From contig NZ_CP063779.1 of assembly GCF_021596945.1 (NCBI RefSeq), positions 4,128,001 to 4,192,000 on the forward strand: a DNA stretch of 64,000 nucleotides, written 5' to 3'. The position numbers and the translations under genes were made by a program. A model generated the notes under the pieces. It had not been told where the DNA came from. It saw nothing but the letters and a program-made list of their open reading frames with translations, and did no database searches. The stretch is from Mongoliitalea daihaiensis (lineage in GTDB: Bacteria > Bacteroidota > Bacteroidia > Cytophagales > Cyclobacteriaceae). Shown piece by piece: positions 1 through 64,000 of this stretch; position 1 is the stretch's first letter, and the number at the start of each line of letters is the position of its first letter.

Positions 1-2632
1 TCTGTTTTAACAATCTCGATAGATGGATTGCTCGCAATTGGAGTTTCTACGCTGTCATCGTCTCCTACTTCTTCTCCGTTTGGTGCATTACCGCCAACAG
101 TTGCCACGTTCAACACGCTACCTCTGTCAACATCTGCCTGATCTACTGTGTAAGTAGCTGTCAAGGTCACCTGAGCAGTTGGTGCCAAGCTTCCAATCAC
201 TTGGTTGATGATGCCTGCCAACTCATCGTTCACAACAACATTCTCCAAGGTTACATTACCTGTGTTAGTGACTGTCAACGTGTAGTTGATCTCATCACCA
301 GCTCCAGCTACTGTGGAACCGTTATCTGTTTTAACAATCTCGATAGATGGATTGCTCGCAATTGGAGTTTCTACGCTATCATCGTCTCCTACTTCTTCTC
401 CGTTTGGTGCATTACCGCCAACAGTTGCCACGTTCAACACGCTACCTCTATCAACATCTGCCTGATCTACTGTGTAAGTAGCTGTCAAGGTCACCTGAGC
501 AGTTGGTGCCAAGGTTCCAATCACTTGGTTGATGATGCCTGCCAACTCATCGTTCACAACTACATTCTCCAAGGTTACATTACCTGTGTTAGTGACTGTC
601 AACGTGTAGTTGATCTCATCACCAGCTCCAGCTACTGTGGAACCGTTATCTGTTTTAACAATCTCGATAGATGGGTTGCTCGCAATTGGAGTTTCTACGC
701 TGTCATCGTCTCCTACTTCTTCTCCGTTTGGTGCATTACCGCCAACAGTTGCCACGTTCAACACGCTACCTCTATCAACATCTGCCTGATCTACTGTGTA
801 AGTAGCTGTCAAGGTCACCTGAGCAGTTGGTGCCAAGGTTCCAATCACTTGGTTGATGATGCCTGCCAACTCATCGTTCACAACTACATTCTCCAAGGTT
901 ACATTACCTGTGTTAGTGACTGTCAACGTGTAGTTGATCTCATCACCAGCTCCAGCTACTGTGGAACCGTTATCTGTTTTAACAATCTCGATAGATGGGT
1001 TGCTCGCAATTGGAGTTTCTACGCTGTCATCGTCTCCTACTTCTTCTCCGTTTGGTGCATTACCGCCAACAGTTGCCACGTTCAAAACGCTACCTCTATC
1101 AACATCTGCCTGATCTACTGTGTAAGTAGCTGTCAAGGTCACCTGAGCAGTTGGTGCCAAGGTTCCAATCACTTGGTTGATGATGCCTGCCAACTCATCG
1201 TTCACAACTACATTCTCCAAGGTTACATTACCTGTGTTAGTGACTGTCAACGTGTAGTTGATCTCGTCACCAGCTCCAGCTACTGTGGAACCGTTATCTG
1301 TTTTAACAATCTCGATAGATGGGTTGCTCGCAATTGGAGTTTCTACGCTGTCATCGTCTCCTACTTCTTCTCCGTTTGGTGCATTACCGCCAACAGTTGC
1401 CACGTTCAACACGCTGCCTCTATCAACATCTGCCTGATCTACTGTGTAAGTAGCTGTCAAGGTCACCTGAGCAGTTGGTGCCAAGCTTCCAATCACTTGG
1501 TTGATGATGCCTGCCAACTCATCGTTCACAACAACATTCTCCAAGGTTACATTACCGGTGTTAGTGACTGTCAACGTGTAGTTGATCTCGTCACCAGCTC
1601 CAGCTACTGTGGAACCATTATCTGTTTTAACAATCTCGATAGATGGATTGCTCGCAATTGGAGTTTCTACACTGTCATCGTCTCCTACTTCTTCTCCGTT
1701 TGGTGCATTACCGCCAACAGTTGCCACGTTCAACACGCTGCCTCTATCAACATCTGCCTGATCTACTGTGTAAGTAGCTGTCAAGGTCACCTGAGCAGTT
1801 GGTGCCAAGCTTCCAATCACTTGGTTGATGATGCCTGCCAACTCATCGTTCACAACAACATTCTCCAAGGTTACATTACCTGTGTTAGTGACTGTCAACG
1901 TGTAGTTGATCTCATCACCAGCTCCAGCTACTGTGGAACCGTTATCTGTTTTAACAATCTCGATAGATGGGTTGCTCGCAATTGGAGTTTCTACGCTGTC
2001 ATCGTCTCCTACTTCTTCTCCGTTTGGTGCATTACCGCCAACAGTTGCCACGTTCAACACGCTGCCTCTATCAACATCTGCCTGATCTACTGTGTAAGTA
2101 GCTGTCAAGGTCACCTGAGCAGTTGGTGCCAAGCTTCCAATCACTTGGTTGATGATGCCTGCCAACTCATCGTTCACAACAACATTCTCCAAGGTTACAT
2201 TACCTGTGTTAGTGACTGTCAACGTGTAGTTGATCTCGTCACCAGCATTCGCTACTGTGGAACCATTATCTGTTTTAACAATCTCGATAGATGGGTTGCT
2301 CGCAATTGGAGTTTCTACGCTGTCATCGTCTCCTACTTCTTCTCCGTTTGGTGCATTACCGCCAACAGTTGCCACGTTCAACACGCTGCCTCTATCAACA
2401 TCTGCCTGATCTACTGTGTAAGTAGCTGTCAAGGTCACCTGAGCAGTTGGTGCCAAGGTTCCAATCACTTGGTTGATGATGCCTGCCAACTCATCGTTCA
2501 CAACTACATTCTCCAAGGTTACATTACCTGTGTTAGTGACTGTCAACGTGTAGTTGATCTCGTCACCAGCTCCAGCTACTGTGGAACCATTATCTGTTTT
2601 AACAATCTCGATAGATGGATTGCTCGCAATTA
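1..2632 (-). repeat. Eight tandem 324-bp near-identical coding repeats
   Basis: The block starting tctgttttaa recurs at 1, 325, 649, 973, 1297, 1621, 1945 and 2269, with a last partial start at 2593, an exact 324-bp (108-residue) period. Each unit encodes one DUF11-like module beginning NPSIEIVKTDNG. Units differ by only a handful of bases. The period is a multiple of three, so copy-number change keeps the frame. The array continues past the left edge. Confidence 0.97.
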
Positions 2633-5600
2633 ATATGATAGTCTCATCGTCTGTAGCGACTAATTCACAGCCCAATACACAAGTACCTGTTGCAGTTGCA
2701 ACATTTGTGATTGGCGTGCCTCTGTCAATATCTTCCTGAGTGACCAAATAGGTAGCTGTAAAAGTAACTGTCTGACCTGGCTCAACTCCATCTCTTGCAT
2801 CAGCTGTCACAAGTTCGGTTAATTGACCCAGTCCTGGGTGGTCATCTGTTACATTTATCTCATTGACTGTTACTGTACCAGCATTTCTTACTACATACGT
2901 GTAGGTAATGACATCTCCTGCTTCGACATTTGATGTCTTATCCGCTGTTTTCGTTATTCTGATTCTTGACGTAGTTTCATACGGCTGAATATCCTCATCC
3001 GTAGCTTCAACTTGCGCTCCTCCAAAATCAGCCGTTACAGTTGCTTCATTTCGGAAAGAAGTATTATTAATATCCGCTTGGGTCAGTGTGTATACTGCCG
3101 TAAAGGTAGTCGCATCCACTTGCCCAGGAGCAAGGGCAGTAATCGGTCCACCGGTAACATCTACCAACGGATCATTCACAACTACATTCGTCAAAGTGAC
3201 ATTTCCTGTATTTGTTACAGTGAATGTGTATGTAATCTGATCTCCAGCTGATGGTCTACCATTACTATTTGTAGTAACCAATGTACCAACCTTTGCAAGA
3301 CCAATAGACGCTTGCGCTTGAATTGGTGTAATCGTTTCGTCATCCGTATGAACTAAATCACAACCTAATACACAAGTACCTGTTGCAGTTGCAACATTTG
3401 TGATTGGCGTGCCTCTGTCAATATCTTCCTGAGTGACCAAATAGGTAGCTGTAAAAGTAACTGTCTGACCTGGCTCAACTCCATCTCTTGCATCAGCTGT
3501 TACAAGTTCACTTAATTGGCCTGTTCCAGGGTGTTCATCAGTAACATTAATATCATTCACTGTTACTGTGCCAGCATTTCTTACTACGTAGGTGTAGGTA
3601 ATAAGGTCTCCAGCAACAACATTTGTTCTCTTATCTGCTGTTTTTCTTACTCTGATTCTTGACGTAGTTTCATACGTCTGAATATCCTCATCCGTAGCTT
3701 CAACTTGCGCTCCTCCAAAATCAGCCGTTACAGTTGCTTCATTTCGGAAAGAAGTATTATTAATATCCGCTTGGGTCAGTGCGTATACTGCCGTAAAGGT
3801 AGTCGCATCCACTTGCCCAGGAGCAAGGGTGGTAATCGGTCCACCAATAACATCTACCAACGGATCATTCACAACTACATTCGTCAAAGTGACATTTCCC
3901 GTATTTGTTACAGTGAATGTGTATGTAATCTGATCTCCAGCTGATGGTCTACCATTACTATTTGTAGTAACCAATGTACCAACCTTTGCAAGACCAATAG
4001 AAGCTTGCGCTTGAATTGGTGTAATCGTTTCGTCATCCGTATGAACTAAATCACAACCTAATACACAAGTACCTGTTGCAGTAGCGACATTCGTGATTGG
4101 CGTGCCTCTGTCAATATCTTCCTGAGTGACCAAATAGGTAGCTGTAAAAGTAACTGTCTGACCTGGCTCAACTCCATCTCTTGCATCAGCTGTTACAAGT
4201 TCACTTAATTGGCCTGTTCCAAGGTGTTCATCAGTAACATTAATATCATTCACTGTTACTGTGCCAGCATTTCTTACTACGTAGGTGTAGGTAATAAGGT
4301 CTCCAGCAACAACATTTGTTCTCTTATCTGCTGTTTTTCTTACTCTGATTCTTGACGTAGTTTCATACGTCTGAATATCCTCATCCGTAGCTTCAACTTG
4401 CGTTCCTCCAAAATCAGCCGTTACAGTTGCTTCATTTCGGAAAGAAGTATTATTAATATCCGCTTGGGTCAGTGTGTATACTGCCGTAAAGGTAGTCGCA
4501 TCCACTTGCCCAGGAGCAAGGGTGGTAATCGGTCCACCGGTAACATCTACCAACGGATCATTCACAACTACATTCGTCAGAGTGACATTTCCTGTATTTG
4601 TTACAGTGAATGTGTATGTGATTTGATCACCTGCGGTTGGCCTACCATTACTATTGCCTGTTACTAAGGTACCAGCCTTTACTATGCTTATTCCTGATTC
4701 TCTAGTGATCGTGGTAGTTGCAGTATCCGTATTTGTTGCTCCTTCTGCACTAGTTACACCGACATTGTTTATAATATCAGCACCTGTATCAATATCTTCC
4801 TGCGTGGCTGCATAAGTTACTGTGAACTCTCTTGATGCACCGATAGCTAAGCTCTCGCCTCCATCAGCTGTCAAGATCTTTTCTGTACCATCCGGTAGAA
4901 CATCCGTAACAACCACACCTGTCAAGTTTACATTACCTTCGTTGCGGATGGTAACTGTATATGTCAAGGTCTGGGGTGAAGAAATATTGTCAATATCTAC
5001 CGTCTTACCTATAGAAATTACGGGGTTTTGACAAATATCAACTCTAGTAATCGTATCATCTTGAACAGTCAAGCCAGAAAGATCACTAACTTCTATATTT
5101 TCGAATGTTGCCGTAACTGTAGCTTGATTTTCAATAAAACCTCTTTCAAGATCAACTTCTCTAACTGGGTAAGAAGCTGTATAAGTCCAGATTTCATCCG
5201 TATCTAATAAGTTATTTCCATTGGTATCGCCACTGACAAAATTGATGGCAACAGATGGATTAACCTCATTAAACAATGGATCAACAATAGTGATATTCCC
5301 TAAAGGCTGATCTCCCACATTGGATACTTCAAAGGTATAAATCAATTCACCATTTGAAGGATCAAAACAACCACTTCCTTCTGATAAAAGAGACCCAATG
5401 GATTTAACCAAAGCAATCGCAGGAGGACAGAATTCTGATGAAGAAGTACCAACTACGGTAGCTACATTACCACATACAGAAGGTAAAGTAAAGTTTACGG
5501 AATTTGCCGTTGTAGGCAAATTAAAGGTTTGGGTCTGACTTGGTGCTAAAGTAATAGAACCGGTTTCAGCACCTCCGTTTGCGTTCCAATTCAGTATCAA

Positions 5601-6965
5601 CTCAAATGCATTGGTGTTCTGAATTTCAAAAGACCTTAAACTATTAGGACTAAATGAACAAACACCTGTAACTATTGGTCGGATAATACATCTATCAGGA
5701 CAGGAAGCTTTTACATCATTCTGAAAAGATCGATTGTTATTAAAAAATAGAGTAACTGTATTTGAACCAGAAACTGTAGTTGTCTCAAAAAATAGTTCAG
5801 AATTAGCCGGAACTGTAATAACTCCCTCTTGTGCATCACCAACAAGATTCCAAAACGCTTCTACATCAAAACTATTCGTATTTCTAATTCTCCATCTTCT
5901 AGTTTGTGTAGGATCATCAGAACAGAAAGATGTTAAAATCAAACGAGCTGGTACAATGAACGTCTCTTCAACGAAACAGCCAAGGCTATCTGTTATTCTG
6001 ACCTGATAAGTGCCAGCATTTATATTAGTTAAGTTTTGATTTGTACCTACTACTTGACCATCTCTAGTCCAAGAATAGGTTAAATTACCTTCTCCACCAG
6101 TTACTGTAATATTAATTGCGCCGTTACTATTGGTGCCAGCTGCTGGGTTGACTGTTCCTGCTATTGAAATAGATTCTGGAACTAAAACTTGTCTCGAAAT
6201 GGTGTTTGGAGCACTGACTCCATCACTAGCGGTTAATGTAACTGTGTATGTACCTGAACTTGCATACGTATGGGTAGGATTTACTTGGGAGCTGGTGTTT
6301 CCATCTCCAAAATTCCATACAAGGTTGTAATTAGCAGGAGCTCCACCAGTAGTTAAATTCGTAAATTTTACAGAGAGGTTTTCACATTCTGTCGCTGAAT
6401 CAAAATTAGCTACTAAAGGTGTATTCACAATAAAAGCAACTTCTGGAAAAGAACATTGAGAATTTCCAGCTGTTGAAGGGCAGGATTTATCATCATTTTG
6501 AGCAGCACCTGTATTCCAGTTAATATAAATATTTTCAACTTCCAGTTTATCACCAAAATTCCATGTAAAATCAGCTATTTTGAATGACTCACCATTGACA
6601 ACATTTCTTGTCTGACCGCTTGTATTTTCAACGACCACACAATTGGCTATTGTTTGCGAACGTACTCCGTTTATAAGAACATCAAACTGTATATGCGGAT
6701 TGTAGCCATTCCCACTGACTGCCCAAGTAGCCCAAATCTGACCAACAACAGGCTCTCCTATTTCCAATCCACTCATAGTAGCTGGATTGAAGCGTACCCC
6801 ATTCATATCTCTAAACTCGTAAGAGACCACTGTCAAATTCTGTTGACGACAGGCAGGATTATTAACAGTAAATGGATTAGTTGGTGTAATAATTTGGGAA
6901 TTACCCGCTAAGGCCCCAAACATCAAAAACACCAAAAACAGGTAAAATTTCATAGAATTATTCAT
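1..6965 (-). CDS. Giant secreted PKD/SprB/DUF11-repeat surface protein (C-terminus beyond window)
   Basis: About 2,320 residues are visible and the frame stays open to the left edge, so the C-terminus is missing. A signal peptide (MKFYLFLVFLMFGALAGNSQ) follows an ATG at 6965 that sits just after a GGAGAG; a second in-frame ATG lies at 6953. After a unique region of about 180 residues come a PKD domain (WNFGDGN near residue 218), a SprB-type repeat (about 262-333, GTYQVRITDS), two related beta-rich modules (about 340-515), and at least 16 DUF11-like modules with the core ITYTFTVTNTGNVTL. Such proteins are exported adhesins; in this phylum they usually use the type IX system, but the C-terminal sorting domain cannot be seen. 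The gene stands alone behind a long AT-rich leader. Surface or adhesion role is inferred from domains only. Confidence 0.88.
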   Translation of the reverse strand, partial: MNNSMKFYLFLVFLMFGALAGNSQIITPTNPFTVNNPACRQQNLTVVSYEFRDMNGVRFNPATMSGLEIGEPVVGQIWATWAVSGNGYNPHIQFDVLINGVRSQTIANCVVVENTSGQTRNVVNGESFKIADFTWNFGDKLEVENIYINWNTGAAQNDDKSCPSTAGNSQCSFPEVAFIVNTPLVANFDSATECENLSVKFTNLTTGGAPANYNLVWNFGDGNTSSQVNPTHTYASSGTYTVTLTASDGVSAPNTISRQVLVPESISIAGTVNPAAGTNSNGAINITVTGGEGNLTYSWTRDGQVVGTNQNLTNINAGTYQVRITDSLGCFVEETFIVPARLILTSFCSDDPTQTRRWRIRNTNSFDVEAFWNLVGDAQEGVITVPANSELFFETTTVSGSNTVTLFFNNNRSFQNDVKASCPDRCIIRPIVTGVCSFSPNSLRSFEIQNTNAFELILNWNANGGAETGSITLAPSQTQTFNLPTTANSVNFTLPSVCGNVATVVGTSSSEFCPPAIALVKSIGSLLSEGSGCFDPSNGELIYTFEVSNVGDQPLGNITIVDPLFNEVNPSVAINFVSGDTNGNNLLDTDEIWTYTASYPVREVDLERGFIENQATVTATFENIEVSDLSGLTVQDDTITRVDICQNPVISIGKTVDIDNISSPQTLTYTVTIRNEGNVNLTGVVVTDVLPDGTEKILTADGGESLAIGASREFTVTYAATQEDIDTGADIINNVGVTSAEGATNTDTATTTITRESGISIVKAGTLVTGNSNGRPTAGDQITYTFTVTNTGNVTLTNVVVNDPLVDVTGGPITTLAPGQVDATTFTAVYTLTQADINNTSFRNEATVTADFGGTQVEATDEDIQTYETTSRIRVRKTADKRTNVVAGDLITYTYVVRNAGTVTVNDINVTDEHLGTGQLSELVTADARDGVEPGQTVTFTATYLVTQEDIDRGTPITNVATATGTCVLGCDLVHTDDETITPIQAQASIGLAKVGTLVTTNSNGRPSAGDQITYTFTVTNTGNVTLTNVVVNDPLVDVIGGPITTLAPGQVDATTFTAVYALTQADINNTSFRNEATVTADFGGAQVEATDEDIQTYETTSRIRVRKTADKRTNVVAGDLITYTYVVRNAGTVTVNDINVTDEHPGTGQLSELVTADARDGVEPGQTVTFTATYLVTQEDIDRGTPITNVATATGTCVLGCDLVHTDDETITPIQAQASIGLAKVGTLVTTNSNGRPSAGDQITYTFTVTNTGNVTLTNVVVNDPLVDVTGGPITALAPGQVDATTFTAVYTLTQADINNTSFRNEATVTADFGGAQVEATDEDIQPYETTSRIRITKTADKTSNVEAGDVITYTYVVRNAGTVTVNEINVTDDHPGLGQLTELVTADARDGVEPGQTVTFTATYLVTQEDIDRGTPITNVATATGTCVLGCELVATDDETIILIASNPSIEIVKTDNGSTVAGAGDEINYTLTVTNTGNVTLENVVVNDELAGIINQVIGTLAPTAQVTLTATYTVDQADVDRGSVLNVATVGGNAPNGEEVGDDDSVETPIASNPSIEIVKTDNGSTVANAGDEINYTLTVTNTGNVTLENVVVNDELAGIINQVIGSLAPTAQVTLTATYTVDQADVDRGSVLNVATVGGNAPNGEEVGDDDSVETPIASNPSIEIVKTDNGSTVAGAGDEINYTLTVTNTGNVTLENVVVNDELAGIINQVIGSLAPTAQVTLTATYTVDQADVDRGSVLNVATVGGNAPNGEEVGDDDSVETPIASNPSIEIVKTDNGSTVAGAGDEINYTLTVTNTGNVTLENVVVNDELAGIINQVIGSLAPTAQVTLTATYTVDQADVDRGSVLNVATVGGNAPNGEEVGDDDSVETPIASNPSIEIVKTDNGSTVAGAGDEINYTLTVTNTGNVTLENVVVNDELAGIINQVIGTLAPTAQVTLTATYTVDQADVDRGSVLNVATVGGNAPNGEEVGDDDSVETPIASNPSIEIVKTDNGSTVAGAGDEINYTLTVTNTGNVTLENVVVNDELAGIINQVIGTLAPTAQVTLTATYTVDQADVDRGSVLNVATVGGNAPNGEEVGDDDSVETPIASNPSIEIVKTDNGSTVAGAGDEINYTLTVTNTGNVTLENVVVNDELAGIINQVIGTLAPTAQVTLTATYTVDQADVDRGSVLNVATVGGNAPNGEEVGDDDSVETPIASNPSIEIVKTDNGSTVAGAGDEINYTLTVTNTGNVTLENVVVNDELAGIINQVIGSLAPTAQVTLTATYTVDQADVDRGSVLNVATVGGNAPNGEEVGDDDSVETPIASNPSIEIVKT
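2633..4690 (-). repeat. Three 693-bp super-repeats, each with two alternating DUF11-like modules
   Basis: Identical landmarks lie 693 bp apart (for example 3012, 3705 and 4398). Each 231-residue unit holds an A module (core DQITYTFTVTNTGNV) and a B module (core GDLITYTYVVRNAGTV, with a CVLGCD cysteine pair near its end). The copies are nearly identical in DNA. Outer edges are approximate. The units are clearly diverged from the neighbouring 324-bp array, so they represent a separate expansion. Confidence 0.93.
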
Positions 6966-7488
6966 ATCTCTCCAAATTGGGATAGTAAACCTTGATTAAA
7001 CTGTGAACTAGATTTAAGAAAATCATTGCTGAAAAATTTAAAAGCTTTAAAGCTCATAAAAGCATTAAAAACTTTACTCTCTTTAGTGCATGAATGCAAA
7101 TTGATTGCATTTATTTTCTTTAAAGCAAACAACCGAAACATTGTAAATATCAGTTGCTTGAAGAGGAGTTGTAATTGTTTTCCCATAAACCTTTTTCGTA
7201 AATGCTTATTATTCAACCAGATAAACCCAAAATTTATGGAGAATTCCCTGAGAGTTGATTAATGAACGTATTTATTTGCTGTAAAAATACATTAATTTGC
7301 ATTTCATATCAAAGTAAATTCGAAAAATATTTTTAATGAAATGCTTTTTTTTTGTTACCAAATACATTTTTATGATTTTATCAGAAAATTCAGGCGGAAA
7401 AATGCAAATAATTCTTTAAAATAAAAAAAGTCCACTAACCAGATACTGGTAGTGGACTTTTAACACCATTCAACCCAATCAATTAACT
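6966..7488. other. 523-bp AT-rich gap upstream of the giant gene
   Basis: No convincing gene is present; short open frames on both strands here look like chance in AT-rich DNA. The region holds the leader and promoter of the giant gene, which I could not pin down, a weak 7-bp hairpin (AATGCAA/TTGCATT, 7093-7111), and the rhodanese terminator at its right end. Confidence 0.6.
7429..7458 (-). terminator. Intrinsic terminator, rhodanese operon
   Basis: A strong hairpin pairs AGTCCACT and ACCAG with CTGGT and AGTGGACT (one bulged A, 3-nt loop). On the minus strand it is followed by a long T-rich run (A-rich on the plus strand, 7420-7428). It lies about 30 bp after the rhodanese stop. T residues also follow on the plus side, so it could work in both directions. 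Confidence 0.85.
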
Positions 7489-7824
7489 TTAAACTATTTC
7501 AAACGGCCAACGCATAATTCCACCTGCCAAATTGAAGGTATTCTCAAATCCCATATCGGCCATCAAATCACAGGCTTGGCCACTCCTGTTGCCGCTTCGA
7601 CAATAGATGTAATACTTTTTATCTTTCGGTAAATTCTGAACCTGAGCAGTAAATGAAGGACTCATCATATCGATATTTCTTGCTCCTTTGAATTTACCTG
7701 ATTGAAATTCACCTACGGTACGTACATCAATTATAACGGCATCTTTTTCCTTCATACCCTTATTGAAATCTTCCGCTCCTAGATCTATATAATTTTTTGG
7801 TTTTGTCTTAAAGAAATTAAACAT
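7489..7824 (-). CDS. Single-domain rhodanese-like sulfurtransferase
   Basis: This 111-residue protein is one rhodanese domain without a signal peptide, so it is cytoplasmic. The active-site loop CRSGNRS carries the catalytic Cys75, and the domain opens with the typical VIIDVRTVGEF strand. Rhodaneses of this size carry a cysteine persulfide and pass sulfur to acceptors or thiols. It is the last gene of a likely three-gene unit after the fatty acid hydroxylase and a small membrane protein, 69 bp after the latter, and is followed by a strong terminator. The specific sulfur acceptor is unknown. Confidence 0.9.
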   Translation of the reverse strand: MFNFFKTKPKNYIDLGAEDFNKGMKEKDAVIIDVRTVGEFQSGKFKGARNIDMMSPSFTAQVQNLPKDKKYYIYCRSGNRSGQACDLMADMGFENTFNLAGGIMRWPFEIV

Positions 7825-7893
7825 GGTTTATTTGGTTTTATAAATTATGATAACAAATGTAAAAGAGGTAATTCTTTTAGAAAGTAACCTTCA

Positions 7894-8154
7894 TCACATT
7901 GGATTTTTGGGAGTAGTAAATACTTCCTGTTTTTTTAATTTTCCCGTCATCTTCAAAACAATTAGTCGTATCAATAAAACCCATGGAATCCCATGGAATA
8001 TAAAATCCAACCAATCCAACAACTCCATTCCTTTTGCTCCTCCTAAAATCCAACGAACCTTTCCTAAAATATGTGGTTCGGGGAAAAACGGAGCCAATCC
8101 TAAGGTTAAGGTCCATAAGATCACTAATCTCCAATTATTAATTGCCTGTTTCAT
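7894..8154 (-). CDS. Small conserved membrane protein, function unknown
   Basis: The 86-residue product begins MKQAINNWRLVILW and has two hydrophobic segments (about 8-24 and 50-66) separated by a loop with FFPEPHILGKVRWILGGAKG, which resembles a small membrane family I have seen in Bacteroidota. The start lies 9 bp after the fatty acid hydroxylase stop, indicating co-transcription. An overlapping frame of similar length (7877-8134) lacks this membrane pattern and was discarded. No function can be assigned; the neighbours suggest a role near membrane lipids. Confidence 0.72.
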   Translation of the reverse strand: MKQAINNWRLVILWTLTLGLAPFFPEPHILGKVRWILGGAKGMELLDWLDFIFHGIPWVLLIRLIVLKMTGKLKKQEVFTTPKNPM

Positions 8155-8163
8155 AGGTTACAT

Positions 8164-9063
8164 TTACAGCTCCTCTGACTGCTTGGGGTTCTTATTTTTG
8201 ATAAATGGATAGCTGATTTGTTGCCAAAAGGTTTGTGGATACTCCTCCATTCCTTCAAAGCCCAAGGCTTCATCTCTACCTTCGTGTGGAATATAATTGG
8301 TACCAAACAAATAATCCCAAACGCTCAGCGTAATGCCGTAGTTAACTCCGTACTTTCTGTCTTTTGGTAGCTCCTTTACGTGATGCCACAAATGCATAAT
8401 TGGATTATTAAAAATGTATTTCAAAGGGCCATAGGTAATTCGTAAATTTGCATGATTCAAATGCCCTATAGCTGTGGTGAAAATATGTACAATGAAAAAA
8501 TCAGTCAAACCAAAACCTATCATTGCTAATGGAATATACTGGGCTGTTTTATAAATAATTGTTTCCATCCAGTGGAAGCGTAGATGTGCCGCAAAACCCA
8601 TTTCCTCCACTGAATGATGTAATTTATGAAATTCCCAAAGCGCAGGTATTCGGTGTAACATGCGGTGCACGTTCCATTGTATGAAATCAGCTAAAAGAAA
8701 TAAAAGCAAAAACTGCCCCCATCTTGGCCATGTTTCTATTTGAAGTGCTGCTATATTGGTTATTCCAAATAAACCCAAAAAATCATTAAAAGCTTCTACT
8801 GCCACATTGGATATCGCATTGTAAGCAATTAAGGAAAACAAGAAATAATTGAAAAACATATAAAAGCCATCCAACCAAAAATCCTTTCGGAAAATCGCTT
8901 GTTGCTTTCTCCATGGAAATACTATTTCCAATAACCAAACGGCTACTGATAAGCCCAATAACCACCAGAAATAGTTTTTGACAGAAGGATAAAACATCTC
9001 ACTTACTAGGTAATTAAAGTACCCGTAATAAGAGTCTGCTATGATTTGAATGTATTTGGACAC
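8164..9063 (-). CDS. Sterol desaturase/fatty acid hydroxylase family membrane di-iron enzyme
   Basis: This 299-residue integral membrane protein carries the three histidine clusters of the fatty acid hydroxylase superfamily: H133xxxH137 (HRMLH), H146xxHH150 (HKLHH) and H224xxHH228 (HLWHH), which bind two irons for O2-dependent hydroxylation or desaturation of lipid chains. Hydrophobic segments lie near 32-50, 66-84, 115-131 and 175-200. It heads a unit with the small membrane protein and the rhodanese. A heptanucleotide array begins about 15 bp upstream of its start. The lipid substrate (sterol-like, fatty acyl or carotenoid) cannot be told from the sequence. Confidence 0.88.
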   Translation of the reverse strand: MSKYIQIIADSYYGYFNYLVSEMFYPSVKNYFWWLLGLSVAVWLLEIVFPWRKQQAIFRKDFWLDGFYMFFNYFLFSLIAYNAISNVAVEAFNDFLGLFGITNIAALQIETWPRWGQFLLLFLLADFIQWNVHRMLHRIPALWEFHKLHHSVEEMGFAAHLRFHWMETIIYKTAQYIPLAMIGFGLTDFFIVHIFTTAIGHLNHANLRITYGPLKYIFNNPIMHLWHHVKELPKDRKYGVNYGITLSVWDYLFGTNYIPHEGRDEALGFEGMEEYPQTFWQQISYPFIKNKNPKQSEEL

Positions 9064-9078
9064 GGAATTAGTAATTTG

Positions 9079-9155
9079 GTGATTAAGTGATTAGTGAATA
9101 GTGAGTAGTGAACAGTTAGCAGTGAGCAGTTAGCAACAGTGAGCAATTAGCAGTG
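9079..9155. repeat. Heptanucleotide array, consensus AGTGANN
   Basis: About ten imperfect 7-base units can be read in phase (AGTGATT, AGTGAAT, AGTGAGT, AGTGAAC, AGTTAGC, AGTGAGC and so on), interrupted once by AAC. Similar arrays lie at 12522, 13770 and 49275. Confidence 0.85.
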
Positions 9156-9188
9156 CAAACCAAGATAATCGAAAGTCCCACACACGCC

Positions 9189-9233
9189 CTTGTCTTGTTT
9201 CTTGTTTCTTGGTTCTTGCATCTTGTATCGTGT
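9189..9233. repeat. Heptanucleotide run, consensus TCTTGNN
   Basis: Consecutive 7-base units TCTTGTT, TCTTGTT, TCTTGGT, TCTTGCA and TCTTGTA are read in phase. The same unit type recurs at 13917-13955 and, more decayed, near 12793-12807. Confidence 0.75.
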
Positions 9234-9420
9234 CACGTCCTGAAATTTCTTGACACTTTTTTAAGAATAATTCTCTTGTTTATACACCAGCATTATATCG
9301 CCGATCCTGTCTACCAAAGGTAGGAGGCATATATCAACTTATTTCGCGCAAGCATATTTCATTCTTTGTGTCTAACCTCTCGCTTCTCGTTTCTCGCTTC
9401 TCAAATTTATCTTTTAAAGA

Positions 9421-9450
9421 AAAGGGACAATCCACACGACTGCCCCCTTT
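9421..9450 (-). terminator. Possible terminator, MBL-rhodanese gene
   Basis: AAAGGG and CCCTTT flank an 18-nt interior, with extra CA/TG pairing next to the stem. On the minus strand it is followed by TCTTTAAAAG, a weak T-tract. It lies 26 bp after the stop of the 9476-10912 gene. Confidence 0.5.
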
Positions 9451-9475
9451 CGACATTCCCATAAACCACAACTAA

Positions 9476-10912
9476 TTACTTTTGGTTATATTCCTTGATA
9501 TAGGCCCCCATATCAATCACCTTTGTATCTTTTAAAGCATGCTGAATGATACTCGACCCTGCTGCGGAGCGGTAACCTGTGCCACAATGAACCACAACAG
9601 GTTTATCAGTTGGAATCTCCGAAACCCGCTGCATTAACTCAGGCAAAGGGATATTGATCGAGTTGGCAAACACCTTTTGTTGGGCAACTTCACCTTCGTT
9701 TCTAATATCAATAATGGTAAATAGATCAGGGTTTGAATCAAAAGTTTCTTGATCAAAGAAACTCATGGTCATTCCATCCTTTTCAATGTAAATACCTGCA
9801 CCGGCAATCAATAACTCATAGCCTATCTTAGCTGCTTTGGAAATCAGTTCATCCAAAGATGCCTCACTTTCGGCAATTAAATAGTATCGTTCTTGAGGAC
9901 TAACCAAACTCCCTAACCATGTTTCAAACTTGGCACCTTTCATGATATTAATCGCATTGGGTAAATGGGAATTTTTAAAAATATCCTGACTTCTGCCATC
10001 AATAATAGTGATCCCCTCTTCCAAATCAGCCAAATCTGCCAATACCGGAACTAATTCTTTAGAATCCAAATAAGTAGGTGCTCCAGTTTTATTTAAGTCT
10101 ACATTGTAAGGGAAATACTGAGGGATAAATGGCTGATCTTGCAGCAATAACTCTACGAAAGCCTCTTCATTCATTTCCTGTAATGCATAATTGGTTAGTT
10201 TTTCCTGACCAATCGTACTGCTTTTAGCGTCAGAAATAGCCTTTCCACATAAAGAACCAGCTCCATGTGCAGGATAAACTACCACATCTTCAGCCAATTT
10301 CATTAACTTCTCACGAGTACTGTAATACATCATGCGCGCCAATTCTTTACGCTGCATCATGATAGCACCCGCAGATTCCCTTAAATCAGGTCTACCTACA
10401 TCACCAATAAATAAAGTGTCGCCTGTAAACACTGCTACGTCTTTACCATCTTCACTCAACACTACGCTGATACCATCCGGAGAATGTCCCGGTGTAAACA
10501 TCGCTCTCATGATTACTCCATTTCCTAAATCAATGATATCGCCTTCGTCAAATGTTTGATGAGGATAATTCGCTTCTGCTAGTTTACTTATATAAACAGT
10601 AGCTCCCTTTTCATGGTGAATTTGAAGATGAGAACTCACGAAATCCGCATGTGGATGTGTTTCCACGACACCAATGATAGATGCTCCGTGCTTTTCAGCA
10701 AAATCATAATACGGCTGAGGATTCCTTCCTGGATCAACCAAAACCACCTGTTTGCCAACAAGTATTGCATAGCTAAAATGAGCTAATCCATCATCTTCAA
10801 ATTGATGGATCTTTGATTTTTGCGGTTGTGCTGCTTGAACCAGAGGGGTAAATTGAGCTTTTACAAAGCCCGTAGTTAACAGGAAACTCAGTAAAACGAA
10901 GACGTATTTCAT
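9476..10912 (-). CDS. Exported MBL-fold hydrolase with two rhodanese domains (persulfide dioxygenase-like)
   Basis: The 478-residue product starts at an ATG at 10912 with a signal peptide (MKYVFVLLSFLLTTGFVKA|Q); a longer upstream open frame would overlap the divergent methyltransferase and is not used. The MBL domain (about 36-250) has H86-P-H88-A-D90, H143, D165 and H216, the ligand pattern of ETHE1-like glutathione-persulfide dioxygenases; the usual last His of HxHxDH is Phe91, consistent with a single-iron site. The first rhodanese domain (about 285-380) has no catalytic Cys, while the second (about 392-475) has Cys443 in VHCGTGYRSA. A role in sulfide or persulfide oxidation outside the cytoplasm is inferred. 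Confidence 0.87.
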   Translation of the reverse strand: MKYVFVLLSFLLTTGFVKAQFTPLVQAAQPQKSKIHQFEDDGLAHFSYAILVGKQVVLVDPGRNPQPYYDFAEKHGASIIGVVETHPHADFVSSHLQIHHEKGATVYISKLAEANYPHQTFDEGDIIDLGNGVIMRAMFTPGHSPDGISVVLSEDGKDVAVFTGDTLFIGDVGRPDLRESAGAIMMQRKELARMMYYSTREKLMKLAEDVVVYPAHGAGSLCGKAISDAKSSTIGQEKLTNYALQEMNEEAFVELLLQDQPFIPQYFPYNVDLNKTGAPTYLDSKELVPVLADLADLEEGITIIDGRSQDIFKNSHLPNAINIMKGAKFETWLGSLVSPQERYYLIAESEASLDELISKAAKIGYELLIAGAGIYIEKDGMTMSFFDQETFDSNPDLFTIIDIRNEGEVAQQKVFANSINIPLPELMQRVSEIPTDKPVVVHCGTGYRSAAGSSIIQHALKDTKVIDMGAYIKEYNQK

Positions 10913-11055
10913 AAGATGTGGTTTAGTCCGAATACTCAAAATTAAGTAATCAAAGAGGCAATGATTGTGACTCAAGTTACATCTACATACAGGAGATAAT
11001 AAATACCTTTGAAAAGAATTCAATAGTTTATTGATATTCCTTAAGATAAAAAAAT

Positions 11056-11658
11056 ATGAACCCGGATTTCTGGAACGAAAAATTCTCCACTGCACCAAAT
11101 CTTTATGGTTTGGAACCTAATTCCTATTTTAAAGAAAAAATAAATCAACTCCAACCTGGGAGATTGCTTTTACCTGGTGAAGGAGAGGGTAGAAATGCGC
11201 TTTACGCGGCAACATGCGGATGGAGTGTAGATGCAGTGGATCAAAGTGAAATCGCCAAAAACACTGCTTTATCTTTGGCCATCAAATCTGGGTTATCTAT
11301 CAACTACCATGTCTGTGATATCCAAAAGTTTATTCCAGAAGTAGCTTCCTATGATACTTTAGCCTTGATTTACTTTCACCTACCCAAAGAAATCATCGAA
11401 ACCGCTTATACAAAGTTAGCTAAATCACTCCAAATGGGAGGAAAGTTGATTGTTGAAGGTTTTGGGAAAAATCAGCTTCGCTATAGATCCGGTGGTCCTA
11501 AAAACATTGACATGTTATACGAGCTGAAAACCTTGAAATCTATACTTCCTAATTTTGATTGGGAGGAAGAATATGATGGTATTATAGAGTTGAATGAAGG
11601 TATTGGTCATGTTGGGGAAGCGCATGTAATTCGGCTATTGGGTACAAAAATCAATTAA
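11056..11658 (+). CDS. SAM-dependent methyltransferase (TehB/thiol methyltransferase-like)
   Basis: The 200-residue protein is a class I methyltransferase: the SAM-binding motif I is LLLPGEGEGRNALYAA (about 38-53), followed by an acidic motif II (VDAVDQSE) and a motif IV region (YDTLALIYFHLP). The N-terminus FWNEKFSTAPNLYGLEPN is typical of TehB-like methyltransferases. It is cytoplasmic, lacks extra domains, and is divergent from the MBL-rhodanese gene (143-bp shared upstream region). The substrate is unknown; small thiol or metalloid oxyanion methylation is possible but not shown. Confidence 0.85.
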   Translation: MNPDFWNEKFSTAPNLYGLEPNSYFKEKINQLQPGRLLLPGEGEGRNALYAATCGWSVDAVDQSEIAKNTALSLAIKSGLSINYHVCDIQKFIPEVASYDTLALIYFHLPKEIIETAYTKLAKSLQMGGKLIVEGFGKNQLRYRSGGPKNIDMLYELKTLKSILPNFDWEEEYDGIIELNEGIGHVGEAHVIRLLGTKIN

Positions 11659-11724
11659 CATGATTTTTATCAGCTTACTAAATACATTTATGATGTATAT
11701 TTAAGCAACAAAAAAACCCAAACG

Positions 11725-12528
11725 ATGAAAATTCTTGTTCCCACTGATTTTTCTGAAAATGCCTTCAACGCATTGGCATTTGCGAAAAATATTGCCAAGC
11801 AACAGAACTCCTCTCTCACCTTGTTTTATGCATTCTATGCAGTGTATGATTTTGCCGCACAGGCTACTGAAATCATCGCTCAAATAGAGGATGATGCAAA
11901 AAAAGCCATGAAAAAATTGGTAAAAGAAGGTCTAGAAGAAGGGTTGACTATTGACTACAAAATCCAACACGGCTCGATAGCCACTGCGGTTACTTCTTAT
12001 GCCTATCAAAACCACTACGACCTCATTGTCATGGGAACACAGGGAGCAAGTGGCATCAAGAAAACATTGATGGGCTCTAATACTGGACATGTTATCAAAG
12101 AAAGTATGGTGCCAGTTCTAGCTGTGCCTACTTCTGCCTCCTTACCCAAAGAGGATAAAATCGCCATCGCTCTGGAATTGAAAAAGGAGTCTGAAGAAAA
12201 CTTTAAGAAATTGTTTCAACTGACAGAAGCACTCAATCTACCTTATAACTTTTTCCATGTAGGAGAAAAAATGAGTTTCGACCAAGAAATTGAATTTAAA
12301 GGTTTAGAGGCGTTCTTAAAAGCGAATCATGCAAACAAATCTTTTGAATTTCAAACCATACAAGCTTCGAACATTCAAAAAGGCGTTCAAAATTATTTAG
12401 GAGATAACCCAAATGTCTTATTGGTCATGTTTTCCAAACAAAAATCCTTCTTTGAGTACCTTTTTAATAAAAGCGAAACACTTGAAATGGCCTACCACAC
12501 GCATGTCCCGTTGTTAGTGATTAAGTGA
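11725..12528 (+). CDS. Universal stress protein, tandem UspA domains
   Basis: The 267-residue protein has two Usp folds. The first (1-136) ends with the ATP-binding pattern G-2x-G-9x-G-S seen in MGTQGASGIKKTLMGS, so it probably binds ATP; the second (about 145-267) lacks this motif. The opening MKILVPTDFSENAFNAL is typical. Such proteins respond to starvation or redox stress. It follows the methyltransferase by 66 bp. The last codons and stop lie inside the start of an AGTGANN heptamer array (GTGATTAAGTGA), so the repeat has replaced or touched the natural 3' end. Confidence 0.9.
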   Translation: MKILVPTDFSENAFNALAFAKNIAKQQNSSLTLFYAFYAVYDFAAQATEIIAQIEDDAKKAMKKLVKEGLEEGLTIDYKIQHGSIATAVTSYAYQNHYDLIVMGTQGASGIKKTLMGSNTGHVIKESMVPVLAVPTSASLPKEDKIAIALELKKESEENFKKLFQLTEALNLPYNFFHVGEKMSFDQEIEFKGLEAFLKANHANKSFEFQTIQASNIQKGVQNYLGDNPNVLLVMFSKQKSFFEYLFNKSETLEMAYHTHVPLLVIK

Positions 12529-12590
12529 GTAGTGAACAGTTGGGAATGTAGAATGAGGAATTTGGAATGAAGAATGAATAATTAGGAATG
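12522..12590. repeat. Compound heptanucleotide array (AGTGANN then GAATGNN)
   Basis: The array begins within the usp stop region as AGTGATT, AAGTGAG, TAGTGAAC, then changes near 12543 to GAATGNN-type units (GAATGTA, GAATGAG, GAATTTG, GAATGAA, GAATGAA). Phase is kept for most units. Confidence 0.75.
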
Positions 12591-12930
12591 TAAGAGAGTC
12601 CTTTGGGTCCTTCGGGGGTGGTTATTTTGTTAATTGTTATGATGTAGGGGCGTTTACTGATTATCTCTATCCAATAACTATTAATCTGCGGCTTTTTCTG
12701 TGAATTCTGCGTTTTCTGCGAGAGAATCGTTGAAACCCGAGGCTATTGAGAAGTTTGACTCTATCAGAGTCTTAAACTTGGTTCTATAACTCATCTTGAT
12801 TCTTGGCTCTTTGAAAAAAATCGTCCAACTTAAGACAATCGAGTCTAATCTCTCGCCTCTCGCTTCTCATCTCTATTACCCGAATCCCTACTTGGCTCCT
12901 GTTTCTTGGTACTTAAAATGGTCCAACTAG
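12529..12930. other. 402-bp convergent gap with mosaic repeats
   Basis: No gene is present. It contains the heptamer array end, a CTGCG-rich stretch (about 12686-12725) resembling one at 13886-13915, a hairpin with a 3-nt loop (12751-12779, AAGTTTGACTCT paired with AGAGTC-TT-AAACTT), a decayed TCTTGNN run (12793-12807) and a TCTCGCC/TCTCGCT run (12850-12872). Confidence 0.75.
12751..12779. terminator. Stem-loop in convergent gap, possible terminator or repeat palindrome
   Basis: AAGTTT-GACTCT is separated by ATC from AGAGTC-TT-AAACTT, giving a 12-bp stem with a 2-nt bulge. No clean T-tract follows on either strand, so termination is uncertain. Confidence 0.4.
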
Positions 12931-13767
12931 TCACATCCTATCTTTTACCCAGTCCACTATATCCTGAATAACCTTCTCTTTTTCCGGTTCGTTGACGAGT
13001 TCATGGTAAAGGCCTTCGTAGCGATGGAAAGTTTTATCTTTAGAAGAAATTTTTCGAAAGAATTGCTCTGTACCTTTAGGATTCGTTAACTCATCAGCTG
13101 TTCCATGCAATAGCAATACAGGATAACTAAATTGATTTGCATTGGCCAATGAATTATTCATCAATTTAAGTAGTTCATGACCTGTCCGTGCCGGTACGGG
13201 GTCTTGATACACCAATGGATCATTTTTATATTTTTCAACCTCTATGACATCCCTCGAAATCTTGGTTGCATCTAGTTTTAAAACTTTCAGTTTAGGAGCG
13301 ATAGCACTTACGAATCCCGAGACTTTAATAAGGAATGGTGAAAGGTTATCATCTGGCATTAAAGCTGGTGCGCTTAAAATAACACCATCTGTTTTTGGTT
13401 GGTGTTCCAGTGCAAAGGCAGCCACCAACCCTCCTCCCATACTATGACCAAAAATAAAGGAAGGCTTTTGAGGAACGTATGTTTTCACCTTTTCATACAG
13501 CGCATCGATATCTTTCAAATAGTCCTTGTAGCTATCAAAATACGCCGTGGGTAAAGGGACTGATTTTCCATGCCCCCTCCCATCAAAGGTAAAGACAGAC
13601 ACTCCTGTTTCCACCATCTTCTCCGCAACATGAAGATACCTGCTGCTATGCTCCCCCAATCCATGCACAAGCAATAAAGATGCTTGTGCTTCTTCATCCG
13701 GCATCCAAGCTTGTAAATATAATTTCAAGCCATCATGGGTGGTATAGGAGGTTTCAAAGTGTTTCAT
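12931..13767 (-). CDS. Alpha/beta hydrolase, monoacylglycerol lipase-like
   Basis: The 278-residue enzyme has the lysophospholipase/monoacylglycerol lipase layout: oxyanion motif LLVHGLGEHSSRY (about 32-44), nucleophile elbow GHSMGGG with Ser109, acid Asp225 (HGTADELTNP) and catalytic His255 (EGLYHEL). It has no signal peptide, so it probably acts in the cytoplasm on monoacylglycerols, lysolipids or similar esters. It is a single gene; an AGTGANN array begins 3 bp upstream of its start codon, leaving the promoter beyond or inside the repeats. Confidence 0.88.
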   Translation of the reverse strand: MKHFETSYTTHDGLKLYLQAWMPDEEAQASLLLVHGLGEHSSRYLHVAEKMVETGVSVFTFDGRGHGKSVPLPTAYFDSYKDYLKDIDALYEKVKTYVPQKPSFIFGHSMGGGLVAAFALEHQPKTDGVILSAPALMPDDNLSPFLIKVSGFVSAIAPKLKVLKLDATKISRDVIEVEKYKNDPLVYQDPVPARTGHELLKLMNNSLANANQFSYPVLLLHGTADELTNPKGTEQFFRKISSKDKTFHRYEGLYHELVNEPEKEKVIQDIVDWVKDRM

Positions 13768-13769
13768 AG

Positions 13770-13832
13770 TGGAGTAGTTAGTAGTGAACAGTGAGTAGTT
13801 AACAGTGATTAGTTAATTAAGTGATTAGTGAT
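13770..13832. repeat. Heptanucleotide array, consensus AGTGANN/AGTTANN
   Basis: Units such as AGTGGAG, TAGTTAG, TAGTGAAC, AGTGAGT, AGTTAAC, AGTGATT, AGTTAAT, AAGTGATT and AGTGATG are read with small slips. It abuts the start codon of the lipase-like gene. Confidence 0.78.
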
Positions 13833-13916
13833 GGGAAGATTGAATCTTAATTTCTCTCTTCGGATACAAATTTTTAAACACGATTTTTTCTGCGTTTTCC
13901 GTGTATTCTGCGAGCT

Positions 13917-13974
13917 TTGTCTCTTGGTTCTTGCATCTTGGTTCTTGTCTCTTTTATGACCTCTCGCTTCTCAA
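13917..13974. repeat. TCTTGNN run followed by a TCTCGCT run
   Basis: GTCTCTTG, GTTCTTG, CATCTTG, GTTCTTG and TCTCTTT are read as 7-base units, followed after a short spacer by CCTCTCG and CTTCTCA (13960-13974). The order matches that in the 9064-9475 gap. Confidence 0.7.
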
Positions 13975-13992
13975 AAGATCTCCAAGAAAAAA

Positions 13993-14020
13993 ACCGAGCC
14001 ACCTTAACAGATCACTCGGT
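13993..14020 (-). terminator. Intrinsic terminator, menB
   Basis: On the minus strand ACCGAG pairs with CTCGGT across a 16-nt loop and is followed by a run of T (A-run 13986-13993 on the plus strand). It lies 13 bp after the menB stop. Confidence 0.8.
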
Positions 14021-14032
14021 CTATAATTCAAT

Positions 14033-14872
14033 TTATGGAATCCACTTGATATGTTTGAAATTGGGCTTCCGCTTTTCCAAGAATGCATCTCTACCTTCTT
14101 TAGCCTCCTCTGTCATATAGGCTAAACGGGTCACTTCTCCTGCAAACACTTGCTGACCTACCATTCCATCATCTGTTAGATTCATGGCAAACTTCAACAT
14201 TTTGATGGAGGTGGGCGATTTTGCTAAAATTTCCTGAGCCCATTCATAGGCCGTGTCTTCTAATTCATCATGGGGAATTACCGCATTGACCATGCCCATA
14301 TCAAAAGCCTCTTGAGCTGAATAATTCCTTCCTAAAAAGAAAATCTCTCTTGCCTTCTTTTGACCGACCATTTTAGCTAAGTACGCTGAACCATAACCCG
14401 CATCAAAGCTTGTCACATCAGCATCGGTTTGTTTGAATATAGCATGTTCCTTGCTCGCTAACGTAAGGTCACATACTACATGCAAGCTATGACCTCCTCC
14501 TACAGCCCAACCAGGGACTACCGCAATCACGACTTTGGGCATGAAGCGTATCAAGCGCTGAACTTCTAAGATATTCAATCGATGATATCCATCTTCACCA
14601 ACATATCCTTGATGTCCACGGGCACGCTGATCTCCTCCTGAGCAAAATGCCCAACCCCCATCTTTGGGTGATGGTCCCTCTCCCGAGAGCAGCACCACTC
14701 CAATGGAAGTATCTTCATGGGCATCTTTAAATGCATCCAACAATTCTGAGGTAGTTTTGGGACGGAAGGCATTTCGAACCTCCGGTCTATTGAAGGCAAT
14801 TCTTGCGACTCCGCTGCACTTCTTGTATGTGATATCCTCGTATTCCTTTACGGTTTGCCAAGCTATACTCAT
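14033..14872 (-). CDS. menB: 1,4-dihydroxy-2-naphthoyl-CoA synthase
   Basis: This 279-residue crotonase-fold enzyme closes the second ring of menaquinone by converting o-succinylbenzoyl-CoA to dihydroxynaphthoyl-CoA. Family marks are NRPEVRNAFRP (28-38), the oxyanion loop GWAVGGGHSLHVVCDL (121-136) and SFDAGYGSAYLAKMVGQ. Asp150 in FKQTDADV occupies the position that, from memory, is Asp in the bicarbonate-independent mycobacterial type and Gly in the E. coli type. Length is normal. It is divergent from menE across a 74-bp region, so the two menaquinone genes probably share control. A terminator follows. Confidence 0.95.
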   Translation of the reverse strand: MSIAWQTVKEYEDITYKKCSGVARIAFNRPEVRNAFRPKTTSELLDAFKDAHEDTSIGVVLLSGEGPSPKDGGWAFCSGGDQRARGHQGYVGEDGYHRLNILEVQRLIRFMPKVVIAVVPGWAVGGGHSLHVVCDLTLASKEHAIFKQTDADVTSFDAGYGSAYLAKMVGQKKAREIFFLGRNYSAQEAFDMGMVNAVIPHDELEDTAYEWAQEILAKSPTSIKMLKFAMNLTDDGMVGQQVFAGEVTRLAYMTEEAKEGRDAFLEKRKPNFKHIKWIP

Positions 14873-14946
14873 AATTCTTTGTTAATTTTCCTGCAAGATA
14901 ACAGCCTTCGAGGAATTTTGTTGAATTTTGGGAAGTGCTTTCTACT

Positions 14947-16026
14947 ATGGGACAGATCATCATCGAAAACAGATTATATAGCTTTGAAGATATCCGAGCA
15001 GGGAAATATAAGGAAGAGGACCTCTATTATACCCATGCGCTTGGATTTTGTCAATCTTGGCTCACAGACCAACAAAGTTTTGAGCTACAAACATCCGGTT
15101 CTACGGGAATGCCTAAAAACATCCTCATTACTCGTTCCCAAATGGAAGTTTCGGCAATGGCTACAAGGGACTTTTTCAGAATCTCAGCTAACCCCAACCT
15201 CCTGTGCTGCCTCAATACCTGGTTTATTGCTGGAAAAATGATGCTGGTAAGAGGGATGGAATGGAATGCCTGCATTTACTTAAGTAAACCCTCTCAAAAT
15301 CCATTCAAAGAATCCTCCCTCATTCAAAAGTACGAATTGGTCGCAATGGTGCCTTTACAAGTACTGAATTGTATAGATGATACGCTTGGATTACAGGGGC
15401 TTAAGGCTATCAAGAACCTCATCATCGGTGGCGCTCCCAGTTCTCATTCATTGATTGAAAAGCTTCTGGCAGCTTCTATCCATGCATACCAAACCTACGG
15501 CATGACGGAGACCGTTTCTCATGTGGCTTTAGCCCCTATTGAAGGCAAGGAACTCCAGTACGAAGTGTTACCTGGAGTTATCATTGGAGTAGATGAAAAC
15601 AACAGGCTTTGGATTGAGGCTCCTATGGCAGAAGAGAAACAAATTCAAACCAATGACTTGGTGAAAATCCTTTCCCCAACCCGGTTCCAATGGCTTGGAA
15701 GAGCTGATTTTACTATCAACTCAGGAGGAGTAAAAGTTCAACCTGAATTGATTGAAAAAGCGATTGAACCTTTGGTAGTAGAAAAATTTGGAGATGTTGC
15801 ATATTTTATTGGCGGCTTAACGGACGAGCAATTGGGTCAAAAAGTGGTGCTAATTGTGGAAAAAACAGATCCTTTAACCGATGAACAGTCTTTTTTAAAA
15901 AAATTGGCAGATAATTTGCCTAGGTATCATCAACCAAAAGAAATCCATTACCTGAAGTCCTTCGTTAGAACTGCAACAGGTAAAGTCAATCGAATCAGCT
16001 CGCTATCTACTATATGTTCCAGCTAA
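14947..16026 (+). CDS. menE: o-Succinylbenzoate-CoA ligase
   Basis: This adenylate-forming enzyme activates o-succinylbenzoate to the CoA thioester used by MenB. It has the AMP-binding P-loop TSGSTGMPK (49-57), YGMTETVSHVAL, and the C-terminal lysine region RTATGKVNR. At 359 residues it is shorter than typical MenE (about 450) but similar to short forms in this phylum, with a reduced N-terminal domain. The ATG at 14947 is preferred over an in-frame GTG at 14935. Its last 13 bp overlap the next gene. Divergent menB supports the assignment. Confidence 0.92.
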   Translation: MGQIIIENRLYSFEDIRAGKYKEEDLYYTHALGFCQSWLTDQQSFELQTSGSTGMPKNILITRSQMEVSAMATRDFFRISANPNLLCCLNTWFIAGKMMLVRGMEWNACIYLSKPSQNPFKESSLIQKYELVAMVPLQVLNCIDDTLGLQGLKAIKNLIIGGAPSSHSLIEKLLAASIHAYQTYGMTETVSHVALAPIEGKELQYEVLPGVIIGVDENNRLWIEAPMAEEKQIQTNDLVKILSPTRFQWLGRADFTINSGGVKVQPELIEKAIEPLVVEKFGDVAYFIGGLTDEQLGQKVVLIVEKTDPLTDEQSFLKKLADNLPRYHQPKEIHYLKSFVRTATGKVNRISSLSTICSS

Positions 16027-16430
16027 TATTTCTTTTTATAAGTCTATTTTCCTTACAAAGTTCGAAGGGGACTCTTGAACTTACTGTTGAAAATGCAAAA
16101 AATGATCAGGGAATCATCCGTATATTAGTTTTTAATCAGTCCAACGGTTTTCCTGACCAAGCTGACAAAGCGATTCGGATGGCTAATGTGAGTGTCAAAA
16201 ACAAGGTTGGTACGGTTAAAATTGAAGATCTTCCACTGGGCACTTATGCAGTGGCAGTCTTTCACGATACCTCAAATACAGGGAAAATCCGAACAAATGT
16301 ATTAGGCTATCCTGTGGACAGGTATGGTTTTTCAAACAATGCAACTGGGCTATTAGGACCTCCATCTTTTGAAAAAGCTGCCTTTCAACTCACCACTGGT
16401 AAAAATTCAATAACCATTTCCATGCGTTAG
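16014..16430 (+). CDS. DUF2141 family exported protein
   Basis: The 138-residue protein starts with a short signal peptide (MFQLIFLFISLFSLQSSKG) and matches the DUF2141 pattern: GIIRILVFNQSNGFPD, LPLGTYAVAVFHDTSNTGK and YGFSNNATG. Its start overlaps the end of menE by 13 bp, so it is translated from the same message. The family is periplasmic or outer-membrane associated and of unknown function; the link to menaquinone synthesis may be only positional. Confidence 0.88.
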   Translation: MFQLIFLFISLFSLQSSKGTLELTVENAKNDQGIIRILVFNQSNGFPDQADKAIRMANVSVKNKVGTVKIEDLPLGTYAVAVFHDTSNTGKIRTNVLGYPVDRYGFSNNATGLLGPPSFEKAAFQLTTGKNSITISMR

Positions 16431-16433
16431 AGT

Positions 16434-16441
16434 TACTTTTG
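16434..16441 (+). promoter_or_regulatory. Candidate -7 promoter element upstream of ATP-grasp gene
   Basis: TACTTTTG matches the Bacteroidota TAnnTTTG -7 consensus, 16 bp before the ATG at 16458. No clear -33 TTTG is visible. Confidence 0.4.
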
Positions 16442-16457
16442 CAACAAAGAAACCCCT

Positions 16458-17645
16458 ATGATACTGCTGGACTTTCCTTACGTTTCCGATTTCCTGAAAG
16501 ATACCATTGTTAGCAATAAAATTCCCGTCATAGCTACAGCCGAAGCTAAAACCATCATGCATGACCAAGATGTCAACTGGCTTTGCGAAATGGAGGCACG
16601 GGAGATTTTCAAAGCCAATCCTACACAAAAGTTATACTCCAATTCGGAAAATAGCATCAGCTGGGTTCATAAGCACCTGCCAAACTCTCCAAAAGCAAAT
16701 TTGATTGAGGTTTTTAAAAACAAATTCAAGTTCCGTAAACTTATTCAAGACACTTATCCCAGTTATTTCTTTCAAAGGGTCACTTTCGATTCGTTGGAAC
16801 AATTTGATTTATCAGAGGTAAGCTTTCCTTTTATCATCAAGCCCGCAGTAGGTTTCTTTAGTTTGGCTGTTTTCAAGGTTGACCGAAAAGAAGATTGGGC
16901 AGACACTGTATTCCAGATACAAGAAACGGTGTCTAAGATTCAAGATATGTATCCATCAGAGGTGGTTGACAATACAGAATTCATCTTAGAGTCATACATC
17001 AAAGGAGATGAATATGCGTTTGATTGCTATTTTAATGAGGAAGGAAATCCTGTTGTACTAAATATACTAAAGCATTTGTTTGCCTCAGAATCTGATGTTA
17101 GTGACCGAGTCTATTGTACTTCAGAAGAGATATTTCAGGAAATGTATGAACCAATCATGTCATTTTTAAAAATGGTTGGAAGCAAAGTTGATCTCCAAAA
17201 TTTTCCATTACATATCGAAATCAGAAAAACAGCATCGGGTGAAATCATTCCTATTGAGGTGAATCCTATGCGTTTTGGTGGTTGGTGTACTACAGGCGAT
17301 TTAGCTTGGTTTGCCTATGGAATCAATTCTTACCAGTATTTCCTAGATGGCAAAAAACCGAACTGGGAGGACATATTTGCCACAAGAAAAAATAAAATAT
17401 TTAGTTTAATCCTATTGGACAATCAAGCCAAAGTCAAACAAGAAGATTTTGCAGGTTTTGACTATGAGGCTATTTGCCAAGATTTTGAAGAAGTAATCCA
17501 TGTCCGCAAACACCCATTGAATCATTTTGGAGTGTTTGGTTTCTTATTTACTTCCACAAGCAAGGGCAATGAGAAAGAATTATATACCATTCTACATTCT
17601 GATTTGACCAAATATATCCGATTGCAAGATGCGGTTATTGGTTAA
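16458..17645 (+). CDS. ATP-grasp domain ligase, substrate unknown
   Basis: The 395-residue protein has an ATP-grasp fold: N-terminal pre-grasp region (1-90), the K-rich hinge NKFKFRKLIQDTYPS, nucleotide-binding lysine region FPFIIKPAVGFFS (about 123-135), glutamate strand ILESYIKGDEYAFDCYF and metal-binding HIEIRKTASGEIIPIEVNPMRF written here in part as PIEVNPMRFGG. ATP-grasp enzymes join a carboxylate to an amine or thiol through an acyl phosphate. It lies 27 bp after the DUF2141 gene but has its own promoter-like element. No paired biosynthetic enzymes indicate the substrate. Confidence 0.83.
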   Translation: MILLDFPYVSDFLKDTIVSNKIPVIATAEAKTIMHDQDVNWLCEMEAREIFKANPTQKLYSNSENSISWVHKHLPNSPKANLIEVFKNKFKFRKLIQDTYPSYFFQRVTFDSLEQFDLSEVSFPFIIKPAVGFFSLAVFKVDRKEDWADTVFQIQETVSKIQDMYPSEVVDNTEFILESYIKGDEYAFDCYFNEEGNPVVLNILKHLFASESDVSDRVYCTSEEIFQEMYEPIMSFLKMVGSKVDLQNFPLHIEIRKTASGEIIPIEVNPMRFGGWCTTGDLAWFAYGINSYQYFLDGKKPNWEDIFATRKNKIFSLILLDNQAKVKQEDFAGFDYEAICQDFEEVIHVRKHPLNHFGVFGFLFTSTSKGNEKELYTILHSDLTKYIRLQDAVIG

Positions 17646-18044
17646 GTAAAAGTACTGCTGATTAATAAGTTTTCTTGAAATCTACTGATTCCGAATTTAC
17701 TCCAATCTCTTTGGCTTTATATGAAACGAACCCAAAAACTTTCGGGTAAAAGTTGTGTAATTCAATAGGCAAATCTGCTAAATCTGCCTCTTCAAGGCAA
17801 AAAGCTTCCTTTCATTTCAACTAACCATATGTAAGTGTACCCATGTTTCTGATGGTTCTGCTCCTTCTGAATCATTTAAATGCTTTCAACTTCTAAACTT
17901 ATTTTTATTTAACAACTCCTCAGAGGATTCTTTTGCTTCCCAAGCTATGGAAATTCGCGAAATAGGTGGACAACAAAAAACCTTTGAAGTTTAAAAAACC
18001 TCAAAGGTTACATTTCCATGGATTCTATGCTTCCTGCCGGCCCC
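17646..18044. other. 399-bp convergent gap
   Basis: It holds the terminator of the minus-strand gene at its right end. The rest shows no gene; a 15-codon open frame (MEIREIGGQQKTFEV, from about 17947) is too short to support. Unlike other convergent gaps here, it has no heptamer array. Confidence 0.6.
17979..18009 (-). terminator. Intrinsic terminator of the release-factor-like gene
   Basis: AACCTTTGAxGTTT pairs with its complement across a short A/T loop (one mismatch), and on the minus strand is followed by TTTTTTG. It lies 35 bp after the stop of the 18045-18485 gene. The A-run on the other side gives it some plus-strand capacity as well. Confidence 0.85.
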
Positions 18045-18485
18045 TTAGATACTGTGCTTATCGAAGAACTCCCGTACGAAAGCTAGCAACTGATTGTCCG
18101 TTAATTTATCTGAATTCTCAACGGCAAACCATTTTTTAGCAAAAGCCTTATTTTCTTTAATTCTGTTCCTTAGTTGCTCTTTAGCTACACCTGGCCCAAA
18201 CAATAAAATATCATTGTATGCATGAATCTTATTTTCTAAGAGTTTAAAATACTCTTTAAGCTCATTCTGAGTGATGTTATGCTTTTTATGTTCATTGTTG
18301 GAAGCATGTTCAGGATTGGTGGTATACCAAGTAGTGTCATTCCCCTCCCCTTCCACTCTTTTCATACTTTCATGTGGAGAATCAACCGTTTCAATGAGCT
18401 CGGCTTTTCCATCTGCATACCCTATAAAATACGCAAACGAATGGTCCAACCATATTCCAACTTTTTCAATTTTCTTCTGTTCCAT
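18045..18485 (-). CDS. Release-factor-domain-like (BaeRF-type) protein
   Basis: The 146-residue protein opens with KVGIWLDHSFAYFIGYADG and has a C-terminal segment DILLFGPGVAKEQLRNRIKENKAF, a layout resembling the bacterial relatives of the archaeal/eukaryotic release factor domain 3 (translation-associated proteins). A His/Asn/Glu-rich spacer (about 55-75) joins the two. It is cytoplasmic and monocistronic, divergent from rluF, with its own terminator. The assignment rests on my recognition of the motifs; role in ribosome rescue or stress is unproven. Confidence 0.6.
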   Translation of the reverse strand: MEQKKIEKVGIWLDHSFAYFIGYADGKAELIETVDSPHESMKRVEGEGNDTTWYTTNPEHASNNEHKKHNITQNELKEYFKLLENKIHAYNDILLFGPGVAKEQLRNRIKENKAFAKKWFAVENSDKLTDNQLLAFVREFFDKHSI

Positions 18486-18562
18486 AGTTATTATTGGGTT
18501 TTGTTCATAGTCCCAATTTAGAACTTATTTCCTAATCTAAAAATCCTTGCTGAGTATTTCAG

Positions 18563-18570
18563 TATATTTG
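18563..18570 (+). promoter_or_regulatory. Candidate -7 promoter element for rluF
   Basis: TATATTTG fits the Bacteroidota TAnnTTTG -7 consensus exactly, 28 bp before the rluF ATG. The -33 element is not clear. Confidence 0.5.
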
Positions 18571-18598
18571 CGGAACATTACCCAGAGGCATTCTTTTC

Positions 18599-19330
18599 AT
18601 GACCGAATCAAACGCTACCCGCATCAATAAATACCTAAGTGAAATAGGCTTTTGCTCCAGAAGAGCTGCAGATAAACTCATTGAAGAAGGGCGTGTGACT
18701 ATTAATGGGAAAATCCCTGAAATGGGAACTAAGTTGATGCCTGGAGATATCGTAAAAGTAGATGGAAAAGCTGTCGGGAGTCCAAAGTCGTCACATGTGT
18801 ACATTGCTTTCAACAAACCCGTAGGAATCGTTTGTACTACGGACACCAAGGCTGAAAAAGATAATATCATCGATTACATACGGCATCCAGAGCGTATTTT
18901 TCCAATTGGAAGGTTGGATAAGCCCAGTGAAGGTTTGATTTTACTTACAAGTGACGGAGACATTGTCAACAAAATCTTGAGAGCTAAAAATAACCATGAA
19001 AAAGAATACATTGTCACTGTCAACCGCCCAATTTCTAAAGATTTCATTAAACGCATGAGTGAAGGAATTCCAATCTTGGGAACCATCACCAATCCATGCG
19101 AAGTGAAGCAGCTTTCCAAATTCAGATTTTCAATCATCTTAACTCAGGGATTAAACAGGCAAATCAGACGCATGTGTGAATACCTGGATTATGAAGTCAC
19201 ACAACTCCGAAGAATACGTATCATGCACATACACCTGGATTTGCCAGTTGGAAAATGGAGAGATCTTAGTCCTCGAGAAATGGCAATCTTAGAAGAAGCG
19301 ATTGCCGACTCCTCCAAAACATTTGAATAA
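18599..19330 (+). CDS. rluF: 23S rRNA pseudouridine(2604) synthase
   Basis: The 243-residue enzyme has an N-terminal S4 RNA-binding domain (7-54, RINKYLSEIGFCSRRAADKL) and a RsuA/RluF-type synthase domain with the catalytic Asp107 in GRLDKPSEGL. The block LTQGLNRQIRRMCEYL is typical of RluF, which converts U2604 in the 23S peptidyl-transferase region; RluB/RluE relatives differ there. Start is the ATG at 18599 after a good -7 element. A gene of unknown function follows after 27 bp and is probably co-transcribed. Confidence 0.92.
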   Translation: MTESNATRINKYLSEIGFCSRRAADKLIEEGRVTINGKIPEMGTKLMPGDIVKVDGKAVGSPKSSHVYIAFNKPVGIVCTTDTKAEKDNIIDYIRHPERIFPIGRLDKPSEGLILLTSDGDIVNKILRAKNNHEKEYIVTVNRPISKDFIKRMSEGIPILGTITNPCEVKQLSKFRFSIILTQGLNRQIRRMCEYLDYEVTQLRRIRIMHIHLDLPVGKWRDLSPREMAILEEAIADSSKTFE

Positions 19331-19357
19331 TTGAATACACGACAAACACTTGCATCC

Positions 19358-20122
19358 ATGCACTTGAAAACAGAAGACATTAGCAGATTAGAAATAGAAT
19401 ACGACTCAGGATTCATCCCTCCTCCATTTTCCCATATCTTTAAAATCAAATTGGGCTTTGGTAAAAAATTTATTGACACTCAACTGTATCTAGAATATAC
19501 CCACCGTGAAGATTTAACAGAAGAGGAAATCTTGGATGAAGGGTTTACCCTCAACGACGATTTCACCTATCAGGGGGAAATCCCACTGATATGGGAAGAA
19601 CCTATCAAATCACTCTACGCTAAAAGCAATTGGTCCAACAAAAAATTAAATGAAGAAGAGGGAGGCATCAAACTTTTGGTAAAAGATATTCATGGTAAAA
19701 TAGTCAGAACCATTCCTGCGAATCAACAAGACTGGATGATTCTAGCGCAGGATGTCATACAAGCAATTTATGAACTGAGTAAAAAAGAGGCTCCTCTAAA
19801 GATCAACTACCTGATTATAAATGATCAAACTAAAACTTCGATTGAAGTTCAAATGAAATTTTCTATTCGAACTGTGGACGTTTTAATCGATGGTAAACAA
19901 AAGACAGCAGACTGGGAAGAGACCAAGAAGCTACTTTCCAATGTTTTTACACCAGACTATGATTATGGTATAGCTAAAGAACAAAAACCAACCAAATCTG
20001 GAGAATATATTGAATGTGGAGATGGATTTTGGCATGATACGCAGAAAGGCTTGATCAATCTCGATCAAGATTATAATGCAGTTAAGCACATCCGAGAAGG
20101 ATTTCATCGACTCATTGAGTAG
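19358..20122 (+). CDS. Conserved hypothetical protein, 254 aa
   Basis: I do not recognise this protein. The ATG at 19358 (MHLKTEDISRLEIEYDSG) is preferred over a TTG at 19331 that directly abuts the rluF stop. It is soluble, acidic in its centre (HREDLTEEEILDEG), with alternating short strands, and ends with an aromatic patch ECGDGFWHDTQKG. No signal peptide or membrane segment is present. Close spacing to rluF suggests one transcript, ended by the strong terminator at 20178. Confidence 0.75.
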   Translation: MHLKTEDISRLEIEYDSGFIPPPFSHIFKIKLGFGKKFIDTQLYLEYTHREDLTEEEILDEGFTLNDDFTYQGEIPLIWEEPIKSLYAKSNWSNKKLNEEEGGIKLLVKDIHGKIVRTIPANQQDWMILAQDVIQAIYELSKKEAPLKINYLIINDQTKTSIEVQMKFSIRTVDVLIDGKQKTADWEETKKLLSNVFTPDYDYGIAKEQKPTKSGEYIECGDGFWHDTQKGLINLDQDYNAVKHIREGFHRLIE

Positions 20123-20177
20123 GCATTCCATTGCACATGTTACGTTTCCAACCTGAATTCAGGAGAAACACTTTTAT

Positions 20178-20213
20178 AAAGGTCAGATTTTAACCATAAA
20201 ATCTGACCTTTTT
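20178..20213 (+). terminator. Intrinsic terminator after rluF operon
   Basis: A perfect 15-bp stem (AAAGGTCAGATTTTA with its complement) with a 4-nt ACCA loop is followed by TTTTT. It is the strongest terminator in the window. Confidence 0.95.
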
Positions 20214-20368
20214 GTATTAATAGGAATAATGAGTTTGTATTCAACCCTAATTTTCATTATTTCAAATACAAATGGCAGTTATTAATTAATTTTTTAACCA
20301 TTAATCAAATTTTTTAATCAATTATCATTTTTTTTGGTTTAAATTTAAACCATAAAACCACCAACCGT

Positions 20369-21529
20369 ATGAAAAATTTATCTCGAAGAGCTTGGTTAAA
20401 GACGAGTGCACTAGGAATTGGAGCTATTTCTACACTTTCTAAGCTTCCATTACAGGCTGCATCCTCCAAATCAATCGATTACGTTAGTTTAGCGCGTGAG
20501 CTACCGCTCCCAGCGAATATGCAGGTACCTATGCGAGCCCGCTTATTAGCAAATGAAAATCCTTTCGGACCTTCCCCAAAAGCGCAGCAAGCAATCATGG
20601 ATTCCATCAGCCAAGGAAATCGCTATGGGCATTCAGATGCGCAATATTTGATAGAGATGATTGCCGAAAAAGAAGGGGTGAAACCTGCCAACATCATGTT
20701 AGGTCCTGGATCAACTGATTTATTGGAAAAAACAGCTATTGCCTTGTGTAGGCATGGAGGAAATGTAGTATCCGCGGACCCTTCTTATTTGTCTTTGGTA
20801 AACACAGCGAAGGCAGTTGGAGCGACTTGGAAAGCTGTCCCTCTGACACTCGATCAAAGCCATGATCTCGATGGAATTGCGCAATCTATGGATAAAGAAA
20901 CCAAGCTAGTCTACATCTGTAATCCCAATAATCCAATGGGATCCATTACTAATTTTGAAGCAGTCAAAAGCTTCTGTAAGAATAATGCTCCCAAAGCACC
21001 TATTTTTGTAGACGAAGCATATTTGGAATTTTTAGATAATCCACAGGAAAAAAGTGCTGTCAATTTAGTCGCCGAAGGACACGATGTAATTGTTGCTCGT
21101 ACATTCTCCAAAATCCATGGAATGGCTGGCTTACGAATCGGCTACATGGTAGCTACAGAAGCACGAATCAAGTCTGTAACAGATATGGTCAGAAGTACAA
21201 TGGGGCTATGCATCACTTCACTCAAAGGAGCCATCGCAAGTTTTCAAGATGAAGCATTCATTGCAGAATGCAGATCTCTGAATAAATCCTCCAAGGAATT
21301 CACTTCTGAACAAATTCATTCGCTCGGATACCAAGAAATCCCATCCCACACGAGTTTTATGATTTTCCCGATACGTACAAGCGCAGATACTTTTGCCAAA
21401 TCTATGCTTGCACAAGGTGTCGGCATTCGTATGTACGCCATTGAAAATCAGCCTTGGTGCCGTGTAAGCATGGGAACTATGGAAGAAATGAACTATTTCA
21501 TAGATGCACTTAAAGTTACAGAAGGCTGA
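20369..21529 (+). CDS. Tat-exported class I/II aminotransferase (HisC-like)
   Basis: The 386-residue protein begins with a twin-arginine signal (SRRAWLK at 5-11, then a hydrophobic run to about 30, AAS), followed by a fold type I PLP aminotransferase domain most like histidinol-phosphate aminotransferase: GPGSTDLLE, CNPNNPMGS (Asn187/188), VDEAY with Asp215, and the PLP lysine Lys248 in RTFSKIHGMAGLRIGY. Export of a folded, cofactor-loaded enzyme fits the Tat route. It is preceded by an AT-rich 150-bp leader and followed by an AEC carrier 55 bp downstream. The amino-acid substrate is unknown, and a true HisC role is unlikely given the export signal. Confidence 0.87.
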   Translation: MKNLSRRAWLKTSALGIGAISTLSKLPLQAASSKSIDYVSLARELPLPANMQVPMRARLLANENPFGPSPKAQQAIMDSISQGNRYGHSDAQYLIEMIAEKEGVKPANIMLGPGSTDLLEKTAIALCRHGGNVVSADPSYLSLVNTAKAVGATWKAVPLTLDQSHDLDGIAQSMDKETKLVYICNPNNPMGSITNFEAVKSFCKNNAPKAPIFVDEAYLEFLDNPQEKSAVNLVAEGHDVIVARTFSKIHGMAGLRIGYMVATEARIKSVTDMVRSTMGLCITSLKGAIASFQDEAFIAECRSLNKSSKEFTSEQIHSLGYQEIPSHTSFMIFPIRTSADTFAKSMLAQGVGIRMYAIENQPWCRVSMGTMEEMNYFIDALKVTEG

Positions 21530-21584
21530 TTAACCAAACCCAAAATAACCTTTTGAATTGACTTAACTATCTGACGTTTACCAC

Positions 21585-22691
21585 ATGAATCCAGCAATTC
21601 AGAAGACACTTGCATTTCTTCTTTTACTACTAATCGGTTTTTTCCTACGCGCTAAGTTTCAATCTCAAGAGCAGCAAAAAGGACTGAAAACCATCATTCT
21701 TACAATAGCACTACCCGCTATCATCTTTGTTGCTTTGCTTAAAGCCGAAATCTCACAGGAACTACTTTGGCTCCCTGTTTTAGCACTTGGCTTTAATTTC
21801 ATCTTATTCTTTGCACTTCAACACATCTTACCTTGGTATGGAATTGAAAAAGGCTCTCCTAATTACCGAACCTATTTACTATTGTTCCCTTCACTCGCCC
21901 CTGGACTTTCTTGTTTCCCTTTCCTGATTGAATATCTTGGAGATGAAGCACTGGCATGGGGGGCATTAGCGGATATTGGAAACAAATTCTTTGTTTTAAT
22001 TTTTGCTTATATGGTGGCCATTCACTGGTTTTTCAAAATACATCCTACTTTGGAAGGGAACAGCCGGGGTAAAATCAAATCACTTTTAGTCAGTTTGATC
22101 AACGAACCCATCAATTTGGTGATAGTATTTGCACTTACCTTACTTGCTTTTGGAATTCGTATGGAAAATCTCCCCCCCTTTCTATCGAGCACCATTAGCA
22201 GCTTGAGCAATCTAATGACTCCTTTGGTACTTCTGTATATTGGAATAGCAGTTGTGTTTAATTGGGCTCAACTAAAAAAAATAGTTAACCTGCTACTCCT
22301 TCGCTCAGGTCTGACATTTATGCTTAGTGGTTTGTTGATTTTGTTAGTCCCAGGGTTATCATATATTGCTATACTCTTAATTGTAGTCTTCCCACAAAGT
22401 GCTATTAGTTTTTGGCCATATGCACACATGTCAGCTATCCAATCAATGGAGCGCTTATCTAGCCAAGGAAACAAAAAAACATTTGATTTAGAATTGGGAG
22501 TCAATATCCTAGCATTATCTCTTCCTTTTGCCACAGGCGTTATGCTCTCGGTTTTTTCATTTGGAGAAACATTCACATCTCCCAATCTTCTAATAAGCCT
22601 TGGAATTGCGCTGGTAAGTATCAGTGCCATCAAACCCACCTATACTAAAATCTCTGAATCGTTTTTAAAACCGGTATTCAAGAAAGACTAG
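21585..22691 (+). CDS. AEC (auxin efflux carrier) family permease
   Basis: The 368-residue integral membrane protein has about ten hydrophobic segments in two halves, as in the AEC/bile-acid:sodium fold. Landmarks are LPAIIFVALLKAEIS in the first half and FPQSAISFWPYAH in the second. Such carriers export or import organic anions, amino acids or malate. It follows the aminotransferase by 55 bp and may move its substrate or product. Its TAG stop overlaps the stop of the convergent regulator gene in a shared CTAG. Confidence 0.8.
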   Translation: MNPAIQKTLAFLLLLLIGFFLRAKFQSQEQQKGLKTIILTIALPAIIFVALLKAEISQELLWLPVLALGFNFILFFALQHILPWYGIEKGSPNYRTYLLLFPSLAPGLSCFPFLIEYLGDEALAWGALADIGNKFFVLIFAYMVAIHWFFKIHPTLEGNSRGKIKSLLVSLINEPINLVIVFALTLLAFGIRMENLPPFLSSTISSLSNLMTPLVLLYIGIAVVFNWAQLKKIVNLLLLRSGLTFMLSGLLILLVPGLSYIAILLIVVFPQSAISFWPYAHMSAIQSMERLSSQGNKKTFDLELGVNILALSLPFATGVMLSVFSFGETFTSPNLLISLGIALVSISAIKPTYTKISESFLKPVFKKD

Positions 22692-23458
22692 TACTTAAGC
22701 CTTAAAATTTCGGATTTTAAATCAAGGATCATCTGCGATATATCTTCCAACGTCGCAGGCTGTGCTTTATCTTTGGGACTTGGGAAATCAGTACTGATAT
22801 ACGCTTTTGCTTCCCATATCTCTAACACATCTTCTCCTTTGACCTCATAGGGTTTGTAATGCTCATTATCTGAAACCAAAAACAGCTTCCCGTTCTCTTC
22901 TAGATAATTAAAAACCCGCTTGTAAACTACACCTTCTGTAACCGTCACCAGGACATACGTCTTACCGCTTTTGATTTGTGTCAATTGTTCTACATAACTA
23001 CCAATCACCACAGTACCTGACACTAATGGAAGCATACTATCCCCGCTGAGCTCAAATGCCCGATAAGTTGCATGCGTAGAAAGATTGGGGAGCGAAAACT
23101 GCGGGAGGCTTTCGACAAACTCGGGATCAGCAAAACCATTCAGATATCCGGCCGATGCTTTTTGAGGAACCATGGGAATTTGCTCTCTGTCTTCACTGTC
23201 CACAGTAATGGCTAGCACTTTGATTTGTTTGGATTGCTGTGCCTTTCTACCCAATGCTTGAATATCATGATACAGGAGCTCATCAACAGAAGACTGAAAT
23301 AGTCCGGCCAAAACCCCCAAAGTTTGCAGCTTAGGTTCGGATCTCCCATCCTCATATGCGGAAATCATGGTCCGTTGTAAGCCAAGCTTATCTGCTAATT
23401 CTGCTTGAGTCATTTGAGAAGCAGTCCGAAGATGCTTCAGGTTTTTGGCTAGTACCAT
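22688..23458 (-). CDS. HTH (XRE) regulator with S24 LexA/CI-like autoprotease domain
   Basis: The 256-residue protein has an XRE helix-turn-helix (about 4-60, MTQAELADKLGLQRTMISAYE) and a C-terminal S24 peptidase domain with cleavage site Ala103-Gly104 (KASAGYL), catalytic Ser141 (GDSMLP) and Lys180 (VVYKRVF). This is the layout of CI-type repressors that self-cleave on a RecA or other signal. A 3-bp gap separates it from the upstream 85-aa gene, so the two form an operon. No phage genes surround it, so it looks like a chromosomal regulator rather than a prophage remnant. The intact triad predicts active self-cleavage. Confidence 0.9.
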   Translation of the reverse strand: MVLAKNLKHLRTASQMTQAELADKLGLQRTMISAYEDGRSEPKLQTLGVLAGLFQSSVDELLYHDIQALGRKAQQSKQIKVLAITVDSEDREQIPMVPQKASAGYLNGFADPEFVESLPQFSLPNLSTHATYRAFELSGDSMLPLVSGTVVIGSYVEQLTQIKSGKTYVLVTVTEGVVYKRVFNYLEENGKLFLVSDNEHYKPYEVKGEDVLEIWEAKAYISTDFPSPKDKAQPATLEDISQMILDLKSEILRLKY

Positions 23459-23461
23459 CGC

Positions 23462-23719
23462 TTAGGCTGAGTAAAGGTAAAACTGATGATCGTCTTTAAC
23501 GTGGTTCGTTATCGAGAAATGCTGACTATTCTCCAGTTGCAGCATGCGTTGATGCATACGCTTGGTGATTTCTTCTATAATCTCACCAACTGGCTTTGGC
23601 TCCTGAGTCAGCAAATAACCGTACATAGGTACCTGCTCATCTTGAAAGGTGAATTTTACCTGACACTTTCCCGAAGGCAGCTCTTTTTGCGTAATAATAA
23701 TTTTTTCTTCCAATTCCAT
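23462..23719 (-). CDS. Small hypothetical protein co-transcribed with the S24 regulator
   Basis: The 85-residue product (MELEEKIIITQKELPSGK...) is soluble, with an N-terminal strand-rich half and a helix near 45-65 (VGEIIEEITKRMHQRML). I do not recognise the family. It is the first gene of a two-gene unit, 3 bp before the HTH/S24 regulator, and faces ssb across a 427-bp gap. It may be an effector or partner of the regulator. Confidence 0.72.
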   Translation of the reverse strand: MELEEKIIITQKELPSGKCQVKFTFQDEQVPMYGYLLTQEPKPVGEIIEEITKRMHQRMLQLENSQHFSITNHVKDDHQFYLYSA

Positions 23720-24146
23720 AGCTCTTGTGAATTAACAATAGCTAATATACGAATGTTGGAAATAACAACATACAAATGATGGTATTTTTAACACTATTGT
23801 GACATTTAATGTCTTGCTTTAATATAAATATGCATTATTCAGGAAATTCCACGAATCCTGTGATGAATTATCTAGTCTAGGCTTATACTTCTTATCAAAT
23901 GCGCGATCAACATTCTGCTCTCATTTTTTAAGGTGTGCATCCCAATATCATCAGGTTTATATCACCTTCTTTACAATACTCATCCAACAATTAATATCCT
24001 AGCCTCACCACTGTTTTTCATTTCAAGTTTCGATTCAATAAGTATTTATAAACGATTATAAACGTTTCAAACACGACTTGATCCAACTATTTTCTTGAAA
24101 TTCCCATCGATAAATACTCAACCAAACATTTAACCAAAACAAAACT
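23720..24146. other. 427-bp divergent regulatory gap between regulator operon and ssb
   Basis: No gene is present. It holds an inverted repeat near the left end (23753-23771), an AT-rich centre and AAACGATTATAAACGTTT-like short repeats near 24050-24068. Promoters for both flanking units must lie here, but I see no strong consensus for ssb. Confidence 0.55.
23753..23771. promoter_or_regulatory. Candidate operator palindrome for the S24 regulator
   Basis: ATGTTG and CAACAT form an inverted repeat with a 7-nt spacer. On the minus strand it lies between TTTG (23774-23777, possible -33) and TATATTAG (23741-23748, possible -7), a typical repressor position. It is 34 bp upstream of the operon's first start codon. 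The assignment is inference. Confidence 0.35.
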
Positions 24147-24491
24147 ATGAGCAGTATCAGAAACAAGGTGCAGCTGATCGGGAGATTGGGCACCAAACCA
24201 GAACTGAAGGAATTTGAATCTGGGAAGAAAAAAGTGTCATTTAGCTTAGCTACAAACGAGTACTACTACAACAAAGCAGGCGAGCGGGTAGAAGAAACCA
24301 CCTGGCACAACTTAGCAGCTTGGGATAAAACGGCCGAAAACCTTTCAAAGCTCCTAGATAAGGGTGCTGAGATTGCTATCGAGGGAAAAATCACTAACCG
24401 CTCTTATGAAGACAAAGACGGCGTCAAAAAATACCTCACAGAAATCATCATTGATGAGTTTGTGCTTTTTGGCGAGAAGGTAACACAGTAA
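24147..24491 (+). CDS. ssb: Single-stranded DNA-binding protein, short form
   Basis: The 114-residue protein is a complete OB fold (MSSIRNKVQLIGRLGTKPE, FSLATNEYY, ETTWHNLAAW, IEGKITNRSYEDKDG). It ends right after the fold (LFGEKVTQ) and has neither the flexible linker nor the acidic DDDIPF-type tip through which housekeeping SSBs recruit repair and replication partners. It may therefore be an accessory SSB. It is divergent from the S24 regulator operon, which suggests, but does not show, damage-linked control. Confidence 0.92.
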   Translation: MSSIRNKVQLIGRLGTKPELKEFESGKKKVSFSLATNEYYYNKAGERVEETTWHNLAAWDKTAENLSKLLDKGAEIAIEGKITNRSYEDKDGVKKYLTEIIIDEFVLFGEKVTQ

Positions 24492-24500
24492 CAAACACTT

Positions 24501-24549
24501 GGGAAGCTGCTTCTTTTTTATAATTTTTTGTCAAAATCTGCAGCTTCCC
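24501..24549 (+). terminator. Possible terminator after ssb
   Basis: GGGAAGCTGC and GCAGCTTCCC form a perfect 10-bp stem around a 29-nt T/A-rich loop. No T-tract follows immediately, so it may instead act as an RNA-stabilising or bidirectional hairpin. Confidence 0.45.
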
Positions 24550-24603
24550 ACTATTTAGCATGCTCATTTTTTTTTTAATCAAACAATTCCGCCCAATTAT
24601 CAG

Positions 24604-24611
24604 TATTTTTG
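24604..24611 (+). promoter_or_regulatory. Candidate -7 promoter element for pfkA
   Basis: TATTTTTG matches TAnnTTTG and lies 21 bp before the pfkA ATG. Confidence 0.45.
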
Positions 24612-24632
24612 CAGGGACTAACCTATTAAACA

Positions 24633-25607
24633 ATGAAAAAAATAGCTGTTTTCACATCTGGTGGTGACGCTCCTGGAATGAATGCTTGTATCCGTGCAGT
24701 CGTCAGAACATCAATTTTTCACGGTTTGGAAATCTATGGTATCAATTATGGATATGATGGCATGATCAATGGAAATATCAAACGCATGCATTCTTATTCC
24801 GTCAGCAATATCATCCAACGTGGTGGAACGATTTTAAAGTCCGCAAGAAGCGAGGAGTTTAGAACTCCAGAAGGAAGAAAAAAAGCATATGACAAACTTC
24901 AAGAGTTTGGAATAGAGGGTATCGTAGCCATCGGAGGTGACGGCACATTCACTGGTGCTAAAACTTTCTTTGAAGAATATGGAATACCAACTATTGGTTG
25001 TCCTGGAACTATCGATAATGATATTTATGGTACTGACTACACCATTGGTTTTGATACTGCAGTAAATACAGCATTAGAGGCGATAGATAAAATCAGGGAT
25101 ACCGCCGCAGCACATGATCGGATTTTCTTTATTGAAGTTATGGGCAGAGATTCAGGATACATAGCTGTAGAATCAGGAATTGGAGGTGGTGCCGAATTTG
25201 TAATGGTCCCAGAAACAAAAACAGACATAAGTAAAGTTGTAAAATCTCTGAAAAATCTACGCAAAAGCAAATCCTCAAGCATCATCGTTGTAGCAGAAGG
25301 AGATGAGGAAGGAGGAGGAGAAGAAATTATGCAGAAAGTGGAAGAAAAGTTAAAAGATTCAGATAAAGAATTTAAAGTTACCACTTTAGGGCATATTCAA
25401 CGCGGCGGAAGCCCTACTGCTAGAGACCGCGTATTGGCTTCCCGCTGTGGTATGGCAGCGGTGGAGGGATTGCTACACGGTGAAAAAAATTGCATGGCAG
25501 GAGTTGTCAATGGCGATGTCGTTTACACCCCTTTTGCAGATTGTATCGGCAAAACAAAACCTCTTAATGAGGATCATTTACGTCTAATAGAAATCTTAAG
25601 TATTTAA
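24633..25607 (+). CDS. pfkA: ATP-dependent 6-phosphofructokinase
   Basis: The 324-residue enzyme phosphorylates fructose 6-phosphate in glycolysis. It has the ATP site FTSGGDAPGMNACIRAV (7-23) and GGDGTFTGA (101-109; the second Gly after Asp marks ATP rather than pyrophosphate use), and the catalytic PGTIDNDIYGTD with Asp128. Length fits the bacterial homotetrameric type. A small membrane-anchored protein starts 2 bp after its stop. Confidence 0.97.
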   Translation: MKKIAVFTSGGDAPGMNACIRAVVRTSIFHGLEIYGINYGYDGMINGNIKRMHSYSVSNIIQRGGTILKSARSEEFRTPEGRKKAYDKLQEFGIEGIVAIGGDGTFTGAKTFFEEYGIPTIGCPGTIDNDIYGTDYTIGFDTAVNTALEAIDKIRDTAAAHDRIFFIEVMGRDSGYIAVESGIGGGAEFVMVPETKTDISKVVKSLKNLRKSKSSSIIVVAEGDEEGGGEEIMQKVEEKLKDSDKEFKVTTLGHIQRGGSPTARDRVLASRCGMAAVEGLLHGEKNCMAGVVNGDVVYTPFADCIGKTKPLNEDHLRLIEILSI

Positions 25608-25609
25608 AC

Positions 25610-25981
25610 ATGGGATATATTCCTTTCTTCCTCACACTTGGAGGATTCATCATGCTGTTTTTTATTGTTGTAAACAGTACATTTAAAAACAAAAAACAAC
25701 GACTAGTCTGGCTTTCTGGCCAGGTTTTTACCATTATGTACTCCTTGGATAACACGCTGACTCAACCAACATCTGAAAAATTGGATGAAGTGCATGTAGC
25801 GATCGAAAGCTTCAGAAGACACAAGGAAGACCTGAAGAAAGCAAATCCTGAAGTATTTGAAAACGAACTACTGCCAACTATTAAAAGCCTTAAATTGGCA
25901 AAAGCAGCATATAATCAATTATTGGAAGAAAAGCCGTACAGCTTTATAGCAAAAATTATGGGACATCAACCGTTGAGTTGA
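25610..25981 (+). CDS. Small membrane-anchored protein downstream of pfkA
   Basis: The 123-residue product has one N-terminal membrane segment (about 3-23, IPFFLTLGGFIMLFFIVV), a basic stretch (KNKKQRL) that should face the cytoplasm, and a helical, charged C-terminal part (DEVHVAIESFRRHKEDLKK). The start is 2 bp after the pfkA stop. Its last 16 bp overlap the 3' end of convergent miaA. The family is unknown to me; it resembles LemA-type anchored helical proteins only in general shape. Confidence 0.72.
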   Translation: MGYIPFFLTLGGFIMLFFIVVNSTFKNKKQRLVWLSGQVFTIMYSLDNTLTQPTSEKLDEVHVAIESFRRHKEDLKKANPEVFENELLPTIKSLKLAKAAYNQLLEEKPYSFIAKIMGHQPLS

Positions 25982-26928
25982 TGTCTCACCCATCTAATGA
26001 TTTCTTGTTCTTGACTAGGATTAAACCATTGATAAGCCTCGTCTCTTCGAAACCAAGTCAATTGTCTTTTAGCATAACGCCGGGAATTCCGCTTGAGAAG
26101 TCGTGTAGCCTCTTCCAAATCATATTCCCCATCCAAGAACCCAAATATTTCAGTATAGCCTACTGTTTGAAGTGCGTTTAACTCTTTGTAAGGATACAAT
26201 TGTTGTGCCTCTTCCAGAAGCCCTTGCTCAAGCATTCGATCCATTCGATGGTCTATGCGCGAATAAAGCTCTTCCCGATCCCTTTCCAATGCAATTTTTA
26301 TGATTTTGAAAGTGCGTTCAACCGACTTTTTATTTCTAAAACTAGAGTACGCTTGGCCTGTAGCACGACAAACTTCCAATGCACGCATCAATCGTTGCGG
26401 ATTTTTTTGATCCACTACCTCAAAATAGTTTGGATCCAATTGTTTCACCTCGGTTTGTAACCAAGTTATTCCATATTTTTCATAAGAATCAATAATGTCT
26501 GCTCTTACACTAGAAGAAATATCCGGTATTTCATCAAAACCTTTACAGACAGCGTCAATATAAAGTCCTGAACCACCTGTAAGAATAACTACAGGGTATT
26601 TAATGAATAGTTGTTCCAATAATAGCAAAACATCCTTTTCGAATTGCTTCACATCATATGAATCAAAAATAGAATGTGAATCAATCAAATGATGACGGGC
26701 AAGTGATAATTCCTGGGCAGAAGGTTTTGCAGTACCAATATTCATCTCTTTAAAGAACTGCCGACTGTCTGCTGAAATAATTTCTGTGTTGAACTCATTC
26801 GCCAATTTAATAGCTAATTCAGTTTTCCCCACGGCTGTAGGTCCTGCTAAGACCACTACTGTAGGATAAATTTTTGGATACGACAAAGGAGGAATATTTT
26901 TAAGAATTACATGAATATAAGCAATCAA
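25966..26928 (-). CDS. miaA: tRNA dimethylallyltransferase
   Basis: The 320-residue enzyme adds a dimethylallyl group to A37 of tRNAs reading UNN codons. Family marks are the P-loop GPTAVGKT (29-36), SADSRQFFKEMNIGTAKP, LTGGSGLYIDAV and QRLMRALEV. The N-terminus is about 18 residues longer than usual before the P-loop, but no later ATG fits. The 3' end overlaps the convergent small membrane gene by 16 bp. Confidence 0.95.
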   Translation of the reverse strand: MIAYIHVILKNIPPLSYPKIYPTVVVLAGPTAVGKTELAIKLANEFNTEIISADSRQFFKEMNIGTAKPSAQELSLARHHLIDSHSIFDSYDVKQFEKDVLLLLEQLFIKYPVVILTGGSGLYIDAVCKGFDEIPDISSSVRADIIDSYEKYGITWLQTEVKQLDPNYFEVVDQKNPQRLMRALEVCRATGQAYSSFRNKKSVERTFKIIKIALERDREELYSRIDHRMDRMLEQGLLEEAQQLYPYKELNALQTVGYTEIFGFLDGEYDLEEATRLLKRNSRRYAKRQLTWFRRDEAYQWFNPSQEQEIIRWVRHQLNG

Positions 26929-27110
26929 GCAGATTTAGCAACGTAAAGGAAACATTTTCTCAAAAACACCAGATTTGCTGATTACTTTCGAAACATCATT
27001 ACTTGAACACTTATGCAACTAACAGATTAGAAAATATTTTATTTTCTTCACAGAAAATTGCTTGTGTCTATATTTTTTTTAATTTCATACAAAATTACAA
27101 TTTTAATTAA

Positions 27111-27848
27111 ATGATTAACAAAAAGGTTCTGATTGTAGAGGATAATGCACTAAACAGAAAGGTATTTGAAAACATCATTGGGCAGCGTTATCATCTCGAA
27201 ATCGCAGAAAACGGCTTTCAGGCAATTGAGAAAATCAGACAAGATCATTTTGATCTAATTTTACTCGATATACAAATGCCGATCATGGATGGCGTAACAG
27301 CTTGTCGAATGATCAAATCTGAAAAGCTTAGTACTGCCCCAATCATAGCACTTTCAGCTTATTCTGATGAATCAGACAGGGCGTTATTCATCTCCTCTGG
27401 ATTTGATGACTTTATTGCTAAACCAGTCAAGCCACAAGTTTTATTAAAAATTCTAAATTTTTTTTTGGAAAAAAAAGTATCCTCCGATGGGTATGCCTCT
27501 TTTGAAAAACTTTCAATGGAAACTGTTGAAAAATTGAGGAAATACAATACACCAGAAAATATTCAGATCGTATATGAAGATTTTCTTGAAGAAACGAACA
27601 TGATTCTTGGGGAAATTGAAAAGTTGTTAGCATCAAACAAGCTGGATGAAATCGGTCCAAAAATTCACATTATCAAAGGAAACTCTGGCACGCTTGGCGC
27701 AATTGCTCTCTATAAATTTTGTGAATCATTAGAATTAAATATAAAACGTCAAAATTTTGACAACATTGAAAAAGAATATATAACTTTGAAAGAAATAGTG
27801 AGCTCTTTCGAAAATCATTTGAAGTCTCATCCAATTTTAAACTCATGA
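27111..27848 (+). CDS. Response regulator with C-terminal HPt domain
   Basis: The 245-residue protein joins a receiver domain (1-120; acidic pair Glu10-Asp11, phospho-acceptor Asp53 in LLDIQMP, Lys104 in AKPVK) to a histidine phosphotransfer domain (about 135-245) with His186 in HIIKGNSGTLGA. It can accept a phosphoryl group on Asp and pass it via His, acting inside a multistep phosphorelay. No histidine kinase is adjacent. It overlaps the next gene by 4 bp (ATGA), pointing to translational coupling with a stand-alone receiver. Confidence 0.92.
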   Translation: MINKKVLIVEDNALNRKVFENIIGQRYHLEIAENGFQAIEKIRQDHFDLILLDIQMPIMDGVTACRMIKSEKLSTAPIIALSAYSDESDRALFISSGFDDFIAKPVKPQVLLKILNFFLEKKVSSDGYASFEKLSMETVEKLRKYNTPENIQIVYEDFLEETNMILGEIEKLLASNKLDEIGPKIHIIKGNSGTLGAIALYKFCESLELNIKRQNFDNIEKEYITLKEIVSSFENHLKSHPILNS

Positions 27849-28222
27849 CAAGTTCAAAAAAAATTTTAGTCGCTGAAGACAGTTCCGTCATTATCAATTT
27901 GACCAAGAATGTACTATTGTTTGAAAAATACCATATTACAGCAGTAAAAAACGGAAAGCAGGTATTAGATAAGCTTGCGCAAGAAGATTTTGATTTGATA
28001 TTGATGGATATTAATATGCCATTAATGGATGGAATTGAATGTACAAAAGCTGTACGCTCCCTTGAAAATCAAAACAAAGCGACGATTCCAATTGTTGCTA
28101 TCACAGGGAATTACAAAAATTACACCTTAGATGATTTCAAAAAAGCAGGAATGAACGATTATGTTCAGAAACCACTTGACTACGATTTGTTGCTGGCAAC
28201 AGTGAAGAAACACTTGTCCTGA
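27845..28222 (+). CDS. Single-domain response regulator (CheY-like)
   Basis: The 125-residue protein is only a receiver domain: Glu11-Asp12, Asp55 (LMDINMP), Thr87 (AITGN) and Lys109 (QKPLD). It lacks an output domain, so it probably acts by binding a partner or as the HPt partner of the preceding gene, with which it overlaps by 4 bp. The next gene starts 3 bp after its stop. Confidence 0.92.
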   Translation: MTSSKKILVAEDSSVIINLTKNVLLFEKYHITAVKNGKQVLDKLAQEDFDLILMDINMPLMDGIECTKAVRSLENQNKATIPIVAITGNYKNYTLDDFKKAGMNDYVQKPLDYDLLLATVKKHLS

Positions 28223-28225
28223 TTC

Positions 28226-28504
28226 ATGCAAATTAAATACACGAAAAATTTTCTGGATAAATTAGAGAATATTTTTGCGTCATCCGAATACGTCTTACGT
28301 TATGAGAAAGGCAATTTTAAGTCGGGTTATTGCATTCTAAAGGATACTAAAATCGTTGTAGTTAATAAATATTATCCTCTTGACGGAAAAATCAACACGC
28401 TATTAGAAATAATTAAGGAGCTAAATTTCAACCCTCAAGATTTCAATGATAAGAAAATCCAAGATTTAATCAGTGAATTACAACAAACCGTTTTAAAACT
28501 TTGA
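28226..28504 (+). CDS. Conserved hypothetical protein, 92 aa
   Basis: The small soluble protein (MQIKYTKNFLDKLENIFASSEYVLRYEKGNFKSG in its first part, given as positions 1-34) has a beta hairpin-like KSGYCILKDTKIVVVNKYYPLDG and a C-terminal helix. I recall similar small proteins in Bacteroidota but no function. It lies tightly between a receiver protein and an MBL hydrolase, overlapping the latter by 4 bp. Confidence 0.75.
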   Translation: MQIKYTKNFLDKLENIFASSEYVLRYEKGNFKSGYCILKDTKIVVVNKYYPLDGKINTLLEIIKELNFNPQDFNDKKIQDLISELQQTVLKL

Positions 28505-29262
28505 AAATTACTTTTTTAGGAACAGGAACATCTCAAGGTGTCCCAGTCATTGGGTGCTACTGTCCTGTTTGTAGCTCATTGGATTTCAGAGATAAGCGTT
28601 TAAGGAGTTCTATCCTCGTGGAGATTCAGGATCAAACATTTGTCATTGACACAGGACCTGATTTTAGACAGCAAATGTTACGGGAGAAAGTCCGAAAGCT
28701 AGATGCAGTCCTATTTACACACGAGCACAAAGATCATACAGCTGGACTCGATGACATACGTTCTTTCAATTTTTTGCAAAAAAAAGATATGCCTATTTAT
28801 GGCACTTCCAAAGTTTTGAATCAAATCAAACGTGAATTCGCATACATATTTGAAGCAGTAAAGTACCCAGGAGTGCCAGCTGTGGAGATACATGAAATTA
28901 CAAAAGATCCTTTTCAAATTGGCGATATCCCCATCATTCCTATACAAGTTTTACACTATAAGCTCCCTGTTTTAGGTTTCCGATTTGATGATTTCACTTA
29001 TATCACAGATGCAAAATATATCGAGGAAGAAGAGTTTGAAAAAATAAAAGGAAGTAAGGTGTTGGTTTTAAATGCTTTGCAGCAAACACATCACCTTTCC
29101 CATTTAACCTTGGTAGAAGCCTTGGAATGGGTAGAAAAAATCAAACCGGAAAAAGCATATTTTACGCATATCAGTCATAAATTAGGATGTCATCAAGAGA
29201 TTGAAAAAGACTTACCAGAGAATGTTTTTCTTGCATATGATGGCTTGACAGTCAACCTTTAG
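28501..29262 (+). CDS. MBL-fold metallohydrolase (PhnP/RNase Z-like)
   Basis: The 253-residue protein is a metallo-beta-lactamase fold hydrolase: N-terminal MKITFLGTGTSQGVP, a CxxCxxC-like pair (CYCPVC) near 18-23, the metal site THEHKDHTAG with His/Asp ligands, and later ITDAKY and THISHKLG. The layout is that of PhnP-type cyclic phosphodiesterases. The start is TTG at 28501, fixed by the conserved GTGTSQG motif and overlapping the previous stop by 4 bp. The substrate is unknown; cyclic nucleotide or phosphodiester cleavage is the usual activity. Confidence 0.88.
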   Translation: MKITFLGTGTSQGVPVIGCYCPVCSSLDFRDKRLRSSILVEIQDQTFVIDTGPDFRQQMLREKVRKLDAVLFTHEHKDHTAGLDDIRSFNFLQKKDMPIYGTSKVLNQIKREFAYIFEAVKYPGVPAVEIHEITKDPFQIGDIPIIPIQVLHYKLPVLGFRFDDFTYITDAKYIEEEEFEKIKGSKVLVLNALQQTHHLSHLTLVEALEWVEKIKPEKAYFTHISHKLGCHQEIEKDLPENVFLAYDGLTVNL

Positions 29263-29264
29263 CT

Positions 29265-30830
29265 ATGCATCTGAATTATCATTTCCTCAAGTTTCTGTGC
29301 CCTGAGTTGGACTCCTCTTTCCAAGGATTTCAAATACGTTCATGCTTTTCTCAGAATAAAGATGAATTGGTCATCTTGCTTCAAAAAGATGAACAGACGG
29401 CTTGCATCCGGGCAAATCTTTTGCCCATATATTCATGTCTGAGCTTTCCGAAGGACTTTAAAAGAAGCAAAAAAAATACTGTCAACCTCTTTGACGAGTG
29501 GATTGGACAAGAAGTCCATTCAATCACTCCACTGAATTATGAAAGGGCATTCACTATCAATTTGAAAAGTGGAGATGTAATTATATTTAAACTTCATGGA
29601 ACTAGGAGCAATATTCTATACTACAAATCAAGTGAAGAATATCCCATTAAAATTTTCAGGAATGAAATCAGAGAAGATTTAGAGATTCTTAAGGATTCCT
29701 TATCCGTCCAACTTGACTTAAGCTTTGAACGGTTTAACGAACTTGCTGGGAATGCATCAAAATTTTTACCCACCTTGGGTAAAATCCCTAGAGAATGGCT
29801 AAAATCACAAGGATATATCGATGCTGATCTGAATACAAAGTGGTCGCTTATTCAAGAAGTTCAGGATAGGCTAGAAAGCCCGCTATTTTCGATTGTCCAA
29901 CTAGGAGGAGAATACCATCTCTCACTCCTTCCTGAACACTCTGTAATTTTTCAATCAAGCAAAGCCATAGAAGCATGCAATGAATTGTTTCGCTACCGTG
30001 TGGTTGTTCAAACCTTTCATAAAGAAAAAGCAAAATGGGTTCGTCAACTTGAAGATCAACTAAAAAAGAGTCAAGCATATATTCAAAAAACAGAAGAAAA
30101 ACTTTTAGAACTTCTAGATCAAAATTCTCCTGCTCAAAAAGCAGATGTCCTGATGGCAAATTTACATCAAATTCCCAGGGGAGCAGTTTCTGCTACGCTT
30201 TTCAATTTCTACACCAATCAAGAAGAAGAATTTTCTTGGAAACAAGGTGTGAGCCCACAGAAAGTCGCCGAAAATTTTTATAGAAAATCAAAAAACAGAA
30301 AAATTGAAATCAACCAATTAGAAGAAAATTTGAGGGCTAAAGAAAGGTTGGTCGAACAGCTGCAAGAACAACGAAGTGAGCTACTAACAATTGAGGATTT
30401 TAAAAGTCTACGTCAATTTGTCAAAGATAACAACTTCACCCACACAGCAAAATCACAAGAAGAAACTGTCCCATTCAAACGTTTTGAAATTGATAGTTTT
30501 GAAGTATTAGTCGGTAAATCGGCTAAAGCAAATGACGAATTATTGCGCAGATATGCCTGGAAAGAAGACTTATGGTTACATGCAAAGGACGTCTCTGGCT
30601 CTCATGTACTGATAAAATATAAATCAGGAATTCCATTTCCTTCACAGGTGATAGAGAAAGCTGCTGCTTTAGCTGCTTATTATTCAAAAAACAAGAACGA
30701 AAGTTTAGCGGCCGTCATAGTTACGCCCGCTAAATATGTGCGCAAAGCAAAAGGTTCTGCCCCAGGGGCTGTAATGGTTGACAAAGAAAAAACTGTATTG
30801 GTCATTCCTCAAGACCCAGCTAGCATTTAA
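29265..30830 (+). CDS. rqcH: NFACT-family ribosome quality control protein
   Basis: The 521-residue protein matches the RqcH/Rqc2/NEMF family: NFACT-N region (about 1-180), helix-hairpin segment, a long coiled coil (about 255-380, EKAKWVRQLEDQLKKSQ) and a C-terminal NFACT-R domain with DLWLHAKDVSGSHVLIK and YVRKAKGSAPGAV. RqcH binds stalled 50S subunits and adds alanine tails to mark nascent chains for degradation. It follows the MBL gene by 2 bp, so it is in the phosphorelay operon. Its TAA shares TTAA with the convergent gene. Confidence 0.9.
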   Translation: MHLNYHFLKFLCPELDSSFQGFQIRSCFSQNKDELVILLQKDEQTACIRANLLPIYSCLSFPKDFKRSKKNTVNLFDEWIGQEVHSITPLNYERAFTINLKSGDVIIFKLHGTRSNILYYKSSEEYPIKIFRNEIREDLEILKDSLSVQLDLSFERFNELAGNASKFLPTLGKIPREWLKSQGYIDADLNTKWSLIQEVQDRLESPLFSIVQLGGEYHLSLLPEHSVIFQSSKAIEACNELFRYRVVVQTFHKEKAKWVRQLEDQLKKSQAYIQKTEEKLLELLDQNSPAQKADVLMANLHQIPRGAVSATLFNFYTNQEEEFSWKQGVSPQKVAENFYRKSKNRKIEINQLEENLRAKERLVEQLQEQRSELLTIEDFKSLRQFVKDNNFTHTAKSQEETVPFKRFEIDSFEVLVGKSAKANDELLRRYAWKEDLWLHAKDVSGSHVLIKYKSGIPFPSQVIEKAAALAAYYSKNKNESLAAVIVTPAKYVRKAKGSAPGAVMVDKEKTVLVIPQDPASI

Positions 30831-31195
30831 AAAGCTGAACGGGGTTTAGCAGGGGGGCCTAAACTTATCTTATTGAAGCCTTTCACAAGCACTACCGTAC
30901 CAGCTATACCAATTGCTCCACCAGCGTAAAGAAGACCTCTCCCCCATTCAGGATTACTTCCAAGTAATTGTCCTCCCAAAATCGTGACAGAATACCCTAT
31001 CGTTGCTACCAAAATACCGTTTTTTAATTGATTTTGAGCTTGATTTAAATTCAACTTGACCTCATACAAATCTTGCTCCAATTGCATGATAGTTCGCTTC
31101 ATTGTCTCATCAGCCATCTGAGTGGCTCCGGTTTGAGCATGCACACTAACACCATAAAGAAAAAAACCTAAAACAAGCGTGACAACTTTCCTCAT
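30827..31195 (-). CDS. Secreted or membrane small protein of the LytS/LytTR operon
   Basis: The 122-residue product begins at an ATG at 31195 that overlaps the LytTR gene stop by 4 bp (ATGA); an ATG at 31207 is possible. It has a signal peptide (MRKVVTLVLGFFLYGVSVHA|Q), a helical stretch (TIMQLEQDLYEVKLNLNQAQ) and two hydrophobic segments (about 59-75 and 87-103). I do not recognise it. Translational coupling suggests it works with the two-component system. Confidence 0.72.
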   Translation of the reverse strand: MRKVVTLVLGFFLYGVSVHAQTGATQMADETMKRTIMQLEQDLYEVKLNLNQAQNQLKNGILVATIGYSVTILGGQLLGSNPEWGRGLLYAGGAIGIAGTVVLVKGFNKISLGPPAKPRSAF

Positions 31196-31962
31196 TTGTT
31201 TATCCATTCCTTAAATTGACTTACCTTTTCTCTTGATACTATTAAATCTGTAAATGATGGAGAATTTAAAGAAAGCAATAGTCTACCGTTTTGATAGGGC
31301 TTCATTTCCTGCAAATAATCCATACTGACGATTGAAGAACGATTGATTCTATAAAATTCCGTTGGATTTAATAACTGATCTTCCAACTCTTGCAAGCTAT
31401 AATCCACGATGTATTTTTTTGAGTCCCCTGAACAAACAAGGTACGTAACACTGTTTTCCGTGAAGAAATAAGCTATATCTTGGACGGAAACCAACTTAAT
31501 TTTGTTGCTATATTTGGCCAAAAACCGTTGCTTATATACTTTGTCATGATAACCATGAAATATCTGTTGTAAAACTTCAGCAGAAAGAGCACTTTTTTGA
31601 TCATCCCACAAGAACTTTTTTGCCTTTTCTATCGCTGCAATCAATCGGTCTTCCTGTATGGGCTTTAAGATGTAATCGATACAATTATGATCAAAAGACT
31701 GCAAAGCATATTGATCATAGGCTGTGATAAAGACAATTGGTGTAGTTATCTTGAAAAGTTTTAATACATCAAAGCTCAACCCATCCGCTAGATGCAAATC
31801 GCAAAACAAAACATCAAAATTGTTTTGATGATGCAGGATATGTGTGAGATCCTCTAACGATTGCCCCGTATACATGATTTGAGCGGTAGGATTGTGCTGA
31901 GAAATAATAGACTGAATCCTTTTCTTGGTCAATGGCTCATCCTCTACTATCGCTATTTTCAT
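31192..31962 (-). CDS. LytTR-family response regulator
   Basis: The 256-residue protein has a receiver domain (1-118; Asp8-like acidic site EDEP, phospho-acceptor Asp55 in LFCDLHLADGL, Lys105-type lysine in ILKPIQ) and a LytTR DNA-binding domain (about 148-255; FLAKYSNKIKLVSVQDIAYF, RINRSSIVSMDYL). It overlaps its sensor kinase gene by 26 bp. LytTR regulators bind direct repeats upstream of envelope or secretion genes; targets here are unknown. Confidence 0.93.
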   Translation of the reverse strand: MKIAIVEDEPLTKKRIQSIISQHNPTAQIMYTGQSLEDLTHILHHQNNFDVLFCDLHLADGLSFDVLKLFKITTPIVFITAYDQYALQSFDHNCIDYILKPIQEDRLIAAIEKAKKFLWDDQKSALSAEVLQQIFHGYHDKVYKQRFLAKYSNKIKLVSVQDIAYFFTENSVTYLVCSGDSKKYIVDYSLQELEDQLLNPTEFYRINRSSIVSMDYLQEMKPYQNGRLLLSLNSPSFTDLIVSREKVSQFKEWINK

Positions 31963-32965
31963 ATGGTTCGATTAATGGTAGTTTCACTTCAAAAAATTCT
32001 TCTGTACTTACAACATGTACATTTCTACCTAAGAACTTATATCTAGCCCGAATGTTTTCAAGTCCTATACCAGTAGATGTCTCTATGATTGACTTTACTT
32101 GCTTTTTATTATGAATTGTAATTGCGTCGGAAGATGCTGAAATGCTAACTTCCAACGGTTTTACATCCGTGAAATAATTATGTTTAACTACATTCTCTAC
32201 CAATAACTGAAGGACAGCTGGTGGTAAAAGTTTAGGCAAACACTCCTGATGAATATCTTGCTGAAAGCTCAGTGAGCCCTGAAATCTTATTTCTAACAAT
32301 TCAATATACTTTTTTAAAAAGGTCAATTCCTCTTCTAAGCTAACTAATTCAACATTTCTTTTATTGAGGATATATCGATAAATATCCGATAGTTTATGAA
32401 GGTATTGATCTGCCAATTTGGGGTTTTCATAAATCAGCGAAGAAAGAATACTGAGGTTGTTAAAGAAAAAGTGAGGATTTATTTGTGCATTCAATGCATC
32501 CAACTTGGCATTTACTGTCAATGTCTTCAGGCGCTCTGCTTCCAATTTTTTCTCACTGAATTTCTTGTTGAAATAATAAATGGCATTCACACTGTTCAAA
32601 AAGAGATTTACACGATAAACAAAGGCCGCTGTAAAGAAAAAGTTTTGCCATGAGTATGAAAAGGGACCTCCTAAAATATTACCGGTGATTAGCACGGATG
32701 AGGATGCAAGTAATCCTACAAATACTAAGCTGACAACAAACTGAATAATTAGAGGATGAATTGTTTTAGGAAAAAAAGATGATTTTTTTTCAAGCCATTC
32801 GTTGATGATCCAAATCCCGAAAACATTGTAAAATACTACTATCAAAAGATAATGGGCAGGCAAATCAACTTGATACAGTCGATCACCATCCAACAATGAA
32901 ATATTTAAAAATGAGTAAATCCCCAGAAGGGTAGCAAACAAATATCTGTATGCATGTCCAAACAT
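31937..32965 (-). CDS. LytS/YehU-type sensor histidine kinase
   Basis: The 342-residue membrane protein has four hydrophobic segments (about 8-25, 38-56, 72-95, 106-128), a short coiled coil, and a His_kinase domain with the phospho-acceptor His165 in NAQINPHFFFNNLS, plus a HATPase region (LLPPAVLQLLVENVVKHN, GIGLENIRARY). No extracellular sensor domain is present, so it probably senses within the membrane. It is the first gene of a three-gene overlapping operon. Confidence 0.93.
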   Translation of the reverse strand: MFGHAYRYLFATLLGIYSFLNISLLDGDRLYQVDLPAHYLLIVVFYNVFGIWIINEWLEKKSSFFPKTIHPLIIQFVVSLVFVGLLASSSVLITGNILGGPFSYSWQNFFFTAAFVYRVNLFLNSVNAIYYFNKKFSEKKLEAERLKTLTVNAKLDALNAQINPHFFFNNLSILSSLIYENPKLADQYLHKLSDIYRYILNKRNVELVSLEEELTFLKKYIELLEIRFQGSLSFQQDIHQECLPKLLPPAVLQLLVENVVKHNYFTDVKPLEVSISASSDAITIHNKKQVKSIIETSTGIGLENIRARYKFLGRNVHVVSTEEFFEVKLPLIEPYENSDSRG

Positions 32966-33030
32966 TGGATATCAAATAAGGGCGTTTAGTTGATTCATTT
33001 TAACAGGAAAAACATTAAAATGTTTTAAAA

Positions 33031-33059
33031 AATAAAGGAGCCCTTACGGCTCCCTTATT
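33031..33059 (-). terminator. Intrinsic terminator, fasciclin lipoprotein gene
   Basis: GGAGCC pairs with GGCTCC across a 5-nt loop, with further A/T pairing outside one mismatch. On the minus strand a T-rich run follows (A-run 33021-33036 on the plus). It lies 13 bp after the gene's stop. Confidence 0.85.
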
Positions 33060-33072
33060 TATTGTGATAGTA

Positions 33073-34533
33073 TTAATCTAACTCGGGTAAAAGTACTCCG
33101 TCAATTACATGGACAACACCATTCTCGATGGCTACATCAGCCGCTACTACATTATATATATTTCCTTCAGCATCTGTCACGGTTACATTATTACCTGTTC
33201 TTGTTACAGTTAAATCCTCACCAGCTAAGGTTGGTACTGTGTTTACACCTTCAGCTAAATCAAATGAGAAAGCTACTGCAGGCACAACATGAAATCCTAA
33301 TACTTTAGTAACTGCTTCGGCTCCTAGTGTTTCTATGAGTGCTTCCAATGAATTTAAATTCAAAGTTTCCAAAAGATCACCAAAGGCAGCATTCGTTGGA
33401 GCAAATACTGTAATGGCTTCAGCATCAAGAAGAGTTCCTCCTAAATCAGCTGCTGTTACTGCTGCTAAAAGTGTAGTCAATTCAGCCGCTGTAGCAGCTT
33501 CTACTACATTTGGAAGATCGATTTCTGGAAGAAGAACACCATCAATTACATGGACTACCCCATTTTCGATTTCAACATCAGCCGTAACCACATTACGTGT
33601 ATTGCCAGCAGCATCTGTTACCGTTACATTACTCCCGTCTCTTGTGACTGTTAAGGTTTGTCCAGCTAAGGTGGTGAATGTATTTGTTGGCTGCAAGTCA
33701 GCTGCGAATGCAGTCGCACCCACTACGTGAAAACCTAAAACGGTTTCTAAGTTTTCAATACCACCAATTCTTGCTACTAATTGCGCTAAACTCGTTGCGT
33801 TGAATGCCTCTAAAGCATTGCCAAATGCATCATTGGTTGGGGCAAATACAGTGATCGCAGGAGCTGCTAACAATGCGTCAGCTAAACCATCCACTTCTGT
33901 TACTGCAGCTAACAATGTTGTCAAACCTGCCGCAGTTGCTGCTTCCACCAAGTTTGGTGCAGGTGTTTGTGGCAAGTCAATTTCAGGCAATAAAACTCTG
34001 TCAATTACGTGAACTACACCATTACTGATTCTCACATCAGCTGTAACCACATTTGCCGTATTCCCTGCTGCATCTACAACAGTTACAGTGTTTCCTTGTC
34101 TATTGACAGTCAAGGATTGGCCGGAAAGCGTGGTGAAGTTGTTTGTAGCTCCTAAATCCGCTGCCAAAGCAACAGCCGGTACTACGTGAAAACCTAAAAC
34201 TGTTTCTAGATTTTCAGGACCTCCCAATGCATCCACCAATTGATTTAGATCAGATGCACCGAAAGCTGTTAGTGCAGCTGCAAAAGCATCATTGGTAGGA
34301 GCAAAAACAGTAATTGCATTAGCTTCCAATAATGCAGGAGCTAAACCTGGCACTGCTTGTACCGCAGCAAGTAAAGTTGTCAAACCCGCCTGATTGGCTG
34401 CATCTACTAAATTAGCTGCCTCTGGTTCAGGTCTCATGTCTTCATCATCGTTACATGCTACAATCGCAAACAAAAATGCGAATACAAGTAAATACTTTGA
34501 TAAATTTTGCATAGTTAAATTGTTTAGTTTCAT
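33073..34533 (-). CDS. Lipoprotein with three fasciclin (FAS1) domains
   Basis: The 486-residue protein starts at ATG 34533 (ATG 34512 is possible) with a lipoprotein signal, LVFAFLFAIVAC, so it is probably anchored in the outer membrane. Three FAS1 domains follow, each with NLVEAATAAGLTTLLAAV-like helix, ITVFAPTNDAF (H1), and GVVHVIDGVLLPEID (H2). FAS1 domains mediate adhesion or polymer interaction. The three copies are diverged, unlike the giant gene's modules. An upstream open extension to 34674 is not used because it lacks a signal and precedes the lipoprotein start. Confidence 0.93.
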   Translation of the reverse strand: MKLNNLTMQNLSKYLLVFAFLFAIVACNDDEDMRPEPEAANLVDAANQAGLTTLLAAVQAVPGLAPALLEANAITVFAPTNDAFAAALTAFGASDLNQLVDALGGPENLETVLGFHVVPAVALAADLGATNNFTTLSGQSLTVNRQGNTVTVVDAAGNTANVVTADVRISNGVVHVIDRVLLPEIDLPQTPAPNLVEAATAAGLTTLLAAVTEVDGLADALLAAPAITVFAPTNDAFGNALEAFNATSLAQLVARIGGIENLETVLGFHVVGATAFAADLQPTNTFTTLAGQTLTVTRDGSNVTVTDAAGNTRNVVTADVEIENGVVHVIDGVLLPEIDLPNVVEAATAAELTTLLAAVTAADLGGTLLDAEAITVFAPTNAAFGDLLETLNLNSLEALIETLGAEAVTKVLGFHVVPAVAFSFDLAEGVNTVPTLAGEDLTVTRTGNNVTVTDAEGNIYNVVAADVAIENGVVHVIDGVLLPELD

Positions 34534-34635
34534 GTTCTTTAACCGATAAAATCCAATGTAGATACATGAAATTCTCTGAACTGTCGTATAAACTAGCTGA
34601 ACTGTGCATTTAAAAAGCTGAATTGTAAAAAAAAA

Positions 34636-34659
34636 GACCTCCACTTGTATGGAGGCCTC
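34636..34659 (-). terminator. Intrinsic terminator, pyk
   Basis: GAGGCCTCCA and TGGAGGTC form a stem with a short loop, and on the minus strand are followed by nine T residues (A-run 34627-34635). It lies 25 bp after the pyk stop. Confidence 0.85.
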
Positions 34660-34683
34660 TTTATGAAATAACAAAATTCTTTT

Positions 34684-36114
34684 TTACTCTACGATGTGAA
34701 TCTTAAGCATATTAGTAGGGCCCTTTGCTTTCAATGGCATACTGGCAGTATTGATGATAATATCACCGTTTTTGACATAATTATCAGCTTTCAACTTATT
34801 TTGAATGTCCATAAAGGTCGCATCTGTAGAAACATTACTCGTATAATAATAAGCCCTTACTCCCCAAGCCAAACTCAGTTGAGTTAAGAGGTTTTTGTTG
34901 TTTGTAAATACGATCAAATTTGCTAAAGGCCTAAAAGAAGACAAACGAAAAGCAGTCATCCCTGAAGCTGTAATTCCAACCAATACTTTGGCCTTTACAT
35001 TTCGTGATAGTCGGGCAGCCATCAAAGTAAGGTTTTTACTCAAAAATTTAGGATCTTCTTCTGGTATCTTGTACAAATGATGAAATACATCCTCGTTACT
35101 TTCAATATAGGATATAATACTTGTCATTGCCTTTACCGAAGCCACCGGGAATTGACCTGAAGCTGTTTCAGCAGATAACATTACTGCATCGGCTCCATCC
35201 AGTACAGCTGTGGCCACATCATTGGTTTCTGCGCGGGTCGGTCTTGGATGATTAATCATGCTTTCCAGCATCTGGGTTGCAATGATGACCGGCTTACTGG
35301 CTAATTTACATTTTTGAACGATTTTCTTTTGCCAAAGAGGTACTTTTTCCATTGGAACTTCTACTCCCAAATCACCACGAGCTACCATAATTGCATCCGT
35401 AGCTTTGATAATGGCATCAATATTCTCCAAAGCTTCTGGTTTTTCTATTTTGGCTACAATTCTGCAATCTTTTCCTGCGCTCAAAATTCTTTCTCTAAGG
35501 TCCAAAATATCATCTGCAGACCTTACAAACGAGAGTGCAATCCAATCTACATCATTCGCTAACCCAAACTCCAAATCTATAAGATCTTTTTCTGTAAGGG
35601 ATGGAGCAGAAACACGTGTATTTGGTAAATTGATACCTTTTCGGGATTTTAGAACACCTCCATGAATGACCACACACCGTACATTTTTACCATCTGTATT
35701 ATTCACAGCCAATTCAATGTTTCCATCATCAATCAAAATCCGATCTCCACCTTTCACATCATTGGGTAGGTTTTTATAAACTGTGCTTACCAACTCTGCA
35801 TTTCCTACAACAGGTTCGTTGGTAATTGTGATTTTCTGTCCTGGGCTAATTTGTACTCCCCCATTTTCCATTTCACCAACTCTGATTTTAGGTCCTTGCA
35901 AATCTTGAAGAATACCAAGATTGGATCCATTTTCTTCATTGATTTTGCGAATAAGTTGGATAACTTTTGAATGACCTTCATGATCACCATGGGAAAAATT
36001 TAAACGGAAGACATTCGCACCTGCTGATGCTAGACTTCTCAACATTTCTTCATTGTTGGAGGCAGGGCCTACGGTTGCAAGTATTTTGGTTTTGTTAAAT
36101 AATGCAATACTCAT
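34684..36114 (-). CDS. pyk: Pyruvate kinase
   Basis: The 476-residue enzyme makes pyruvate and ATP from phosphoenolpyruvate. Marks are KTKILATVGPAS, FRLNFSHGDH, the active-site strand RIVAKIEKPEALENID, MVARGDLGVEVPMEKVP, ATQMLESMI and the SAETASGQFP region. The C-terminal regulatory domain is present. It follows the IPExxxVDY gene by 13 bp, a pairing I know from other Bacteroidota. Confidence 0.97.
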   Translation of the reverse strand: MSIALFNKTKILATVGPASNNEEMLRSLASAGANVFRLNFSHGDHEGHSKVIQLIRKINEENGSNLGILQDLQGPKIRVGEMENGGVQISPGQKITITNEPVVGNAELVSTVYKNLPNDVKGGDRILIDDGNIELAVNNTDGKNVRCVVIHGGVLKSRKGINLPNTRVSAPSLTEKDLIDLEFGLANDVDWIALSFVRSADDILDLRERILSAGKDCRIVAKIEKPEALENIDAIIKATDAIMVARGDLGVEVPMEKVPLWQKKIVQKCKLASKPVIIATQMLESMINHPRPTRAETNDVATAVLDGADAVMLSAETASGQFPVASVKAMTSIISYIESNEDVFHHLYKIPEEDPKFLSKNLTLMAARLSRNVKAKVLVGITASGMTAFRLSSFRPLANLIVFTNNKNLLTQLSLAWGVRAYYYTSNVSTDATFMDIQNKLKADNYVKNGDIIINTASMPLKAKGPTNMLKIHIVE

Positions 36115-36127
36115 GTGTAATATTATT

Positions 36128-36556
36128 TTAATAGGTTAGAAGATTCTCTTTCGATTTTAATTTTGTCACATCAATCTTAACAACATTTTGAATAAAATCA
36201 ACGGTAGAAAGGCGCTCAATATACGTATTTATATTTATATCCTCTGTAAAATCCTGAACGAGCATAAAATAGTCCATCACTTTTAACTCTGGGATCAAAT
36301 AGGCTGGAGATGGTCCAAAAGTATTCGATTTGTTTTTTAGTAATTGGACAAATCCATGTTCTTTGATTTGAATAAATTGAGGCACCATCAAGTCCGGTTG
36401 GTTGATTAACTCTAGGTAGTAATCATCGACTTTTTTCAATCGCAAATCCAAGAGCTTATTGATGGCCCATGCTAACTTATAATCCTTCACGGGCGCCACA
36501 AATCCTAAGATTTCAAAGTCAAATTGATAATCAAAAATAAGTTTATTCTTTTTCAT
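36128..36556 (-). CDS. IPExxxVDY family protein
   Basis: The 142-residue soluble protein carries the family signature IPELKVMDYF (Ile-Pro-Glu, then Met-Asp-Tyr in place of Val-Asp-Tyr). Nothing else indicates a function. It is the first gene of a unit with pyk (13-bp gap) and is divergent from acpP across 151 bp. Its conserved place by pyruvate kinase may point to a link with central metabolism or fatty acid supply. Confidence 0.85.
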   Translation of the reverse strand: MKKNKLIFDYQFDFEILGFVAPVKDYKLAWAINKLLDLRLKKVDDYYLELINQPDLMVPQFIQIKEHGFVQLLKNKSNTFGPSPAYLIPELKVMDYFMLVQDFTEDININTYIERLSTVDFIQNVVKIDVTKLKSKENLLTY

Positions 36557-36645
36557 AAAACCCGCTTGTATCTACTTACAAATGTAAAAATAAACATTAA
36601 AGATCCCCTTTCTCTTTATTTTCCTAAATTTCATATTGCCATTTT

Positions 36646-36679
36646 TTTGGCAATAAGGTTTTAAATATATTTCTTTGCG
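36646..36679 (+). promoter_or_regulatory. Candidate promoter of acpP-fabF-rnc
   Basis: TTTG at 36646-36649 (-33) and TTTCTTTG at 36672-36679 (-7, one mismatch to TAnnTTTG) are 22 bp apart, 28 bp before the acpP ATG. Confidence 0.4.
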
Positions 36680-36707
36680 AAGTGTTTTAATTTAAACTGA
36701 TCAAAAA

Positions 36708-36944
36708 ATGTCTGAAATTGCACAAAAAGTAAAAGCCATTATCGTAGATAAATTGGGCGTAGAAGAATCTGAAGTTACTCCTGAGGCTAGCTTCACTAAT
36801 GACCTTGGGGCGGACTCCTTGGATACTGTTGAGTTAATCATGGAATTTGAAAAGGAATTCAATATTTCTATTCCAGATGATCAAGCTGAGCAAATCGGGA
36901 CTGTAGGACAGGCTGTCAGCTATCTTGAAGCTAACGTAAAATAA
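36708..36944 (+). CDS. acpP: Acyl carrier protein
   Basis: The 78-residue acidic protein has the phosphopantetheine attachment serine Ser37 in [14 protein letters not shown] and the usual four-helix pattern. It carries growing acyl chains in fatty acid synthesis. fabF follows after 20 bp and rnc after that, the common acpP-fabF-rnc order. Confidence 0.97.
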
Positions 36945-36964
36945 AAACACTATAAAATTCATTT

Positions 36965-38218
36965 ATGAATTTAAGAAGAGTTGTAGTAACCGGTCTTGGT
37001 GCATTAACACCCATAGGCAATACCGTAGAGGAATTCTGGAACGGTCTGTCGACGGGTGTGAGTGGCGCTGGACCGATTACTAAATTCGATGCTTCCCTTT
37101 TTAAAACCCAGTTTGCCTGCGAAGTGAAAAACTTGGATGTAGAGCAATATTTGGATAAAAAAGAAGCTAGAAAATTAGACCAGTTTTCCCAGTATGCACT
37201 TATTGCTGCAGAGCAGGCCATCAAAGATTCGGGCATTGATCCAGAAAAAATTGATCTCAATCGGGCAGGAGTAATTCTTGGATCTGGGATTGGAGGTCTC
37301 AAAACCCTAGAAGAGGAAATTACCAATTTCAACAATGGTGATGGTACTCCACGATACAATCCGTTTTTCATCCCTAAGATGATTGTGGATATATGTGCTG
37401 GACATATTTCTATAAAATACGGTTTTAAAGGACCAAATTTTGTCACAGTCTCTGCTTGTGCTTCTTCTACAAACGCTATTTTGGATGCCTTCAATTACAT
37501 CCGATGGAATAAAGCGGATGTGTTCATTACAGGAGGTTCTGAAGCAGTTGTGACCACTTCATGCATTGGAGGTTTCAATGCTATGAAAGCGCTGTCTCAG
37601 AGAAATGATTCTCCCGAAACAGCTTCAAGACCATTTGATAAAGACAGAGATGGATTTGTCCTTGGTGAAGGTGCGGGATGCATTATTTTGGAGGAATATG
37701 AGCATGCTGTAGCAAGAGGAGCAAAAATTTATGCTGAAATGGTCGGTGGTGCCATGACTGCCGATGCTTATCACATTACAGCTCCTCACCCGGATGGTGA
37801 TGGTGCAAGTAATGTTATGAAACTTGCCATTGAAGATGCTGGCATGAATCCAGATGAAATTGATTATGTAAACGTGCATGGTACTTCTACACCACTTGGT
37901 GATGTAGCAGAAGTAAAAGCCATCCAAAAAGTATTTGGTGAGCACGCCTACAAACTCAATATTAGCAGTACAAAATCTATGACAGGACATTTGTTGGGAG
38001 CAGCGGGAGCTGTCGAGGCTATTGCTTCTATCCTTTCTGTCAAAAACGATTTAGTACCACCTACTATCAATCACTTCACAGATGATGAAAATATAGATAG
38101 TAAACTCAATTTGACGTTTAATACAGCTCAAAAACGAACCGTTAGAGCTGCTTTGAGTAATACTTTTGGATTTGGTGGACACAACTGTTCTGTCATCTTC
38201 AAAAAAATAGAAGAGTAA
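36965..38218 (+). CDS. fabF: 3-oxoacyl-ACP synthase II
   Basis: The 417-residue condensing enzyme extends acyl-ACP with malonyl-ACP. It has the catalytic Cys165 in VSACASSTNAI and the two histidines in VNVHGTSTPLGD and SMTGHLLGAAG, plus the opening RRVVVTGLGALTPIGN. Length is normal. It lies 20 bp after acpP and 1 bp before rnc. Confidence 0.97.
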   Translation: MNLRRVVVTGLGALTPIGNTVEEFWNGLSTGVSGAGPITKFDASLFKTQFACEVKNLDVEQYLDKKEARKLDQFSQYALIAAEQAIKDSGIDPEKIDLNRAGVILGSGIGGLKTLEEEITNFNNGDGTPRYNPFFIPKMIVDICAGHISIKYGFKGPNFVTVSACASSTNAILDAFNYIRWNKADVFITGGSEAVVTTSCIGGFNAMKALSQRNDSPETASRPFDKDRDGFVLGEGAGCIILEEYEHAVARGAKIYAEMVGGAMTADAYHITAPHPDGDGASNVMKLAIEDAGMNPDEIDYVNVHGTSTPLGDVAEVKAIQKVFGEHAYKLNISSTKSMTGHLLGAAGAVEAIASILSVKNDLVPPTINHFTDDENIDSKLNLTFNTAQKRTVRAALSNTFGFGGHNCSVIFKKIEE

Positions 38219-38219
38219 C

Positions 38220-38960
38220 TTGAAACTTTCCCGCTTACTCCGCTTACGAGGAATATTCTATACCAAAAAAGATAAAAGGCTTGCTGCTTCCATTAAACAC
38301 ATGGCTGGTAGCAAGCCTTTTAATTTGGCATTATACAAACTTGCTATTAAGCATGCATCTGTATCTGATGAGTATATAAACGGACTAAAAATATCCAATG
38401 AGCGACTTGAATATCTGGGAGATGCAATCCTTGGAGCTGTCATAGCTGAGTTTTTATTCCTTAAATTCCCCTATCGTGATGAAGGATTTCTAACGGAAAC
38501 GCGTTCAAGAATGGTTAATAGAGAGGCATTAAACCACATTGCTATAAAAATCGGATTAGCCAAACTGATATCCGAATCCTATGAAGGTAGGAATTTAGGG
38601 ACCCATAAATCTATTTTTGGTGACTCACTCGAAGCACTTATAGGAGCGATCTACTTAGATCGAGGATATAAATTCTGTAAAAAATTTATCCTGAAGCGTA
38701 TAGTGATTCATTATGACGTAGATGAAATCATCAATACTACAACTAACTTCAAAAGCAAAATCATTGAGTGGGCCCAAAAAGAAAGTAAAGATGTGGAATT
38801 TAAAATGGTATCCATGACCGGTAATCAGCGCTTTAAAGAATTTTTGGTCGAGATTTGGATTGAAAATGAATCACTAGCTTTCGGAAAAGGAAATACTAAG
38901 AAAAAAGCTGAACAAGAAGCTTCCAAAAATGCTTGTGAGAAACTCGCTATTCAAATTTAG
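38220..38960 (+). CDS. rnc: Ribonuclease III
   Basis: The 246-residue double-strand RNase processes rRNA and mRNA. The catalytic signature is NERLEYLGDAI (60-70), with the second acidic cluster in DSLEALIGAIYLD, and a dsRNA-binding domain at about 176-246 (GNTKKKAEQEASKNACEKL). The start is TTG at 38220, one base after the fabF stop; no ATG precedes the conserved N-terminus, which matches family members (KLSRLLR), so the rare start is well supported. Confidence 0.94.
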   Translation: MKLSRLLRLRGIFYTKKDKRLAASIKHMAGSKPFNLALYKLAIKHASVSDEYINGLKISNERLEYLGDAILGAVIAEFLFLKFPYRDEGFLTETRSRMVNREALNHIAIKIGLAKLISESYEGRNLGTHKSIFGDSLEALIGAIYLDRGYKFCKKFILKRIVIHYDVDEIINTTTNFKSKIIEWAQKESKDVEFKMVSMTGNQRFKEFLVEIWIENESLAFGKGNTKKKAEQEASKNACEKLAIQI

Positions 38961-38965
38961 AACAG

Positions 38966-38973
38966 TATCTTTG
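38966..38973 (+). promoter_or_regulatory. Candidate -7 promoter element for nadE
   Basis: TATCTTTG matches TAnnTTTG and lies 31 bp before the chosen nadE ATG at 39005. Confidence 0.4.
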
Positions 38974-39004
38974 ATTATCGTGTTTGATAACTTTGAAACA
39001 CAAC

Positions 39005-40852
39005 ATGTCAACTGTGAAAATTGCCTGCGCTACTGTCAATCAAACACCACTTGATTGGATAGGAAATCTTGAAAACATCATTGCTTCTATTCATGAAGCA
39101 AAAAATCAGGGCGTTGAACTGCTCTGCTTACCTGAATTAGCCATTACTGCTTATGGAGCCGAGGATTTATATCTCAGCTACTGGTTTCCTCAAAAAGCAG
39201 TGAAACAACTACAAGAATTAATCTCCCACTGTGAAGGCATTACGGTAGCTGTTGGTCTACCCATACGTATTCAGTCGAACGTGTACAATTGCATGGCTGT
39301 TATCGAAAATGGTCAACTGATTGGCTTAGTAGCCAAGCAGTTTATGGCCATCGATGGGGTACATTATGAATTCCGTTGGTTTAGTCCATGGGAGGCTTAT
39401 AAAATTGTATCCTTTGACTTTTTTGGAACTCCAATCCCTATGGGAGATATTATTTTTGAAAAAAATGGCTTTCGGTATGGATTTGAAATCTGTGAAGATG
39501 CCTGGAGAGGAAACGAAAGACCTGGATTTCGACTGAAAGATCGCCATATAGACATCATTTTCAATCCCTCTGCTAGTCATTTTGCTATGGGAAAAAGTTT
39601 GCAGCGGGAAGAATTGATGAAAAAATCGTCCGCTTTGATGGGTGCAACTTATTTTTATGTCAACCTGTTGGGCAATGAAGCTGGAAGAATGATTTTTGAT
39701 GGAGAAATCTTGGTAGCTGATCAGGAAAGAATACTCCTGCGCAATAAGCTCCTTTCCTTCTTGGATTTTCAAGTTTGCACTTTTGACTACCAGAAAGACT
39801 TGACCAAGCGCCCAGAGGTAAATTATCACTTTGATAAGCACGAAGAATTTGTACAGGCTTCTTCTTTGGCTTTGTTTGACTACTTGAGAAAAAGTAAAAG
39901 TAAAGGCTTTGTTCTAAGTTTAAGTGGTGGGGCTGATTCATCTACGATTGCCATATTAGTAGCCGAAATGGTCAGAAGAGGAATAGAAGAGCTTGGCTTG
40001 GATAAGTTTATAAAAAAAATAGGCATTGAATTTACACCAACTTCTGATAATGTTATAAAAGAGTTTGTAGGTAAAATATTTACAGTAGCCTATCAAGCCT
40101 CCAACAACTCCTCCACAGATACCTTTGATAGTGCCAAATTGCTTGCGGAAGATATTGGGGCTGTTTTCTACAACTGGGAAATTACCGAAGAAGTACACTC
40201 TTACACCTCTAAAATTGAACATGCTATTGGAAGAAAGTTGACTTGGGAACAGGATGACCTGACACTACAAAATATTCAAGCCCGAGCGCGATCTCCGATC
40301 ATTTGGATGCTTGCCAATATCAATCAGGCTCTTTTGCTAAGTACATCCAACAGAAGCGAAGGAGATGTAGGCTATGCTACTATGGATGGGGATACCAGCG
40401 GTAGTATTTCGCCTATTGCTGCAGTAGACAAGCATTTCGTATTGCAGTGGCTGCAATGGGCCGAGAAACAGTTGAATTATGGAGGGTTGAAAAAAGTCAA
40501 TAGCCTACAGCCAACAGCAGAACTCCGTCCAACAGAAAATCATCAAACAGATGAGGCCGATCTGATGCCATATTCTCTGATTGTCGAAATAGAGAGACTT
40601 GCTATCCGAGATCGTAGATCACCCATGGATATATACCTCATCTTACAGGAAGAATTAGACTATTCAGACGAACAACTGAAAGATTATATTAAAAAGTTCT
40701 TTAGATTGTGGTCCCGAAATCAATGGAAACGGGAGCGTTTAGCTCCTTCCTTTCATTTGGATGAATTTAATGTAGACCCAAAAACCTGGTATAGATTCCC
40801 TATCCTTTCAAACGGTTATGAGGAAGAATTACAAGAATTGGATAAAATTTAA
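39005..40852 (+). CDS. nadE: Glutamine-dependent NAD+ synthetase
   Basis: The 615-residue enzyme amidates deamido-NAD. The N-terminal nitrilase-type glutaminase domain has Glu44 (CLPELAITAYG), Lys111 and Cys163 (FEICEDAW); the synthetase domain has the PP-loop SGGADSS (307-313) and RSEGDVGYATMDGD. The ATG at 39005 is used; an in-frame TTG at 38984 is less likely because the promoter element would lie too close. It has its own promoter-like element but follows rnc by only 44 bp. Confidence 0.95.
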   Translation: MSTVKIACATVNQTPLDWIGNLENIIASIHEAKNQGVELLCLPELAITAYGAEDLYLSYWFPQKAVKQLQELISHCEGITVAVGLPIRIQSNVYNCMAVIENGQLIGLVAKQFMAIDGVHYEFRWFSPWEAYKIVSFDFFGTPIPMGDIIFEKNGFRYGFEICEDAWRGNERPGFRLKDRHIDIIFNPSASHFAMGKSLQREELMKKSSALMGATYFYVNLLGNEAGRMIFDGEILVADQERILLRNKLLSFLDFQVCTFDYQKDLTKRPEVNYHFDKHEEFVQASSLALFDYLRKSKSKGFVLSLSGGADSSTIAILVAEMVRRGIEELGLDKFIKKIGIEFTPTSDNVIKEFVGKIFTVAYQASNNSSTDTFDSAKLLAEDIGAVFYNWEITEEVHSYTSKIEHAIGRKLTWEQDDLTLQNIQARARSPIIWMLANINQALLLSTSNRSEGDVGYATMDGDTSGSISPIAAVDKHFVLQWLQWAEKQLNYGGLKKVNSLQPTAELRPTENHQTDEADLMPYSLIVEIERLAIRDRRSPMDIYLILQEELDYSDEQLKDYIKKFFRLWSRNQWKRERLAPSFHLDEFNVDPKTWYRFPILSNGYEEELQELDKI

Positions 40853-40884
40853 CTGAGTTGCGTACTCAAACATAGACTAGCAGT

Positions 40885-42000
40885 ATGATACAATCACTTA
40901 TCAACTATATCGTATGGAGTCCAAACCCTGCTGTTTTTGACAGCTTTGATAGGCTTCGTTGGTATAGTTTATTGTTTGCCTTGGGATTTATTATATCTCA
41001 ACAAATCATGATTTACATTTACCGAAAAGAGGGTCAAGACGACACTTTAGTGGATAAATTGACCATTTACATGGTACTATCCACAATCATTGGAGCGAGA
41101 TTAGGTCACGTACTATTTTATGAACCCGAGAAATACTTAAGCAATCCATTGGATATTTTAAAGGTGTGGGAAGGTGGACTAGCTAGTCATGGAGCGGCCA
41201 TTGCCATCTTGATAGCGTTGTATATGTATTCCAAAAAAGTGCCTGGTCAATCCTATCTTTGGGTAGTAGACCGCATAGTCATTGTGGTAGCTCTTACAGG
41301 CGCATTGATTCGTGTAGGTAATTTAATGAACTCTGAAATTGGAGGAAAAGAAACCGGTACAGATTCAGGATTTGTTTTTGCACGAGATGCTGAGGAATAC
41401 CTACAGCTTATGCGAATGCCTGTAGCAGAAGTGGATGCTTATAAACCATCTGACAGAAGCAACGAGCTTGCGGGGAATGGAATTGTACCAGTGAACTTTG
41501 ATATTAAGATTGAAAAAGGAGCCTACCAAGAAGCAGACCTTCGCACAGCAATTGAAACAGATGTGAAATTTGTTTTGACTCGTTATAGAAGTTCACAGAA
41601 ATATCTAGCAGAAAGTCCAGAGACCGCTTTGAATTATGATTTGATGGACAAAGGAGATCATTACCTGGTTACCGTTAAAACCTTTGGGATTTCGAGATAC
41701 CCTACTCAAATCTATGAGTCTATATCATATTTACTCATCTTTATAGGCCTCTTTCTCGTATGGCAAAAATATAAATCGAGACTTCCAGATGGACTATTCT
41801 TAGGATTGTTCTTAATTTCCGTCTTTGGAATGCGCTTCATTTGGGAGTTTTGGAAAGAAAATCAGGTTGAATTTGAAGAAGGGCTCGCCTTTAATATGGG
41901 ACAGACCTTGAGCATTCCTCTTGTCATTGGAGGACTTGTACTAATAGGTTTAGCACTTAAAAAAGGTTTAAAACCAGAAAATCAAGGCACAGGATCATGA
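40885..42000 (+). CDS. lgt: Prolipoprotein diacylglyceryl transferase with large inserted domain
   Basis: The 371-residue membrane enzyme attaches diacylglycerol to lipoprotein cysteines. It has [11 protein letters not shown], the signature R143VGNLMNSE151 and RYPTQIYE (271-278). Between these lies an insertion of about 110 residues (160-268), hydrophilic and charged, absent from the E. coli protein (about 290 residues); it should face the periplasm. Many lipoproteins in this window (FAS1, GldH, others) would be its clients. The last 19 bp overlap convergent yidD. Confidence 0.94.
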
Positions 42001-42203
42001 CCATGACCACCCCAAGGGTTACAGCTGAGAATTCGCTTTATTCCTAACCAACCACCTTTGAAGGGGCCATACTTTAGGATGGCCTCTTTCGTATATTGAG
42101 AACAGGAAGGCGTATAACGGCAACTTGGTGGAAATAAAGGTGAAATAAGGTATTGATAAAACAATACAGGGAGGATCGCTATTTTTCTAATGAGAGTTTT
42201 CAC
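41982..42203 (-). CDS. yidD: Membrane protein insertion efficiency factor YidD
   Basis: The 73-residue protein has the family core [15 protein letters not shown] and [22 protein letters not shown], with an N-terminal amphipathic/hydrophobic helix. YidD aids YidC-dependent membrane insertion. It overlaps the lgt 3' end by 19 bp on the opposite strand and is divergent from the BamA-like gene by 61 bp. The usual rnpA-yidC neighbours are absent. Confidence 0.95.
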
Positions 42204-42264
42204 TGATGTAATTTAATTGAAAATGACGAGAAAGCATGAATAGTTCCCCGAAGATTAGTGTTTG

Positions 42265-43719
42265 ATGAAAGTTTGGAAACTGTATATTTTGTATGGCATA
42301 ACTTGTCTTTTTCTCGCGATGGGAAAAACAAGTTATCTCTACGCCCAAACTACAGACAGTTTACCTTCACTACTTGCGGATACCCCGAAAAAAGTAACAA
42401 TCAACACTATTTTCGTGATTGGCAATGAAAAAACAAGGAAAAATATCATTCTTCGCGAACTCACCATTCGGCCCGGGATAGAATACGACTGGGAAGAGTT
42501 GCTGTTACAAATTGTAGCCGACCAGAAAAAGATTTACAACCTGATGCTGTTCAATTCCGTGGAGATTACGCCATTGATGACTGGCACAGAGCAAATAGAA
42601 TTGTTGGTATCCGTAACAGAGCGCTGGTATATCATCCCTCAAATCAAATTGAATATAGCTGATCGAAATCTGGCAGAATGGTGGACCAATCAAAACAGAG
42701 ATCTATCAAGGATAAATTTTGGAGCCAAACTGGCCCATTATAATGTGGGAGGCCGCAATGAAAAACTAAGAGTAGGTGGTCAGTTGGGATTTATCCGTGA
42801 ATTTGAATTTTTCTACGACAAGCCCTACATAGATAAAAACCAAAAACATGGACTTGCCTTCCAATATCTTTTTTTCACACAACGGAACCTAGCTGTTAAA
42901 TCGGAAAACAACAGGCAAATATTCTTCACCAATGAAAATGAGGATATTCTCAGACGAAATGCTTCTGCTTTTTTAAGATACACCTACAGGGGAAGCTTTT
43001 ATAACTTTCATTTTGTCACCTTTGGCTATACTAATACACGGATAAATGAGGATGTATTAGAGCAAAACCCCAACTTCTTTTTACACGGAAAAACAAATTT
43101 AGGTTTTTTAGCTCTTGGCTATACATTCAGGCATGATAACAGAGATAACGTGGCTTATCCCACCCAAGGACAATTGCTCAATGTAGGATTGATGCGCTAC
43201 GGTCTTACGGGTTTAGATGATGTTCAAGACTTTGAGTTCACCTTATTTGCAAGCAAATACCAACGGCTTTCCAACAGATTTCATATAGCCTCTGGGCTCT
43301 CCTTCAATGCTTTTTTGGGTAACCGTCAGCCGTATACCCTTGTCCGAGGCTTGGGATACAACCCCTACTTCATTCGCGGCTATGAGTTGAACGTCATCGA
43401 AGGGCAAACTACCTTAGTTCAGAAAAATTCTCTTCGGTACAAATTCCTGGATTTGAATTTTGACCTGACAGGACTGATGCCTATTGAACAATTCACCTCC
43501 CTCCCATTCAAGTTTTATCTAAGTGGAAATTTTGACCATGGATTCGTACAAGATCGAAATAGACTTCCAGAAAATCTTCGATTGACCAATCGCTATTTAT
43601 TTGGCTATGGTTTGGGTGTGGATATGGTTACCCTTCACGATATGACCATTCGATTTGAATACTCCATCAACAGTATGCAGGAAGGTGCGTTGTTCATCAA
43701 TGTGAGAGCTCCATTCTAA
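42265..43719 (+). CDS. POTRA/BamA-like outer membrane protein
   Basis: The 484-residue protein has a signal peptide, one POTRA domain (about 45-125, TINTIFVIGNEKTRKNIILR) and a beta-barrel ending in FINVRAPF, with a C-terminal aromatic residue. RGLGYNPYFIRGYE is the Omp85-type lid motif (here IRGYE). One POTRA instead of five shows it is not the main BamA but a smaller Omp85 relative, as in two-partner or patatin-type systems. ATG at 42265 preferred over TTG at 42262. A terminator follows. Confidence 0.87.
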   Translation: MKVWKLYILYGITCLFLAMGKTSYLYAQTTDSLPSLLADTPKKVTINTIFVIGNEKTRKNIILRELTIRPGIEYDWEELLLQIVADQKKIYNLMLFNSVEITPLMTGTEQIELLVSVTERWYIIPQIKLNIADRNLAEWWTNQNRDLSRINFGAKLAHYNVGGRNEKLRVGGQLGFIREFEFFYDKPYIDKNQKHGLAFQYLFFTQRNLAVKSENNRQIFFTNENEDILRRNASAFLRYTYRGSFYNFHFVTFGYTNTRINEDVLEQNPNFFLHGKTNLGFLALGYTFRHDNRDNVAYPTQGQLLNVGLMRYGLTGLDDVQDFEFTLFASKYQRLSNRFHIASGLSFNAFLGNRQPYTLVRGLGYNPYFIRGYELNVIEGQTTLVQKNSLRYKFLDLNFDLTGLMPIEQFTSLPFKFYLSGNFDHGFVQDRNRLPENLRLTNRYLFGYGLGVDMVTLHDMTIRFEYSINSMQEGALFINVRAPF

Positions 43720-43729
43720 CACTATCAAT

Positions 43730-43772
43730 TTAAACGTTTATTGAAACGTTTAATCTTCGTTCTTTTTTTTTC
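43730..43772 (+). terminator. Intrinsic terminator after BamA-like gene
   Basis: TTAAACGTTT and AAACGTTTAA form a perfect 10-bp stem with a 4-nt ATTG loop, followed by TCTTCGTTC and a run of T. Confidence 0.65.
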
Positions 43773-43808
43773 TAAGTGCTAATTTCATGCAGATTAGCTT
43801 CAGAAAAA

Positions 43809-44639
43809 ATGATACGAAAATGCATCTTTCTTGGATTGGCTTTCTACTTTTCCCAAATTTATTTGGCTCTAGCGCAAGTAGGAATGGAGGTTGTCCCTCG
43901 AGGGGGACGAAGTATGGGGATGGGAAATTCCAGCACAAGCCTTACTGATGCCTATGCGATCTTCAATAATCCAGCAGGACTCTCAGGAATCCAACACTCA
44001 CAAGTATTTTTTGGATATGACCATCGATTAAACTTAAGTGAACTGACCACACTGTCTGCGGGATTTATTCAAGCAAAGGAAAAATTCACCTATGGATTGG
44101 CAACTTCTAGGTTTGGAGGAGCGCTTTTTAACCAACATTTGGTAGGTGCTGCAATCGCCAACCAACTTGGAATTACAAATTTAGGAATGAAAGTCAGCTA
44201 TCTGCAAACAGCCATGGAGGGATTTGGCACAGGAGGCTCTTGGCTGATTGACTTTGGAGGCATTGCAGAGTTAACACCTCATTTATTCTTTGCCGCGCAT
44301 ATTTTCAACTTGACCCGTTCCAATTATGGGGGAAAATCATGGGACCGCATTCCAACAATAGTTAAATCTGGTATTTCTTTTCGACCATCTGAAAAAGTCA
44401 TGACCAATGTGGAAGTTGAAAAAGACATCCTCCACCCTGCGATCTTGAAAGTAGGCATTGAATACAATTTCTATCAGAAACTATGGGGAAGAGTGGGTAT
44501 GAACAATCAACCCCAGCAACTTTTCTTCGGAATCGGCTGCACCGGCAAACGCTTAGCTTTTGACTATGCCATGACCCAGCATCCACGCTTGGGTAGTACC
44601 CATCATTTTTCCATGAACTACCAACTTTCCAAAGAATGA
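43809..44639 (+). CDS. PorV/PorQ-like outer membrane beta-barrel protein
   Basis: The 276-residue product (ATG 43809) has a signal peptide (MIRKCIFLGLAFYFSQIYLALA|Q) and a short barrel of the FadL/PorV/PorQ type: RGGRSMGMGNSSTSLTDAYAIFNNPAGL is the family opening (given as residues 30-57), followed by strands such as FFGYDHRLNL. Some members act with the type IX secretion system. It overlaps the HhH-barrel gene start by 4 bp (ATGA), so the two proteins are made together. Confidence 0.78.
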   Translation: MIRKCIFLGLAFYFSQIYLALAQVGMEVVPRGGRSMGMGNSSTSLTDAYAIFNNPAGLSGIQHSQVFFGYDHRLNLSELTTLSAGFIQAKEKFTYGLATSRFGGALFNQHLVGAAIANQLGITNLGMKVSYLQTAMEGFGTGGSWLIDFGGIAELTPHLFFAAHIFNLTRSNYGGKSWDRIPTIVKSGISFRPSEKVMTNVEVEKDILHPAILKVGIEYNFYQKLWGRVGMNNQPQQLFFGIGCTGKRLAFDYAMTQHPRLGSTHHFSMNYQLSKE

Positions 44640-46732
44640 AAAAGTTTTGGTTGACACTAACGTTGCTCTTGATACAGCTTCCTGCATTTACTCAAACTTA
44701 CCGCAGAGGTGAAATCAACTTGGAAAATTTTGTAGAAGAACTCTTTGCGCAACAAAAGGAAGATCAAGACTATGAGGATTTGTACGAAAACGTCCTGCAA
44801 CTCCTCCTCAATCCCTTGGACCTCAACAAAGCCTCCGAAGAGGACTTAAAATCCATTTTCATCTTGCTGCCACATCAAGTACGAGCCTTGATTGCTCATC
44901 GGGAAAAATTCGGAAAGTTTATCAGCATATACGAGCTTCAAGCTGTCGAAGGGTTCGACTTACTACTCATCGAACGCTTATTACCTTTTGTGCAAGTAGG
45001 CGATGAAAATCAAAAACAGGTGCCATTTTGGCAACGAGTACGGGAAAGTCGAGATGCTTATTTTATCTTCAGAGTAGCGAGGGTTTTGGAAACACGGAGA
45101 GGATTCACACCTCCAGACACGCTCTCCAATGGAAGGCTTACTTCCCGCTACTTAGGAGACCCCAATAGCCTGTATGGAAGATTCCGCATCCAACAAGCCA
45201 AGGACTTTTCTATGGGATTTACCATTGACAAAGATGCTGGTGAGCAATTCATCTGGGATCGCAGCAGTCAACGGTATGGGTTCAATTTTGTCTCTTATCA
45301 CCTCACCCTTTACAATCGAGGTAAATTCAAGGCTATTACTATTGGAGATTACCAACTACAAGTAGGACAAGGCTTGGTCTTCGGTGCAGGATTTTCTCCA
45401 GGAAAAGGCGCTGAAACCATCACCACTGTCCGGCGGAGTACCATTGGGATCCGACCCTACACAGCTGCCTTGGAGTTTGGATTTTTTCGTGGAGCTGCCA
45501 TCACCTACCGTAAAGGATTGGTAGATTTCACCTTCTTGGCTTCCCATCTCCCCCGTGATGGAAGGTTAACTATTTTGCCCGATACTCTTGAGCAAGAAAG
45601 AACATTTATCAGCTCTTTGCAGACTTCCGGACTGCATCGCACAGCTACCGAAATCAGCGCCCGCAGACAAGCTACAGAATCTAATGTTGGAGCAAACATT
45701 CATTACCAAAGCCTAGACCGAAAATTTCAAGGGGGTATCAACACTCTTTTTACTAGCTTTTCTCAGCCTTTCGAACGGAATTGGCAACGGTATAATCAAT
45801 TTGAGTTTCGAGGGCAGGAAAACCACCTCCACAGTGCCTATCTAGGCTATAATTTTCAAAATCATTACCTCTTTGGAGAAACAGCCATTTCCAAAAGTGG
45901 GGGTTCTGGAACAGTGCTCGGGCTGATGAGTTCCTTACATCCCCAACTGGCTTTTTCCATGGTCTGGAGAAAATTTGATAGGAATTTCCATAGTTTTTAC
46001 GGAAATGCATTTTCTGAAAGCAGCCGTCCCATCAATGAAACAGGACTTTACATGGGACTGAATTATAAAGCAAACAACCGATGGTCCATGTCTTTTTATT
46101 ACGATTATTTTAAATTTCCTTGGTTGAGGTTTCGGGTCTATGCCCCTTCATCCGGTCACGAATGGCTTGGACGAGTACAATACAAGCCTTCTCGCAAAAT
46201 CCTGCTCTTTGCTCAGTTGAGAGAGGAGTCTAAAGCGCGCAACCTTAGAGCTGTGGATAATACTTCTAATTTTTACTTGTTAGACCAAGGAACCCGCTAC
46301 AATTATGTGGTCAATTTGGACATGGGGATCAATAGACATTTCAGTATGAAAAGCCGTGTGATGGGCAGCAGCTTTCACTTCAATCAGCGAACAACACGTG
46401 GCTTTGCTATCTCTCAGGACCTCAATGTAGACTATCAGCGCTGGAGAATCAGCAGTCGATTTGCTTTATTCGATACGGATGATTTTGATAACCGGCAGTT
46501 TTTATTTGAGCGGAATGTACTCTGGCTTTTTTCTATTCCTGCATTAAACGGACAAGGCTTGCGCTACTATTTGCTTGGACAATACAAGTTGGGGGACAGG
46601 ATTACCTGCTGGGCCCGTTTTGCTCGGACCATATTTACTGATCGAGAACTTATTGGTTCAGGCTTACAGCAGATTCAAGGTAACCAACAAACGGAAGTTG
46701 TCTTCCAAGTGCGCTATCAATTCTTGCGATAA
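44636..46732 (+). CDS. Exported helix-hairpin-helix domain fused to an outer membrane barrel
   Basis: The 698-residue protein has a signal peptide (MKKFWLTLTLLLIQLPAFTQ), a ComEA-like helix-hairpin-helix region (about 58-120, NPLDLNKASEEDLKSIF then AVEGFDLLLIERLLP) and, from about 130 on, a beta-rich part with alternating strands and aromatic girdle residues typical of barrels, ending FQVRYQFLR. HhH motifs usually bind DNA without sequence preference; ComEA does so during uptake. Here the motif sits in the periplasm or on the barrel. Coupled translation with the PorV-like gene supports a joint envelope role, but function is unknown. Confidence 0.8.
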   Translation: MKKFWLTLTLLLIQLPAFTQTYRRGEINLENFVEELFAQQKEDQDYEDLYENVLQLLLNPLDLNKASEEDLKSIFILLPHQVRALIAHREKFGKFISIYELQAVEGFDLLLIERLLPFVQVGDENQKQVPFWQRVRESRDAYFIFRVARVLETRRGFTPPDTLSNGRLTSRYLGDPNSLYGRFRIQQAKDFSMGFTIDKDAGEQFIWDRSSQRYGFNFVSYHLTLYNRGKFKAITIGDYQLQVGQGLVFGAGFSPGKGAETITTVRRSTIGIRPYTAALEFGFFRGAAITYRKGLVDFTFLASHLPRDGRLTILPDTLEQERTFISSLQTSGLHRTATEISARRQATESNVGANIHYQSLDRKFQGGINTLFTSFSQPFERNWQRYNQFEFRGQENHLHSAYLGYNFQNHYLFGETAISKSGGSGTVLGLMSSLHPQLAFSMVWRKFDRNFHSFYGNAFSESSRPINETGLYMGLNYKANNRWSMSFYYDYFKFPWLRFRVYAPSSGHEWLGRVQYKPSRKILLFAQLREESKARNLRAVDNTSNFYLLDQGTRYNYVVNLDMGINRHFSMKSRVMGSSFHFNQRTTRGFAISQDLNVDYQRWRISSRFALFDTDDFDNRQFLFERNVLWLFSIPALNGQGLRYYLLGQYKLGDRITCWARFARTIFTDRELIGSGLQQIQGNQQTEVVFQVRYQFLR

Positions 46733-46802
46733 ATTCCATCATTGGTCAGGACATCTGCAAAAGAATCGATAATTTGTGAAATCAATTCAACCACCAATCA
46801 TT

Positions 46803-49274
46803 ATGCGAAAAATCTACGCACTTTTACTTTCTTTGTCTTGCCTTTTGGGTATGGATAGCCAAGCCCAATCCATCGACCTAAGCAAACTTGAAAAGAAGGA
46901 AGGCTACATCAACTTTTACCTTGACGAGTCCAAGGGAAAGATCTATTTAGAAATCGACCGCCTCGATGATGAGTTTTTATACGTCAACTCCATGCCAGCC
47001 GGAGTTGGATCCAATGACATAGGCTTGGACCGGGGTCAATTAGGCAGAACCCGAATCGTTGAATTCCGGAAAGCTGGTAATAAAATCCTACTATTTCATA
47101 AAAATTACGATTTCAGAGCTTATAGCGAGAATCCAGCCGAAGTAAAATCAGTCAAAGATGCTTTTGCAGAGTCGGTGCTATGGGGATTTGACATTACTCA
47201 AGAAAGCAATGGGAAAATTCTGGTGGACGCTACCTCCTTTTACTTGCAAGATGCCCATCAAGTAGCTGAAAAATTGGGAAGTGCAAGACAAGGAACGTAT
47301 CGATTGGATAATAGCCGTAGCGCTATTTACTCGGATATGACCAAAAACTTCCCGAAAAACACCGAGGTAGAAGCCATAATCACAGTAACTGGAACTCCCA
47401 CTGGAGGCTACATCAGATCTGTCACCCCTTCTCCAGAAGCAGTCACTGTAAGACAAAGACACTCATTTATAGAATTACCTGATGATGGATATCAACCCAG
47501 AGAATTTGACCCTCGGTCAGGATATTTCCATATCAGTTACATGGATTTCACTTCTCCTATAGGGGATATGATGAATAAAAAATTCATTAGCCGTCACCGA
47601 TTAGAAAAGAAAGACCCCACCGCCGCAGTATCAGAACCCATCAAACCAATTGTCTATTACCTAGATAGAGGTACTCCTGAGCCTGTTCGTACGGCCTTAT
47701 TGGAAGGTGGTAATTGGTGGGCGGAAGCTTTTGAAGCTGCTGGATTTAAAAATGCTTACAGAGTAGAATTAGCCCCCGAAGGTATGGATCCCATGGATGT
47801 GCGCTACAATGTCATTCAGTGGGTACATCGTTCTACTCGTGGTTGGTCTTATGGTTCATCTGTCAGAGACCCCCGTACAGGTGAAATCATCAAAGGGCAT
47901 GTGACTTTGGGTTCTCTTCGGGTACGTCAAGATTACTTGATTGCTCAAGGCTTGCTGCAACCCTTTGAAGATGGGCAACCAAAAAACCCTGCCATGTTAG
48001 AAATGGCATTGGCACGATTGAGACAATTATCCGCCCACGAAATTGGACACACCATCGGTTTGGCCCATGCTTACGCCTCCTCTCCTACTAACCGTGCTTC
48101 TGTGATGGATTATCCTTATCCCATGATTCAACAAAAAGAAGATGGCAGTATAGACCTTTCCAATGCTTATGATGATAAAATTGGAGACTGGGACAAATGG
48201 GCTATCCGATACGGCTATGAAACAGTTCCCTCCGGACAGACAGAACAAGCACATCTGAAAAAATTACTAGAAGATACCTATGCCGCGGGGCATACCTTCA
48301 TCTCAGATACAGATTCTCGCCATCCAAGTGGCTCCCATCCTACCGCTCACTTATGGGATAATGGGGAGTCTGCCAGCAATGAATTGGTTCGCTTACTCCG
48401 TATCCGTAACAAACAATTAGAAACCTTCGGTCTCAATGCTATCGAAGAAGGTCAACCGGAAGCTTTGATGGAAGAGGTAATGGTACCTTTATTTCTGATG
48501 CATCGCTATCAGGTGGAAGCCACTTCCAAGCTCCTTGGCGGATTGGATTACACTTACAAAATCAAAGGTGATAATCAGCGTATCCAATCTCGATTGGATG
48601 CCACCATGCAGAATCGAGCACTTTCCAGTTTGCTGTTGACCATTACCCCAGAAAACCTTATGGTACCTACGCATATTTTGGATAGAATTCCTCCTAGACC
48701 CATGGGCTACGGACGTAACCGTGAAACCTTCCCTTCTAGAAATGGATTGAATTTTGACCCTTTGGCACCAGCGGAAAACATCGTAGACATGGTTTTCAGC
48801 TTTTTGTTTGAAGTGGGCAGGGCTAACCGTCTGCATCAACAGGCTATGATGGATAATAGTCTTCCATCTTTTGCGTCTGTATTGGGGAAGACGATGGAAC
48901 AAGTCTTTGACAACTCCTTTAGCGAAGACTACCGAGGAGAAATTAAAGTAATGACAGAAAATAAATTGATTGACCACCTCATTGCACTTGCTAACCATCC
49001 TCAGGCTACCGTATCTGTAAGGGCAACTGTGAGAAATCAGCTAAAAAATTTGGTCAGAAATAATAATCTTGGTTCTGAAAACATCTATAGAACCATGTTT
49101 AGAAATCGCCAACTAAGCACACAAACGCCAAGACAGGTTATTGACCAATATTTAGCCGACAAAATCCTCAATTACCTAGAGTTGCCCGAAAAACTCAGCA
49201 TCCCAGCGGAACTATCCATACCAGATGGCGCCCCAATCGGTACAGATGAGATTTTCTGTGATTTTGAGTTCTGA
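46803..49274 (+). CDS. Secreted zinc-dependent metalloprotease, metzincin-like (DUF5117-type)
   Basis: The 823-residue protein has a signal peptide (MRKIYALLLSLSCLLGMDSQA|Q), a large N-terminal region with DUF5117-like features (LYVNSMPAGVGSNDIGLDRG) and a catalytic domain with the zinc motif H412EIGHTIGLAH422 and a metzincin Met-turn (SVMDYPYP). It is a predicted exported endopeptidase. ATG 46803 is used instead of a GTG at 46776. It follows the HhH-barrel gene by 70 bp. An AGTGANN array begins at its stop codon. Confidence 0.88.
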   Translation: MRKIYALLLSLSCLLGMDSQAQSIDLSKLEKKEGYINFYLDESKGKIYLEIDRLDDEFLYVNSMPAGVGSNDIGLDRGQLGRTRIVEFRKAGNKILLFHKNYDFRAYSENPAEVKSVKDAFAESVLWGFDITQESNGKILVDATSFYLQDAHQVAEKLGSARQGTYRLDNSRSAIYSDMTKNFPKNTEVEAIITVTGTPTGGYIRSVTPSPEAVTVRQRHSFIELPDDGYQPREFDPRSGYFHISYMDFTSPIGDMMNKKFISRHRLEKKDPTAAVSEPIKPIVYYLDRGTPEPVRTALLEGGNWWAEAFEAAGFKNAYRVELAPEGMDPMDVRYNVIQWVHRSTRGWSYGSSVRDPRTGEIIKGHVTLGSLRVRQDYLIAQGLLQPFEDGQPKNPAMLEMALARLRQLSAHEIGHTIGLAHAYASSPTNRASVMDYPYPMIQQKEDGSIDLSNAYDDKIGDWDKWAIRYGYETVPSGQTEQAHLKKLLEDTYAAGHTFISDTDSRHPSGSHPTAHLWDNGESASNELVRLLRIRNKQLETFGLNAIEEGQPEALMEEVMVPLFLMHRYQVEATSKLLGGLDYTYKIKGDNQRIQSRLDATMQNRALSSLLLTITPENLMVPTHILDRIPPRPMGYGRNRETFPSRNGLNFDPLAPAENIVDMVFSFLFEVGRANRLHQQAMMDNSLPSFASVLGKTMEQVFDNSFSEDYRGEIKVMTENKLIDHLIALANHPQATVSVRATVRNQLKNLVRNNNLGSENIYRTMFRNRQLSTQTPRQVIDQYLADKILNYLELPEKLSIPAELSIPDGAPIGTDEIFCDFEF

Positions 49275-49328
49275 TCAGTGAACAGTGAGCAGTGAATAGT
49301 GAGTAGTGAACAGTTAGAGGTGAGCAGT
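49275..49328. repeat. Heptanucleotide array, consensus AGTGANN
   Basis: AGTGAAC, AGTGAGC, AGTGAAT, AGTGAGT, AGTGAAC, AGTTAGA and GGTGAGC are read in perfect 7-base phase, directly after the protease stop codon. Confidence 0.88.
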
Positions 49329-49344
49329 AAAAAAATGAGGTTCT

Positions 49345-49380
49345 ATCACTACCAGTAGGTTTTAATCCACTGGTAGTGAT
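49345..49380. terminator. Stem-loop, likely bidirectional terminator or REP-like palindrome
   Basis: ATCACTACCAGT and ACTGGTAGTGAT form a perfect 12-bp stem around a 12-nt loop. GGGTTTTATT follows on the plus strand and a T-run further out on the minus strand. It lies in the convergent gap between protease and serine hydrolase. Confidence 0.6.
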
Positions 49381-49420
49381 GGGTTTTATTAATTGTACAA
49401 CTATACGTCTAGGGTCAAAA

Positions 49421-49467
49421 GTGCCATAGGCACATCAGACATGCTAGCCTTGGGTTTCAACCCAAGG
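49421..49467. repeat. Two short palindromes (REP-like element)
   Basis: GTGCCATAGGCAC (49421-49433) is a near-perfect palindrome, and CCTTGGGTTTCAACCCAAGG (49448-49467) forms a 9-bp stem with a 2-nt loop. Such paired palindromes recall repetitive extragenic elements of this phylum; whether it recurs in this genome cannot be seen. Confidence 0.5.
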
Positions 49468-49553
49468 AAACGGTTGAATGGAACTATTCCAATCTCTCAA
49501 CCTCCCCTTCCGTGTAAGTAGTGTCATCAGTGGACAACTTCTGAATTAGATTC

Positions 49554-50636
49554 CTACTTAATTACCCTATTGAGCGCAGTCCAGATTTGGTTAAGGTATG
49601 TAAAAGAAACCAACGCATTGTTAGAATCAAGCCCTGTTCTGATTAAAACAAGATTTTGGGATGGAACGAGACAGACAAATTGTCCATCTCTTCCTGCGGC
49701 AATTATCATGTCATGAGGAGCATCAGGAATTAAAATTCCATTGAACTGTAATTGTATGCTAGGAATCATAAAGGGAGTTTTTCCATTGAGCCACCACAAA
49801 TAGCCATAAGCGGGATTTAATGTTTGGCTGGTATTCACCATTTGTTCAAAGAATGCATGATCGTTCAAGACTTCTTGATTCCCCCATTTCCCTTTGGCTA
49901 GGATCAATAATCCAAATCTAGCCATACTTCTTGTATTACTAAAATAGACATTGTTGAAATCGATCGTTTGCCAAGAGCCAACCATACCGATTTTTGAGGC
50001 GATTTTAGTGTCAAAATAATCAGAAAAAGATCTATTTGTCGCATTGCTAATCACGCATTCCAACAAGGTATACGGTGCATTGTGATAAGCCCACCTTGTT
50101 CCTGGGGCAGCAAAGTATTTCAGACTTTCTGGATTCGTATTATCCCTATTACTTACACCATCATCCAGGCCGGTAGTCATGGTGAGTTGATGCCAAACAG
50201 TGATGGCATTTTCCTGACTCGGAGAGGTCGAAGTCCAGCCATTCCCAAGATACGTAGAAGTGGGAGCATGGATATTCAAGAGACCTTCTTGTTGAGCAAT
50301 GCCTGCAAGTGTCGCCGTCAGCGTTTTCCCCGCTGAGGCCCAGTACCAAACTGAGCTTTGGCCAAATGGCTGATTACCAAGCAACTGTGGACCAAAGTAC
50401 TTCTCAATCGCTATTTTCCCATCTTTCAAAACAATAAATCCACGGGTATTTCCCGTTTCCAAGAGCTTGTATAATGCTTCTAATTCATTTTCATTCCAGT
50501 CTAGGGAAGAAGGGGATTGAGTTTCCCAAATTGACCCAGCCAAGGGAGGAAAATACAAGTTTCTATCCCTTGGATTTTCACTTTCCTTACAAGAGATAAA
50601 TAATAAGATAATCAGACAGTAAGAATACTTAATCAT
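49554..50636 (-). CDS. Serine hydrolase lipoprotein (class C beta-lactamase-like)
   Basis: The 360-residue protein starts at ATG 50636 with a lipoprotein signal (MIKYSYCLIILLFISC) and has the beta-lactamase/transpeptidase-like SxxK motif in WASAGKTLTATLAG and a YxN motif (YHNAPYT). The longer upstream frame to 50696 lacks a signal peptide. It is a periplasm-facing or outer-membrane lipoprotein; members of this group are esterases, D-aminopeptidases or peptidoglycan-related hydrolases more often than true beta-lactamases. Confidence 0.87.
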   Translation of the reverse strand: MIKYSYCLIILLFISCKESENPRDRNLYFPPLAGSIWETQSPSSLDWNENELEALYKLLETGNTRGFIVLKDGKIAIEKYFGPQLLGNQPFGQSSVWYWASAGKTLTATLAGIAQQEGLLNIHAPTSTYLGNGWTSTSPSQENAITVWHQLTMTTGLDDGVSNRDNTNPESLKYFAAPGTRWAYHNAPYTLLECVISNATNRSFSDYFDTKIASKIGMVGSWQTIDFNNVYFSNTRSMARFGLLILAKGKWGNQEVLNDHAFFEQMVNTSQTLNPAYGYLWWLNGKTPFMIPSIQLQFNGILIPDAPHDMIIAAGRDGQFVCLVPSQNLVLIRTGLDSNNALVSFTYLNQIWTALNRVIK

Positions 50637-50962
50637 GTCTAAATTTAGGAAAAAAATGAGTAAAGAATTGTAATTCGTTTTCATATGTTGAAGCACATTT
50701 TTTACACTTAAAAAACTTCAGGATATGACGATAAGATTTTTCAACGACGACTTAAGGATCTTAAGGATTTTTATGAAGCAATACTTTTTTTGCCCCTTGT
50801 GAATAAAAAAACAACTAACTTAATCCAAGCTAAAAAATACCGTAGCTCATCTGTATGGAATTTTAAACGATTTCCCTCTAAGATCTAAAACCGATTCGGC
50901 CCAAGATTCTTTTGTTCTATAATCTCTATCTATTTTTTATTTCTCTTGTCTCTAAACTCTCT
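50637..50962. other. 326-bp gap, nothing recognised
   Basis: AT-rich DNA that holds the promoter region of the serine hydrolase gene and the end of the DUF2256 unit. A CT-rich stretch (50912-50960, TCTCTATC and similar) is present, but no clear hairpin terminator for the DUF2256 gene. Confidence 0.5.
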
Positions 50963-51097
50963 CTACACCTTTCTACTACCCGCACATTTCTTCGAACAAT
51001 ATTTCACATGTTCCCAATTTTTCTCCCATTTCTTACGCCAAGTAAACGGTCGATTGCAGACGGGGCACATCTTGGTGGGCAGATGTTGCTTTTTCAT
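50963..51097 (-). CDS. DUF2256 small zinc-ribbon-like protein, 44 aa
   Basis: The 44-residue product reads [18 protein letters not shown] and continues [19 protein letters not shown], the DUF2256 pattern with CxxC and CxxxC cysteine pairs that likely bind zinc. Its ATG (51097) overlaps the stop of the upstream lipoprotein gene by 4 bp (ATGA), indicating coupled translation. Function unknown; easily missed by gene callers because of its size. Confidence 0.85.
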
Positions 51098-51645
51098 GGC
51101 ATGAAGCCTCCTCTTACAAATCGGTAGGTAGTCAACACCTCCACCCAATCATTGACTGCGTAATTATATACTGGTTTCTCCACTTCAATCTCCACTGTCA
51201 ATTGGTCAATAAGAGTAATTCCAAGGATGTTTTCACTGGCATTTGTAGACTGACCGGACTCATTGACTATTTCAAATGTATCCGAAACCTCATCAAACTC
51301 AACCAGCAAACGGATATTCTCTGCTCCAAACCGGATGATAGGGATGTTGTTAGTCGTCGTAAGAATATTGGAAGTAAAAAGGGGGAAAAACAGTTCATCA
51401 ATTTCTTCCTCTACCAATGTCATCCGTGTATTTATTACCAACGAAACTCCTTCCACTTCCTCCAGAAAATTAGTAGAACTCACCCCATCGTTGTTCAAGT
51501 CTAGCTCTTGATTCATGGTAATCGCCTGAAGATTGTAATTACCATAAAAAAAGCGAGGAGGTTCATCACTATTGGTTTCACAAGAGAAGAAGCCAAACAA
51601 CAAAAATGTTAGTAAATAATTGAGGCGAATTTTGTATTTCATCAT
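51094..51645 (-). CDS. Hypothetical lipoprotein
   Basis: The 183-residue product has a lipoprotein signal ([20 protein letters not shown]) and a beta-rich body typical of small outer-membrane lipoproteins in this phylum ([18 protein letters not shown]). A tandem ATG at 51642 is an equal start. I do not recognise a functional family. It is coupled to the DUF2256 gene by a 4-bp overlap. Confidence 0.75.
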
Positions 51646-51683
51646 TCTTAGAATTTCAATAAAGCATACTTATCCAATACGAT

Positions 51684-52034
51684 CTACCTTAACTTTTTGT
51701 TTTGGAGATGCCTATCCTTATCGCGGATGTTCTTTTTTTCAAAATTTTTCTTCAATGCATCTGTCAGGTCTACGCCCGTCTGATTGGCTAAGCATATCAA
51801 TACCCATAGTACGTCTGCCATCTCATCGGCCATGTCTTTATCCTTATCCGATTCTTTAAACGATTGCTCACCATATTTACGAGCCATGATCCGTGCCAAC
51901 TCACCTACTTCCTCCATCAAAATCGCGGTATTGGTCAATTCGTTGAAATAACGAACACCAACCGTCCGAATCCATTCATCAACCAACTTTTGAGCTTTTG
52001 TTATGGTAATTTCTTCCTCTTCAAACTCAGACAT
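51684..52034 (-). CDS. MazG-like nucleotide pyrophosphohydrolase
   Basis: The 116-residue protein is a single MazG/all-alpha NTP-PPase domain: ILMEEVGELARIMARKYGE (ExxE metal site) and DMADEMADVLWVLICLANQTGVDL (second acidic ExxD site, written as positions 70-93). Such enzymes hydrolyse nucleoside triphosphates to monophosphates, clearing abnormal nucleotides. Start ATG 52034 overlaps the previous gene by 8 bp; ATG 52058 would overlap by 32. It is co-transcribed with the guanylyltransferase. Confidence 0.87.
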   Translation of the reverse strand: MSEFEEEEITITKAQKLVDEWIRTVGVRYFNELTNTAILMEEVGELARIMARKYGEQSFKESDKDKDMADEMADVLWVLICLANQTGVDLTDALKKNFEKKNIRDKDRHLQNKKLR

Positions 52035-53100
52035 AATCTTCTCCTTTGTTTTTGGCATCTTTCATAAATTCTCGGAATTTTTTTTCTTGATCCAACTGAC
52101 ATATCAACAACACATTGTCAGATTCTGTTACCAAATAATTTTCTAAGCCTTGTATAACTACCAATTTTTCCGGGCTTACTTTGATAAAGGACTTTTTAGT
52201 ATCATACAATAGTGCGTTTGCCTCCACCAAGTTGTCTGATGCATCCAGTTGGTGATTTTCATACAAACTCATCCACGAACCCAAATCAGACCATCCAAAA
52301 TCCCCTAATACGGTATACACTTGATCGGATTTTTCCAAAATCCCATGATCGATGGAAATATTTTTGACTAGGGTATATGCTTTTTTAGTAAATGCGATTT
52401 CTTCTTCCCGTTTGTAAAACTCCCGTCCTTCCTCAAATACCTCTGCTACGTCAGGCATGTATGTTTCAAAAGCATGGATGATGCTCTTAGCTTGCCATAC
52501 AAATATCCCCGAATTCCAAACAAAATCACCACTTTCAAAAAAAGTTTGCGCCAGTTTTTCATTCGGTTTTTCAGTAAAAGTCTTGACTTTTTTCACTTTA
52601 GAATTTGCTTCCAAATGATATTGGATGTACCCATATCCTGTCTCGGGGCGATTAGGACGAATTCCGATGGTAAGAAGACGATGTTCATTCTCAGATGCTT
52701 GGAGAGCCAACTGAATCTTTGCCAAGAATTTATCTTGATGCAAAATCAAATGATCAGATGGTGTCACAATGATTTTTGCCTCCGGATGATGAGCGCCAAT
52801 TCGATACGAAGCATAAGCCACGCAGGTCGCTGTATTCCTTCTCAAAGGTTCTGTCAATATATTGGATTCTGGAATATCCGGTAACTGTTCCTTCACAAGT
52901 TCGTAATGTTGCTGGTTGGCAACTATAAAAAAATGATCAGGTTGAGAAATGCTTATAAACCTATCATAGGTCATCTGCAGAAGTGTTCTTCCCGTTCCCA
53001 GAAGATCTAAAAATTGTTTGGGTCGTCTGTGACGGCTGTAGGGCCAGAATCTTGACCCTATCCCCCCTGCCATAATTACAATATAAGGCTTTTCAAGCAT
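52027..53100 (-). CDS. Mannose-1-phosphate guanylyltransferase
   Basis: The 357-residue nucleotidyltransferase makes GDP-mannose for polysaccharide and glycan synthesis. It has the signature GGIGSRFWPYSRHRRPKQFL, the middle TPSDHLI metal site, FTEKPN and VWNSGIFVW. It lacks the C-terminal isomerase domain of two-domain ManC proteins, so it is the single-function type. It heads a unit with the MazG-like gene. Confidence 0.93.
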   Translation of the reverse strand: MLEKPYIVIMAGGIGSRFWPYSRHRRPKQFLDLLGTGRTLLQMTYDRFISISQPDHFFIVANQQHYELVKEQLPDIPESNILTEPLRRNTATCVAYASYRIGAHHPEAKIIVTPSDHLILHQDKFLAKIQLALQASENEHRLLTIGIRPNRPETGYGYIQYHLEANSKVKKVKTFTEKPNEKLAQTFFESGDFVWNSGIFVWQAKSIIHAFETYMPDVAEVFEEGREFYKREEEIAFTKKAYTLVKNISIDHGILEKSDQVYTVLGDFGWSDLGSWMSLYENHQLDASDNLVEANALLYDTKKSFIKVSPEKLVVIQGLENYLVTESDNVLLICQLDQEKKFREFMKDAKNKGEDYV

Positions 53101-53408
53101 TTACTTTTATTCAGATTATTGAGGATGGATTTTTTTAAAATTTACGAAGAATCTTCAGAACTCCTTAAATTTTAACTTAATAATTGATAAACGGTCCCTT
53201 ATTTGGTAAAATATCGCTTCAATGGGATAAATCAGCCATTAAAGGTAAATAAATATTCATTTTTCTTTGTTACTAAATATCATCTCTATCTGAGATTTTT
53301 TTCTTAACTTCATATTTGCAATGGAGATCCAATTGTTAATTATCCATTTTACTTCACCTAGGATTTACCCATTTGCCCTAAACATGAATTTAAACTTCTC
53401 AAATAACT
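53101..53408. other. 308-bp divergent gap upstream of recQ
   Basis: AT-rich, without a gene. CATATTTG (53311-53318) is one base off the -7 consensus and may serve recQ, about 90 bp before its start. Nothing else stands out. Confidence 0.45.
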
Positions 53409-55589
53409 GTGGATCAAATCGTAAAAGATAATTTAAAAAAAATATTTGGTTTCAGCCAGTTTCGGGGAAACCAAGAAGGAATTGTAGATAACATCCTGAA
53501 GAATCATAATACTTTTGTCATCATGCCTACAGGAGCTGGAAAATCCCTGTGTTACCAATTGCCCGCTGTATCTAAGGAAGGAACTGCTATTGTTATATCT
53601 CCCTTAATTGCCTTGATGAAAAATCAAGTGGATCAGCTGACAGCCTTTGGTATCAGTGCTCACTTTTTAAATTCTACGCTCAATAAATCTGAGACCAATA
53701 AGGTCAAAAAAGAAGTAATTTCGGGTAAAACAAAACTGCTATATGTAGCTCCTGAATCACTTACCAAAGAGGAAAATATTGAATTTCTAAAAGAAGCCAA
53801 TATTAGTTTTGTTGCCATTGATGAAGCACACTGTATTTCTGAATGGGGCCATGATTTTAGGCCAGAGTACAGAAAAATAAAATCCATCATTGCCCAAGTA
53901 GGAGCTAACCTCCCGATCATCGCACTTACGGCTACAGCAACCCCAAAAGTGCAACAAGACATTCAGCGAAACCTTCATATGGAAGAAGCTGATCTTTTTA
54001 AATCCTCTTTTAACAGAACCAATCTGTATTATGAAATTCGTCCCAAGCTCAAAAATGAGACGAAGAAGCAGATCATCAAGTATATCAAAACCCATAAAGG
54101 AAAATCAGGAATCATCTATTGTCTCAGTAGAAAAAAAGTTGAGGAAATAGCAGAATTACTCAAGGTTAACGGCATCAATGCTGCTCCATATCACGCAGGG
54201 CTAGATCAAAGTGTACGGATCAAAAATCAAGATGATTTCCTCAATGAAGAATTGGATGTAATTGTTGCCACCATCGCTTTTGGTATGGGTATTGACAAAC
54301 CCGATGTGCGTTATGTCATTCACTACGATGTCCCAAAATCACTTGAGGGATATTATCAGGAGACTGGTAGAGCTGGAAGAGATGGTTTAGAGGGGCATTG
54401 CCTCATGTTTTACAAATATGAGGACATCGTCAAGCTTGAAAAATTTAATAAAGACAAACCAGTCACCGAACGGGAAAATGCTAAAATTTTACTCGATGAA
54501 ATGGCTGCCTATGCAGAAAGCTCCGTTTGCCGCAGAAGAGTCCTATTACATTATTTCGGGGAAATCGTAGAAGAAGACTGCGGTTTTTGTGACAACTGTA
54601 AAAAGAGCAAAGAAAAATTTGAAGGAATTGACTATTTATTAACAGCGGTGCAGGCTGTAAAAGACATCAATGGTAGATTTAATCTCAAGCACATAGTCGA
54701 TATCATTCGAGGAGAGCATAATGATTATATGGTCAGTTATGGTCATGATCAATTAGCTGTTTTTGGAAAAGGAAAAGAGGAGGACGAGCGCTTATGGAAA
54801 TCTGTAGTCCGTCAGGCGATGTATTTCAACTTTCTAGAAAAGGATATTGAAAATTACGGATTGATTAAAATCACTGAAAAAGGGCGTCAATACTTGGATT
54901 CCCCGTATGATGTCACCTTGAGTAAAGATCATAACTACGAGGACGAGATCAACAACAGTGAATCTCTTGAAGATGTGCCTACCGCAGGAAAATCTTACGA
55001 TGAAAATCTTTTTGAATTGCTCAAGGCCGAACGGAAAAAGGTCGCTAAAGCAAAAGGACTTCCTCCTTATGTTATTTTCCAGGATCCTTCCTTGGAAGAA
55101 ATGGCTACTGTATACCCAACCACTAAAGAAGAACTTGCACAGATCAATGGTGTGGGAATGGGGAAAGTCGCTAAATTTGGAGTATCATTTCTTAAATTGA
55201 TTGAAAATTATGTAGAAGAAAATGACATCATCACAGCATCTGATGTGGTAGTCAAAACTTCTGGAAGCAGATCCAAAGTAAAAATTTCTATCATTCAACA
55301 AGTGGATAGAAAAATTGATCTTGATGAGATTGCTTCCAATTTGAATATCTCAATGACGGAGCTATTGCAAGAAATTGAGCAAATTATCTACAGTGGCACC
55401 AAATTGAATATCAATTATTACATCGAGCATATCATGGATGAAGAAAAAGAAGATATTCTTCAGGAATATTTCATGACAGCCGAATCTGACAATATACGCG
55501 TGGCACTAGAAGAATTAGAGGAAGAGGAAATTGATGAGGAAGAAATCAGAGTTTACAGAATCAAATTTATTTCTGACCACGCCAACTAA
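53409..55589 (+). CDS. recQ: ATP-dependent DNA helicase RecQ
   Basis: The 726-residue 3'-5' helicase acts in recombination and fork repair. It has Walker A MPTGAGKSLCYQ (Lys45), DEAH at 138-141, motif VI GYYQETGRAGRDG, a zinc-binding RQC region (CRRRVLLHYF and CGFCDNC), and an HRDC domain (about 535-610, LLKAERKKVAKAKGLPPYVI), with an extra acidic C-terminal helical tail. The start is GTG at 53409; the nearby ATG is out of frame. purD follows after 14 bp. Confidence 0.95.
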   Translation: MDQIVKDNLKKIFGFSQFRGNQEGIVDNILKNHNTFVIMPTGAGKSLCYQLPAVSKEGTAIVISPLIALMKNQVDQLTAFGISAHFLNSTLNKSETNKVKKEVISGKTKLLYVAPESLTKEENIEFLKEANISFVAIDEAHCISEWGHDFRPEYRKIKSIIAQVGANLPIIALTATATPKVQQDIQRNLHMEEADLFKSSFNRTNLYYEIRPKLKNETKKQIIKYIKTHKGKSGIIYCLSRKKVEEIAELLKVNGINAAPYHAGLDQSVRIKNQDDFLNEELDVIVATIAFGMGIDKPDVRYVIHYDVPKSLEGYYQETGRAGRDGLEGHCLMFYKYEDIVKLEKFNKDKPVTERENAKILLDEMAAYAESSVCRRRVLLHYFGEIVEEDCGFCDNCKKSKEKFEGIDYLLTAVQAVKDINGRFNLKHIVDIIRGEHNDYMVSYGHDQLAVFGKGKEEDERLWKSVVRQAMYFNFLEKDIENYGLIKITEKGRQYLDSPYDVTLSKDHNYEDEINNSESLEDVPTAGKSYDENLFELLKAERKKVAKAKGLPPYVIFQDPSLEEMATVYPTTKEELAQINGVGMGKVAKFGVSFLKLIENYVEENDIITASDVVVKTSGSRSKVKISIIQQVDRKIDLDEIASNLNISMTELLQEIEQIIYSGTKLNINYYIEHIMDEEKEDILQEYFMTAESDNIRVALEELEEEEIDEEEIRVYRIKFISDHAN

Positions 55590-55603
55590 ACCGAAGTTTA
55601 TTC

Positions 55604-56899
55604 ATGAATATATTGCTTTTAGGTAGCGGAGGAAGAGAACATGCCTTCGCTTGGAAAATTGCAAGCAGCCCAAGATGTGGCCACTTATATGTAGCTCCCG
55701 GAAATGCTGGAACAGCCTCCATCGCAGAAAATGTACCCATTTCAGTTACTGACTTTGAAGGAATTGCTGTATTCTGCCAAGAAAAAAGTATTGATATGGT
55801 AGTGGTTGGACCTGAGGAACCTTTGGTGAAGGGCATTGTGGATTTTTTTAAAAATCACACAAGTGTAGGTCACATTCCAGTCATAGGGCCTAGTCAAAAA
55901 GGTGCTCAATTGGAGGGGTCCAAAGATTTCTCCAAGAAATTTATGCAAAGACATGGAATTCCAACTGCTGCTTCACAGACTTTCACAAAGCAAACACTGG
56001 AAGAAGGAATTACTTACCTTCAATCCCAAAGTGTTCCTATCGTCTTAAAGGCGGATGGACTTGCAGCAGGAAAAGGTGTATTGATCTGTCAATCTCATGA
56101 GGAAGCCATTGCATCCTTGAAAGAAATGCTTCTAGATGCAAAGTTTGGAGACGCCTCTTCAAAGGTCGTAATCGAGCAGTTTTTGCAGGGTATTGAACTT
56201 TCAGTATTTGTGGCTACAGATGCTACAAGTTATCGGATTCTACCCGAAGCAAAAGATTATAAGCGTATTGGGGAACAGGATACTGGATTAAATACGGGGG
56301 GAATGGGAGCAATCAGCCCCGTTCCGTTTGCAGACCAAAGCTTTCTCAAAAAAGTTGAAGAACGTGTAGTGATCCCTACCATTAAAGGACTTGAGCAGGA
56401 AAATATCCCTTACACAGGATTTTTATTTATCGGCTTGATGAACATGAATGGTGATCCATACGTGATCGAATATAATGTTCGCATGGGTGATCCGGAAACA
56501 GAAGCAGTCCTTCCCCGAATAAAAAGTGACTTTGTAGATCTTTTATTTTCAATGGGCACCTTGCATTTGGATGAATATCAGTTGGAAATATCCACTGAGA
56601 CTGCCGCAACTGTAGTGATGGTCGCAGGAGGCTACCCAGGTTCTTACGATAAAGGACTGGAGATATCCGGATTAAATGAAGTGAAAAGCTTGGAACAATC
56701 CATCGTATTTCATTCGGGAACAAGTGAAGGTAAGGAAGGAGAAATTCTAACCAATGGCGGAAGAGTTTTGGCAGTAACGGGATTAGGTAATACCTTAGAC
56801 CAAGCATTAGAACGAGCCTATCAATCGGTCAATGGTATTGACTGGAAGGATCAGTATCACAGAAAAGATATTGGACAAGATTTAAAAAGTTATTTATAA
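55604..56899 (+). CDS. purD: Phosphoribosylamine-glycine ligase
   Basis: The 431-residue ATP-grasp enzyme makes glycinamide ribonucleotide in purine synthesis. Marks are LLLGSGGREHAFAWK, VLKADGLAAGKGV, VVIEQFLQGIELS and EYNVRMGDPETEAVLPR. Length and domain order are normal. It lies 14 bp after recQ; ricT follows after 43 bp. Confidence 0.96.
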   Translation: MNILLLGSGGREHAFAWKIASSPRCGHLYVAPGNAGTASIAENVPISVTDFEGIAVFCQEKSIDMVVVGPEEPLVKGIVDFFKNHTSVGHIPVIGPSQKGAQLEGSKDFSKKFMQRHGIPTAASQTFTKQTLEEGITYLQSQSVPIVLKADGLAAGKGVLICQSHEEAIASLKEMLLDAKFGDASSKVVIEQFLQGIELSVFVATDATSYRILPEAKDYKRIGEQDTGLNTGGMGAISPVPFADQSFLKKVEERVVIPTIKGLEQENIPYTGFLFIGLMNMNGDPYVIEYNVRMGDPETEAVLPRIKSDFVDLLFSMGTLHLDEYQLEISTETAATVVMVAGGYPGSYDKGLEISGLNEVKSLEQSIVFHSGTSEGKEGEILTNGGRVLAVTGLGNTLDQALERAYQSVNGIDWKDQYHRKDIGQDLKSYL

Positions 56900-56942
56900 C
56901 CAATTTCACGAGGAGTATTGACTCCCTTAGTATAAAACGAGT

Positions 56943-58376
56943 ATGGCAGGATGTAGTAGCTGCTCAACCGGAACCTCCAGTGCGGGAGGGTGCCAAAATA
57001 ACGGTAGTTGCGGTACGAGCGATTGTAATAAAATGAATTCTTTTGATTGGCTTTCCCATATGGGAATACCAACTGTAGATAAATTTGATATTGTAGAGGT
57101 TAAATTTAAAGGTGGTAGAAAAGAATATTACCGCAATGTCAACCTCTTACATTTGACCACAGGTGATGCAGTAGTTGTAGATGTATCGAGTGGATACCAT
57201 ATAGGGTGGGTTTCCTTACAAGGTGAACTTGTCCGACTTCAGATGCAAAAAAGGAAAATCAGGGATGATGATAACATCACAAAGATTTATAGAATAGCCT
57301 CCCAAAAAGACTTGGACAAATGGGAAGATACTAAAAACAGAGAAATCCCAACCCTATACCGCACCAAGCAAATTATTGATGAATTGGGACTGAAAATGAA
57401 GCTTTCTGATGTGGAGTTTCAGGCAGACAATACGAAGGCAACCTTTTATTATTCAGCAGACGATCGCGTAGATTTCAGGGAACTGATCAAGCTTTTGGCC
57501 TCGGAATTTAAGGTCAGGGTAGAAATGCGTCAGATCAGTTTACGTCAGGAAGCAGGCAGATTAGGGGGTATTGGAATTTGCGGCAGGGAATTATGCTGCT
57601 CTACCTGGATTCACGATTTCAAAAGTGTGAGCACAGCAGCTGCACGTTATCAGAATCTTTCCCTCAACCCTACCAAGTTATCCGGCCAATGTGGAAGATT
57701 GAAGTGCTGTCTTAACTATGAATTGGACACCTATATGTCCGCATTGGAAGATATCCCTTCGGTAGAGAAACCTCTGAAAACAGAAGCTGGGATTGCTAAA
57801 CTCCAGAAGACAGATATTTTCCGGAAACTGATGTGGTTTAGCTACAATGATGATAATAATTGGCATTCCATTGCCTGTGACCGCGTACGCGAAATCCAAG
57901 AGATGAATGCCAATGGAGAAACTCCCTTCAATTTACAGACTGACCATGCGAAGGAATTGGAAGAACAAATCCAAAAGTCTACCATGGAATTGGAACGCTT
58001 AGATAAGAAATTCAGCACTGCTCCTAAACGCAAGAAAAAACGTAAAAAGAAAGGCCCCGAAGGAAGAGAAACTTCAAATCCAGCTCCTCAGTCTCAAGAA
58101 ACCAGAAAACCAACAGCGACAGGTAATCAAGAAAGGGAGAATCAGCCAAAAAGAGAAAATACAGGAACTAGAGAACCAAGACAAGGAAAACCAAGAAGAA
58201 ACCCTAGGAATAGAGGAACTAGGGATGATCAAAAGCCAGGCTCAGCCGCAGCCCCAAATCAGGCTACTTCCAATCAACCATCTAAACCGAAGGCTGCTGA
58301 TGGTCAACCTCAAAAAAACCAGAGTAAACGAAGATTTCCACCAAGAAAAAAAGGAGATCAAAATGGTGGCGAATAA
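56943..58376 (+). CDS. ricT: PSP1-domain Fe-S-associated protein RicT with basic tail
   Basis: The 477-residue protein has a Cys-rich N-terminus (Cys4, 7, 17, 23, 28), a PSP1 domain (about 45-275) with the cysteine pairs GICGRELCC and GQCGRLKCCLNYE, and a long low-complexity tail rich in Lys, Arg, Asn, Pro and Gln (about 355-477, KRKKKRKKKG). In Bacillus, RicT joins an Fe-S-containing complex that promotes mRNA maturation. The tail and N-terminal cysteines are additions. It overlaps gldH by 14 bp, a pairing typical of gliding Bacteroidota. Confidence 0.9.
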   Translation: MAGCSSCSTGTSSAGGCQNNGSCGTSDCNKMNSFDWLSHMGIPTVDKFDIVEVKFKGGRKEYYRNVNLLHLTTGDAVVVDVSSGYHIGWVSLQGELVRLQMQKRKIRDDDNITKIYRIASQKDLDKWEDTKNREIPTLYRTKQIIDELGLKMKLSDVEFQADNTKATFYYSADDRVDFRELIKLLASEFKVRVEMRQISLRQEAGRLGGIGICGRELCCSTWIHDFKSVSTAAARYQNLSLNPTKLSGQCGRLKCCLNYELDTYMSALEDIPSVEKPLKTEAGIAKLQKTDIFRKLMWFSYNDDNNWHSIACDRVREIQEMNANGETPFNLQTDHAKELEEQIQKSTMELERLDKKFSTAPKRKKKRKKKGPEGRETSNPAPQSQETRKPTATGNQERENQPKRENTGTREPRQGKPRRNPRNRGTRDDQKPGSAAAPNQATSNQPSKPKAADGQPQKNQSKRRFPPRKKGDQNGGE

Positions 58377-58839
58377 AATAACTCTCAAATTTGCATTAGC
58401 CTACATCTTGATCCTAGGATTAAGTTCCTGCGGAAGTGAACGGCTGTTTGAAGCCTATCAAGGCATGCCAACCCTTCAATGGGAAGAACTGGATACTGTC
58501 AGGTTTGAGCTAAATCCAACCACCCAAAATGGAGAAATGTTGATTGCGGTCAAATATACGGATGCATACGATTTTCGAAATCTGTATGTCAGGTATATAT
58601 TAAAAGACAGCACAGCACAAGTGCTTGAAAATACGTTGGTTAATATCCCTTTATTTGAAAGAATTTCTGGGAAACCTCTTGGTAAAGGTTTTGGAGATAC
58701 GTTCACCAAATACGACACCTTACCTTTACAAGTAACTACAGGAATTACTTCTGTTGAGTTAATTCAATACATGCGTATGGAATCATTGAATGGAATAGAG
58801 GCTATTGGTTTAAAAGTGGTTACCCCTCCCCTTCCTTAG
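58363..58839 (+). CDS. gldH: Gliding motility lipoprotein GldH
   Basis: The 158-residue lipoprotein (ATG 58363, overlapping ricT by 14 bp) has the signal ALAYILILGLSSC and the GldH body with LEELDTVRF-like and IPLFERISGKPLGKGFGD motifs. GldH is needed for gliding in Flavobacterium. A longer open frame from 58225 lies inside ricT and is not used. Its 3' end overlaps the convergent helicase gene by 20 bp. Confidence 0.9.
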   Translation: MVANKITLKFALAYILILGLSSCGSERLFEAYQGMPTLQWEELDTVRFELNPTTQNGEMLIAVKYTDAYDFRNLYVRYILKDSTAQVLENTLVNIPLFERISGKPLGKGFGDTFTKYDTLPLQVTTGITSVELIQYMRMESLNGIEAIGLKVVTPPLP

Positions 58840-61800
58840 CTTTATTCATCCAAAAATCTCTAGTGTAATGAAAAGAATAAGGCCATCCCTTGGAACGCAA
58901 AGCCAAGGGATGGTATACAAAAGGCTCTTTGCTAGATCCGCTTCCATACAAGCGTTCATCATCCGTCAACAAAGCCTGAATAACCGTTGAATCATGCTTT
59001 TCGACAAGGTCTAGCCAGGAAGAATCATCAAAACGATGATAACCTGACCTAAGCTGCAAGTGGTAATGCAACTGCCAGAATGAATTAAACCCTCTGACCT
59101 TCGGCCTTTTCCGATCAATGGGTAATCCATCATTTTGTTCCTCAATAAATTGTATGTACCTTTTCAAGAGTGCTATCCCTTGATTTTCCAGTTGTTTTTT
59201 AGAGAAATCTGTGCTTCGAATGCTACTTACCAAATGCATTTGTTTTCTAGCGCGACTAATGGCAACATTTAGGCGTTGCCTTCCTCCTTGCTTGGAAAGC
59301 AGACCAAAATTAGCAATCAATTTTCCTTGTGGATTTCGGGCATAGCCCAAGGCTAAAATCACATAGTCATACTCATCTCCTTGCACATGTTCAATGGTTT
59401 TGACCACCACCTGAGCTAAGGAAACCCTTTCTGCTTTGAAGAGCAATTCTTCCACTAATTCTAGTTGATACACATTGAATACGATAATTCCGATGCTTCC
59501 AGAATCACCTTCTTTTTGTTGAATTTCCTGAAGTAAATTTACGACCTTCTCAGCCTCTGCATGATTGGTTTGTTTTTGCCACACTCCATCTACATGGTGG
59601 TGATAAATAACCTGCGATGGATAATTGACCGATGCAAGGGTTGGAAGCATTTCCAACTTATTGTCGTAAAAATGCTGATTGGAAAAGTGTATCAGCGGTA
59701 AATGTTCACTTCGATAGTGTCCCTGAAGCCAGTATTTCTCAAAGTACAGGCTTACCAAATCCAATAAGGACTCCACTTCCAAGGCTATTTCCTCCTCTTC
59801 TACCGTCAACCGTGCTTGGTACAAATCAGTAGGCCTTAGCTGCTGACTGTCTCCCGCTACTACAACCTGTTTACCGCGAAGCATAGCGGGAATACCTTTT
59901 TCAGCAAAACACTGAGAGGCCTCATCAAAAATCACCAAATCAAAATAATCATGACAAGGGAAAATCGCAGAAACTGTCTCTGGAGAGGCCAACCAACAAG
60001 GGACCAAGCGAAAAATCTCTGACTCAAAACTATCGATTACTTGCTTGATGGGCCAGATCCTTTTTTGCTTGCTGACCTGATGTTTCAAATCCCGGTAGGT
60101 CAACAGATTGCCCAATCGATTAAACTCAAGTCCTTGATAGATCTGTTCTTTTAATCGGACCTGTGCAATGGAAGATGCTAAAGTCCATTTTGCCACAACA
60201 GCTTCCATCAATTCCTCTTGTTTATGATGCATTTGGGGAGTAGCCGAAGTTTGCAATACAGGATACTTTTGCTCAATGTGCTCTATCCATGCCAGTTTCC
60301 ACCCATTCAAAAAGGCTTCTTGCAAGTCTTCCAAGGATTGCTCTCCGTAAGTATCCTGCATCAACTCCATCAATTGGATCTCATCAGAATCCAACGTATG
60401 CAGCAACTTATCAAAACTGATCAGTTCATCAAAAATCAAGGGCAATTCCTCCGCCACTTGAAGCAATCCTTCCCCGATGGGGTAATCCATTAAATGATTG
60501 ATTTGAACAGTGCTGAAGTAATGTTTCCAAGATTGGAGTTTATGCTCCAAGGAATCAAATTCCCGCATAAGGGATTGAATAACCGAAGGCAAAGTTTTTT
60601 CCTTACCGGCCAGTGATTGGATGAAGAGACCTAATTCCCCCATTTGCTCCAACTGTATCTTGCCTTTCAAAGCTTGGACAGTCAAACTTGCAAAGTGGTT
60701 GAATTCGGCAAAATCAAAGGGCTTGTCAGGAAGCAGCAACCATGCTTTGCCGGACAGTAAGGTAAACTGATGATTGAGGTTGAGTCGGTTTTCAAGTCTT
60801 TTGATCAGTGTTGCCACACCTTGCTCATTGACAGGAAGCTGATTTACCTCCATCAGCATTACAATTTTTTTGTACTTCTTTTGATTCCAAGGTAGTTTAT
60901 GTGAGGTCCACCAGGCTTGGGTGGTATTGGCAAAATCTAATGCTAAGTGCATCAATTCCGGTAATTCTTCGTCTGTCACTGCCCATTCTATACCTTCATC
61001 ACTGAATAAGCCTTTGACAATATCGAATTTTTGCTCCAACCATGGGAAATCAATTTCATCAGAATTGACATCCTTGAAAGCATGCAAGAATGAATCTATT
61101 CCCTCATGATTCAAATACTTACTCACTAGTTGCATGGCCTCTTTTTGGTGGACCAATCCAAATAAATGGGTAATCCGAAAAATAGGGGAATAGCTAAATA
61201 AATCTTGAAAATCAAGTTTTGTCTGACGTATTTCCTTCAAAGCCTCTTGCATGCGCTGCTGCACTAATACAGAAAAACTAGAAAAATCCACCCGATGCAA
61301 CCAAAAAGAATCCGTCTTCGCAAACTTTTGAGAAAAGTACCAATACTGCTTAAAGTCCCGTTGAAACCCATCTAATCTGGCATATTCAATCTTTCGGAAA
61401 TGATTGGTCAGTGGAATATAGGGGCGATTCAAAGAAGATGATAGATAGAGTTCCTTAATAGGAAGCCCACACTCTTCGGTATTAAAAAGTGCCTTTTTGT
61501 AGGACTCAAAAAACTCATTCAAGACATCGATTTTTCTGCAAATCTGTGCATAATTCCGCTCGAGTTGAATCGCATCTAAACTACTGTTTTGTTTTTTGAA
61601 CTCCTCGAGTTTTTCGACCTGTTGAAGGAGTTGTTGAAAGAGTTGTTTTCGATCTGTTCGGTAATCGTGGACCAAAGCTAGAAATTCTCCAAATCCTTTT
61701 GCTGCCAGGCGCTGTGCTACTACATCCAAGGCAGTGCGCTTTTGGGAGACTATCAAGACACGCTTTCCCCTTGCCATAAAATCCATGGCGAGATTACTGA

Positions 61801-62761
61801 TCAATTGAGATTTCCCAGATCCCGGAGGTCCTTCTACCACACAACTTCTCCCCTGCCTCACTGCTTGAATGACCTTTTCCTGAGATCCATCTAATGGGAA
61901 TATGGTATATAGATTCTCTTCCCGAGGCGCCGTTGCATGCTTTGGAGGAAAAAATCGATTGGAAAAAAAATCATCCAAAGTCCCCTCTTGCTGCTCCTGC
62001 ATCAACTGCTGATAGTCTGCGAGCATGGCACTTGTTTTGGTTTGAAACTGTGACAATACCGCATAGGGCTTGATACTCAGTTTACCCAATTGTAAACGTT
62101 CCTGATCTAAGAACTTCCCCGAAGTAGGAAAGGAATGTATATTTTGTTCGTAAATAGTATTCGTGAAGTTTATCTCTACTCTATCTTTCAGGACTGCATA
62201 CAGTTGATTGATAAATTCTTGAAGGTCAGTGTAGGATTCCGGGAGCTCAAGCTGCTTGATCCAGTCTAAATTCAACACTAATCCAGAAGCTTGCTGATAA
62301 GCTAAAAAAAAGGAAGTGTTGAGCATTAGTTCAGCATCCCCTGTCACATTCAAGACCCAGCGTTTGTTTTCAGAATTCAATTCTACCGGAAGCAATAACA
62401 AAGGAGCCCTTACCAACTGACCGTTCAGCAATTTGCCTTCTACATAGGGCCAAGCGAGGTATAAGCTTTTTTCTCCGCTTTCTTTTTCGGTAAAAGCAGC
62501 TGCTTGAGCCAAGCGTTTTAATTTCAATGACTGCTGATTACCAGTCTGATTTCGGGTATCCAACTGTTTGACAAGTGCCACTTTCTTTCGTTTTCCCAAC
62601 AATTGGGATACGATAGCAAAGGATGATTCCCCATCTAAAAAATCTAAGGCATGAACATCTACCTGTTGATTCTCCAGCAGTTGGGATTGATAAATCAATC
62701 TGTTTCGGCTGGAAAGGTCCAACAAACGATCCGCATATACCTGAAAAATCTCTTGTAGCAT
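58820..62761 (-). CDS. Large SF1 helicase with N-terminal DUF4011 (AAA/DNA2-like)
   Basis: The 1,313-residue protein begins with the DUF4011 hallmark LLDLSSRNRLIY (13-24), then a P-loop GPPGSGKS (311-318, Lys317), a long helical insertion (about 380-920), the Walker B block VIFDEASQCFAEKG, motif III VVAGDSQQLRPTD, and the C-terminal SF1 motifs HYRSEHLPLIHF, VQGDEYDYVILALGYA and NVAISRARKQMHLV. This is the Upf1/DNA2-like SF1 layout. Related DUF4011 helicases occur in anti-phage loci, but here no nuclease partner gene is beside it. It starts 5 bp after the SDR stop, so they form an operon. Confidence 0.87.
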   Translation of the reverse strand: MLQEIFQVYADRLLDLSSRNRLIYQSQLLENQQVDVHALDFLDGESSFAIVSQLLGKRKKVALVKQLDTRNQTGNQQSLKLKRLAQAAAFTEKESGEKSLYLAWPYVEGKLLNGQLVRAPLLLLPVELNSENKRWVLNVTGDAELMLNTSFFLAYQQASGLVLNLDWIKQLELPESYTDLQEFINQLYAVLKDRVEINFTNTIYEQNIHSFPTSGKFLDQERLQLGKLSIKPYAVLSQFQTKTSAMLADYQQLMQEQQEGTLDDFFSNRFFPPKHATAPREENLYTIFPLDGSQEKVIQAVRQGRSCVVEGPPGSGKSQLISNLAMDFMARGKRVLIVSQKRTALDVVAQRLAAKGFGEFLALVHDYRTDRKQLFQQLLQQVEKLEEFKKQNSSLDAIQLERNYAQICRKIDVLNEFFESYKKALFNTEECGLPIKELYLSSSLNRPYIPLTNHFRKIEYARLDGFQRDFKQYWYFSQKFAKTDSFWLHRVDFSSFSVLVQQRMQEALKEIRQTKLDFQDLFSYSPIFRITHLFGLVHQKEAMQLVSKYLNHEGIDSFLHAFKDVNSDEIDFPWLEQKFDIVKGLFSDEGIEWAVTDEELPELMHLALDFANTTQAWWTSHKLPWNQKKYKKIVMLMEVNQLPVNEQGVATLIKRLENRLNLNHQFTLLSGKAWLLLPDKPFDFAEFNHFASLTVQALKGKIQLEQMGELGLFIQSLAGKEKTLPSVIQSLMREFDSLEHKLQSWKHYFSTVQINHLMDYPIGEGLLQVAEELPLIFDELISFDKLLHTLDSDEIQLMELMQDTYGEQSLEDLQEAFLNGWKLAWIEHIEQKYPVLQTSATPQMHHKQEELMEAVVAKWTLASSIAQVRLKEQIYQGLEFNRLGNLLTYRDLKHQVSKQKRIWPIKQVIDSFESEIFRLVPCWLASPETVSAIFPCHDYFDLVIFDEASQCFAEKGIPAMLRGKQVVVAGDSQQLRPTDLYQARLTVEEEEIALEVESLLDLVSLYFEKYWLQGHYRSEHLPLIHFSNQHFYDNKLEMLPTLASVNYPSQVIYHHHVDGVWQKQTNHAEAEKVVNLLQEIQQKEGDSGSIGIIVFNVYQLELVEELLFKAERVSLAQVVVKTIEHVQGDEYDYVILALGYARNPQGKLIANFGLLSKQGGRQRLNVAISRARKQMHLVSSIRSTDFSKKQLENQGIALLKRYIQFIEEQNDGLPIDRKRPKVRGFNSFWQLHYHLQLRSGYHRFDDSSWLDLVEKHDSTVIQALLTDDERLYGSGSSKEPFVYHPLALRSKGWPYSFHYTRDFWMNKAKEGEG

Positions 62762-62766
62762 ACCTG

Positions 62767-63579
62767 CTATTGAAAGGGAGAATCTTTCTCCTTAGCCATT
62801 TTATTATACACGATTCCATCCATGATTCCAGGAATCCATTTGTTTAAAAATACAGCTAATTTTCCTTCTCCCGTTAAAACCAAGTCTCTTTTTTTGCGGA
62901 TAGTGGCCTTGAATATCGCATCCGCTACTTCCTCAGAAGTCATCATACTGCCTTCATCTCGTGGAGACTCCCCTTGCACAGACCCGTCCGCTGTCAAGGC
63001 GTTATTACGGATATTGGACGCTGTAAATCCAGGACAAGCAACTAATACATGGACTCCTTTTTTCATTACTTCGGTACGCAGAGATTCAAAAAACCCATTC
63101 ATTGCATACTTACTAGCAGTATATGCTGTTCGGGCAGGTGTTCCTCGGTAGCCATTGATAGAAGAAATTCCTATGATACTTCCCTTGTTCTTCAGAATTT
63201 CCGGTAAGCAGTATTTGGTAGCATACACTGTCCCCCAAAAATTCGTATCCATGACTTTTTCAAAAACCTCTAAGTCCATTTCCTCAAATAAAGCCCGCAT
63301 AGAAATACCCGCATTGGCAATCAACACATCGATTCTTCCAAATGCTTGCATGGCTTCCTGCACCATTCGTTGATTATCGGTTTTGCTGCCGGCATCTGCT
63401 AAGACTGCCGCTACCTGTATGCCCTTCCCTTTCAATTTACTAAGAGTCGCATCTAATTTTTCTTGTGAACGGCCTGTTATGACTACGTTTGCACCTGCTA
63501 GACCAAACCTAGTGGCGCAGGCTTCCCCTATCCCTGAAGTAGCACCGGTCACTAAGACTACTCGATTATTCCACTGCAT
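62767..63579 (-). CDS. Short-chain dehydrogenase/reductase
   Basis: The 270-residue oxidoreductase has the Rossmann motif VLVTGATSGIGEA (8-20), IANAGIS, and the catalytic YTASK with an upstream Ser (GISSINGY). It probably reduces or oxidises a ketone or alcohol using NADP(H). The last part (GKLAVFLNKWIPGIMDG) includes a weak hydrophobic stretch. It is the first gene of a unit with the DUF4011 helicase (5-bp gap). Substrate unknown. Confidence 0.9.
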   Translation of the reverse strand: MQWNNRVVLVTGATSGIGEACATRFGLAGANVVITGRSQEKLDATLSKLKGKGIQVAAVLADAGSKTDNQRMVQEAMQAFGRIDVLIANAGISMRALFEEMDLEVFEKVMDTNFWGTVYATKYCLPEILKNKGSIIGISSINGYRGTPARTAYTASKYAMNGFFESLRTEVMKKGVHVLVACPGFTASNIRNNALTADGSVQGESPRDEGSMMTSEEVADAIFKATIRKKRDLVLTGEGKLAVFLNKWIPGIMDGIVYNKMAKEKDSPFQ

Positions 63580-63679
63580 ATGATGTGATTAAGATTCAAA
63601 GATAAAAAAACTACTGTGTCTAAGCCACTAAATCTTTTAACCAACCCTGAAAGGATAAGGTTAGCGCAGATTTTTTGAT

Positions 63680-63687
63680 TAATTTTG
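63680..63687 (+). promoter_or_regulatory. Candidate -7 promoter element for rlmD
   Basis: TAATTTTG matches TAnnTTTG exactly. It lies only 5 bp before the ATG at 63693, so the message would be almost leaderless, or translation starts at the ATG at 63705 instead. Confidence 0.5.
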
Positions 63688-63692
63688 CGGCC

Positions 63693-64000
63693 ATGTCTAG
63701 AAAAATGAAAAATAAGATTGTTACCAATCTATTGATCGAACGAATCGCAGCGGAAGGAAAATGTGTGGGACACCATGAAGGAAAGGTTGTTTTTGTTCAA
63801 AATGTAGCTCCTGGGGATGTGGTGGATATACGTGTCACGAGAGGAAAAAGCTCATTCTTGGAAGGTGAAGCCATTCATTTTCACGAATATTCCAAAGATC
63901 GGGTAAATGCTTTTTGCAGCCATTTTGGAACCTGTGGTGGTTGTAAGTGGCAACATATCAATTATGACTTACAACAAACATATAAGAGACAACAAGTAGT
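63693..64000 (+). CDS. rlmD: 23S rRNA (uracil-5-)-methyltransferase RlmD (3' end beyond window)
   Basis: The visible 103 codons hold a TRAM domain (IAAEGKCVGHHEGKVVFVQ) and the Fe-S cysteine cluster CSHFGTCGGCKWQHI, both typical of RumA/RlmD, which methylates U1939 of 23S rRNA using SAM. Start ATG 63693 or 63705. The catalytic domain lies past the right edge. The Cys pattern distinguishes it from TrmA. Confidence 0.9.
   Translation, partial: MSRKMKNKIVTNLLIERIAAEGKCVGHHEGKVVFVQNVAPGDVVDIRVTRGKSSFLEGEAIHFHEYSKDRVNAFCSHFGTCGGCKWQHINYDLQQTYKRQQV

Follow-up and report, generated by a model that had tools for sequence, protein, structure and literature searches.

Degenerate heptanucleotide arrays of fixed polarity at gene borders in the Mongoliitalea daihaiensis genome

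Heptamer arrays in four gaps of the window

The window is the whole 64,000-nt stretch of DNA analysed here, positions 4128001-4192000 of a single-contig genome of 4,816,617 bp. The four arrays of the degenerate heptamer AGTGANN listed in a preliminary description were all recovered, and all lay on the + strand. Matches to AGTGANNAGTGANNAGTGA with up to three mismatches numbered 19 in the window, of which 18 were in or at the four arrays and one was on the - strand at 29922, while 100 dinucleotide shuffles of the window gave a mean of 1.94 (sd 1.47, maximum 6). Arrays of GAATGNN, TCTTGNN or TCTCGNN shared the gaps with AGTGANN, the exception being gap 4, where AGTGANN alone was found. The gaps and their flanking genes contained the following features, including copies of two dispersed elements (R1 and R2).

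Start codon 9063, - strand: fatty acid hydroxylase-like gene, left of gap 1
9079..9155, + strand: AGTGANN array, gap 1, starting 16 bp right of start codon 9063
9193..9230, + strand: TCTTGNN array, gap 1
9231..9368, + strand: dispersed element R1, gap 1, whose copies start at about TGTCWCGTCCTGAAATTACTTGACA
9378..9402, + strand: TCTCGNN array, gap 1, on the side of the 3' gene end 9476
3' end 9476, - strand: metallo-beta-lactamase-fold/rhodanese gene, right of gap 1
11725-12528, + strand: universal stress protein gene, TGA stop 12526-12528
12522..12545, + strand: short AGTGANN array, gap 2, below the size used for the genome-wide AGTGA gap counts
12543..12592, + strand: GAATGNN array, gap 2, after the AGTGANN array
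12793..12805, + strand: TCTTGNN array of two units, gap 2
12850..12868, + strand: TCTCGNN array, gap 2, on the side of the 3' gene end 12931
3' end 12931, start codon 13767, - strand: alpha/beta hydrolase gene, between gaps 2 and 3
13770..13832, + strand: AGTGANN array, gap 3, starting 3 bp right of start codon 13767
13840..13950, + strand: dispersed element R2, gap 3, containing TTTTCTGCGTTTTCCGTGTATTCTGCGAGCTTT, its end overlapping the TCTTGNN array
13917..13953, + strand: TCTTGNN array, gap 3, on the side of the 3' gene end 14033
3' end 14033, - strand: enoyl-CoA hydratase gene, right of gap 3
Stop 49274, + strand: zincin-like (DUF5117/DUF4953) gene, left of gap 4
49275..49328, + strand: AGTGANN array, gap 4, directly after the TGA stop 49274

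The preliminary description had the units in a strict seven-base phase and each array beginning at a coding end. Slips of +1 and +3 bp near 9086, 9134 and 13815 contradicted the strict phase. The description of the borders as coding ends was half right: 12528 and 49274 are stops of + strand genes, but 9063 and 13767 are starts of - strand genes. The array of gap 2 does supply the stop codon of the universal stress protein gene, as had been proposed, with the TGA at 12526-12528 lying inside the array. In the sister species of the same genus (G001; the genome under study is G000) this gene ends with TAA and has no array, and gap 4 has a shorter array at the same place, which provides the stop of the zincin-like gene. 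The R1 copy of gap 1 has no counterpart in the same gap of the sister species, whose TCTTG array lies directly against its TCTCG array.

No Rfam family matched the window at gathering score. Between 8900 and 14200, promoter-like sites (17 vs 14.2 expected) and terminator-like sites (5 vs 4.0 expected) were near expectation. A nine-base periodic motif (TTTTCTGCG/TTTTCCGTG/TATTCTGCG) occurred at 12694-12720 and about 13885-13916, in or near R2, and 5-mers repeated at a spacing of 9 were mildly enriched between genes (4.22 per kb intergenic vs 2.24 per kb genic). The left edge of the window (1-2631) carries some eight tandem copies of a 324-bp repeat, nearly identical to one another (98% matches), in a minus-strand open frame of ~2320 codons, which was called at 3-6965 and reaches the window edge.

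Genome-wide distribution, polarity and unit structure

A search of the whole genome gave 99 overlapping exact three-unit matches to AGTGANN, 76 on the + and 23 on the - strand. A reversed-pattern control was uninformative for this heptamer, AGTGA being unchanged on reversal; for TCTTGNN, the genome gave 173 three-unit matches compared to 1 for the reversed pattern. The arrays were by no means peculiar to the window. They were spread over the chromosome and densely clustered at 3.59-3.61 and 3.93-4.00 Mb, and at least 75 array-bearing gaps were found in this closed genome. A 66-kb stretch (L033 to L036, chromosome 3929274-3995300) was very dense in composites, and a ~207-bp unit with AGTGANN and TCTTGNN arrays was repeated in tandem at 3929274, 3929481 and 3929688.

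The suggestion that the arrays are restricted to gaps was borne out in 40 roughly evenly spaced stretches (800 kb, of which 111,256 bp or 14% were intergenic), where all 22 period-7 arrays were intergenic; in array-rich parts these systematic stretches had been displaced off stretches already sampled. In the same sample, the other periods from 4 to 15 gave 1-5 intergenic matches each, apart from 13 for period 14, and only periods 6, 9 and 15 occurred within genes (3, 2 and 10 arrays). When the 40 stretches were combined with 11 targeted stretches and the window from 7001, 5-mers repeated at exactly 7 bp had densities of 9.93 per kb between genes and 1.23 per kb within them, and spacings of 5-6 and 8-13 bp gave 1.8-4.2 per kb between genes. 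Genes were called by a purpose-built dicodon caller, whose calls were cruder for other genomes. Among gaps of at least 150 bp, arrays were present in 1/68 divergent, 27/156 tandem and 10/42 convergent gaps, and the spaced stretches alone gave 0/53, 10/110 and 5/31, respectively.

The array families had a fixed polarity. Along the array strand, AGTGANN and GAATGNN lay toward the left border of the gap and TCTTGNN and TCTCGNN toward the right border, as counted in 75 gaps, most of which had been selected for having arrays and some of which, such as that of 6.7 kb at 1430262, probably owe their great length to genes that the caller missed. AGTGA was in the left half in 28/32 gaps and GAATG in 15/15, while TCTTG was in the right half in 46/52 gaps and TCTCG in 31/32. 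Consequently, a gap entered 5' to 3' shows a purine-rich unit whichever border one starts from. In an earlier gap set, families sharing a gap were mostly co-oriented, with 50/51 AGTGA-TCTTG pairs, 60/67 AGTGA-GAATG pairs and 61/69 of the other pairs (GAATG-TCTTG 27/30, AGTGA-TCTCG 15/18, TCTCG-TCTTG 12/13, GAATG-TCTCG 7/8). The overall family order was violated in gaps with several composites; TCTTG preceded AGTGA in 15/50 pairs, and a gap may contain several composites. A fixed order of AGTGANN then GAATGNN was rejected, since 24 co-oriented pairs had that order and 36 the reverse.

The arrays were also nearer to gene ends than random placement would put them, as the preliminary description had supposed. 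In 14/32 gaps AGTGA lay 25 bp or less from its own border, and in none was it that near the other border (2.6 expected); for GAATG the counts were 4 gaps vs 0 (0.7 expected). Within 50 bp of the right border, the corresponding counts were 21 vs 1 for TCTTG (7.7 expected) and 23/32 vs 0 for TCTCG (4.6 expected). The claim that arrays always lie to the right of a coding end therefore held as a general tendency along the array strand but not for the kind of border, which was a start codon in 17 and a stop codon in 15 of the 32 AGTGANN gaps. Median distances were 5 bp (AGTGA) and 23 bp (TCTCG) at 3' gene ends, and 67 bp and 67.5 bp, respectively, at starts. The idea that the purine strand is always the mRNA strand of the upstream gene failed, AGTGANN being equally often at start and stop borders.

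In ten genes a sense AGTGANN array lay 30 bp or less from the 3' end, a count for which the array of the universal stress protein gene was too short, and all ten stopped with TGA (7) or TAG (3) and none with TAA, which ended 679 of 1138 sampled genes (p = 0.003 for TGA), although some array-like gene ends in this count may be errors of the caller. The finding that arrays supply or adjoin stop codons thus extended beyond the universal stress protein gene. Across 21 bases of AGTGANN units, all three frames contain TGA, which allows an array reaching a 3' gene end to supply the stop.

Replication strand was assigned from GC skew, which flipped sign near 1.13 and 3.6 Mb in the sampled stretches; the origin and terminus were placed from these flips, with stretches of opposite sign at 1.90, 4.00, 4.52 and 4.56 Mb and with dnaA located away from both. 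On this assignment, the array strand was the lagging strand in 50 gaps and the leading strand in 18, and 7 gaps were mixed (50/68 unmixed gaps, p = 1.3e-4). After thinning to one gap per 25 kb, 29 lagging and 11 leading gaps were left (p = 0.006). Tandem gaps of leading-strand genes were oriented 27 lagging, 7 leading and 2 mixed, those of lagging-strand genes 9, 4 and 3, convergent gaps 10, 7 and 2, and divergent gaps 4 lagging and 0 leading. The bias was therefore clear overall and weak in convergent gaps, in a set of gaps mostly chosen for their arrays, and its weakness there suggests that replication may not be its direct cause. An orientation set purely by the genes was rejected, because the lagging strand was followed in 9 of the 13 unmixed tandem gaps of lagging-strand genes.

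The most enriched heptamer cores included AGTGA/CAGTG, TCTTG, GGAAT/GAATG, CCTTT and TCTCG. In exact AGTGANN arrays of at least three units, the free pair was a purine (104/112) followed by a pyrimidine (105/112), and position 7 of TCTTGNN was a pyrimidine in 194/213 units. AGTTA was a common variant of the AGTGA core. Among 55 arrays found without an exact-core requirement and afterwards phased by their cores, those of the AGTGANN family kept the consensus base in 72-90% of units in the core columns, while their commonest base reached 54-55% in the free columns. In the six exact AGTGANN arrays that had at least five units, adjacent units were less alike than expected by chance (11/51 alike vs 18.6 permuted, p = 0.002), and units two apart showed a non-significant excess of likeness (20/45 vs 16.1). 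This unit order suggests two-unit steps or a different process. TCTTG and TCTCG arrays showed no such effect between adjacent units.

Comparison with other genomes and with known repeats

In the sister species, the polarity was the same (TCTCG right in 8/8, TCTTG right in 13/16 and AGTGA left in 3/3), as judged from 30 loci taken from 85 matches to three TCTTGNN units. Syntenic gaps had arrays in both species in 6 cases, in one species only in 2 and in neither in 53, with 5 of the 7 own-genome array gaps in this count lying on pieces of the sister genome chosen with prior knowledge. Indels of at least 3 bp were counted in 12 orthologous gap pairs, sampled largely because arrays were present. 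Six of 16 indels within arrays were multiples of seven (7, 7, 7, 14, 14 and 21) and the other ten were not, compared to 11/97 multiples of seven outside arrays in the same gaps. The process altering whole units that the preliminary description had proposed was thus supported for some of the differences and not for most of them.

Gene order was strongly shuffled between the two species, with 41/95 plain gaps broken in the sampled stretches. Three of the four window arrays were at synteny breaks. A larger test, in which 16 of 73 array gaps (665 gaps in all) were comparable with the sampled part of the sister genome, gave 7 syntenic and 9 broken array gaps and 54 syntenic and 41 broken plain gaps (p = 0.42), 5 of the 9 broken array gaps being in one cluster at 3.59-3.61 Mb. 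By three length classes, 1/1, 2/2 and 6/12 array gaps were broken vs 14/49, 14/24 and 12/20 plain gaps, the last class being gaps of 300-1200 bp. The systematic stretches held no comparable array gap (21/41 plain gaps there were broken), and array gap 378307, broken in an earlier look, was outside the larger count. A first, smaller test, biased toward shared array gaps, had given 14 syntenic and 4 broken array gaps and 12 and 9 plain gaps, respectively.

R1 and R2 had many copies in both species. An R1 query including its arrays gave 62 BLAST pieces in the own genome and 59 in the sister species, and R1 had no match in plasmids. TCTTGNN and TCTCGNN arrays came next after many R2 copies. Four array gaps (4137063, 1395738, 3851005 and 624901) contained R1 or an R1-R2 composite in only one of the two species, so that the arrays look like landing sites. 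Most R1 copies started near TGTCTCGTCCTGAAATTACTTGACA, and loci L204, L209 and L225 contained only the first 32 bp of R1 with an R2 copy in the same locus.

Four AGTGANN units in a row were found in 4/39 genomes, counting the own genome and its genus mate, and in 1 of the 23 genomes of the same family that lie outside the genus. Among the matches listed, 30 of 80 such loci were inside ORFs (either strand, at least 150 codons), and three or more different free dinucleotides were present in only 3 of the other 50. Four TCTTGNN units occurred in 20/395 genomes of the phylum, the own genome included, but the reversed control pattern occurred in 18/395, and the presence of TCTTGNN alone is therefore not special. 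What marks out some genomes, among them G132, G296, G414, G136, G249 and, of the same family, G229, is that their TCTTGNN units are varied and dispersed. We sampled 16 stretches with degenerate TCTTGNN arrays from three of them (G132, G296 and G414). In G296 and G414, which belong to another family, all ten gaps measured 44-204 bp. TCTTGNN lay on or close to their right border (-10 to 103 bp), and the left border had CAAGANN in 6/10, AGTGA-like units in 1 and neither in 3, as read by eye on crude gene calls. In G132, also of another family, TCTTGNN arrays lay ~60-70 bp past the 3' end of 5S rRNA at 4/6 loci (L340, L341, L343 and L344, in rRNA operons), these being the four G132 loci searched with Rfam.

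Reports of heptanucleotide arrays in bacteria go back to about 1990, and we know of no agreed origin or role for them. Arrays of the short tandemly repeated repetitive (STRR) type are degenerate, dispersed heptanucleotides that change by units. STRR heptanucleotides were reportedly described in cyanobacteria by Mazel in 1990, and Costa is said to have found degenerate heptanucleotides in the Nostoc tRNA-Leu intron in 2002. The arrays described here resemble these repeats in kind, but they have other sequences and occur in another phylum. REP and REPIN elements are short, dispersed and intergenic, with a palindromic foldable unit and an associated RAYT transposase. Our arrays are likewise short, dispersed and intergenic; however, REP and REPIN elements are not heptamer tandem arrays, and array gaps showed no excess of folding. 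As dispersed tandem arrays of 7-base units in mainly non-coding DNA, our arrays belong with the STRR and long simple sequence repeats. In the account of Mrazek 2007 given in PMC4679880, heptanucleotides were the commonest class of long simple sequence repeats (5-11 nt) in most genomes studied, and slippage with a 7-nt polymerase contact was proposed; polar composites are absent from that account.

The closest likeness in sequence is to the TAACTGA direct repeats of Beggiatoaceae, cyanobacteria and five Bacteroidetes, which are mostly intergenic, reach gene edges, sometimes overlap ORF ends and were proposed to act in untranslated regions (MacGregor 2015, PMC4679880). In the Beggiatoa genome, one exact unit occurs in 2-6 copies, mostly at start codons, while some species have long arrays mixed with other heptamers, and two Cyanothece strains differ mostly by indels in 7-nt increments (PMC4679880). 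The reverse complement of TAACTGA, TCAGTTA, corresponds in register to AGTTA plus TC, which is among the unit types of the AGTKANN family found here, and the repeat's orientation toward the start codon is the polarity of AGTGANN at starts. In contrast, the arrays described here have degenerate units rather than one exact unit (AGTGA followed by a purine and a pyrimidine, with an AGTTA variant, as judged from the unit consensus), at least four families, polarity, stop as well as start borders (a 3' end in 15/32 gaps, and a median of 67 bp from starts) and a lagging-strand bias. Eight Microcystis sets between stop codons had the same chromosomal orientation, and whether this holds genome-wide was posed as a question (PMC4679880). 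Our genome shows a bias of the kind asked about. A search of open-access titles and abstracts, outside which lay most subscription literature and the cyanobacterial papers of the 1990s, found no paper on polar heptamer composites or replication-strand bias. The arrays are genuine and genome-wide, an unusually well-ordered example of a kind of repeat known from other bacteria, and their fixed direction and chromosome-copying bias look new.

Possible origin and role of the arrays

We propose that these are slippage-maintained heptamer arrays confined to gene borders, which serve as insertion sites for two dispersed elements, and we are evenly divided on whether this reading is right. The arrays, which differ by whole units in some cases, would grow and shrink in place by 7-base units during replication, through slippage or unequal recombination. 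Their observed confinement to intergenic DNA would reflect selection, as a 7-base step breaks reading frames. Since the polar composites run mostly along the lagging strand, their origin or orientation may be linked to replication, and R1 and R2, whose insertions we observed, would enter arrays and spread them apart. What we infer, as opposed to what we observed, is that slippage drives the arrays, that replication orients them and that selection confines them. Together, slippage and border restriction cover many of the facts and leave the polarity, the alternating units and the strand bias to be explained. Simple slippage predicts that neighbouring units are alike, whereas AGTGANN neighbours were less alike than permuted ones. 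Slippage alone explains neither the fixed polarity nor the degenerate TCTTG-core arrays of other families.

The proximity to borders fits a functional reading equally well. The arrays may be binding sites in untranslated regions for a sequence-specific protein or RNA with a 7-base register, acting on translation, RNA stability or termination, a reading that we regard as possible and not probable. It would agree with the lower variation of the core columns, in arrays phased by those cores, and with the excess of syntenic arrays in both species over those in one only, on partly pre-chosen pieces of the sister genome; the AGTGANN polarity at starts is also that reported for TAACTGA (PMC4679880). 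Yet AGTGANN occurs about equally at starts and stops, at different distances from them, the TCTTGNN arrays of G132 lie beyond 5S rRNA in a place without translation, and the orientation in tandem gaps of lagging-strand genes leans to the lagging strand. A more specific role, in which the purine-rich and pyrimidine-rich halves pair as RNA to form bidirectional terminators, would suit the greater frequency of arrays in convergent and tandem gaps than in divergent ones. We consider it extremely unlikely, because array gaps folded less stably than controls relative to shuffles (mean z -0.91/-0.69 vs -1.70/-1.83; from 26 array gaps and 33 control gaps, out of 40 each).

The remaining readings derive the arrays from outside events. 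That they are tails or parts of R1 or R2, spread along with the element, is suggested by the TCTTG and TCTCG arrays following many R2 copies and by the tandem ~207-bp composites. We think this unlikely, given that orthologous array gaps lack R1 and R2 in one species and have them in the other, and that most array gaps of G296 and G414 are too short for either element. Alternatively, each gap would be a scar joining two DNA ends that had been 3'-extended with purine-rich heptamers by templated, telomere-like addition. The geometry fits such templated addition, which the preliminary description had offered next to slippage: in this genus a purine-rich unit is read into the gap from each border, the CAAGANN-TCTTGNN layout recurs in G296 and G414, and three of the four window arrays are at synteny breaks. 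Nevertheless, array gaps were not significantly enriched at breakpoints in the small sample compared (9/16 vs 41/95), nor at 300-1200 bp (6/12 vs 12/20), and we hold this origin to be very unlikely. Slippage is the simpler process of the two, though the order of the units misfits its simplest form.

The border polarity and the lagging-strand orientation are predictions that any mechanism has to meet, and the closed genome, the sister species and the distant genomes with the same core permit a direct test of mechanisms. Whatever their origin, the arrays illustrate how repeats between genes can become the source of a stop codon and a target for insertions. We strongly doubt a more speculative reading, in which a dedicated activity, linked to replication or repair, lays degenerate purine-rich heptamers 3'-ward from both borders in a manner comparable to terminal repeat addition. 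If such an activity existed, the polarity and the free positions would reflect a template and not the slippage of existing units, and the purine-pyrimidine free pair after AGTGA would be as expected from wobble templating.
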